Source: a virus
Virus record (IMG/VR): IMGVR_UViG_3300009183_002768
Coordinates: 1 to 33,027 of that record
Length of the DNA: 33,027 bases
Direction: 5' to 3' (one strand)
Shown here: positions 1-33,027 of the stretch, piece after piece
How positions within the stretch are numbered: the first letter of the stretch is position 1
Layout: every line of letters starts with the position of its first letter
The notes under the pieces: model-generated
The model's input: only the letters and a program-made list of their open reading frames with translations
Database searches by the model: none
What the model was told of the DNA's origin: nothing
Position numbers and translations under genes: made by a program

Positions 1-80
1 CCGTCTGTCATGGTGCGTTGGCAGCGGCGCGATGTGCGCTTGAGAAACGCCTTCATGATGTCTTTAGTTTCTTGCCTCAT
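1..80 (-). CDS. partial small early protein, cut by the left edge
   Basis: Reading frame on the minus strand beginning with ATG at 80 and still open at base 1. The visible N-terminus (26 residues, starting MRQETKDIMKAFLKRTSRR) is basic and not recognised. The start is supported by a GAGGAGTT ribosome site placed just upstream, overlapping the stop of the preceding gene. It is the furthest downstream visible member of the leftward small-gene run. Function unknown. Confidence 0.6.
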   Translation of the reverse strand, partial: MRQETKDIMKAFLKRTSRRCQRTMTD

Positions 81-82
81 GG

Positions 83-316
83 TTAACTCCTCTCGATCAA
101 GTCAATCAGTTCACTAATCTCTTCGGACGTTGCGGTTATGTAGTCGTTACGAGTCTCCTCTTGAATTGCGAACAGCAGTTCTACTATCTCCCGCAGTGCG
201 GTGTTTCGATCCTTCGACAGGAAGAAAGACGGCATGACCAGCCTCGGCCCTTCGAAGTCATTGTCCTTATATGTTTCGCGTTGATGCAGAACTGCATCTC
301 TGACTTGGGATACCAT
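83..316 (-). CDS. hypothetical small phage protein (77 aa)
   Basis: Leftward gene with a near-perfect ribosome site (GGAGGTAATA directly before the ATG). The 77-residue product is rich in acidic residues toward its C-terminus, where a helical stretch (about residues 38-77) carries many Glu and Ile/Leu. No signal peptide, membrane segment or known motif is visible. It lies 15 bp downstream of the nuclease gene at 332-718 and 2 bp before the next start at 80, so all three are probably co-transcribed. Function not recognised. Confidence 0.6.
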   Translation of the reverse strand: MVSQVRDAVLHQRETYKDNDFEGPRLVMPSFFLSKDRNTALREIVELLFAIQEETRNDYITATSEEISELIDLIERS

Positions 317-331
317 TATTACCTCCGTGGG

Positions 332-718
332 TTAGCAGTATGGTTTTTGTGCGAGCACGGCACGTATGCCCGCAGGCTCATAGCGAGAGTACACCCCGCC
401 AGAATACTTCTTACAGTCTAGTGCATGACCGGCACGCACAAGTGCTTCACCTATGTCGCTACCTGCATGGGTGCGGCATCGGGCGATGGTGCGTTGGTGT
501 GATGTGTGACCTGTACTCACGCAGGTAACCGGCATCACACCAACTAGTCCTATAAGCGCGAGCCTCGCACGCTCACCATGAGGCTCACCCAGTTCTTCCG
601 CATCGATACCGTATATGCGGATGTGGTGGTTCTTTAGTGTTATGGTGTCGCCATCATGGACGGATGGCACGCCAGTAAGAGTCAGGCACGCACCAAACAC
701 CATGCAGATTACGCTCAT
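332..718 (-). CDS. staphylococcal nuclease-like (TNase/SNase) protein, probably secreted
   Basis: The 128-residue product has the thermonuclease pattern: VHDGDTITL at residues 20-28, then HIRIYGIDAEE at 32-42, then HGERARLAL and a later QRTIARC. By comparison with the SNase family these supply the metal-binding Asp (D24, D39), the catalytic Arg (R34), Glu (E42) and second Arg (R76). The first 16 or so residues are hydrophobic (ICMVFGACLTL) and may be a signal peptide, which would place the enzyme in the periplasm or outside. Family members cleave DNA or RNA using calcium. The start overlaps the stop of the upstream gene by ATGA, indicating translational coupling. The family call is fairly firm; the role in infection is not visible. 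Confidence 0.82.
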   Translation of the reverse strand: MSVICMVFGACLTLTGVPSVHDGDTITLKNHHIRIYGIDAEELGEPHGERARLALIGLVGVMPVTCVSTGHTSHQRTIARCRTHAGSDIGEALVRAGHALDCKKYSGGVYSRYEPAGIRAVLAQKPYC

Positions 719-981
719 CTGTTATCCTCGATTGGAGTTACGTCGAAGGTAAAGAGTGAACACTCGCACGCGAGCACGCTGTATAGGCGTGCGTCATGAT
801 AGGTGAGGAACGATGGCGACTCGGAGTCGACGTCGATGCACCAGCATCGATGATGGTCGCGATACATATCGGCAGTGAACAAGCGGATTGCTTCGAGTTC
901 CTCGCCATCGTACCCCGAGAGGTCACCGTTGATGAGCGCAGATGCCCAGTGGGTTGGCAGCATTCGTGTGGTGGTTTTCAT
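715..981 (-). CDS. hypothetical phage protein (88 aa)
   Basis: Leftward gene with a good ribosome site (TTGAGGTAACCC before the ATG). The N-terminus reads LPTHWASALINGDLSGYDGEE, a pattern I recall from small phage and plasmid proteins of unknown function in which a Leu-Pro-x-His-Trp-Ala start is followed by an acidic linker. The product is acidic with two aromatic/cysteine patches (CWCIDVD and ACECSLF). No membrane segment. It overlaps the nuclease gene by 4 bp. Function unknown. Confidence 0.65.
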   Translation of the reverse strand: MKTTTRMLPTHWASALINGDLSGYDGEELEAIRLFTADMYRDHHRCWCIDVDSESPSFLTYHDARLYSVLACECSLFTFDVTPIEDNR

Positions 982-1006
982 GGGTTACCTCAATAGGTCA
1001 GTGTGG

Positions 1007-1252
1007 TTAGCTAATGGGGAGCAGGTCATTCACCTGCGATGGTGTTATGTCCCGCCAGTACTTGTGCTTAGTCGGCACGCTGCGCCACCGAAATCCATCC
1101 GTATATCCCTCGACTACTGAGCAGATACGCTTCATGTGGTAGCGCTCGAAGAAAGCTTGCGCAGCTTCGCGCGGCGTGTCCATCGCAGGTCCGGTTATGT
1201 TGTTCCTCCCGATTGCCATGTACTTTGTTGGGTATTCGTCCTGTTCTGTCAT
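1007..1252 (-). CDS. hypothetical small phage protein (81 aa)
   Basis: Leftward gene with the same type of ribosome site (GAGGTAACG then ATG) as its neighbours. The 81-residue product is mixed-charge, with a predicted helix around AAQAFFERYHMKR (residues 30-42) and an aromatic stretch TDGFRWR and KYWRD further on. No known motif. It sits 25 bp upstream of the 88-aa gene and is likely in the same transcript. Function unknown. Confidence 0.6.
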   Translation of the reverse strand: MTEQDEYPTKYMAIGRNNITGPAMDTPREAAQAFFERYHMKRICSVVEGYTDGFRWRSVPTKHKYWRDITPSQVNDLLPIS

Positions 1253-1330
1253 CGTTACCTCTAGTGGTTGGTGGGTTGTGTTGGGGGAACCTTGTAGTGC
1301 GGTATGATGGTGTTATGGGGGTGACACGCA

Positions 1331-1411
1331 TTACACGAACAACATTGCGGCAAGCGCGCCCACGCAGGCCATGGTGATGATGGTGAGTGTGGTTTCGATG
1401 ATGGCGAGCAT
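1331..1411 (-). CDS. candidate 26-residue membrane microprotein
   Basis: A short leftward frame starts at ATG 1411 and ends with TAA at 1331-1333. It is preceded by CGAGGTAAACC, the same GAGGTAA-type ribosome site used by the other genes of this block. The product (MLAIIETTLTIITMACVGAL and six more residues) is almost wholly hydrophobic and could form a single transmembrane helix. Such a peptide could be a small membrane-active phage protein. The reason to believe it is the ribosome site and the otherwise gene-free gap; length alone gives no support. Confidence 0.5.
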   Translation of the reverse strand: MLAIIETTLTIITMACVGALAAMLFV

Positions 1412-1427
1412 GGTTTACCTCGTGGGG

Positions 1428-1676
1428 TTAGAAGGCGAAGTTATCTTCAGGACATGGGCGGATGAAGATGATTACCGCAGCGCCGCGCGGGCGGATTGCA
1501 ATCTCGTCGCCGTAATCATCTGTTTCGTGCTTGCCAGTGACACATAGCAGCGCCTTGACCTTGCGCACAATCGTGCGGGTGGTGGCGTTATCATCCGCAG
1601 TGAAGGTGCACTTTTTTACCCAGCAATAGTTCGCCTCGCCTGCGAATGTGTCCGTCATGGTAGCTTCATAGATCAT
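1428..1676 (-). CDS. hypothetical small phage protein (82 aa)
   Basis: The frame is open further upstream to 1715, but the start at 1676 is chosen because CAGGAGTAACCACC lies directly before its ATG. The product contains two Cys in a YCWVKKCTF segment near residues 18-26, a positively charged middle and a hydrophobic AAVIIFI stretch near the C-terminus. No recognisable domain. It lies 16 bp upstream of the 26-residue frame and is probably in the same leftward operon. Confidence 0.6.
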   Translation of the reverse strand: MIYEATMTDTFAGEANYCWVKKCTFTADDNATTRTIVRKVKALLCVTGKHETDDYGDEIAIRPRGAAVIIFIRPCPEDNFAF

Positions 1677-1704
1677 GGTGGTTACTCCTGAGGTATGGGC
1701 GTGA

Positions 1705-1830
1705 TTATGCGGCATGAGTGCGCGACGCGCGCTTGGAGCGGGGGAGGCGCAGCGGCCCGAGCCTGCGGCATTGTTCCTTGAAGTAGCGATCTGCGATGTC
1801 CTTAACCGTGTAACCTTTGGGCTTGCGCAT
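1705..1830 (-). CDS. candidate 41-residue basic protein
   Basis: Short leftward frame from ATG 1830 to TAA at 1705-1707, preceded by AATGAGGTACACC, a ribosome site of the same type as its neighbours. The product begins MRKPKGYTVKDIADRYFKEQ and ends in an Arg-rich tail (RLPRSKRASR). The N-terminal part resembles the start of a helix-turn-helix or Arc-like small regulator in style, but it is too short to assign. It fills a gap otherwise without genes. Function unknown. Confidence 0.5.
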   Translation of the reverse strand: MRKPKGYTVKDIADRYFKEQCRRLGPLRLPRSKRASRTHAA

Positions 1831-1954
1831 GGTGTACCTCATTAGGTAAGCGGTGGGTAAGCGGTGGGGAGGGAGGAGAAAAGGAGGAGCCGCTACCGAG
1901 CCATCCCGGATACCCGCTGACTTGTCGGCACGGCTAGACCGACCGGGTGTTAAT

Positions 1955-1974
1955 GAGTGGGCAATTGCCCACTC
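1955..1974 (-). terminator. 20-bp perfect palindrome downstream of the 227-aa gene
   Basis: GAGTGGGCAA is followed directly by its exact reverse complement, giving a perfect 20-bp palindrome 24 bp beyond the stop of the leftward gene at 1998. It could be a transcription terminator hairpin, although the following sequence (ATTAACACC) lacks a real U-tract, or an operator for a dimeric regulator. Beside it on the right are three tandem copies of TTATGGTG-like sequence (1975-2000). The rest of 1831-1997 holds a short direct repeat (AAGCGGTGGG twice, 1848-1867) and no convincing gene. Confidence 0.4.
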
Positions 1975-1997
1975 TTATGGTGTTATGGTGTTATGGT

Positions 1998-2681
1998 TTA
2001 GTGGGCGACCTGCGCTTGCAGCATGGCGATCTGCGCAAGTTTCTCCGCACGGTCCTCACGAGCCATGATCATGGCGAGTACTTCTGATGTACGGGCGAGG
2101 GCGGACTCGGCAAGTTCCCGCTCAGAGACTGTCATACCTTCTACAGTAAGAGACTTCTCTAATGCCTTGGCAGCGCTGCGAATGTAATCCTTGGCAGTCT
2201 TATCCTTGGGGGTTGTACCCATAGCTTCACGGATTTCATCGTCCGATAGTTCGCTATTAGGTGAGCCGAGTTGAGCACGGGCAACGCTAATGTAAGCGGC
2301 ATATGCAGGCTGAGGCTTGAGGTTTTCCTTGCGCATGGCGGCGTGCTCAGATGCAGCACGCTGGATCACGTCTACCGCATCGATGGGCAAGAGCCCCATC
2401 TTGATGAGCGCCTTGAGCTTGCTTGCATTGGCAGCCTTGCCGCCTTCCGTGTGATTCAGTTTCTTGCTTTCTGCGGTAAGATAATCATCGTAGATTTCCT
2501 TGGCCAAGTCTTCGCCAATGTATCCAAGAGCCGCAGCTTCGACGGTTCGCATGGCGAGGCGGGGCAAGGAATCCTTGCCGAGGGCGGATTCGCGGCCAAG
2601 TTCCCGCACGTCTGCGAGGTAATTCTTGCGCCCATCATCAAGCGCGGAAGAATTCGAGAGAGTGTTATAGGTTGTATTCAT
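1998..2681 (-). CDS. hypothetical alpha-helical phage protein (227 aa)
   Basis: The largest gene of the leftward early block. The start at 2681 has AAAGGAACC upstream with a 6-base spacer. The product is Ala/Leu/Glu-rich and almost entirely helical in appearance, with coiled-coil-like stretches near residues 160-227 (ALEKSL, ERELAESALA, AEKLAQIAMLQAQV). There is no signal peptide, membrane span or catalytic motif that I recognise. It sits immediately downstream (in the leftward sense) of the origin-like AT-rich region, so a role in replication initiation, DNA organisation or regulation is possible, but this rests on position only. Confidence 0.7.
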   Translation of the reverse strand: MNTTYNTLSNSSALDDGRKNYLADVRELGRESALGKDSLPRLAMRTVEAAALGYIGEDLAKEIYDDYLTAESKKLNHTEGGKAANASKLKALIKMGLLPIDAVDVIQRAASEHAAMRKENLKPQPAYAAYISVARAQLGSPNSELSDDEIREAMGTTPKDKTAKDYIRSAAKALEKSLTVEGMTVSERELAESALARTSEVLAMIMAREDRAEKLAQIAMLQAQVAH

Positions 2682-2738
2682 GGCGATGGTTCCTTTGGTT
2701 TGGGGGTTGAGTGTATACGTTACGTTAGTAGGTAAGTC

Positions 2739-2809
2739 GCACCCTAGCTATTGGGGAACCGCACGCAAGAGGGTGCTTTTGGCAAAGATTGCCAAACATT
2801 TGCGTGCGG
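2739..2809. other. nested and competing hairpins next to the origin-like region
   Basis: Three inverted repeats overlap here. CCGCACGCAA (2759-2768) pairs perfectly with TTGCGTGCGG (2800-2809); inside it TTTGGCAA (2778-2785) pairs with TTGCCAAA (2789-2796) around a 3-base loop. GCACCCT (2739-2745) can pair with AGGGTGC (2770-2776), a stem that would interleave with the outer stem. It lies in the leader of the leftward 227-aa gene, so it may act in RNA (attenuation) or as a DNA structure or protein site flanking the origin-like region. Function not known. Confidence 0.45.
2742..2758. repeat. 17-bp repeated motif, copy 1
   Basis: CCCTAGCTATTGGGGAA occurs exactly here and again at 3881-3897, with a 14-base variant (TAGTTATTGGGGAA) at 3842-3855. 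All copies lie in non-coding DNA of the leftward block. Possible roles are an operator, a phage-specific promoter, or a conserved RNA element; the sequence does not decide. Confidence 0.6.
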
Positions 2810-2822
2810 GAATTCGATTCCG

Positions 2823-3048
2823 TAATTCTTAATTCTTAATTCTTAGTAACTTATACAACGCTTACCTAGTAAGGTACTGATTTTGTTGGATAAAATTTTA
2901 TTCTTAATTCTTCATTTTGCTAAACGTCGATTCCAGTGGGGATGTTATGATTTGATGAGCGCAAAACATTGCACCATCGACCGAATGATTTTAGGTACTG
3001 CGATCAAAATAAAGAATTAAGAATTAAGAATAAAATATATATATATAT
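2823..3048. other. AT-rich iteron region, candidate replication origin
   Basis: This stretch is strikingly AT-rich compared with its surroundings. It contains three tandem 7-bp units TAATTCT (2823-2843), an 18-bp segment ATTTTATTCTTAATTCTT (2895-2912) whose exact reverse complement occurs at 3019-3036, and an alternating AT run (3035-3048). AGGTACTG is present twice (2872-2879 and 2993-3000). Iterons plus an easily melted AT tract are typical of phage and plasmid origins. An alternative is a strong regulatory or promoter region for the leftward gene at 2681. The whole gap 2682-3097 shows no convincing gene. Confidence 0.45.
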
Positions 3049-3088
3049 AGGACTAGGCTTGCCTGCGGATTATTAGAGCTGCGGTTGT

Positions 3089-3114
3089 ACAACCTGATTA
3101 CACAACCTGATTAC
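3089..3114. repeat. 13-bp tandem duplication over a stop codon
   Basis: ACAACCTGATTAC is present twice in direct tandem (3089-3101 and 3102-3114). The duplicated unit covers the end of the leftward gene at 3098-3376. Removing one copy would extend the protein from ...RNQVV to ...RNQVVQPQL, so the duplication creates the present stop. It looks like a recent slippage event. Confidence 0.7.
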
Positions 3115-3376
3115 GTATCGCGGCGCGTGCGGCAATCTTGCGGGCGCGGGTCGATGGCGCACCTTCGAAGCGCGACACAACCCCAACGGGCGCATAGGTG
3201 CGCACCGTGCAGGCTGCGATCTGCTTAGCTTCATAGGCGTGGCGTGACATAGGCTTGACGTCATATGTCACCCCGCTACCCATCGACCGGAACATAATAT
3301 CCCCGCGCGATGGCATCTTGGCAAATTGTTGATTGAACTTTTGCATCTTGCGATTGTAAGCGTATTCATCTTTCAT
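3098..3376 (-). CDS. hypothetical basic phage protein (92 aa)
   Basis: Leftward gene starting at 3376 with GAAAGGGTGAAACC before the ATG; this ribosome site overlaps the stop of the nuclease-like gene upstream, so the two are coupled. The product is basic, with two Met/Lys-rich segments near the N-terminus and an Arg/Ala-rich C-terminus (TRARKIAARAAIRN). No known motif; a nucleic-acid-binding role would fit the charge but is a guess. Its C-terminus has been altered by the 13-bp tandem duplication at 3089-3114. Confidence 0.62.
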   Translation of the reverse strand: MKDEYAYNRKMQKFNQQFAKMPSRGDIMFRSMGSGVTYDVKPMSRHAYEAKQIAACTVRTYAPVGVVSRFEGAPSTRARKIAARAAIRNQVV

Positions 3377-3380
3377 GGTT

Positions 3381-3647
3381 TCACCCTTTCATGTGTTTGC
3401 CAGTAAGCGCGATCCAAGCTTCGTGCCGGATGGCCATAAGCGCCTTGAACTCAGCTTGTTCGCGATCATCGCAAGGCGAAGGTAGTTTTGCTTCGATGGC
3501 GAAACCTTTCGATTTACCTTCGTAAGTAACGTCGATGGTTCCACGGATGGGGCCGGTGGACGCCTTGCCTATCGCGTCACCTATCGTATAGACGCGATCC
3601 AGCCGCGCTTGTGAGGCGCGGCGCATTGCATTACTCGCACGTTGCAT
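3381..3647 (-). CDS. mini VRR-NUC-like (PD-(D/E)XK) nuclease candidate, 88 aa
   Basis: The start at 3647 is chosen over a GTG at 3653 because AGGAGG lies at 3654-3659, a proper distance from the ATG. Within the protein the segment GTIDVTYEGKSKGFAIEAKL places an Asp, then ten residues later the E-x-K signature (IEAK), followed by a Gln (EQAEFKALM) and a short strand (AWIAL). This order (D, ExK, Q in a helix, strand) is that of phage VRR-NUC and related Holliday-resolvase-type nucleases, which are often around 90 residues long and act on branched or single-stranded-flap DNA. The call rests on this motif order only. It sits beside the origin-like region, which suits a replication or recombination role. 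Confidence 0.5.
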   Translation of the reverse strand: MQRASNAMRRASQARLDRVYTIGDAIGKASTGPIRGTIDVTYEGKSKGFAIEAKLPSPCDDREQAEFKALMAIRHEAWIALTGKHMKG

Positions 3648-3841
3648 AGTCACCTCCTGAAATCATGTGATGATGTTACCCCCGTGAGGTAGCATCATCA
3701 CACGACCGGACCCTTGCTATCGGGCGGTCGTGTGACTACCAGCTTTAACAGACGGTTATGACCCCGCCATTTGAGCACGGACCTTAACCGTCGCAGGGTG
3801 GGATTTAACCTACCGGAATAATCGCCGGTCCAATCATACTG

Positions 3842-3855
3842 TAGTTATTGGGGAA
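3842..3855. repeat. variant copy of the 17-bp motif
   Basis: TAGTTATTGGGGAA matches the core of the exact repeats at 2742-2758 and 3881-3897 with one substitution. Its spacing of 42 bp from the next copy is about four helical turns. Confidence 0.5.
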
Positions 3856-3880
3856 TGCTGGAGGATCACTGCGATCCATG

Positions 3881-3897
3881 CCCTAGCTATTGGGGAA
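3881..3897. repeat. 17-bp repeated motif, copy 2
   Basis: Exact second copy of CCCTAGCTATTGGGGAA (first at 2742-2758). Here the GGGG can also pair with CCCC at 3900-3903 in a short hairpin, which is not true of the other copies, so a shared DNA-binding or promoter role is easier to imagine than a shared RNA fold. Confidence 0.6.
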
Positions 3898-4011
3898 AGC
3901 CCCTACCCGGCGGGGTATGTGGACAGGCGGAGGGGGGTGGGGGGTGGGTCTTTTTTGGAGTCCCCCAAAAATACATAGCACCAAAAAACCATTCACTAAC
4001 ACAACACAAAC

Positions 4012-4041
4012 AAAAACCCCCCACTCCAAGAGCAGGGGGTT
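4012..4041 (-). terminator. Rho-independent terminator after the large terminase
   Basis: On the minus strand the RNA reads AACCCCCTGCTC, loop TTG, then GAGTGGGGGGTT followed by TTT: a 12-bp stem (4030-4041 with 4015-4026) in which two pairs are G-U wobbles, ending in a U-run. On the plus strand the same two positions are A-C mismatches, so the hairpin is built for leftward transcription. It lies 23 bp beyond the stop of the terminase gene at 4064. Confidence 0.75.
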
Positions 4042-4063
4042 CCAAAAATTTTAGACTAAATTT

Positions 4064-5512
4064 TTACGTCCACGCCCCCGAAGGAACACGGCTGCGGCCT
4101 TCTCGTCGTGGGCGCGTCTGCAACCTCCCAGAAATCATCCCCACCATCCCACCATGAGCTGCCAGTGCCGCGTACTGAAGGGCGTCGATAACGTGCGAGT
4201 ATTCGTTCTTGTCAGGGGTAGGCTTCATCCTGCCGCTCCGCATCTTGGCATAGCGATACCCACCAGACATCGCACGAATGACTGTAGGGCACCTGTCCTT
4301 GTCTATGAGGATGGCCGGACCCCCGTCGCGCTGTGCCAGCAAGAACGCCTCGATAGACCGGATGCGGGGGTCGATGTCGTTGGTGGGTGCGGGGAACGCC
4401 ATGAACCCCATACGCTTCAAAGCATCAAACGATGTCTCCTCGTAAATGGAGCCCTTCGAGCGACCTGCTGGATCACCTACCATCGCAACAGCGCGCCCCA
4501 GAAACATAGGGTTCATGAGGGCGGGGCGCAGGTTACGCTCGACGTGCAGTTCCAGACCGATGTCCTCGGCTATCACTTCTGCAATTACGAGGAAGCGTCC
4601 CTTGTGATCGAGCTGGCAGATGATGCTACAGGGGTCGCGCCCAAAGTCCTGTCCGATGATTAGCGGATGTCCAGATACTGGCGTAACGCCCTCAACCACA
4701 TGAAAGCTAGACTTAAAGCTCTCGCGGAACACCGCGCTGCCGCTGGGGTCATCTCCAAACTTTGCGTGAACATAACGCTTACACCAGTCTTCCGCGTTTG
4801 AGCGGAGGAAGCGTTCGTAGTAGGTACGCCCCTGCGCCTTGCGGCCTTCTGATGTTATGGGGAGCTTGAGCGTCTCGGGGGTCTGGGTGAGCCACTCAAG
4901 GTTCTCTGCGGTGTCCTCCATTCCACCCGGCTGGATAAATATCTGCCAATCCGGTGGTGTAGCCAGCGCCATGATCTTGTGCCACGGAGACCCCTCAGAG
5001 GGCATGTTGGTGTCGGCGATGATGCCGAACCAAGTGGCACCACCAAGGTTTGCTGCGGGGTAACGTCCACAGCGGCCAGCCAGAGGGCTAACGATACCGA
5101 CATCCATCTCGATGGCCTCGGACATCCACGCGCCCGTGAGCTGCATGGACAGAAGCCTGCGCTGGTCCTCAGGGGTGTCCAGTGGGATGAGCAGCCACTC
5201 CGAGCGCACATCTCCGATACTTATATAGATAGTGTTGTCACTTACCTTGTACTGCGCGATGCCGTCGAGCCATGTTGTGATGTCCTTGAGCACGGTGTCT
5301 TTGAGCTGCTTGAGCGTCTGGCGGACGATGGCCCAGCGGGTGTAGCGCAGCCCGTCCGCTGCCGGTGCCTGCTCGCAGGACCGTCGGAACAACTCAAACA
5401 AACAGGCGGTGGTCTTGCCGGAGCCCACGGGGCCAGCGATGAGACGGCCAAAACTATTGGACTTCATGAACGCTGCACAGGTCGGCGGAGCCGAGTAGTT
5501 AATGTTGGGCAT
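4064..5512 (-). CDS. terL: terminase large subunit
   Basis: ATP-driven DNA packaging motor with nuclease. Of 482 residues, the Walker A loop AGPVGSGKTT lies at 26-35, a Walker-B-like GAWMSEA at 127-133 with its Glu at 132, and the C-terminal RNase-H-like nuclease shows IGQDFGRD (D289), MVGDPAG (D347) and HVIDALQYAAL (D443), the three expected acidic residues. Length is normal for the family. The start codon overlaps the stop of the small subunit gene (TGATG), so the two are coupled. The gene pair is leftward, divergent from the portal, whereas in many phages terminase and portal are collinear. It is followed by a Rho-independent terminator. Confidence 0.95.
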   Translation of the reverse strand: MPNINYSAPPTCAAFMKSNSFGRLIAGPVGSGKTTACLFELFRRSCEQAPAADGLRYTRWAIVRQTLKQLKDTVLKDITTWLDGIAQYKVSDNTIYISIGDVRSEWLLIPLDTPEDQRRLLSMQLTGAWMSEAIEMDVGIVSPLAGRCGRYPAANLGGATWFGIIADTNMPSEGSPWHKIMALATPPDWQIFIQPGGMEDTAENLEWLTQTPETLKLPITSEGRKAQGRTYYERFLRSNAEDWCKRYVHAKFGDDPSGSAVFRESFKSSFHVVEGVTPVSGHPLIIGQDFGRDPCSIICQLDHKGRFLVIAEVIAEDIGLELHVERNLRPALMNPMFLGRAVAMVGDPAGRSKGSIYEETSFDALKRMGFMAFPAPTNDIDPRIRSIEAFLLAQRDGGPAILIDKDRCPTVIRAMSGGYRYAKMRSGRMKPTPDKNEYSHVIDALQYAALAAHGGMVGMISGRLQTRPRREGRSRVPSGAWT

Positions 5513-5988
5513 CAGTCCTCCTCATGGTCGATGACTTTGTACGGGACTTCTTTTTCAATCTTGATCTGGTTATCAGCGCCCAGATTGATAGTGACGGAGA
5601 ACTTCTCACCGCCCTCCATCGTCTGCGTCCCAGTCCCGCCAACACCGGCCCAGCGGCTGATGAGTTTACCGGCCTCGACTTTGGCGTTGAGGTTTTCGTT
5701 GCGGTCGTTCATCCGCATAAAAAGCTCGGGGAGCCACTCCTCAAGCGCGGATGCGGACTTCAGACGAAGGCGCTCTTGGGTGTTTAGGGCGCTGCCCCAC
5801 GCCGACGTCTCTGTTTCAAGGAGCATACGGAAGCGGGTATTAGCCTGAATAATTTCCCATTGATCGCCGTCTACACCGTTGTCCCGGAGGATATTGTCGA
5901 TGGTTTGGATGTCCATCGCGATCTCTCTGGCCAGTTTTATGAGGATATGCTCGGAGATAGTGGGGTCTGGCACGGATACTTGCGCCAT
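5512..5988 (-). CDS. terS: terminase small subunit (putative)
   Basis: The 158-residue product lies immediately upstream of the large subunit and is coupled to it, the usual place of the DNA-recognition subunit. The N-terminal part (ISEHILIKLAREIAMDIQTIDNIL, about residues 11-34) could be a helix-turn-helix; residues 37-110 look helical, as in the oligomerising core, and the tail is a beta-rich, charged segment (FSVTINLGADNQIKIE) that would contact the large subunit. No single residue motif proves the assignment; position and architecture support it. A ribosome site (AGGAGAAACTTT) precedes the ATG. Confidence 0.7.
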   Translation of the reverse strand: MAQVSVPDPTISEHILIKLAREIAMDIQTIDNILRDNGVDGDQWEIIQANTRFRMLLETETSAWGSALNTQERLRLKSASALEEWLPELFMRMNDRNENLNAKVEAGKLISRWAGVGGTGTQTMEGGEKFSVTINLGADNQIKIEKEVPYKVIDHEED

Positions 5989-6118
5989 AAAGTTTCTCCT
6001 ATGGTTGTCAAACAGGGTGACTATACTGTATCGTGCATGGAAACGTCGAGGCCCGTCTCGCGGAGCACCGTCTTATGTTTACCCCCAAGTACCATAATCT
6101 CAGTAGGGATAGAGGATA
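5989..6118. promoter_or_regulatory. divergent intergenic region between terminase and portal
   Basis: The 130-bp gap is the only place where leftward and rightward transcription diverge, so it should hold the start signals of one or both blocks. A possible rightward sigma-70-type pair is TTGTCA at 6005-6010 and TATCGT at 6029-6034 (18-base spacer); the core ACTATACTGTAT nearby is also AT-rich. The match is modest and no second promoter is clear on the minus strand. Confidence 0.3.
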
Positions 6119-8170
6119 ATGGCGGATACAATCGGTCAGCGGGGCGTCCTGCGCGTCGTATCTCCAGCGCAACTTGAGACTGCGCTTCAGAAGCAGGATA
6201 AGGACCGCGCCGCTTCTCAAGTGGCTGAAGGTCCGGTGATGTCTAACCTTGCTGGGTATATGCGTACCCAGTTTGAGATGATGAAACAGCACCGTAATGA
6301 CGCCATGTCCGGCTGGTCGGAGCGCCTCCTAATCGCCCTGCGGGCGTTCAACGGGCACTACGACGCCACAAAACTAGCGGAAATTAGGAAGTTTGGTGGG
6401 TCTGAGGTTTACGCGCGCATCATTGCAATGAAGTGCCGAGGGGCGTCTTCGCTGCTCCGGGATGTGTATCTTGCTCCAGATCGTCCATGGGGTCTTGCTC
6501 CTCCCCAAGACCCGGACGTGCCTCCTCAGATTGTTGATAGCGTTCAGCAGCTTGTGCAGGTTGAGATTGCCTCCATGACTCAGGCAGGCATCCCACCGAA
6601 CCCGACAATCATCCGAGACCGTACTCTCCAGCTTATGGAAGCGGCGAGGGTGGCCGCTAAGGCGCGCGCTATCCAGCAGTCCAAAGTAGCTGAGGAGAAA
6701 ATTGACGAGATACTCTCGCAGGGTGGGTTCTATAAAGCTCTGGCTGAGTTCCTTGTTGACCTTCCCCTGTTCCCCTTTGCCTGCATCAAAGGGCCAACCG
6801 TGCGGATTGTGCCCACAGTTGTGTGGGAGAATGGCCAAGCAACAATTGCTCAGCAGCCCAAACTATTCTGGAACCGAGTATCACCATTTGATATTTGGTG
6901 GACGCCGGGCGTATCTGACATCGAAGATGCTTCTGTTGTCGAGCGTACCCGCGTTACTCGTGCAGACCTGAACGATCTCCTTGATCTGCCGGGATACAAC
7001 ACTGAGGAAGTTCGCGCTGTGCTCGATGAGTATGGTCGTGGCGGCATTGCTGATGATTGGGATACCACTGACAGCGAGCGCGCGGTCATGGAGAGCCGAG
7101 AGAACCCTCAGACAAATCGGTCTGGGATGATCTCCTGCCTTGAGTTCCATGGCAACGTCCAAGGGCGGATGCTTCTTGAATATGGCATGAGCGAGCAGGA
7201 AATTCCTGATCCAATGCGCGACTACTTCGTACAGTCGTGGCTCATAGGCACGCATGTCATCAAGGTTCAGATGGCTCCGTCGCCCCGCAAACGGCACTCT
7301 TATTTCATTACGAGCTTTGAGAAAGTGCCGGGTACTCCCGTGGGTAACGGGTTGCCGGACATCCTCAGCGACATTCAGGAGGTGGCAAACGCCTCTCTAC
7401 GTGCGCTAGTCAACAATCTATCCATCAGCTCCGGGCCTCAGGTGGTTGTTAATGACGACCGACTGGCTCCTGATGAAGACGGAGAGGAACTGTATCCATG
7501 GAAACGCTGGCACGTTCAGTCTGATCCCATGGGCAATAACTCACAAGTTCCCATCAGCTTCTTTCAGCCGGTGTCCAACTCTCAGGAGCTTCTGGGGGTT
7601 TATCAACAGTTTAACAATCTTGCCGATGAACTATCTGCAATCCCAAAATACCTCTCTGGGCAGGGAGCTGGCGGTGCCGGTCGTACAGCTTCTGGGCTTG
7701 CTATGCTTATGGGCAATGCCTCTAAAATCCTTCAAACCGTCGCAGCAAATATTGATCGAGATGTCCTTGATCCTTTGCTGACCCAACTCTTTGATATGCT
7801 TATGCTTACCGATCAATCTGGCATGTTGACGGGTCAAGAGCAGGTTCGTGTGATGGGCGTCAACGTCGCCATTCAGCGCGAGACCCAGAGGGCTCGTCAG
7901 CTTGAGTTCTTGCAGATTACGGCTAATCCCATCGACGCCCAGATCGTTGGGCCTAAGGGTCGCGCCGCCATTCTGCGGTCTGTCTCTCAGACAATTGGAC
8001 TTGATAGCGCCAGTATTGTTCCTACTGAGGACGCTATCAACAAGATGCAAGAGGCAGCGGCTGGCGCTCAGATGGCGCAAGCTGGGGCACAGGCGCAGGG
8101 TGCGCAGCAGGGGTCCAACGTAACGCAGGATATGGGTCCGAGGACAAATATAACTGGCGGCGCTGGTTAA
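6119..8170 (+). CDS. portal protein (head-tail connector)
   Basis: First gene of the rightward late block, 683 residues, with GAGG before the ATG. The portal forms a dodecameric ring at one capsid vertex through which DNA enters and leaves. Visible features are a helical N-terminal region, a central segment (WNRVSPFDIWWTPGVSDIED, near residues 251-270) typical of podovirus-type portals, where the crown and clip lie, and a later FQPVSNSQELLGVYQQFNNLADELSAIP followed by a Gly/Ala-rich loop and long helices that match the tunnel-loop and wing helices. The C-terminal tail is Ala/Gln-rich (AGAQMAQAGAQAQGAQQG), low complexity. Size and position ahead of scaffold and capsid fit the role. Confidence 0.85.
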   Translation: MADTIGQRGVLRVVSPAQLETALQKQDKDRAASQVAEGPVMSNLAGYMRTQFEMMKQHRNDAMSGWSERLLIALRAFNGHYDATKLAEIRKFGGSEVYARIIAMKCRGASSLLRDVYLAPDRPWGLAPPQDPDVPPQIVDSVQQLVQVEIASMTQAGIPPNPTIIRDRTLQLMEAARVAAKARAIQQSKVAEEKIDEILSQGGFYKALAEFLVDLPLFPFACIKGPTVRIVPTVVWENGQATIAQQPKLFWNRVSPFDIWWTPGVSDIEDASVVERTRVTRADLNDLLDLPGYNTEEVRAVLDEYGRGGIADDWDTTDSERAVMESRENPQTNRSGMISCLEFHGNVQGRMLLEYGMSEQEIPDPMRDYFVQSWLIGTHVIKVQMAPSPRKRHSYFITSFEKVPGTPVGNGLPDILSDIQEVANASLRALVNNLSISSGPQVVVNDDRLAPDEDGEELYPWKRWHVQSDPMGNNSQVPISFFQPVSNSQELLGVYQQFNNLADELSAIPKYLSGQGAGGAGRTASGLAMLMGNASKILQTVAANIDRDVLDPLLTQLFDMLMLTDQSGMLTGQEQVRVMGVNVAIQRETQRARQLEFLQITANPIDAQIVGPKGRAAILRSVSQTIGLDSASIVPTEDAINKMQEAAAGAQMAQAGAQAQGAQQGSNVTQDMGPRTNITGGAG

Positions 8171-8185
8171 CGAAGGAGAACTAAT

Positions 8186-8407
8186 ATGGCTATGGGTAAA
8201 GAAAAGTCCTCGAAGAATGTTGTGTTTGCTAAGGGTGGAAAAACTGGCCTTGTTGGCAAGCAGACATCGACTGGCACGCAGGTTCCCGGTCAGACTGCTC
8301 AGATGGGTCGTGGCGGTGGCAAGTTTGCGCAGGGTGGCCCAACTGGCAAGGTTGGCAAGCAGAAGCCTTCCGTGGCTGCCAAGCCCGGCGTTTCGGCGTC
8401 GAACTGA
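8186..8407 (+). CDS. small Gly/Lys-rich phage protein (73 aa)
   Basis: Starts 15 bp after the portal with a strong AAGGAGAACTAAT ribosome site. The 73-residue product is very basic and low complexity, with an internal duplication: GGKTGLVGKQ (about residues 17-26) resembles GGPTGKVGKQ (about 50-59). No hydrophobic segment. Lies in the portal-scaffold interval with three other small genes; a minor virion or DNA-associated protein is possible but not shown. Confidence 0.65.
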   Translation: MAMGKEKSSKNVVFAKGGKTGLVGKQTSTGTQVPGQTAQMGRGGGKFAQGGPTGKVGKQKPSVAAKPGVSASN

Positions 8408-8598
8408 TGGCTATCCGCACTAAGATAAAAAGTGCGGTAAAGAGTTTGGAGCAGCACGAGCGTGCTGTCTCCATTCCTCGCGTTACCGGAATAGCAAAAC
8501 CAAAAATCTCTAAGAATACAAGGCAGTACAAGAAGGGCTCCCTTCAAGACTCCGGTGAATTTGGTTTTGGTGACACAGGGCTAACAGGTGAGAGCTAG
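8407..8598 (+). CDS. small basic phage protein (63 aa)
   Basis: The ATG shares its A with the TGA stop of the preceding gene (TGATG), so translation is coupled. The product is basic in its first two thirds (IRTKIKSAVKSLEQHERAV, then KPKISKNTRQYKKG) and ends in a Gly-rich acidic tail (EFGFGDTGLTGES). No known motif. Belongs to the four-gene small-protein cluster before the scaffold. Confidence 0.6.
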   Translation: MAIRTKIKSAVKSLEQHERAVSIPRVTGIAKPKISKNTRQYKKGSLQDSGEFGFGDTGLTGES

Positions 8599-8607
8599 GA
8601 GAGTAAT

Positions 8608-8823
8608 ATGAAGTCCAAGATGATTGGCGACAAGGTTACTCGGATCGTTGGTAAGGGATCTAAGGATGAGGTTCTTCCCAGCCGCATGGCTATGGAGACC
8701 ATCACCAAGGGTGACCCGATGCAGCGTTCCATGAATAACTACGCCAAGAAAACCCCTTCGGGGCTTAGTGCAATGGGTCCATCGTTCATGATGATGGGCC
8801 GTATGATGGGGCGTGGTTATTGA
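8608..8823 (+). CDS. small Met-rich phage protein (71 aa)
   Basis: Preceded by CTAGGAGAGTAAT, a good ribosome site. The 71-residue product is basic and rich in methionine, ending in FMMMGRMMGRGY. A short amphipathic Met/Gly tail of this kind could contact membrane or another virion protein, but there is no recognised domain. Third member of the small-gene cluster between portal and scaffold. Confidence 0.6.
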   Translation: MKSKMIGDKVTRIVGKGSKDEVLPSRMAMETITKGDPMQRSMNNYAKKTPSGLSAMGPSFMMMGRMMGRGY

Positions 8824-9059
8824 GCGACCGTGATCTCATTCTTAAAGCAGCATCAGTAGCTAATGTAGCCCCCAAGGAGTGGTCGGACTTCTTGGCGGCT
8901 CTTTCTTTGTACACCGACACGCGGCGTGACCAGTGCGTCTCGTCCCCCGTTGATGCCATTTTTGTAGCTCAAGGCAGGGCGCAGCAATGCGTCTCGCTCC
9001 TTAGGCTATTTCAAGAGTGCCGTCAGACGGCTGACCAGATACAGGAGAAACGTAAATGA
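8820..9059 (+). CDS. hypothetical helical phage protein (79 aa)
   Basis: Start taken as TTG at 8820, overlapping the TGA of the preceding gene (TTGA). The product is helical in appearance, carries three Cys, and its first half (VAPKEWSDFLAALSLYTDTRRDQCVSS) and last half (GRAQQCVSLLRLFQECRQTADQI) each look like a helix pair, a pattern I recall from small proteins just ahead of the scaffold in other phages. It ends with an ATGA overlap with the scaffold gene, so the two are coupled. Function unknown. Confidence 0.6.
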   Translation: MSDRDLILKAASVANVAPKEWSDFLAALSLYTDTRRDQCVSSPVDAIFVAQGRAQQCVSLLRLFQECRQTADQIQEKRK

Positions 9060-10099
9060 CAGCATTTGTTCCCGGTACAGTTGATCCCAACGTGCGTATT
9101 CCAGACGCTATCAAAGCAACCGCTGCCCGCGCCGATGCGGCATTTAGGGCTGCCTATAACTTGGAACCTGAGGGAAGTAATGGGGTTCAGGAGGAGAGCA
9201 CGGAAGAGCCAACAGCTTCCTCCGAAGCCCAAAACCAGCAGGAATCCGAGAGAAAAACCAAAAAACCTTCTGAAGATTTTACTGAACAGTCCCAGAATAA
9301 GTCTGAGGAAGACCAGTCTTGGGAGCACAGATATAAGTCGATGAAGGGTCGATATGACCGTTCTGAGGCGCAACTTCGCTCCATGAGCGATCAGATTACT
9401 AGCTTGCAGAACGTAATCGCTACAATGCAAGTCTCCGCCCCCGTGCACGGCAAGTCGGAAATGTCCGCTGAGCGCTTCCTAACAGATGAGGAAGAGAATG
9501 ATTACGGCGCGGAGTTTCTTACCGTTGTTGGTAAAAAGGCAAAGGAAGAACTTCTTCCAATTGTCAAAGGTTATGAATCAAAAATCTCTGAACTTGAGGA
9601 GCGCCTCAAGAGTGTAGGCGGGTATGTTCAGCAAGATGCCCGGTCTAGAATGGAGTCAATGCTTGACGACCGAACCCCTAGTTGGCGAGATGTTAACTTC
9701 GATCCAAACTTTATTTCGTGGTTGAAGTTGCCAGATCCATATTCTGGTGTTATTCGTCATGAGATGTTGAAAGCCGCGTACGAGCGGAACGATGCCCCTC
9801 GGGTAGCGGCTTTCTTCAACGGCTTCCTCTCTGAAGAGGCTGCCACGGACCCCGCAAGGGAAGAGACAGGCCGGACACAAGCTCCCGCCAAACCGTCTCT
9901 GGAAAAATTTGCGGCACCGGGTAGAGCCAAGACGGCAGCGGCCTCTGGTGCCCCTGCTGAGAAGCCCATCTTCACTCGCGCCCAAATCGCTAAATTCTAT
10001 GCCGAAAGCGCTTCCGGTAAGTTCCGGGGGAAAGAGGCAGAAAAGGATCGCCTAGAAGCTCAAATCTTCGAGGCGGAGCGGGAAGGACGCATCAGGTAA
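9056..10099 (+). CDS. capsid scaffolding protein (putative)
   Basis: The 347-residue product is highly charged, with an acidic, Glu/Gln-rich N-terminal third (residues 35-85, many Glu and Lys) and a coiled-coil section (EHRYKSMKGRYDRSEAQLRS, then ITSLQNVIATMQ). The C-terminal third contains an Ala-rich linker and ends in charged helices (KDRLEAQIFEAEREGRIR), the usual place of the coat-binding helix. It sits directly before the major capsid gene, the normal place of the scaffold, which guides capsid assembly and then leaves. Coupled to the gene upstream by ATGA. Confidence 0.8.
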   Translation: MTAFVPGTVDPNVRIPDAIKATAARADAAFRAAYNLEPEGSNGVQEESTEEPTASSEAQNQQESERKTKKPSEDFTEQSQNKSEEDQSWEHRYKSMKGRYDRSEAQLRSMSDQITSLQNVIATMQVSAPVHGKSEMSAERFLTDEEENDYGAEFLTVVGKKAKEELLPIVKGYESKISELEERLKSVGGYVQQDARSRMESMLDDRTPSWRDVNFDPNFISWLKLPDPYSGVIRHEMLKAAYERNDAPRVAAFFNGFLSEEAATDPAREETGRTQAPAKPSLEKFAAPGRAKTAAASGAPAEKPIFTRAQIAKFYAESASGKFRGKEAEKDRLEAQIFEAEREGRIR

Positions 10100-10123
10100 T
10101 CTTCTCTCTTGGGAGCCTCAACA

Positions 10124-11107
10124 ATGGCATTTCCTAACGCAGGATCGGGCACAACGCCCCCAATCTACCCCACTGGTTCTACTAGCAACAACCTCTCCTC
10201 GACCGGCTTCATTCCTGAAATCTGGTCTGGCAAACTCGTCGAAAAGTTCTACGCTTCGACCGTCCTCGCGGCGATCTCGAACACGGATTACGAAGGCGAG
10301 ATCAAGAATCAGGGCGACAAGGTCAAGATTCGTACCAAGCCCACGATCACCATCTCTGACTATCGTGCTGACGGCCTGCTCTCCTTGCAGCGCCCCACCG
10401 GCAGCGTGGTTGAGCTGAACATCGACAACGGCAAGTACTTCAACACCATCCTTGACGACGTCATGGATGTTCAGTCCGACCTTAACCTTCTCAGCATGTG
10501 GTCTGATGACGCTGCCGAGCAGATGAAGATCGTGATTGATACTGCTGTGCTTGCTGGCATTCTTGGTCAGGCCAACAGCTACAACCGTGGCACGACTGCC
10601 GGTAGGATTTCCGGCAACATCAACCTCGGTGTCACCACCAGCCCCCTGTCCACCACGGCCATTGCCGCGTCTGGCAAGGTGGACATCCTCTCGGTTCTTC
10701 TCCGCATGGGTCAGGCCCTTGACGAGCAGAACATCCCCGAGACGGGTCGCTGGGTTGTACTGCCCACTTGGGCTGCTACGCTCGTCAAGCAGTCGGAACT
10801 CCGTCAGGCTTACCTGTCGGGTGACGGCGTCTCGATCTTGCGTAACGGTCGTCTGGGCATGGTTGATCGCTTCACCCTGTACACCTCCAACCTGCTCCCC
10901 ACGGGCACGGCTGGCGGTCTTGCTTCGGGTGAGACGGCCATCTACGCCGGTCATGCTCACGGTCTGACCTTCGCTTCGCAGGTCTCCAAGGTCGAGACCA
11001 TGCGTTCCGAGCAGACCTTCGGCACGATTCTGCGCGGCTTGCAGGTCTATGGCTACAAGGTCATCGACGGCACCGCGATTGCTCAGGCAATCGTGACCCC
11101 CGGCTAA
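10124..11107 (+). CDS. major capsid protein
   Basis: The start at 10124 is chosen because GGGAG lies at 10110-10114, ahead of ATG; the frame is open only five codons further. The 327-residue product has the length and alternating beta/helix pattern of an HK97-fold coat protein: an N-terminal arm (TGFIPEIWSGKLVEKFYAST), a central stretch LDDVMDVQSDLNLLSMWSDD preceding a long helix, and a domain with RWVVLPTWAATLVKQSELR and LRNGRLGMVDRFTLYTSNLL, as in P22-type podovirus coats. It follows the scaffold and is followed by a strong terminator, as is common for this highly expressed gene. Codon use looks more GC-biased than in its neighbours (third positions mostly C or G), as expected for high expression. 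Confidence 0.9.
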   Translation: MAFPNAGSGTTPPIYPTGSTSNNLSSTGFIPEIWSGKLVEKFYASTVLAAISNTDYEGEIKNQGDKVKIRTKPTITISDYRADGLLSLQRPTGSVVELNIDNGKYFNTILDDVMDVQSDLNLLSMWSDDAAEQMKIVIDTAVLAGILGQANSYNRGTTAGRISGNINLGVTTSPLSTTAIAASGKVDILSVLLRMGQALDEQNIPETGRWVVLPTWAATLVKQSELRQAYLSGDGVSILRNGRLGMVDRFTLYTSNLLPTGTAGGLASGETAIYAGHAHGLTFASQVSKVETMRSEQTFGTILRGLQVYGYKVIDGTAIAQAIVTPG

Positions 11108-11114
11108 TAGAAAC

Positions 11115-11146
11115 GGAGCCCCCAGTTAAGGGGGCTCCTATTCTTT
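11115..11146 (+). terminator. Rho-independent terminator after the capsid gene
   Basis: GGAGCCCCC (11115-11123), a 6-base loop AGTTAA, then GGGGGCTCC (11130-11138) form a perfect 9-bp GC-rich stem, followed by TATTCTTT. It probably lets the capsid and scaffold transcripts exceed those of the tail genes. Confidence 0.85.
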
Positions 11147-11161
11147 CCTTGGGGAGTTACC

Positions 11162-11518
11162 ATGGCGCTCGACACCGTCGCAGATTATGTCCGTAATGCT
11201 CGTATCCTTCTACAGGACACGATCCCGGATTATCGTTATTCTGACAGTGAGTTAGTCGAGGATATGAACCTCGGACTGCTGGAAGTGCGGCGTCTTCGCC
11301 CGGAACTAATGCGTTCCTACTTCCGGTCTTCTATCCCAACCTACACGACAACAAGCATGTCCACGACTTCTGTCGCTATGGACCCAATGTATCGTGTATC
11401 TCTGCTCTATTACATCTGTGGCCAAGCCCAGCTTCGAGATGACGAGAACTCACAGGACGCTAGAGCTTCTGTGTTCCTCAACAAATTTGTCGCCCAGATG
11501 CTAACCATTCAGTCGTGA
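11162..11518 (+). CDS. head-tail adaptor-like protein (118 aa)
   Basis: Small helical protein directly behind the capsid gene, with GGGGAGTTACC before the ATG. The pattern YVRNARILLQDTIPDYRYSD then ELVEDMNLGLLEVRRLRPEL resembles the phage adaptor family of about 110-130 residues that docks on the portal after packaging. Residues 55-75 are a Ser/Thr-rich strand segment (TYTTTSMSTTSVAM). The role is inferred from size, place and helix pattern. Confidence 0.6.
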   Translation: MALDTVADYVRNARILLQDTIPDYRYSDSELVEDMNLGLLEVRRLRPELMRSYFRSSIPTYTTTSMSTTSVAMDPMYRVSLLYYICGQAQLRDDENSQDARASVFLNKFVAQMLTIQS

Positions 11519-11525
11519 GGAAGCT

Positions 11526-12122
11526 ATGACTGCTGATCTTAACAGACTGATGGATAACCTTCGTGTCCGGCTGCCGGGAGCCAGTGACGAGGCGCTGAAG
11601 CTCGAATACTTTTCCACGATGGATCAATTTTTTAGCGCAACGAACATCTGGACAGAGGACATCGATTTCGCTGTCACCAACGACAACAAATCCTACTATG
11701 TGACGCCTACTGGAGTGGCTAACATCCAGCGTTTGATGGGGATTGTTAATTCTGATGGCGTGATTGTAGCTGCTCTGATGAAAGTACCGGGCGAGATTAC
11801 TCTGGTACATTACCCAAGCCAATCAGATACTTATACGCTTCAGTTAGCTTTGTCCGTCAAAGACCCGGTAACCCGCGAAGGGTATCCTGAGCTTCCTGAT
11901 TGGATACTTGAGAAGTACGGAGTCGATATTATCGATGGCGTCCTTGGCCGGATGATGTCGCAAATCGCCAAGCCGTATTCCAATGAGCGGATGGCGATCT
12001 ACCATATGAAGCGTTTTCAGAACACAATGGCGATGGCCAAAGTTGAAGCTCAACATAGAAACGTGTATCGTGGGCAGAGTTGGCGGTTCCCCCAGACGTT
12101 TGCTCGCCGCAAAGCTTGGTAG
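11526..12122 (+). CDS. putative tail adaptor/tubular protein (198 aa), T7 gp11-like by position
   Basis: Starts seven bases after the preceding stop with GAGGAAGCT before the ATG. The product has an N-terminal helical segment (LMDNLRVRLPGASDEALKLE), a beta-rich middle (TEDIDFAVTNDNKSYYVTP; EITLVHYPSQSDTYTLQLAL) and a helical end (LPDWILEKYGVDIIDGVLG, then NERMAIYHMKRFQNTMAMAK). This helix-beta-helix build and length match gatekeeper/adaptor proteins of podovirus tails, which continue the portal channel and stop DNA leaking. The assignment rests on architecture and gene order. Confidence 0.55.
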   Translation: MTADLNRLMDNLRVRLPGASDEALKLEYFSTMDQFFSATNIWTEDIDFAVTNDNKSYYVTPTGVANIQRLMGIVNSDGVIVAALMKVPGEITLVHYPSQSDTYTLQLALSVKDPVTREGYPELPDWILEKYGVDIIDGVLGRMMSQIAKPYSNERMAIYHMKRFQNTMAMAKVEAQHRNVYRGQSWRFPQTFARRKAW

Positions 12123-12147
12123 CCCATAGCTAACTGGAGAACGCAAA

Positions 12148-12570
12148 ATGGCTGCGTATAATAAGTTTTTGATCTTTACCAAAGACCTTGATGAAGGGAA
12201 GCACAACTTCGCTTCAAATACCTTCAAGGTAATGCTAACTAACACAGCTCCCGTGAACACTAACAGCATCAAGGCTGATCTGACTGAGATTAGCGCTGGT
12301 AATGGCTACACCGCTGGCGGCACGGCGACAACAATTACATCCTCAACCTCGTCAGGCACCGCAAAGGTCACTGGTACGGATGTTGTTTTCACTGCTGCCG
12401 GTGGTTCAATTGGACCGTTGCGCTACGTAGTTTTCTATAACGACACGCAGACCTCCCCTGCTAAGCCCCTCATTGCTTGGTGGGACTATGGTTCTTCGAT
12501 CACACTGAACGATACCGAGACGCTTACTGTGGACTTTGATGCTGTCAACGGCATCTTTACGGTAACCTAA
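12148..12570 (+). CDS. beta-rich virion-associated protein (140 aa)
   Basis: Preceded by AACTGGAGAACGCAAA. The sequence FKVMLTNTAPVNTNSIKADLTEI, then a Ser/Thr/Gly-rich TAGGTATTITSSTSSGTAKV, then SIGPLRYVVFYND and LIAWWDYGSSI, is a family widely met in tailed phages, typically next to capsid or fibre genes. It appears to be a single beta-sandwich. Its biochemical role is not established as far as I know; a decoration or tail-attached protein is the usual guess. Confidence 0.65.
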   Translation: MAAYNKFLIFTKDLDEGKHNFASNTFKVMLTNTAPVNTNSIKADLTEISAGNGYTAGGTATTITSSTSSGTAKVTGTDVVFTAAGGSIGPLRYVVFYNDTQTSPAKPLIAWWDYGSSITLNDTETLTVDFDAVNGIFTVT

Positions 12571-12584
12571 TCGGAGGAGTAGCC

Positions 12585-13280
12585 ATGGCTATCTCAGTTA
12601 AGCATTTATTTACATCTGCAAAAGCGGATGGAACAGATAGCACGCTGGTCCAGCCATCAAACTGGAATGCGGAGCACACGATAACGCTCGCTGCGGGTAA
12701 AGTGCTTGGGCGTAGTTCCGCCAGTTCCGGTGCGATGCAGGAGTTGCCGATCTCTATTGATGCCACTGGGCAGTCGATGATCCCTCCTATTGGGACGACG
12801 GGCGAGCGCCCGGCTACCGCCGCCACCGGCATGTTTCGATTTAATACTACAACGACATCGTTTGAAGGGTACAACGGTGCCGCTTGGGGAAGCATTGGCG
12901 GAGGTGGGGGCGCAACTGGCGGGGGAACAGATGCCGTTTTCTTCAACAATAACAACGTAGTAACCACCAACTACACCATCCCGGCCTCGACAGTTACGGG
13001 TACTGGCGGGGTCATCGGACCCTCCAGCACGACGATGACGATTGCTTCTGGTGGCCCCTTTACCGTTGGTATGCTGGTTACGGGCACAGGCGTAACCGCA
13101 GGGACGTATATCTCAGCGGTCACAAACGCCACGACCTACACGGTTACGCAGTCTCAGTCGGTTACCTCCACTACGTTAACAGGAACTGCCAACAGCAATT
13201 CTGGTACGTTTGGACCTGTTACCGTCGCCAGCGGAGCCACCGTAACGGTTCCATTCGGCTCAACATGGAGAATCGTCTAA
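12585..13280 (+). CDS. tail fibre-like protein (231 aa)
   Basis: GGAGGAGTAGCC lies before the ATG. The N-terminus (VKHLFTSAKADGTDSTLVQP then SNWNAEH) is one commonly found at the start of phage fibre or spike proteins and probably attaches to the tail. Residues 77-103 (TAATGMFRFNTTTTSFEGYN) look like a short trimer-forming repeat found in many fibres. Residues 137-203 are copy one of the beta module ([10 protein letters not shown] ... [16 protein letters not shown] ... YTVTQSQSVTSTTLTG) also present in the fibres at 14498 and 15944. The stop shares its A with the next start (TAATG). It lacks a clear receptor-binding tip of its own and may be a connecting piece. Confidence 0.7.
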   Translation: MAISVKHLFTSAKADGTDSTLVQPSNWNAEHTITLAAGKVLGRSSASSGAMQELPISIDATGQSMIPPIGTTGERPATAATGMFRFNTTTTSFEGYNGAAWGSIGGGGGATGGGTDAVFFNNNNVVTTNYTIPASTVTGTGGVIGPSSTTMTIASGGPFTVGMLVTGTGVTAGTYISAVTNATTYTVTQSQSVTSTTLTGTANSNSGTFGPVTVASGATVTVPFGSTWRIV

Positions 13281-14266
13281 TGCCCGTCACAGTAAAAGGA
13301 TCTGGTGGCGGTGGTGTCACCCTTGATGCGGGATCTGCGGCGTCCGATACCACGCTGACGCTTCCAAACACCAGCGGAACCATCTTGCAGTCCGGCACAG
13401 CCGTCACTGCGGTGCAGGGCGGGACAGGCCTCACCACGCCCGGAACTTCTGGCAACGTGCTGACCAGTAACGGTACGGGTTGGACCAGCGCAACCCCAGC
13501 TACATCCGTCATCAACGTCCAGACGTTCACCTCTTCTGGAACATGGACCCGGCCAACCGGATATGCAGATGGCTCGCGTGTGCTTATTCAAGCATGGGGC
13601 GGTGGCGGTTCTGGGAGTAAAAGAACTACTACCGGAGGTTGCGGCGGCGGCGGCGGCGGATACAATGAACGATGGATGACACTGTCTGCTATGGCCGCAG
13701 CGGCGCTTGGAACGCAGACGGTCACTATTGGCGCGGGCGGAACTGCCATAACCGTGGCTAACACAAACGGGAATGTTGGCGGAACGACCAGTGTTGGTTC
13801 ACTGGTTTATGCCTATGGCGGCGGCGGCGGCGGCAATTCTAGCGGAGCTGGCTCCGGCGGCGGCGGCGGCGGGCAACTAGGCGCGGGAGCAAACAACGGT
13901 TACCCGGGCGAACCAGTTTTTGCTAGTTACTGGGATTCTACAAACGGTGTTAATGTTCTTGTTGGCGGCGGTAACTCTTATAATGCCGGTGCCCTTGTTA
14001 GCACCGCTGGCTTATTCCACGGCGGGGGCGGTGGCAGTACCGTTTCAGGCCTCAGCGTTGGGGTAGCGTCTGTCTGGGGCGGCGGTGGGGGTGGCGCGCA
14101 AGCTGCTGGCGCGGGCGGTGCATCTTCATATGCTGGGGCTGGCGGGGCTGCCGGTACAACTGGCACGGCGGGAACGCAGCCCGCTGGTGGCGGTGGCGGC
14201 GGTTCTAGCGGTAACTCTGGTGCTGGCGGCGCAGGCCAAGTCATCATCACCATCTTCCCGGCATAA
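13280..14266 (+). CDS. glycine-rich tail fibre / receptor-binding protein (328 aa)
   Basis: Start at 13280, coupled to the stop upstream; the frame is open five codons further but without a ribosome site. The N-terminal 90 residues carry fibre-type linkers (LPNTSGTILQSGTAVTAVQG and GNVLTSNGTGWTSATP). After FTSSGTWTRPTGYADGSRVL the protein becomes a glycine-rich domain ([37 protein letters not shown]) of the kind that forms packed polyglycine-II helices in adhesins such as phage S16 gp38, whose loops bind the receptor. The final VIITIF strand is the usual end of this domain. It heads the first of three fibre plus small-protein cassettes. Confidence 0.75.
   Translation: MPVTVKGSGGGGVTLDAGSAASDTTLTLPNTSGTILQSGTAVTAVQGGTGLTTPGTSGNVLTSNGTGWTSATPATSVINVQTFTSSGTWTRPTGYADGSRVLIQAWGGGGSGSKRTTTGGCGGGGGGYNERWMTLSAMAAAALGTQTVTIGAGGTAITVANTNGNVGGTTSVGSLVYAYGGGGGGNSSGAGSGGGGGGQLGAGANNGYPGEPVFASYWDSTNGVNVLVGGGNSYNAGALVSTAGLFHGGGGGSTVSGLSVGVASVWGGGGGGAQAAGAGGASSYAGAGGAAGTTGTAGTQPAGGGGGGSSGNSGAGGAGQVIITIFPA
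13642..13872 (+). repeat. GGC/CGG trinucleotide tracts inside the glycine-rich fibre
   Basis: Three uninterrupted tracts of six trinucleotides are seen: CGG x6 at 13642-13659, GGC x6 at 13817-13834 and CGG x6 at 13855-13872, all in the reading frame and encoding glycine runs. Similar but shorter tracts occur in the second such fibre (near 18327-18340 and 18443-18460). Gain or loss of one unit changes the glycine run without a frameshift. Confidence 0.7.
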
Positions 14267-14275
14267 GGAGCAACC

Positions 14276-14488
14276 ATGTCAACCTATGCTGTCATCAATA
14301 CGGCCACCAACATCTGCGACAACGTCGTTGTGTGGGACGATACCCTTGGTCCGTGGACCCCGCCCGCAGGTCACTACATCATCAGCATCGACGGTTTAAG
14401 CGTCGGTATTGGCTTCTCCTATGACCCGGCCACAGGAATTTGGACCGCTCCTCCAAGCCCTGAAGAGCCCGCCACTCCCACTCAATAG
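14276..14488 (+). CDS. small fibre-associated protein (70 aa), cassette 1
   Basis: AAGGAGCAACC precedes the ATG. Short protein (MSTYAVINTATNICDNVVVW ...) ending with GIGFSYDPATGIWTAPPSP and a Pro/Glu/Thr tail. The GxG(F/Y)xYDP core recurs in the small protein at 18746 (GVGYTYDPQNDVF), which likewise follows a glycine-rich fibre. Such partners are often fibre assembly or cap proteins; this is inferred from place and the shared motif. Its TAG stop lies in the same frame as the following fibre gene. Confidence 0.6.
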   Translation: MSTYAVINTATNICDNVVVWDDTLGPWTPPAGHYIISIDGLSVGIGFSYDPATGIWTAPPSPEEPATPTQ

Positions 14489-14497
14489 GAGGCTGCC

Positions 14498-15634
14498 ATC
14501 AGCACTCTCAAGACCATCAACGTCATCCACCCCTCCGGCACGGTCAACAACATCGTCAACGATTCCGCTGGCAGCATCACTGTCGGCAACGATGTAATTG
14601 TCGTTAACGACATCGTTGTCGGGTTTTCCGGCACTGGATCAATCGCTACGACAACGCTGACGATCACAGCCTCAACTTCTGGCGCGCTTGCCATTGGCTC
14701 AATCATCACCGGCACAGGAGTGACTGCCGGGACGACAATCACAGCCATTCTTTCAGGCTCTGGCGGCGTCGGAACATATACCGTCAGCGTGTCCCAGACT
14801 GTTTCTAGCACAACGATAACGTCTGGCTCGCTCACCGTAGCTGGCTCGTCCGTTTCCGGGTCGAGCGGAACAAACCTTCAGAACCGACTCTGGACCGGGT
14901 TCAGCGCCACGGGATCTATTGGCCCGTCTTCGACTACAATGACAATCACGGCTGTCTCAGGCGGCCTGTTGACGGTTGACTCCGTCATCACTGGCACGGG
15001 TGTGACTGCGGGGACGAAGATCGTAGCGCAGTTGACTGGCTCGTTTGGATCAACGGGAACCTACACTGTTAGCGCGTCTCAGACCGTTGCCAGCACAACC
15101 ATCTCATCCACTGGCGGAAGTTGGACATGCCCCGCTGGCGTGACGCAGGTTCGTGCGACGGTGATAGCGGGGGGTTCTGGTGGGTACAACGATGGAACAA
15201 ATCAGAACTCTGGGGCGAGCGGCGGTGCCGCAGTTGGTTATTTTACAATAACACCGACAACAGTTTACGCTGCAACAGTTGGAGCCGCCTCTGCTAGTGT
15301 CATCACCGGCACATCAGCGTCTGGCGGATCAAGTTCATTTGGCTCCCTCCTATCGGCCACTGGGGCAAGCGGCGGATCTAGTGCCGGTGGTGGGGGAGCT
15401 GGATCTGGGACTGGTGGAAATTTAATAAACTCTAGCGCAAGTGTTATCACAATCCCTTGGTTCAAAATTGCTACTGCTACAGCTATTTCGGGTACAGCAG
15501 CTAAATACTGGTCCCAAATTGCTACTAACAATCAGCATCTCGCAGGCGCTGGCGGGGGCGCGGGCACTGGTGGATCTTCTGGATCTGCGCTCGGCGGCAT
15601 TGGCGGCATCGTTTACATCGAATATGTGGGGTAA
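14498..15634 (+). CDS. glycine-rich tail fibre (378 aa) with an ATC start codon
   Basis: The protein begins in frame at ATC 14498 after a perfect AGGAGG (14487-14492) and a 5-base spacer: (M)[19 protein letters not shown], an N-terminal fibre head very common in phages. No ATG, GTG or TTG lies in frame before GTG 14720, which would remove this head. Residues 43-110 and 135-206 are two copies of the beta module found in the genes at 12585 and 15944. From residue 207 ([20 protein letters not shown]) to the end ([13 protein letters not shown]) it is a glycine-rich domain like that of the fibres at 13280 and 17526. Alternatives are a natural start-codon mutation, a sequencing error or TAG readthrough from the gene upstream. 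Confidence 0.72.
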
Positions 15635-15638
15635 GGAC

Positions 15639-15944
15639 ATGACACAGCAAGCCCTGATCTCGCCCAACGAACCCGTTTACAACTATGCAACGCCACCTGC
15701 TGAGATCGGTGTCCGCATCGCCCAGACCGTCCCCGATGGTAGCGAGTTTCCTGTTGCTGAACCTCTCTACTGGGTGCCATGCGCGGATAACGTGGACGCC
15801 AGCACATACTACTGGGATGGCTCTGCACCTGCTGTGAAGCCGATAGCGCCCGCACCAGTGGAACCGGCCAAGCCGACACTTGAGGAACTACAGGCCCAGC
15901 TTACCGCCCTGTCCGCGCAGATCGCTTCGTTAGGGTCAAACTAA
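15639..15944 (+). CDS. small fibre-associated protein (101 aa), cassette 2
   Basis: Start at ATG 15639, four bases after the fibre stop, with GTAAGGAC upstream. N-terminal half is beta-like and includes [18 protein letters not shown]; the C-terminal part is a Pro-rich stretch followed by a short helix ([20 protein letters not shown]) that could form a coiled coil. This resembles tail-fibre-assembly chaperones in layout. The stop shares its A with the next start (TAATG). Confidence 0.6.
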
Positions 15945-17515
15945 TGGCATTTGTAACCTCAGATCATGTTCGGGACACATCGACCACGGCTGGATCTGGC
16001 GCATTCTCGGTATCGGGAACAGCGCCAACTGGCTATCGAACCTTCTCTGCGGTTTTATCTGTCAGCGATACTTTCTACTATTCAATTCAGCATCAAACGC
16101 TGAACGAATGGGAGGTGGGGCTTGGAACCTACACTTCTGCAAATGTCTTCCTCCGCACAACGGTTTACTCATCCTCAAATGCCGGGTCTGCCGTTACCTT
16201 CTCGGCAGGGACAAAGGATGTTTTCATCACAATGGCGGCGTCTAGGTCACTCCAGATCGATAGCGTCGGTAACGTAACCCCGTCGATAGGCAACTACACT
16301 CGCACTACCATCACTGCGACTGCCGGGCAAACCAGCTTCTCAGCGACCTACACGGTCAACTATGCCGAAGTCTATGTAAACGGAATCCTGCTCAACAGCG
16401 CCGACTACACAGCCACCACCGGCACAACCGTTGTGCTGGCGACTGCTGCATCTGCTGGCGACATCGTTGACGTCGTTGCCTTCAGCATCACCAGCTTCAC
16501 AGGCAGCGTTACGATTACCGGCACCCCCACCAATGGGCAATTAACAAACTGGACCGGCTCAACAAGCATTCAGGGCGTCACCACTGGGACCGGCGTTGTC
16601 ACCGCCCTTGGCGTCAATACTGGCTCCGCAGGCGCGTTTGTCGTCAACGGCGGCGCTCTTGGAACGCCATCAAGCGGCACTCTCACCAGCGTCACTGGGC
16701 TGCCTTTGACCACAGGCGTCACCGGCATTCTCCCAACAGCAAATGGTGGCACTGGCGCGTCTGTGTCGCCAACGACTGCGGGCAATACGATATTTACTAC
16801 TGATGGAACGAATTGGTCATCGACGCAAAAGATCGTGCGCGGCACATCTATTACGACAACGACAACCTCGTTCACTGGTCTTACAGTTGGAATTAGCACA
16901 ACGCTAACCGCATCTGTTGTGACAGGCACGATTCAGGTCGGGCAAGTAATCGCCGGGACGAACATTGCTGCTGGCACTGTAATTACGGCCCTTGGCACTG
17001 GCACTGGCGGCGCTGGAACTTATACAATCAGCCCTGCATCAACCGGCACAGTCAGCGGGACAATTACTGTCGTTGGCGTTGAATTTCAAAGCATCCCGTC
17101 TTGGGCAAAGCGCGTCACAGTCATGTTTAGTGGCGTCAGCACATCTGGAACTTCTTTGATGATTATTCAAATTGGTGCTGGCTCAATTCAAACAACTAGT
17201 TATGTTAGCCTCATTGGTTTTGCGGGGACAACGGGCAGCGGTGGCGGAACATCAACAATAGGCTTCGCTATTGATACCGGAACCCCAACTGCTGCGTCTC
17301 TCCGTTACGGAACTTGCGTTATAACGCTTCTTGATGCCGCAACGGGGCTTTGGGTTGCGACTTCCACCACAGGCCATCAACTCAGCACTGCTTATTACTC
17401 GATGACGATGGGCGGATCTAAAACTCTATCCGGTACTCTTGATCGCGTCAGAATCACTACCGTCAATGGGACAGATACTTTCGACGCTGGTTCCCTAAAC
17501 ATCCTGTATGAATGA
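15944..17515 (+). CDS. tail fibre protein (523 aa)
   Basis: Coupled to the small gene before it. Residues 1-100 ([58 protein letters not shown]) are a head domain seen in many phage fibres. Residues 118-183 form a second beta domain ([20 protein letters not shown]). Linker-type repeats follow ([20 protein letters not shown]). Residues 303-377 are the fourth copy of the shuffled beta module. The end (residues 380-523) is a beta-rich tip without a glycine-rich tract, with [20 protein letters not shown] and [20 protein letters not shown]. Probably a trimeric fibre that contacts the host surface with its C-terminus. Confidence 0.78.
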
Positions 17516-17525
17516 GGGATAACAG

Positions 17526-18749
17526 ATGACCATCTCTCGCAACGTATCAATCATGGCGCAGGGTGCTGGCACCACTGGCATCCTTAGCGCGCCCTACGGT
17601 GGGTCGCCCGTATGGCAGTCCGTCCAAACAAGCAGCTTTGCTGCTGCCACTGGCAATGCTTATCCGGTAAATACGACTTCTGGCGCGGTCACGGTGACGC
17701 TACCTGCAAGCCCAACTGCTGGGCAAGCTATTCAACTTTCGGACTATGCGGGGACATGGCAGACCAATAACGTCACCATCTCCCCAAACGGCAACAAAAT
17801 AAATAGCAGCACAAGCTCTTTCATCGCATCAGCGAAGAGGGGAAGCCTTGCTCTTGTGTACATTGACTCCACCCAAGGCTGGCTCGTCTACTCAGTTGTA
17901 AACGTCTCTAATCCGGCGGCATACAGCGCGTCATATCTTGTTGTCGGCGGCGGCGCTGGTGGTGGTGCGGGCGGTGGTGGCGGCGGCGCAGGCGGTCTCT
18001 TGTCTGGGACTGTAAACTTGTCTCCCGGCACTGTTTACTTTGCAACTGTCGGGGCTGGCGGCGCGAGGGCACCGCAGGCAACAAATACAACCAGTATTCA
18101 AGGCGGTGATGGGAACATCTCCAGCATAACGCCTGTGGGGAATCTTGCTCTTGGCGGCGGCGGTGGTGGATCAGTCAACACCTCAATAACAGCGTTCAAT
18201 AATGGCCGCGCCGGTGGCTCTGGCGGCGGTGGCTCGGTTTCTGGAATTTCGGGTACGGGTGGCGCTGGCGCATCCGGCCAAGGTTTTGCTGGCGGGGCTA
18301 ATGCGCCAACAAGCCCAGCATTCGGTGGCGGCGGCGGCGGTGGATCGTCTGCTGTTGGTGGCGCTGGGTCCAGCAGCACGGGCGGCGGTGCGGGCGGCGC
18401 GGGTACAGCGTCATCAATCACGGGTGCGTCTGTTACCTACGCAGGCGGCGGCGGCGGCGGCACCTATACATCAGGCGCAGCGGGTTCTGGCGGATCAGGG
18501 GGCGGCGGTGCGGGCGGCGCTAACGCCGTTGCCGGTACGGATGGAACGGCAAACACTGGAGGGGGCGGCGGTGGTGGTGGGCAGAGCACTACTGCCGCCA
18601 CTGTTGGCGGTAATGGGGGGTCTGGGATTGTTATCTTGTCAGTCGCAACTGCGAGTTACAGCGGCATCTATTCCGGCAGCCCCACCATAACAACCAGCGG
18701 CAGCAACACCATCCTTAAGTTTGTCAGCAGCGGGACTTATATGGCATGA
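17526..18749 (+). CDS. glycine-rich tail fibre / receptor-binding protein (407 aa)
   Basis: Begins with MTISRNVSIMAQGAGTTG after GAGGGATAACAG. Residues 30-110 are a beta domain (VTLPASPTAGQAIQLSDYAG, then NGNKINSS) often found before receptor-binding tips. From about residue 135 (ASYLVVGGGAGGGAGGGGGG) to 378 (NGGSGIVILSVA) it is the longest glycine-rich domain in the window, with at least eight Gly-runs, ending in the IVILSV strand. By analogy with Gly-rich adhesins this is a receptor-binding unit. The ATGA overlap couples it to the small protein at 18746, making the third fibre cassette. Confidence 0.75.
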   Translation: MTISRNVSIMAQGAGTTGILSAPYGGSPVWQSVQTSSFAAATGNAYPVNTTSGAVTVTLPASPTAGQAIQLSDYAGTWQTNNVTISPNGNKINSSTSSFIASAKRGSLALVYIDSTQGWLVYSVVNVSNPAAYSASYLVVGGGAGGGAGGGGGGAGGLLSGTVNLSPGTVYFATVGAGGARAPQATNTTSIQGGDGNISSITPVGNLALGGGGGGSVNTSITAFNNGRAGGSGGGGSVSGISGTGGAGASGQGFAGGANAPTSPAFGGGGGGGSSAVGGAGSSSTGGGAGGAGTASSITGASVTYAGGGGGGTYTSGAAGSGGSGGGGAGGANAVAGTDGTANTGGGGGGGGQSTTAATVGGNGGSGIVILSVATASYSGIYSGSPTITTSGSNTILKFVSSGTYMA

Positions 18750-19051
18750 CCCACTTTGCCAAGATTCTGGATAACAAAGTCGTCCAAGTTATCGTCGCAG
18801 AGCCTGAGTTCTTCGATACTTTCGTGGACTCGTCTCCCGGCCAGTGGCTTCAAACCAGCTACAACACCCGTGGCGGGGTCCACTATGGCGAAGACGGGGA
18901 GCCCGATGGCGGCGTTGCCCTGCGTGGCAATTACGCTGGCGTGGGTTACACCTACGACCCACAGAACGATGTATTCTATGCCCCGCAGCCGGGGCCTGAG
19001 TGGGTACTCAACACCAGCACATGGCTGTGGGAAGCACCCGAGAATTTGTGA
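18746..19051 (+). CDS. small fibre-associated protein (101 aa), cassette 3
   Basis: Overlaps the fibre gene by 4 bp. The sequence (FAKILDNKVVQVIVAEPEFF, SYNTRGGVHYGEDGEPDGGV, RGNYAGVGYTYDPQNDVFYA, WLWEAP) belongs to a family very common in cyanophages and other aquatic phages, where it sits among fibre genes and is also fused to larger structural proteins. Its function is unproven; a fibre chaperone or a small capping domain are both possible. The GVGYTYDP core is shared with the small protein at 14276. Confidence 0.7.
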   Translation: MTHFAKILDNKVVQVIVAEPEFFDTFVDSSPGQWLQTSYNTRGGVHYGEDGEPDGGVALRGNYAGVGYTYDPQNDVFYAPQPGPEWVLNTSTWLWEAPENL

Positions 19052-19111
19052 CCAGACAAAAAACCCCATATGATGGGTCGCACACCTGTTAACTAGAGGA
19101 GCTAACCTATC

Positions 19112-20200
19112 GTGGCATTTGGGGGTGGAATAGGAACAGCTCCAATTGGAAGTTTTCCCATCAGTGGAAGCATTGGTGGGACATCCTACGTTCTTGTTGC
19201 TGACTCTGGAGTTTACATACAGGTTGGTCAAAACGCTTTAGTCTATCGTGGGTTCACTCTATCAGTTATTTCTGGGACTTATGCCTACGCTGGCATTGAT
19301 ACGGCGCTTACAGCTAGTAGGCGCATTACTACTAATGCTGCTACTTACTCCTACACAGGTTCCCCTGCGCTTCTTTCTGTTGGGCGAAAAGTATTTGCCG
19401 CATCTGCTACGTATAGCTACGTAGGAAGTGATGTAGCACTTATAGCTAGTAGGCGCATCCCTATAGATGCCGCTACTTACTCCTATGTAGGTGCTCCCGC
19501 GTTCCTTTCTGTTGGGCGGAAAGTATCTGCTGCTTCAGCTTCGTATAGTTACGCAGGTTCTAATGTAATATTTATATCTAGCAGGAACCGTCAATTTGTT
19601 GTTGACGCTGGATCGTATTCACTAGTAGGAAGTGCTGCAAATTTACAGAGATTATACTTACTTACAGCAGAAAAAGGCGGGTATTCAGTATCTGGTTCTC
19701 CTTCTACTATTTACGCCAATAGAAAATTTTATGTATCAAATACAAATTATAGTTACGTCGGTAAACCAGTATCTATTAAACCATCCAGAAACATACCGGC
19801 TGATGGAACGAACTATACGACTATTGGGTTACCAGCTAGTATTATAAGGCACGCTCAACTTCCCATTGAGACTGTTGCTTATGGTGTTGCAGGGATACCA
19901 GCTAGATTGTTCCTATCCCAGTTCTTCACTGGAGACATGGAATATATCTATGTTGCTCAAGAACTTAACACCATAACAATACCAAAGACGCCAGAGTACG
20001 ACCCATACGAGGTATTTGTTGCACAAGAGCAGCATACAATGACCATCTCTGAGCCTGCCGACCGAAACGCCACCTATCGAAAGACAATGGCAGTAGCGCC
20101 GGAGTGGCAGATAATGTATGTTCCTTCAAAAGACTTCACAGCCGAAGACCCCGTTCATACGGACCTTCAGACCCAACCTAGACAGAGGGCACTCGTATGA
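19112..20200 (+). CDS. repeat-containing virion protein (362 aa)
   Basis: GTG start at 19112 with AGAGGAG upstream; the N-terminus MAFGGGIGTAPIGSFPISG is typical of phage structural proteins. Residues 46-269 consist of about ten copies of a 22-residue unit, roughly R(K/R)-x4-A-x-YSY-x-G-x6 with a Ser-Arg turn, which would form stacked beta hairpins. The C-terminal 90 residues differ, with two related segments ending in AQELNTITI and AQEQHTMTI, and a charged tail. Base composition is more AT-rich than in the flanking genes between 19550 and 19900. The ATGA overlap joins it to the next gene. Probably a tail or capsid surface protein, not otherwise recognised. Confidence 0.7.
   Translation: MAFGGGIGTAPIGSFPISGSIGGTSYVLVADSGVYIQVGQNALVYRGFTLSVISGTYAYAGIDTALTASRRITTNAATYSYTGSPALLSVGRKVFAASATYSYVGSDVALIASRRIPIDAATYSYVGAPAFLSVGRKVSAASASYSYAGSNVIFISSRNRQFVVDAGSYSLVGSAANLQRLYLLTAEKGGYSVSGSPSTIYANRKFYVSNTNYSYVGKPVSIKPSRNIPADGTNYTTIGLPASIIRHAQLPIETVAYGVAGIPARLFLSQFFTGDMEYIYVAQELNTITIPKTPEYDPYEVFVAQEQHTMTISEPADRNATYRKTMAVAPEWQIMYVPSKDFTAEDPVHTDLQTQPRQRALV
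19247..19918 (+). repeat. 22-residue (66-bp) tandem repeats within the virion protein
   Basis: About ten tandem units. The best conserved are arranged as alternating pairs (RRIxxDAATYSYVGxPAFLSVG and RKVxAASAxYSYxGSxVxxxAS), giving a 132-bp higher-order repeat: AGCTAGTAGGCGCAT occurs at 19312 and again exactly 132 bp on at 19444. The later units have diverged strongly. It is a coding repeat from duplication, not a CRISPR array. Confidence 0.8.
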
Positions 20201-20490
20201 GACTAGGAAGCTTTGTAAAGACACCCATCGAGCGTAAACGATACGCTATTGACTACTCAGAGTGGCTGGATACGGGCGAGACATTATCGACCGTTGTCTA
20301 TACCATCCCAGTCGTCACGACCCCGCCTTTAGCGGTCGACGCTACTTCTATAGGTAGTGCAAACACCGTTGCCGTGTTCTTTATCAACGGCGGACTCAAT
20401 GGTCGCCAATACACCGTTGAGGTTGTAGCAACCACTTCTGGCGGGCAGATCAAGGAAGACACAATCCTTTTCACCGTGCGGGACGTGTGA
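20197..20490 (+). CDS. beta-rich phage structural protein (97 aa)
   Basis: Coupled to the gene before it by ATGA. The N-terminal part (GSFVKTPIERKRYAIDYSEW, LDTGETLSTVVYTI) and the C-terminal end (GQIKEDTILFTVRDV) follow a family of about 100 residues widespread in tailed phages, with the look of an immunoglobulin-like beta-sandwich. Its role is not known; it usually lies between fibre and lysis genes, as here. Confidence 0.65.
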   Translation: MRLGSFVKTPIERKRYAIDYSEWLDTGETLSTVVYTIPVVTTPPLAVDATSIGSANTVAVFFINGGLNGRQYTVEVVATTSGGQIKEDTILFTVRDV

Positions 20491-20735
20491 TGGATACTCA
20501 AATGCTTATTAACCTTGCCCTTGGGTCATTGCTTGCCTTAGTCGGGTGGCTTGCCCGACAACTCTGGGAAGCAGTTGAAAGGTTAAAGTCTGACATCCAC
20601 GAACTTGAAGTTGAACTTCCAAGCCGCTATGTCCGGCGCGAGGAGTTCTCAGAAGGGATCAGGGAGATCAAAGACCTTTGCAGGCAGATATTTGACAAAG
20701 TGGATAGCCTTGAGAAACGGAAGGCTGACAAATGA
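20490..20735 (+). CDS. membrane-anchored coiled-coil protein (81 aa)
   Basis: Start at ATG 20490, which shares its A with the previous stop. Residues 5-22 are a transmembrane helix (MLINLALGSLLALVGWLA), followed by an amphipathic helical region (LWEAVERLKSDIHELEVELP; EGIREIKDLCRQIFDKVDSL) with coiled-coil character. This layout is common in the lysis-proximal region of phages. It might be a holin accessory or structural protein; not enough is visible to choose. Confidence 0.65.
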   Translation: MDTQMLINLALGSLLALVGWLARQLWEAVERLKSDIHELEVELPSRYVRREEFSEGIREIKDLCRQIFDKVDSLEKRKADK

Positions 20736-21205
20736 GCACCACGGAAGAGAAACAGGAGAAGTTCGCTATTGAGATGGCGGCAAGCGCCAGCAAGGGCGCG
20801 TTGGTCGAGAAAATCACCTTTGCCGGTATCCCCATCCTGTTCTCCTGCGTAGTCTATTTGATGAGTGCGCTTTCCTCCGCCAACAATGAGATCATTCAAC
20901 TAAAGTCCAAGGTTGCGGTGGTTGTAAACGCTGACAACAAGGCCATACCGCCCCAAGGCACGACCATCGACATGGCGCAGATCCGCGAAAACCTAAGCGA
21001 TCAAATCTCCAAGGTTGAGAAAGAGAGTGCCCTGGCCCGCGCTGCTATGACCTTGGACCGTGAGCGGTCGATGGCGGCGGTTGATAAGTCCCGGCTCGAC
21101 ATGGCGGCGGATGCTGCGCAAGCCCGAGCAGCTATCCGCTTTGATATGATGAAGCTGGTGGCGGAACTCGACAAGCGCCTCACCCTTCTGGAGAGGGGAA
21201 AGTAG
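20732..21205 (+). CDS. membrane protein with coiled coil (157 aa)
   Basis: Overlaps the preceding gene by 4 bp. A single transmembrane segment lies at about residues 28-47 (ITFAGIPILFSCVVYLMSAL); residues 75-157 are charged and helical with heptad-like spacing (ISKVEKESALARAAMTLDRE). There is no recognised enzyme motif. Possible roles are a holin-like or envelope-spanning lysis helper, or a membrane-contacting virion component. Together with the genes at 20490 and 21206 it forms a set of three membrane/helix proteins before the endolysin. Confidence 0.65.
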   Translation: MSTTEEKQEKFAIEMAASASKGALVEKITFAGIPILFSCVVYLMSALSSANNEIIQLKSKVAVVVNADNKAIPPQGTTIDMAQIRENLSDQISKVEKESALARAAMTLDRERSMAAVDKSRLDMAADAAQARAAIRFDMMKLVAELDKRLTLLERGK

Positions 21206-21670
21206 ATGGACCCAATCCTTCTGCTGGCCGCTGCCAAGGTTAGCTTCGAGGCCCTGAAGTCAGGCATTGCAGTGGGCAAGGAACTGCAATCCATGGCCAA
21301 GGATCTTGGCTCCTTGTTCGACAGCGTGGCTGCTATCACCCGTGTCGCTGCCGACCCCAAGGGCAGTTTGATGGCGGGCAAATCAGCCCAGCAGATTGCC
21401 ATGGAGGCATATGCCGCCAAGGCCGAAGCCGACTCTATGATGGAGGAGTTGAAGAACCACTTCATCGGAGAATTTGGAATTGCTGCATGGGATCAAGTAC
21501 TTGCGGCTACCACGCAGATTAAAAAAGAAATGAAGGTAGCGGCTCTTGAGGCTCAGAAGGAGCAGGAAGAGCTTATGCAGGCCGTAATGACATGGGGGTC
21601 AGTGTTCCTTGCGATTGTTATGGTTGCTGTTTGCATTGTCCTTCTCATCCTTAGTTTTGCCACTCGATAG
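21206..21670 (+). CDS. helical protein with C-terminal membrane segment (154 aa)
   Basis: Follows the upstream stop directly (stop ends at 21205). Residues 1-125 are helical, with the segment ALKSGIAVGKELQSMAKDLG resembling a family common in marine podoviruses and myoviruses, function unknown. A strong C-terminal transmembrane helix covers about 129-151 (VFLAIVMVAVCIVLLILS). It may be the holin of this phage, because no other candidate is clearer, but the helical N-terminal domain is longer than in usual holins. Confidence 0.65.
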   Translation: MDPILLLAAAKVSFEALKSGIAVGKELQSMAKDLGSLFDSVAAITRVAADPKGSLMAGKSAQQIAMEAYAAKAEADSMMEELKNHFIGEFGIAAWDQVLAATTQIKKEMKVAALEAQKEQEELMQAVMTWGSVFLAIVMVAVCIVLLILSFATR

Positions 21671-21680
21671 GAGTTACGCC

Positions 21681-22412
21681 ATGCACATGAGTCAAGGTGG
21701 GTTGGATAACCTACTCAAGAAGTTTGAGGGCTGTAAGCTGAAGGCGTACCGTTGCCCAGCTAATGTTTGCACCATCGGCTACGGCCACACCTCAGCCGCT
21801 GGCGCTCCCGAGGTTACAGATGGTCTGACCATCACACAGGCACGCGCTGAGGAGATACTGAAGGTTGATATACTAAAGTATGAGAGGGCCGTCGAGAATT
21901 TGGTTAAGGTTGAACTAACTCAGAACCAATTCGACGTTCTTGTTGATTTTGCTTACAACGCTGGTGTTGGTAGCCTGAAGTCGTCTACCCTACTTAAGAA
22001 GGTAAACGCTCGTAAGCTCGATGACGTTCCAGCAGAGCTGATGAAGTGGACCAAGGGCGGTGGAAAAGTTCTTCCCGGACTGGTGCGTAGGCGTCAAGCA
22101 GCGGTTGTGTGGTGGAATGCAGATGAAGATCAACCGGATGACCATCAAGACCACCGTGCAGAACCTGATGCTCCACCGCAAAGAACTATGGCGGACAGTA
22201 AGCAAGGTAACGCGGCGGCACTTACGGCTGGCCTCGGAATTTTGGGTGGAGCTAAGGAGATCGCTGCGCAGGCGCAGGAAGCGTCTGACGTGGCAAATCA
22301 GTTCTCTGGCCTACTCAGCAACCCAAACTTCCTTACGATGGTGGCTATCGTTGGGCTTGGTGGTGCCATCTGGTTTTGGCGCAAAAAGAACATGGAGGAG
22401 CATGGTGTTTAG
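21681..22412 (+). CDS. endolysin, GH24 lysozyme with C-terminal membrane segment
   Basis: Start at 21681 after ATAGGAGTTACGCC; the frame is open 24 codons further inside the previous gene, without a ribosome site. Residues 10-145 are a T4-type lysozyme that cleaves peptidoglycan: E16, C25 and T31 fit the E-8aa-C-5aa-T catalytic pattern, followed by GYGHT, by QNQFDVLVDFAYNAGVG at 81-97 and by LPGLVRRRQA. After an acidic, His/Pro-rich linker (148-168) comes an Ala/Gly-rich helix and a transmembrane segment at about 217-233 ending in WRKKNMEE. A C-terminal anchor is unusual; N-terminal SAR signals are the usual variant. ATG 22188 could start a separate 74-residue C-terminal product. Confidence 0.9.
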   Translation: MHMSQGGLDNLLKKFEGCKLKAYRCPANVCTIGYGHTSAAGAPEVTDGLTITQARAEEILKVDILKYERAVENLVKVELTQNQFDVLVDFAYNAGVGSLKSSTLLKKVNARKLDDVPAELMKWTKGGGKVLPGLVRRRQAAVVWWNADEDQPDDHQDHRAEPDAPPQRTMADSKQGNAAALTAGLGILGGAKEIAAQAQEASDVANQFSGLLSNPNFLTMVAIVGLGGAIWFWRKKNMEEHGV

Positions 22413-22635
22413 TCTTCTGCTCACACCATTTGGTCGCGCCGCCGCCATTGTCTTTGTTCTCACGCTAGTATTTGGCGGACTTTATGTTAAGATTAGGTCT
22501 GACGCGATTGCCGAGGTTCAGGCTAAGGCGACGGCTGATGCTCTAGGGAGAGTTCAGGATGCGGTTAGGGCTGGCGATAGCGTTGACACTTCTTCTAGCG
22601 GGTTGCTCAAGAATGACGGGCACCGCCGAGACTAA
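22402..22635 (+). CDS. inner-membrane spanin (Rz-like, 77 aa)
   Basis: Start at ATG 22402, overlapping the end of the endolysin, with GGAGGAG upstream. An N-terminal signal-anchor helix covers about residues 7-28 (LTPFGRAAAIVFVLTLVFGG), followed by a short charged periplasmic helix (ADALGRVQDAVRAGDSVDTS) and the end DDG/NDGHRRD type seen in short i-spanins. With the lipoprotein encoded within its 3' part it forms the complex that fuses inner and outer membranes in the last lysis step. This implies a Gram-negative host. Confidence 0.8.
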   Translation: MVFSLLLTPFGRAAAIVFVLTLVFGGLYVKIRSDAIAEVQAKATADALGRVQDAVRAGDSVDTSSSGLLKNDGHRRD

Positions 22636-22756
22636 CCTTTCTGCGTGTACGGTTTGGAGGGACATCTCTTGGTCTACCAAAGATAGCCCTCAGACAATAA
22701 CGGAAGTAAAAGTTAACAATGCCCGTAGAGAGGGTTTCTGTAGAGGAGAACGGTAA
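22559..22756 (+). CDS. outer-membrane spanin lipoprotein (Rz1-like, 65 aa)
   Basis: The gene starts inside the i-spanin gene in another frame, with AGGGAGAG upstream, and extends beyond it. The product has a lipoprotein signal with lipobox LLAGC (Cys16), so the mature part is anchored to the outer membrane, and it ends with VNNARREGFCRG, a pattern usual for small o-spanins. The overlapping arrangement of the two frames is the known layout for spanin pairs. Confidence 0.82.
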   Translation: MRLGLAIALTLLLAGCSRMTGTAETNLSACTVWRDISWSTKDSPQTITEVKVNNARREGFCRGER

Positions 22757-22956
22757 TGGCTAAAGGTAAGATGCCTTTCGGCGGCAAGATGGCGACCCCC
22801 TTCGGCGGTAAGGAGAAGGGTAAAGAAGAGAAGATGGAAAAGAAGATGGGCAAGAAAGCCTATATGGCTGGAGAAGCCAAGGAAAAGAAGATGGGCGTCA
22901 CCAAGATGGGCGCTTATAAGTCCGGCGGAATGGTTAAAGGCCGGAAGGGCTGCTAA
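22756..22956 (+). CDS. small Lys/Gly-rich protein with C-terminal SGGMV motif (66 aa)
   Basis: ATG shares its A with the previous stop; GTAGAGGAGAACGGTA precedes it. The product is extremely basic (KKMGKKAYMAGEAKEKKMGV) and ends in AYKSGGMVKGRKGC. Similar Lys/Gly-rich proteins with an SGGMV- or NGGMV-type end are frequent in aquatic phages near structural genes. It may bind DNA or be packaged, but no function is known to me. Confidence 0.65.
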   Translation: MAKGKMPFGGKMATPFGGKEKGKEEKMEKKMGKKAYMAGEAKEKKMGVTKMGAYKSGGMVKGRKGC

Positions 22957-23138
22957 TGGCCAAGAACTGGATCAAAGACGCTATCGGTAAACCCGGTCAA
23001 CTCCACAAGGATCTTGGCGTCCCGAAGGGTCAGAAGATCCCCAAAGCGCAGCTCACTACTGCGGCAAAGAAACCCGGCAAGGTGGGCCAACGCGCTCGCC
23101 TCGCCATTACTCTTGGCAAGATGCGTAAGGGCAAATAG
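22956..23138 (+). CDS. small basic protein (60 aa)
   Basis: Coupled to the previous gene by TAATG. The sequence (MAKNWIKDAIGKPGQLHKDL, then PKAQLTTAAKKPGKVGQRAR) is a conserved phage family I have seen repeatedly in environmental podo- and myoviruses, usually in rows with other short basic proteins. A nucleic-acid-binding or virion-packaged role is suggested by charge. Function unknown. Confidence 0.68.
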   Translation: MAKNWIKDAIGKPGQLHKDLGVPKGQKIPKAQLTTAAKKPGKVGQRARLAITLGKMRKGK

Positions 23139-23139
23139 C

Positions 23140-23394
23140 ATGGCTAAGTCCCCAGCATGGCAACGCAAGGAGGGCAAGAACCCTGAGGGTGGCCTAAATG
23201 CAAAAGGCCGTGCTGCGTACAACAAGGCTAACCCCGGTAAGCCCGGCCTCAAGGCTCCTCAGCCAGAAGGTGGTTCTCGTCGTGATAGCTTTTGTGCGAG
23301 GATGAAGGGTATGAAGAAAAAACTTACTTCTGAAAAGACAGCGAGTGATCCAAACTCTCGGATCAACAAATCTCTCCGGGCGTGGAACTGCTAG
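23140..23394 (+). CDS. small basic protein of a conserved phage family (84 aa)
   Basis: Begins at ATG 23140, one base after the preceding stop. The sequence AWQRKEGKNPEGGLNAKGRA, then PEGGSRRDSFCARMKGMKKK and SRINKSLRAWNC belongs to a well conserved family of short phage proteins of unknown function; the invariant look of NPEGGLNAKGR and SFCARM suggests a real role. Basic throughout, with two Cys. It belongs to the small basic cluster between lysis and nozzle genes. Confidence 0.7.
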   Translation: MAKSPAWQRKEGKNPEGGLNAKGRAAYNKANPGKPGLKAPQPEGGSRRDSFCARMKGMKKKLTSEKTASDPNSRINKSLRAWNC

Positions 23395-23395
23395 A

Positions 23396-23581
23396 ATGGC
23401 CAAGCGCGACCCGCTCACTTTCCCCAAGCCACGGTCTTCATTTAGCACGATGGTGAGTGCGCTAAAAGAAAGCACCAAGAAACCATACATTGGTGTTACA
23501 CAAGGCGGCTCAAGCCGGAAGTTCTCAGGTGCGAAACCTGCTGCAACAACTGGCGAGAGACGTACCCAACGAAGTAAGTAG
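23396..23581 (+). CDS. small basic protein (61 aa)
   Basis: The start ATG at 23396 follows the TAG of the previous gene by one base; an earlier in-frame ATG at 23345 lies inside that gene without a ribosome site and is not preferred. The product (MAKRDPLTFPKPRSSFSTMV ... TTGERRTQRSK) is basic and probably poorly structured at both ends. Not recognised. Confidence 0.6.
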   Translation: MAKRDPLTFPKPRSSFSTMVSALKESTKKPYIGVTQGGSSRKFSGAKPAATTGERRTQRSK

Positions 23582-23590
23582 GAGATGAAT

Positions 23591-23758
23591 ATGGCTCGCA
23601 AACCAGCTACCATTATGGAAGACACTCAGTCCACGGAAGTCGTGGTGCAGGAGCAAGTCGTCGAGGAAGTGCGTACCCCGTCCGCTCAGACATTGGCTGA
23701 GATGGAAGCTGGACGTGCTGCTCTGGCTGCCCGCGCCGCTAGTGAAAAAGCTGAGTAA
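23591..23758 (+). CDS. small acidic helical protein (55 aa)
   Basis: TAGGAG at 23579-23584 with a 6-base spacer favours ATG 23591 over ATG 23585. The product (MARKPATIMEDTQSTEVVVQ ... AEMEAGRAALAARAASEKAE) has an acidic, Val/Glu-rich middle and an Ala-rich C-terminal helix. It differs from its basic neighbours in charge and could be their partner. Not recognised; supported by the ribosome site and tight packing between genes. Confidence 0.6.
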   Translation: MARKPATIMEDTQSTEVVVQEQVVEEVRTPSAQTLAEMEAGRAALAARAASEKAE

Positions 23759-23763
23759 AAAAT

Positions 23764-25488
23764 ATGGTCGCAATCAAGCTCAACGCATTTGGTGGAACTA
23801 TCCCAACAACTGATGATCGGTTGCTGCCGGATAACATGGCTGCATCTGCGTCAAATGCTTGGCTGCACTCTGGATTACTTGAAGGTTATCGTTCTGAAAA
23901 ACTACTGCATACATGCGTTTCGGCAGCGACGAAGCGCGTGTATCGCATACCAAAGAACTATGTTGACCAAGAACATATGATCGATAGCTACTGGCTTGAG
24001 TTTCCGTACAAGAATGTAGATATTATCCATACCCCTACTGCTAATGATAGCTACGAACGATATTATTGGGCTGGGGATGAGACTGTTCCAAAATACAATA
24101 CGTTTGCGCGCATCGCTGCCGGAAGCTCAGCGTTTATCCTCGGCGTCCCTGCTCCTTCTGTAGCACCGGGTGTGACACATACTGGCGGAACTGGGTCTAC
24201 GGTTAGTCGTTCCTACGTCTATACTTGGGTGACGGCATATGGCGAAGAAGGCCCTCCAAGCCCGCCGACTGTCTATTCCGCACATATTAACGCATCGTGG
24301 AACATCGTGCTGACGGCACCAACGGGTGCTGATACGACAAACCGTAACCTCACAAAGGTTCGCATCTACCGGACCATCACATCATCTGCCGGTGTAGCCA
24401 CGTACTTTCTTGTTACTGAACAGGATATTACGGACACTACGTACTCAGATACGCAGTTGGACTCCGCCATCTCCGGTAATGGTCAGCTTGAGAGTACTAC
24501 TTGGACTGCACCACCTTCTGATATGAAGGGCATGGCGTCGATGGCCAACGGTATGGTTATCGGCTTTCGAGATAACGAAATCTTGTATGCAGAGCCGTAT
24601 CGGCCCCATGCGTGGCCGGTCATGTACTCCCTCTCGGTTGACTTCGAGATCGTTGGTATCGGAGTGATTGGGCAGACGGCTGTCATCTGCACACAGGCGG
24701 CTACCTATGCTGCTACTGGTATCAACCCATCTAGCGTTACGCTCTCTAAGATTTCCACGAGAGATGCTTGCCTATCTCGTGGCGGAATTGTCTCTACGCC
24801 AGACGGCGTATTCTATCCCACATCGCGCGGCTTAGCACTTGCCGCTGCTGGTCAGGTAGTCAACGTAACTGAGAAATTATTTAGCAAAGATAACTGGTTG
24901 GATCAGTTCAATGTTCCGCAATTGCGCGCTGCTAGACTTGGATCGTCATATTATACTTTTGGATCAATATCTGTTGGGGCATTTCAAGAAGATACTTTCC
25001 AACCAACTGCGTTTGAGTTTAACGACTATACTGGGGCAACGACTGGTGGCGCTATAGAACCAACTGATGCTCGGCTCGCGTTCATGCCATTGAGCGTAGA
25101 CTACCCAGTCATGAATATCTACAACGATCCATGGACCAACGAAGTTCTGGTGCTTCGTGATGGCAAGGTCTACTGGGTTGATGTTGCTGGTGATGAACTA
25201 CGTAAGGAATATACATGGCGTTCAAAGCGGTTTCAGCCCACGCTTAAAAAGAACTTGGAAGCTATGAAGGTATATTTTGACAACCCTGAGGGGCTCACAA
25301 GCCTTGGGACAATCAAGATATATGCTGATGGTAGGCTTGCAGCAACAAAGACAATTCTAGCTTCTGGCCAGTTGATGCGTCTACCATCTGGGTTTAAGGC
25401 TGACTTCTGGCAGCTTGAAATTACCTCTCGGGTAAGCATCAGCTCTGTGCAAGTAGCTACTTCGGCGAAGGAACTTGCCGGTGTCTAG
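23764..25488 (+). CDS. tail nozzle-like beta-propeller protein (574 aa, putative)
   Basis: A beta-rich protein with a typical opening (AIKLNAFGGTIPTTDDRLLP DNMA). Residues about 145-245 resemble a fibronectin-III-like insert (SYVYTWVTAYGEEGPPSPPT; NLTKVRIYRTITS). The segment MASMANGMVIGFRDNEILYA followed by EPYRPHAWP and later DACLSRGGIVSTPDGVFYPT look like propeller blades in proteins annotated as nozzle or stabilisation proteins of podoviruses (T7 gp12 or P22 gp10 types). Its position ahead of the internal virion proteins is that of T7 gp12. The end of the tail tube is where such a protein would sit. Assignment by pattern and order. Confidence 0.62.
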   Translation: MVAIKLNAFGGTIPTTDDRLLPDNMAASASNAWLHSGLLEGYRSEKLLHTCVSAATKRVYRIPKNYVDQEHMIDSYWLEFPYKNVDIIHTPTANDSYERYYWAGDETVPKYNTFARIAAGSSAFILGVPAPSVAPGVTHTGGTGSTVSRSYVYTWVTAYGEEGPPSPPTVYSAHINASWNIVLTAPTGADTTNRNLTKVRIYRTITSSAGVATYFLVTEQDITDTTYSDTQLDSAISGNGQLESTTWTAPPSDMKGMASMANGMVIGFRDNEILYAEPYRPHAWPVMYSLSVDFEIVGIGVIGQTAVICTQAATYAATGINPSSVTLSKISTRDACLSRGGIVSTPDGVFYPTSRGLALAAAGQVVNVTEKLFSKDNWLDQFNVPQLRAARLGSSYYTFGSISVGAFQEDTFQPTAFEFNDYTGATTGGAIEPTDARLAFMPLSVDYPVMNIYNDPWTNEVLVLRDGKVYWVDVAGDELRKEYTWRSKRFQPTLKKNLEAMKVYFDNPEGLTSLGTIKIYADGRLAATKTILASGQLMRLPSGFKADFWQLEITSRVSISSVQVATSAKELAGV

Positions 25489-25729
25489 GGTTTTTCCGTC
25501 TATCCCTGATCCGCAATCTAGCATTGATAGCCTCTATGCAGTCGTGCGCGTGATGAAGCAGACTATTGAGTTATTGGCTGGACAGACTGGATCGGTCGCT
25601 GCCGCTAGGGTCTTTGTTCAGTCATCCACTCCATCCCCATTAGCCTCTGGCGATCTGTGGATTGACACTGCGCGTAATAACAAACTGTTAGCGTGGGATG
25701 GGATAGACTGGCGAGTGGTGACGGTCTGA
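25481..25729 (+). CDS. small phage protein (82 aa)
   Basis: GTG start at 25481, overlapping the end of the nozzle-like gene, with AAGGAA seven bases upstream. Residues 1-40 form a helix (IDSLYAVVRVMKQTIELLAG); the C-terminus contains SGDLWIDTARNNKLLAWDGI, a short beta motif often found in fibre and structural proteins where it forms trimer contacts. Probably a virion component attached to the tail. The 78 bp behind it (25730-25807) hold no gene and no clear terminator. Confidence 0.6.
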   Translation: MSRVFPSIPDPQSSIDSLYAVVRVMKQTIELLAGQTGSVAAARVFVQSSTPSPLASGDLWIDTARNNKLLAWDGIDWRVVTV

Positions 25730-25807
25730 CGTATTTTAGCTTTATCAGTCATCAAGTTTAGTCTAGAGTTACAATTCAACGGTAGGTGCTGGGTCTGGAG
25801 GCGTTTC

Positions 25808-26281
25808 GTGCAGTATAAGATTAGCCTTGAGCGTGGCGATCTAAACTACGAAGAGCTTGAGCCACTGTACCGCCGTCACTATGCGGAAATGAAAGTCCGC
25901 CTAGAGAAAGATGGTTTTGTAGTTAGCGACTACAAACCAAGGCTGAACGTGTACTTTCCAGCATTTGAGGGCGGGTGGCTCCTTAATTTTGTAGCGCGTA
26001 CTGAGTCAGGTGAAGCGGTTGGATACGCTAATGTCTATCTAACTAACGATATGCACAACGGTGATCTGATCGCTTCAGAAGACTTAATATACGTTTTACC
26101 AGAACATCGTAACGGACTAGGTATCAAAATCGTGAAGTTTGCGCTTGAAGAACTTCGTATGAGAAAAGTGAAGCGCGTTGACGTGAACCCGGTAACGGAT
26201 CTTCGAGTTGCCAAGATATGGCGCAGGATGGGGTTTCGTGATGTCGCTGTCCGTATGACCTACGAGTTTAAGGAGAACTAA
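25808..26281 (+). CDS. GNAT-fold acetyltransferase-like protein (157 aa)
   Basis: GTG start with CTGGAGGCG upstream. The acetyl-CoA pyrophosphate loop is visible as R101-N-G-L-G105 in YVLPEHRNGLGIKIVKFALE, preceded by the usual strand (ASEDLIYV) and followed by helix, strand and the typical late WRRMGFRDVAVRMTYEF. The substrate is not predictable. Among T7-like phages gp13 lies at this place, between nozzle and gp14, and I recall it as having the same fold family, so this protein may have a virion-assembly role rather than a metabolic one. The next start follows the stop by one base. Confidence 0.8.
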   Translation: MQYKISLERGDLNYEELEPLYRRHYAEMKVRLEKDGFVVSDYKPRLNVYFPAFEGGWLLNFVARTESGEAVGYANVYLTNDMHNGDLIASEDLIYVLPEHRNGLGIKIVKFALEELRMRKVKRVDVNPVTDLRVAKIWRRMGFRDVAVRMTYEFKEN

Positions 26282-26282
26282 G

Positions 26283-27368
26283 ATGTGCAGCTCGTCTCCT
26301 CCGCCTCCCCCGGATTACACTCCTATTGCTAACGCCTCGAAAGAGGCGGCTGAGATTTCTGCTGGAGTTGCCAAGGAGCAGCTTGCTTGGGCCAAGGAGC
26401 AGTATGCCAGCGATAAGGCGATTACCGATAAGGTTGTTAACAAGTTCCTTGAAATACAGGATACTAATGCAACGACTGCCGCTGCTGACCGTGCTCGTTA
26501 CGAAAAGATTTATCAGCCGCTTGAAGATCAGCTTGCCAAGGAGGCGCAAGATTACGCATCTCCTGAACGTCTAGCTGCCGAGGAGGGTCGAGCACAGGCT
26601 ACGGTTGCTCAGCAATTTGAGCAGGCTCGTGATGCTTCGCTCCGGCAGCTTGAGGGGTTTGGTGTCGACCCTACCAGTACTCGCGCCGCTGCGCTTGATA
26701 TTGGTGTTCGTGCTCAGGAGGCCGCATCTAAAGCAGCGGCTGGTAATCAGGCGCGTCTAGCCGCAGAGAATACGGGTCGGGCTCTTCGCTCTGAGTCCAT
26801 TAACGTCGGTAAGGGTTATCCCGCTCAGATTGCTGGACAGTATGGTACAGCCGTTCAGGGAGGTGCCGGTGCTGAGAATGCAGCACTAGCCCAGACTGCT
26901 TCTGGCGCTCAGACTATGGGTACTGGTGCCCAGTACATGGGGCTCCAAAATCAATCCCTTAGTGCTTGGTCCGGTGCACTGACAGGGCAAAGTAATGCCA
27001 ACATGGCTGGGTATCAGAACAATAGCGGGATGTGGGGCACGGCGCTTGGTCTTGCTGGCAGTGCAGCCATTAAGTTCTTGGCCGATGGTGGCATGGCTGA
27101 CAATATGACCACCGGAGGGGATGTACCTACTGATGCTTCCCCTACTGGAGGAGGGGCCATTGATGACGTGCCTGCACGCCTCACGGCTGGTGAGTTTGTT
27201 GTGCCCAAGGACGTAGCATCTTGGAAGGGCGAGGAGTATTTTCAGAAGCTCATTGACCAGTCCCGCAAGGCCAAAGAGGGAGCATCAGCTCAACCTGCGG
27301 TTGGTTACGCCCCTGCACAGAACCCCACATTCGTCTCGCGCCCCTCTGGCGCCCTACCGCTGAGGTAA
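26283..27368 (+). CDS. internal virion protein, T7 gp14-like by position (361 aa)
   Basis: Starts one base after the GNAT stop with AAGGAGAACTAAG upstream. The N-terminus is MCSSSPPPPPDYTP; residues 15-170 are a long Ala/Glu/Gln helical region, like the ejection proteins that line the podovirus capsid core. Residues about 245-265 are Gly/Ala-rich and mildly hydrophobic. Residues 290-330 contain GGGAIDDVPARLTAGEFVVP and KDVASWKGEEYFQKLIDQSR, a short domain I have seen at the ends of internal or tape-measure-like proteins in many environmental phages. Probably ejected with DNA into the envelope. Confidence 0.65.
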   Translation: MCSSSPPPPPDYTPIANASKEAAEISAGVAKEQLAWAKEQYASDKAITDKVVNKFLEIQDTNATTAAADRARYEKIYQPLEDQLAKEAQDYASPERLAAEEGRAQATVAQQFEQARDASLRQLEGFGVDPTSTRAAALDIGVRAQEAASKAAAGNQARLAAENTGRALRSESINVGKGYPAQIAGQYGTAVQGGAGAENAALAQTASGAQTMGTGAQYMGLQNQSLSAWSGALTGQSNANMAGYQNNSGMWGTALGLAGSAAIKFLADGGMADNMTTGGDVPTDASPTGGGAIDDVPARLTAGEFVVPKDVASWKGEEYFQKLIDQSRKAKEGASAQPAVGYAPAQNPTFVSRPSGALPLR

Positions 27369-27371
27369 ACT

Positions 27372-29924
27372 ATGGCTTACGCTCCTCGTCGCCGCCAAAG
27401 CGGTCTTGGTAAGGAAGTTCAAGCATTCAGCACTGCGTTTGCGCAGGGTATGAAGCTGTTTTCGGATGATGACCGTGGTGGCCGGGGGCGTTCTCGCGAC
27501 CCCTATTCTGATGAGAACATCGCAAAGCGCGACGAGCGCCTTGGTAGCACGAGCGCGCTCGGTAAGTTCTTTGGTATGGGAGAAGGCCAGCTCACTGGGT
27601 TTGATCGTGGCCGCGCTGCTATCGAAGAAAAGATGCGCATTGCTGCTGAGCGTGGGGATGCTAGTACGTATGAAAAGTATGCCAAGGAGCGTGTCCTCCT
27701 AGAGCAGCAGGCAAAAAATCCGGCGGTTGGAGAGACATACAAACAACCCCCACTAGAGAACCGTTCCATTCCACCATCCGAGACAGATGCTTCCATGCCA
27801 CCGCCTCGTCTCGGACCCGGCGCGGCTCTGGATGTTCGCGGTCAGGATACCGTCGCATCTGGTGGTGGCGAGAACGATCTCGTTACTTACAACGATCCGA
27901 CTGGTGGCAGTGCGGACTGGAGCAATATGTTCTCTGGAGAGAGTAGCATCTTCTCCGCCCGTGGCGGCATGGTGCCGATGCTACACGCAGCGCGTGGTAT
28001 GTCCGTGCCGTCTCGTACTGGTGACACTTACCAGTATGGGTATGTTGAAGACCCCAACGATGAGGGGTTTGGGGCGGTTCAAGGGCCTGAAAATGCCCCA
28101 CGCGCCCCTGCTGACGGCCCCGCTATTGAAGACGATGAGCGTGGAGACCGTACCGCAAACCTTGGACTTTCAAGAGACCCAGAAGAGCTTGCTTCCGCTG
28201 CGGCTCCCGCCATTGCCGCCGGTATGGAGCGCATTCAAGCGGAGCTTAAACCTGCTGGTGCAATCTCTGCCCAAGACCCCGCCTACCAAGAGAAACTTCA
28301 GAAGTTTGCTCGTGGTGAGGGCCGCATGAGCGACGAAGAAATCCGCCAGATGGACGCGACTATTGATCCAGACGGCACGATGTCTCCCGGCTCCCGCTCT
28401 GCTGCTCGCGTTGCCGCCATCTACAAATTCTATCAAGATAAGGGTGATCCGCAGACCGCGCAGGATATGGCTGCGCGTATCGTTCTTTACGATAAGTTTG
28501 CGTCTCAGACCCGTGGTGCAATGGCGCTTCAGGCGTTCAAGGACGGTGACACCGAGAGCGGCGTGAAGCTGCTTGAAGACGCCTACAACAACAACATGCC
28601 GGACGGTAAGACCCTCAAGACAAAAATCAACAACGACGGTACTGTTGACTTTCAAATTGGCTGGGACAAGCTGACCGGGTTCAAGACCTCTCAGGAGGGC
28701 AAGGCGACCCAGCAGGATCTAATTCAGCTCGCCTCCAATACCGCGACAGGTACGGAGCAGATGCAGCGGTTCATGCAGGCTGCCGGATCTTCTAAAAGCG
28801 GTGGTAGGAAGGCTGCTGCTGGCGCGGCGGCTCCCGATAGCAAACCCCTACAATCAGCTATCGATACGTACCGTAAAGCAGAGAGTGCTCTAAACGCACT
28901 ACCGGCTGACGCATCTCCAGAAGAGCGCAAGAAAGCGTTTGACGAAGCGCAGTCGGCATATGATGCAGCGCGTAATGCTGTTCCGGTTGGTAAGGGTAAG
29001 GGCGTCCCTTCGCAAATCTGGGCGCTGACCAATGCTGGCGTAAAGCCCCCTAATGTTCCCGGCGCTGTTCCCGCTCGCGCAGGTGGTGCTACTGGTGGAA
29101 CAAAAGAGGAGCGGGCCGAAGCGGCTGAACAAGCGCAGTTAAGGGGACTTAGGGAGCAGGCGGCGCTTTACCCTGAAACCACTCCAACTGAGTTTCCTGA
29201 TGACCGCGTGAACGCTCTGAGGCGGGATGCACAATCCAACCTCGCAGAGATGGGCGTAGGGCGCGCTGCTCAAAACAAGAAAAGTGCGGCTCTTGAGCCC
29301 GATGCACGCGCTAAGCCTTTGATTGATGCGCTGATTGGTGAGACGCAGGATGATGCAAACGGGAATCCTGTAATTGATCCCAAAACAAAGCAACCCATCC
29401 GCACGGGCGGGTTGCTGAACGAGGAGATCATTACTAAGAGCGGTAAGACCGATGAAGCTTCTAAGCCCCGCCCAATGAGCAGGTCAGAGCAATTTGCCCT
29501 AACAGATATCTTTGCGCGCATTGCCCCCGCTAATAATCAAGTCTCTAACCGGACGCTTGCAGAAACTGTTTACAGAATGGCGTTTGAGCGCAACGGGCCA
29601 AGGCCGCAGGTAGACCCTCGTGATGGGGCCGTAATTTTTGATGGTCGCAAAGTGTTCATCGACAAGCAGTCGATGACCGAAATCGCGGCGCTTCGCCAAG
29701 CTGAAATTGGGCGCACAGCCGGGATGGATACTAAAAAAGTTCGCGCCGAGGGAGTTAAGACACTTGCGTCGGAAGCTGAAGATAAGCGCGTTGCCGAAGA
29801 AGAAGCCAAGAAGAAAAAAAGTTTGCAAGCTCTTCCGGGCGCAAGCGCGGCGCAAGATCGGCTTAGGGCTCTGGAGCAGTTTCAGCTCAACTATGATAGA
29901 TTTTTTGGTGGGAGTGCCCGTTAA
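27372..29924 (+). CDS. internal virion protein, T7 gp15-like by position (850 aa)
   Basis: Starts three bases after the stop of the previous gene. The 850-residue product is charged and mainly helical with long low-complexity Ala/Asp/Glu stretches, like core proteins of the ejectosome. It contains SARGGMVPMLHAARGMSVP near residue 198, where the GGMV core recalls the ends of the small protein at 22756 and the protein at 26283. Residues about 475-490 are Lys/Ala/Gly-rich (KSGGRKAAAGAAA), a likely flexible linker. No lytic transglycosylase or protease motif is visible. The stop overlaps the next ATG by one base. Confidence 0.6.
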   Translation: MAYAPRRRQSGLGKEVQAFSTAFAQGMKLFSDDDRGGRGRSRDPYSDENIAKRDERLGSTSALGKFFGMGEGQLTGFDRGRAAIEEKMRIAAERGDASTYEKYAKERVLLEQQAKNPAVGETYKQPPLENRSIPPSETDASMPPPRLGPGAALDVRGQDTVASGGGENDLVTYNDPTGGSADWSNMFSGESSIFSARGGMVPMLHAARGMSVPSRTGDTYQYGYVEDPNDEGFGAVQGPENAPRAPADGPAIEDDERGDRTANLGLSRDPEELASAAAPAIAAGMERIQAELKPAGAISAQDPAYQEKLQKFARGEGRMSDEEIRQMDATIDPDGTMSPGSRSAARVAAIYKFYQDKGDPQTAQDMAARIVLYDKFASQTRGAMALQAFKDGDTESGVKLLEDAYNNNMPDGKTLKTKINNDGTVDFQIGWDKLTGFKTSQEGKATQQDLIQLASNTATGTEQMQRFMQAAGSSKSGGRKAAAGAAAPDSKPLQSAIDTYRKAESALNALPADASPEERKKAFDEAQSAYDAARNAVPVGKGKGVPSQIWALTNAGVKPPNVPGAVPARAGGATGGTKEERAEAAEQAQLRGLREQAALYPETTPTEFPDDRVNALRRDAQSNLAEMGVGRAAQNKKSAALEPDARAKPLIDALIGETQDDANGNPVIDPKTKQPIRTGGLLNEEIITKSGKTDEASKPRPMSRSEQFALTDIFARIAPANNQVSNRTLAETVYRMAFERNGPRPQVDPRDGAVIFDGRKVFIDKQSMTEIAALRQAEIGRTAGMDTKKVRAEGVKTLASEAEDKRVAEEEAKKKKSLQALPGASAAQDRLRALEQFQLNYDRFFGGSAR

Positions 29925-32900
29925 TGGATGACGAACGCAAGCCCCTTCTCTATGGCGACCTCGACCCAGATAACCGCCGCGAAGCCACACCGGAAGACCG
30001 TGAGGCCGACTGGAGTGACTATTACCTTATTGGTAAATCAACCATTCAGGGCGCGGTAAAAAGCTTCGGTGCGGGTGCTCTTGAGTACGCAGGGGATAAG
30101 TTTGGCAATCAGGATTTGGCCGAGAGCGGAGCTGCTATTCGCCGTGATTGGGGTAAAGCTCAAGAGGACACATTGTCTGGCCTTACGCCAGCGATGCAGA
30201 AATCTCTCAATGCAAAACTCTTCCCCGGTGAAGGCGAGACCAGTTACTATGAGGCAGGGCTGGGCCGGACGCTTGCCGGAAAGACTTTTGGCGGAGCGGT
30301 CTCTCTGGTGCCGTATGTAATTGGCTCTACGTTAGCAGCTTATGGTGCGACTGCGCTTGGTGCTACCACTGCGGTATCGGCTCTTGTCGGCGCGGGCACC
30401 GCTCGCGTTATGGCTGGCGTCCAACAGACGGGAGATGTTGCCTCCAAAATATATGAGTTCATCGATAAGCAGACAGACGAACAACTTCAGGGTGATAGCG
30501 AAGCCTATAAGGACTATCGCGAACTCTATGACGAGAAGGAAGCTCGTCGGCGTTATATGGCTGATGTCACCGGCTTGATGCCAGCGTTTGCAGGCGTTCT
30601 GTCAGCCGCTATGGGTGGCGCGGAAGCCAAGGTGGGCGCTCGTCTTGGCGGCGCAAAGCCTGTTGGTTGGCGAGAAGGGGCGATTGGAACTGGTAAGGCC
30701 GAAGGTAAACAGGAGGCTGGTGAGGGCTTCACTAGCGAAGCTGGGTCACAGTACCAACTTCTCACCTCCGGCCTGATGAAGCAGGCTGACTGGCGAAAGA
30801 TCGTTAATGAGACGCTTGAAAGCGGTTTGATCGGTAGCATTGTTGGCGGCGCTACAGGTGCAGCGTCCAACATTGGTGGGCGAACTGAACCAGTAGCACC
30901 CGCTGCCGGTACTCTGACAAGCACAAGCGACCCAGACGCTATCAAGCGCATCATGGAAGCCGAGCAGGCTCCTGAGACTGAGTCTCAAGGCGTAGTTCCG
31001 CCCAATGGTGCTGGAACGGGAACTGCTCCCAAACCTGCTGAAGGCAATAATATTGGTGACCCAAACGCGGCACCTAGTGGCTCCGAGACGCAATACCCCA
31101 AGGGTAAAGCTGCTCCATTCACCATCGATACGGTTCGCAGCCGCCTTAAGGCCAAGGGGGTAGAGTTCCCCGAAGATCGCCTTCAGGAGATTGAGGGCCG
31201 CATCTCCGAAATTCGCAAGATGAAGGCTGGCAAGCGTGGCGCTGAATACGGCGCGCTCTTGAAGAGCCTCTACCCCGCCGAGACAACTGTAGCTACGCAG
31301 ACCATCGCTCCGGGCCTTCAAGTCGGAGAAGGTATAGACCCGGCTCAACTTGCGGCTGTGCAAGCCTCCAATCCCGTTCAGTCAGTCGCTGCTGAAGCCG
31401 TTCCTCAACCGTCTGTGATGGCTCCGGCCACACCTCCGCCCGTTGCCACTGCATATGAAAATCTGACGACTCCTCAGGCTCCCGCTCCAGCACCGCCTGC
31501 TCCCGCGCAGGCTTCCGCATCGATACCCGCTCCGGTCGCTGCCGCAGTGCAGAAGCAGACTGCTGCTCCCGCCCAATCTGAAGTACAGCCGATTAGCGAT
31601 AACTCGGGCGGATGGAACTATATCAAGTTTGGCAATGCTCAGGTCGAACTTCAGAAAGATGGTATTGGTTGGAAGCCCGCTGACGGGCAGTCCACGATCT
31701 TCTACGCCACAGGTAAAGGCCCCGGTACTCGCCGTCGTGGCGAGGCTCATCTTTCTGGCATGGCCAAAGCCGGTGTACCGGCAGAGATAATGCCAATCTT
31801 CACTGACTACGCCAACGGCAAGATTGGCAAAGATCAGGTTCTCGAACAACTGCGTGGCCTTGAGGCGAAGGTCAAACAGAGGCAGGTTGCCGTTTCTAAG
31901 GCTCCTGTCGATACCGGGACAAACTTGCAACAGCCATCCGCTGATCTTCTTGCAGAGCAGGAGGAGCTTATCAGCGGCCAGCGCGCCGTGCAGATGTTCC
32001 CCACGAATACGACGCCGCTCAAACTCCCCAAGGGCATGAAGAAGTCAAAGACTTCGCGTGGCGTCTTTCACTACAACCCTGACGCAATGCTTCCTGATGG
32101 CCGCAAGGTAACAGAAGGGTTAATCCAGCGCCTGTCGGCTATGGGTAAAGAGAACGAACTGCTGGGGTTGGGTGATCGCACCAAGCAAGAAGTTGCAGCC
32201 GCAGCCCCGGCTGAGGGCGGTGTCACAACGGTAAATGAAGTCACTCCCGCAGGTGAGACTGTTAAGTCTGTCGCCGCTACAGTGGCTGATGCTGATCGTC
32301 AGGCACAGATGCTGAGCGAGAATGCTGCACCTGAGAATAAGGTTGAGGTTAAACCAACAGAACAAGCTCTGGGTCCGCGCGTCCTTCGTGACGTGAGCGA
32401 AGCCGGTCAGGCTGCTGACGCTGCACAGGCAGAAGCCGACGCTGCCGCCGCTGCTCGCGTGGCGGAAGAGCAGAAGGCAATACGGGCAAAAGCCGCTTCA
32501 GAAGTTCGTTCCGAAACCGTCGAAGGTAAAGTCGGCACTGAGGCGATGCTGACGAAGGATCAGCAACGTGCCGCCAGAGTTGTCGAAGACGAAAAAGTTG
32601 CCGCAGAAGTTGTGGCTGGAAATGCGCCAACTGAAGCAGAAGCTGGCCTCAATAGTAAAAATGGTGGCGAACGCCAATCCGCCATGCAGGCTATGTATAC
32701 CCGCCTTCAGAACATGGTTAAGGCTGCCGAGCAGCGTGGGGTAAAGATACCTGAACGCATCCGTAAGCAGGCTGATGATCTTGTTCTTCTGGCCCGCGCT
32801 AAGAAGTTCCTAGATGCACGCGCTCCCGCCGCTGCAAAAGGTGGCCTTGGTACAGTTAAACCATATCAGGATTTCGTGGCCGCAGAGATGGCGCTGCGCG

Positions 32901-33027
32901 GTGGTCGTGAGGCTGCCGCTGCTGAACGCTCTCGCGCCAAGGCTGAGATGGAAACCGCCGCAGCTAAGTTTGCCCCTGCGGAAGAAGAGAAAGCGGCTAC
33001 TAGCGAAGAGAGCGGTATGCTCTCTCA
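29924..33027 (+). CDS. very large internal virion protein, T7 gp16-like by position, cut by right edge
   Basis: ATG at 29924 overlaps the previous stop; the frame is open to base 33027 (1034 codons) without a stop, so the real protein is longer. N-terminal LLYGDLDPDNRREATPEDRE is followed by hydrophobic Ala/Gly segments at about 117-162 (GGAVSLVPYVIGSTLAAYGA) and near 300 (GLIGSIVGGATGAASNIGG) that could insert in membrane. The middle is rich in Pro/Ala (TPPPVATAYENLTTPQAPAP), then a compact piece with GWNYIKFGNAQVELQKDGIG and RRRGEAHLSGMAKAG, and later long Ala/Glu helices. Size, membrane-active segments and order fit the large ejection protein; any enzyme domain would be to the right of the window. 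Confidence 0.65.
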   Translation, partial: MDDERKPLLYGDLDPDNRREATPEDREADWSDYYLIGKSTIQGAVKSFGAGALEYAGDKFGNQDLAESGAAIRRDWGKAQEDTLSGLTPAMQKSLNAKLFPGEGETSYYEAGLGRTLAGKTFGGAVSLVPYVIGSTLAAYGATALGATTAVSALVGAGTARVMAGVQQTGDVASKIYEFIDKQTDEQLQGDSEAYKDYRELYDEKEARRRYMADVTGLMPAFAGVLSAAMGGAEAKVGARLGGAKPVGWREGAIGTGKAEGKQEAGEGFTSEAGSQYQLLTSGLMKQADWRKIVNETLESGLIGSIVGGATGAASNIGGRTEPVAPAAGTLTSTSDPDAIKRIMEAEQAPETESQGVVPPNGAGTGTAPKPAEGNNIGDPNAAPSGSETQYPKGKAAPFTIDTVRSRLKAKGVEFPEDRLQEIEGRISEIRKMKAGKRGAEYGALLKSLYPAETTVATQTIAPGLQVGEGIDPAQLAAVQASNPVQSVAAEAVPQPSVMAPATPPPVATAYENLTTPQAPAPAPPAPAQASASIPAPVAAAVQKQTAAPAQSEVQPISDNSGGWNYIKFGNAQVELQKDGIGWKPADGQSTIFYATGKGPGTRRRGEAHLSGMAKAGVPAEIMPIFTDYANGKIGKDQVLEQLRGLEAKVKQRQVAVSKAPVDTGTNLQQPSADLLAEQEELISGQRAVQMFPTNTTPLKLPKGMKKSKTSRGVFHYNPDAMLPDGRKVTEGLIQRLSAMGKENELLGLGDRTKQEVAAAAPAEGGVTTVNEVTPAGETVKSVAATVADADRQAQMLSENAAPENKVEVKPTEQALGPRVLRDVSEAGQAADAAQAEADAAAAARVAEEQKAIRAKAASEVRSETVEGKVGTEAMLTKDQQRAARVVEDEKVAAEVVAGNAPTEAEAGLNSKNGGERQSAMQAMYTRLQNMVKAAEQRGVKIPERIRKQADDLVLLARAKKFLDARAPAAAKGGLGTVKPYQDFVAAEMALRGGREAAAAERSRAKAEMETAAAKFAPAEEEKAATSEESGMLS

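Follow-up and report, generated by a model that had tools for sequence, protein, structure and literature searches.

How does translation of a phage fibre gene begin when its conserved head is preceded by no canonical start codon? This question is raised by a gene carried by a virus record of 33,027 bases, hereafter called the window, i.e. the whole stretch of DNA analysed. The gene, like all the window features described below, lies on the plus strand; it spans 378 codons (14498..15634) and encodes a head, tail-fibre-like modules and a glycine-rich end. Its product matches PHROG 38233, a tail fiber protein (E 6.6e-13), and PHROG 21413 (E 6.9e-20). The phage-fibre head recognized in the original prediction is indeed present, in the conserved form (M)STLK-IN--HPS--NNIVND, together with fibre-like modules, which places the protein among tail fibres; the conserved part of this head, 25 aa long (14501..14575), is translated from ATG in most relatives. 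In the window, positions 14486-14503 read TAG GAG GCT GCC ATC AGC (in a longer reading, CACTCAATAGGAGGCTGCCATCAGCACTCTCAAG). The codon assigned as start from the sequence and its relatives is the ATC at 14498..14500, located 5 nt (CTGCC) from a Shine-Dalgarno (SD) core AGGAGG (14487..14492). Both the core and the spacer belong to a leader, AATAGGAGGCTGCC (14484..14497), that is an instance of a recurring motif, AATAGGAGGC[TG]NCC. The sequence bears out the earlier description of a perfect AGGAGG, a 5-base spacing and an ATC at 14498 without any in-frame ATG, GTG or TTG before 14720: the first such codon is the GTG of codon 75 (14720..14722), which is thought not to serve as the gene start.

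The fibre gene directly follows a gene of 70 aa (MSTYAVINTATNICDNVVVWDD..., 14276..14488) with a weak match to PHROG 14370, whose TAG stop (14486-14488) overlaps the SD sequence and is in frame with the ATC, 9 nt before it. This 70-aa module is free-standing in the window and forms the front of longer open frames in about 10 related contigs (L084-L093), a case of shuffling or fusion of modules. In two relatives (L092, L134), the gene directly 5' of the ATC fibre gene resembles, judged by eye, a free-standing homing endonuclease of the HNH type. Insertion of a mobile element at the start codon was considered and rejected, because two relatives (L108 and L120) have a common upstream gene and are distinguished only by the leader.

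The sequence recurs in two further IMG/VR contigs, with zero differences from the window over 11,134 nt; these contigs may share reads or a sampling site and are therefore not fully independent. The other genes of the window, which include those of a head-tail adaptor/portal, a major head protein and an internal virion protein, have ordinary starts and none carries the TAGGAGG leader. Two of their listed starts probably lie too far upstream. The ORF of the major head protein (10109-11107) is listed from TTG 10109, and an ATG six codons in (MAFPNAG...), preceded by GGAG, is the likelier real start; likewise, the gene at 13265-14266 more likely starts at the ATG of MPVTVKG, a few codons past 13265. 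The front of the latter product (MPVTVKGSGGG...) is resembled by that of a gene of another phage, on the reverse strand of L249 (reverse-complement position 5267), IPIKLNGSTSG, which starts at ATT behind AATAGGAGGCTACC.

The answer that best fits the comparisons below is that AUC 14498 very probably is the working start of the fibre gene and belongs to a recurring class of phage genes starting with AUU or AUC (AUY). This class, defined here from sequence comparison, consists of phage virion genes located behind TAGGAGG-N5, with AATAGGAGGC[TG]NCC-AUY as a fuller consensus. A search of a viral collection with a DNA pattern of the fibre head in which the start codon was left free retrieved 35 stretches. 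Most of them start with ATG, two with GTG and several with ATT or ATC. Wherever upstream sequence is readable, all the ATT or ATC heads are directly behind AATAGGAGGC[TG]NCC (L115, L120, L134/L092, L141 and L142, the last one coming from a separate search and not from the 35 stretches). Thus TAGGAGG-N5-AT[T/C] precedes the same fibre head in five other distinct phages; the upstream genes differ among these relatives, and another head (L124) starts with TTG behind TAGGAGGCTGAT. Few relatives are found among annotated phage records. The original prediction held that an ATG at 14498 in relatives would reveal an assembly error. Most relatives do have ATG, but behind a different leader, and those that have this leader do not. 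A sequencing error is thus contradicted by distinct relatives in which this leader precedes ATC or ATT at the corresponding codon, and AUC initiation, which had been listed among the possibilities, is supported by the association of this leader with AUU, AUC or AUA (AUH) in relatives and by the codon selection described below.

The association between leader and start codon was also examined in scans that were not selected for the leader. The second of these covered the relatives of one major capsid protein and gave 71 ATG, 4 GTG and 3 ATT starts; all three ATT genes have TAGGAGG-N5. Pooled, the fibre-head and capsid scans comprise 96 distinct sites, both scans being small and their members related. 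Behind TAGGAGG-N5, these sites include 8 AUH, 2 GTG, 1 TTG and 0 ATG, versus 81 ATG, 4 GTG and 0 AUH behind all other leaders (Fisher P 1.2e-9, uncorrected for kinship). In these unselected scans, every readable AUH start is preceded by AGGAGG at 5 nt, i.e. by a strong SD sequence at good spacing, and the AUH codon lies at the homologous N-terminus, without a nearby canonical start. Outside the anchored pattern, AUH starts at AGGAGG sites were convincing only where T precedes AGGAGG and the spacing is 5. A capsid tree, supplemented with two ATC genes found in the leader scan described below, requires no fewer than 3 changes for the AUH state and has an ATT gene (L348) beside an ATG gene (L352); the fibre-head tree is too short for origins to be resolved. 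Among alignable capsid leaders, CAATAGGAGCCACGTAA-ATG (L346) can be compared with CAATAGGAGGCTCCG-ATT (L348). L346 and L348 also have in common a short frame, ATGGCAT..., some 45 nt ahead of the capsid start; it overlaps this start, ends at a TAG within the first codons of the capsid gene and might encode a leader peptide. In L342, L344 and L345, the capsid leader is separated from the gene before it by GC-rich hairpins (e.g. gaacgcgccgcaacaacggcgcgttc).

Most of the loci come from a scan with the pattern AATAGGAGGCNNCCATH, which contains the leader. Among the matches listed, many sites are followed at once by long ORFs that have Ile in the position of the initiator Met. The families concerned are mostly unrelated virion genes: a major head protein (IPVALANIRSELLPGLFDVRG), a head/protease protein (IQVIDRSLxPSQYWPGL), a protein involved in DNA ejection (IGLFDxFSND), IASLDDILTTQKNGV, a tail fibre (IPRDGSGVY), a tail sheath (ITYLVSPGVYP) and further ones including a portal and a minor tail protein; a few are non-virion genes. 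The homologues examined have ATG at the same or a neighbouring codon; for example, in the homologues of the IASLDD gene it occupies either that codon or the one before. When the third base was left free, 78 ATG versus 42 ATH were found among the 120 matches listed. With both leader scans pooled, the distinct sites followed by an ORF of at least 60 aa comprise, among the matches listed, 35 ATC, 31 ATT and only 4 ATA (4/70; binomial P 3e-8 against one third). As decay of ATG by the common G-to-A transition would favour ATA, this scarcity speaks against such decay. In 22 virus records chosen for the signal, TAGGAGG-N5-ATH occurs at 24 sites, versus 3 for the reversed pattern. Globally, the recurrence of leader and AUH before homologous and unrelated phage genes goes beyond chance. 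One phage has three ATT starts, those of its capsid gene and of genes encoding proteins of 134 aa and 1252 aa. Nearly all the other phages carry a single gene of this type, and genome-wide adaptation to AUH was therefore rejected.

Some loci outside the typical virion families were also seen. A CDYSL-type protein of 140 aa, which does not look like a virion protein, starts with ATC or ATT behind the same leader (L350 at 3454, L550, L551; L174). Leader and AUH also precede a gene for a DNA-binding protein (PHROG 624) located on a contig of 164 kb (L200, 8652) and one for a PHROG 22485 protein, Hsp70-like by eye (L154).

Several features of the sequences downstream of AUH suggest that they are translated. 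In six families, pN/pS ranges from 0.09 to 0.49, over the codons from AUH to the first canonical start or over codons 2-15. These codons are thus under purifying selection, which indirectly indicates translation; this selection may partly be inherited from times when the gene had ATG. Codon 2 at AUH sites mostly encodes Pro, Ala, Ser or Gly, which fits proteins from which Met is removed. RNA folding at the window site is unremarkable (z -0.6), AUH and ATG sites fold alike, Rfam gives no match at the window site and no phage promoter motif is conserved upstream of AATAGG among the listed sites.

Explanations that do without functional initiation at AUC must nevertheless be weighed. Since a single in-frame TAG lies 9 nt before the ATC in the window and, in some relatives, longer proteins begin with the 70-aa module, ribosomes might pass TAG 14486 and produce a fusion of the 70-aa protein with the fibre. 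Such readthrough, already envisaged in the original prediction, is very improbable and fails as a general explanation. Indeed, an in-frame TAA directly precedes the TAG in L115, L120, L141 and L142, a second in-frame stop is present within 20 codons upstream of the TAG at 42/70 AUH sites, and no upstream gene ends within 250 nt at 34/69, some of these being capsid genes with long untranslated leaders; a single stop between an upstream frame and the gene is therefore not a conserved arrangement. Furthermore, no tRNA gene was found in the window, and an AGGAGG at a fixed distance would be needless. Reassignment of TAG to an amino acid was rejected as well, as several window genes end in TAG. The same upstream gene ends bear on termination-reinitiation, in which ribosomes ending at TAG 14486 would slide to an AUC used only when coupled to upstream translation. 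An upstream gene does stop no more than 23 nt from the AUH codon in the window and in the fibre relatives, but about half of the AUH sites have no nearby upstream gene end, and the frequency of nearby upstream stops does not distinguish AUH from ATG sites. Obligate coupling is therefore highly unlikely, although reinitiation may help at the window site.

The two other alternatives deny that the head is made in useful amounts, or at all. The gene could have lost its start, ATG having been mutated or mis-sequenced, and be dead or barely expressed; ATG is present in most relatives, and several similar fibre-like genes of the phage could take over its role. The knock-out of an ATG proposed earlier is nonetheless very improbable, as the same codon class and leader recur in distinct phages and before essential genes such as those of capsid and portal, the product of the common transition, ATA, is rare, 378 codons have remained open and the downstream codons are under purifying selection. 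Finally, the protein could start at GTG 14720, the first canonical in-frame start, and lack the head. This has next to no probability: the head is the conserved N-terminus of the fibre, translated from ATG in most homologues, and purifying selection acts on its codons in the AUH copies.

Initiation at AUC 14498 would most simply involve the ordinary initiator tRNA, with fMet-tRNA reading AUY. The initiator tRNA could start at AUU or AUC as the codon would be kept in the P site by the AGGAGG helix, placed at the favoured distance of exactly five bases. The strong SD sequence and the weak codon would then form a compensating pair tuned to the wanted output. IF3 may proofread against AUY, by analogy with infC and sigR, in which case output would depend on IF3 or on the state of the ribosome in the infected cell. 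Any particular regulatory purpose of AUY, such as limiting dose or delaying a gene, can only be proposed tentatively, and the phages may have no use for such a start beyond tolerating it. The strong-SD model offers no explanation for the T before AGGAGG and the T or G after AGGAGGC, the latter being found at 60/65 AUH sites versus 17/44 ATG sites (P 2.5e-9). A more speculative possibility, rather unlikely at present, is that AATAGGAGGC[TG]NCC-AUY is a dedicated phage initiation signal on which unrelated phages converged repeatedly, the bases outside AGGAGG being recognized, or tuned for useful AUU/AUC efficiency, perhaps under a switch governed by IF3 or by the state of the ribosome during infection. 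The weak translation and low-dose fibre envisaged in the original prediction are only a possibility: in other phages the same signal serves a major capsid protein, which speaks against a start that is simply weak.

Although real, the class is rare. Across 398 Pseudomonadota genomes, leader followed by ATH is no more frequent than chance predicts, with 5 hits as compared to 3 when the pattern is reversed, and the leader precedes ATG at real-looking genes in 385 alphaproteobacterial genomes (30 loci read); on these grounds, the idea of an exact copy of a host infC leader was rejected. Among 50 phage records not chosen for the signal, one lineage (two records) has a real TAGGAGG AUH start, and none of the 8 AAGGAGG-N5-ATH sites found as a control in the same records is a convincing AUH start. 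No phage-encoded IF3 homologue or initiator tRNA was found.

AUH starts are known from a few cellular genes. The start of infC, AUU in E. coli and ATC in Streptomyces, is proofread by IF3, leading to IF3 autoregulation (PMC5472188). The alphaproteobacterial infC genes read here mostly have ATA; some have the same spacing as the phage sites, as in TAGGAGG-GTTTC-ATA (L481) and, with ATC, TAGGAGG-TACTT-ATC (L489). infC thus shares with these sites an AUH start and a purine-rich SD sequence, whereas the phage genes are virion genes, use AUU or AUC rather than ATA and have the fixed leader AATAGGAGGC[TG]NCC, their control by IF3 being only presumed. In Streptomyces, sigR has a GTC start repressed by IF3 (PMC5472188). 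Like the phage starts, it is non-canonical, lies behind a strong AGGAGG and was overlooked by annotation; however, it is another codon in a single cellular regulator gene and was measured by N-terminal sequencing and reporters. In Staphylococcus aureus, cvfC1 (AUU), ccpN and citZ (AUA) have conserved AUH starts with a strong SD sequence and about 10-30% of the AUG level (PMC13009471). That level for AUU/AUA fits poorly with use by a major capsid protein, and the extended SD pairing of the S. aureus genes does not extend to the phage sites, where the T before and the C after AGGAGG break pairing if the usual 16S tail is assumed, which may not be that of the host. Overproduction of IF3 impairs the propagation of M13, a case that its authors tie to reinitiation (PMC2268962); phages can thus be IF3-sensitive. 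AUU or AUC starts on phage virion genes were not found reported earlier in the open-access literature.

A comparison can also be made with phage Q-beta, whose A1 protein is a readthrough extension. As there, a single stop codon lies between two in-frame virion genes of the window, but at the sister sites of the phage AUH class second stops occur in frame and the upstream genes are unrelated or missing.

The object of interest is therefore the class rather than the single fibre gene: a recurring, previously unnoticed class of phage capsid, portal, sheath and fibre genes with AUU or AUC starts, a start type outside the search of ordinary gene finders. As starts other than ATG, GTG and TTG are not accepted by standard gene finders, such genes of environmental phages are probably mis-started or truncated in databases. 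If AUU or AUC can drive the synthesis of a major capsid protein, these codons can no longer be viewed as reserved for weak, self-limiting genes like infC. Furthermore, the defined leader allows simple reporters to test directly what near-cognate initiation requires and which part IF3 plays in infected cells.
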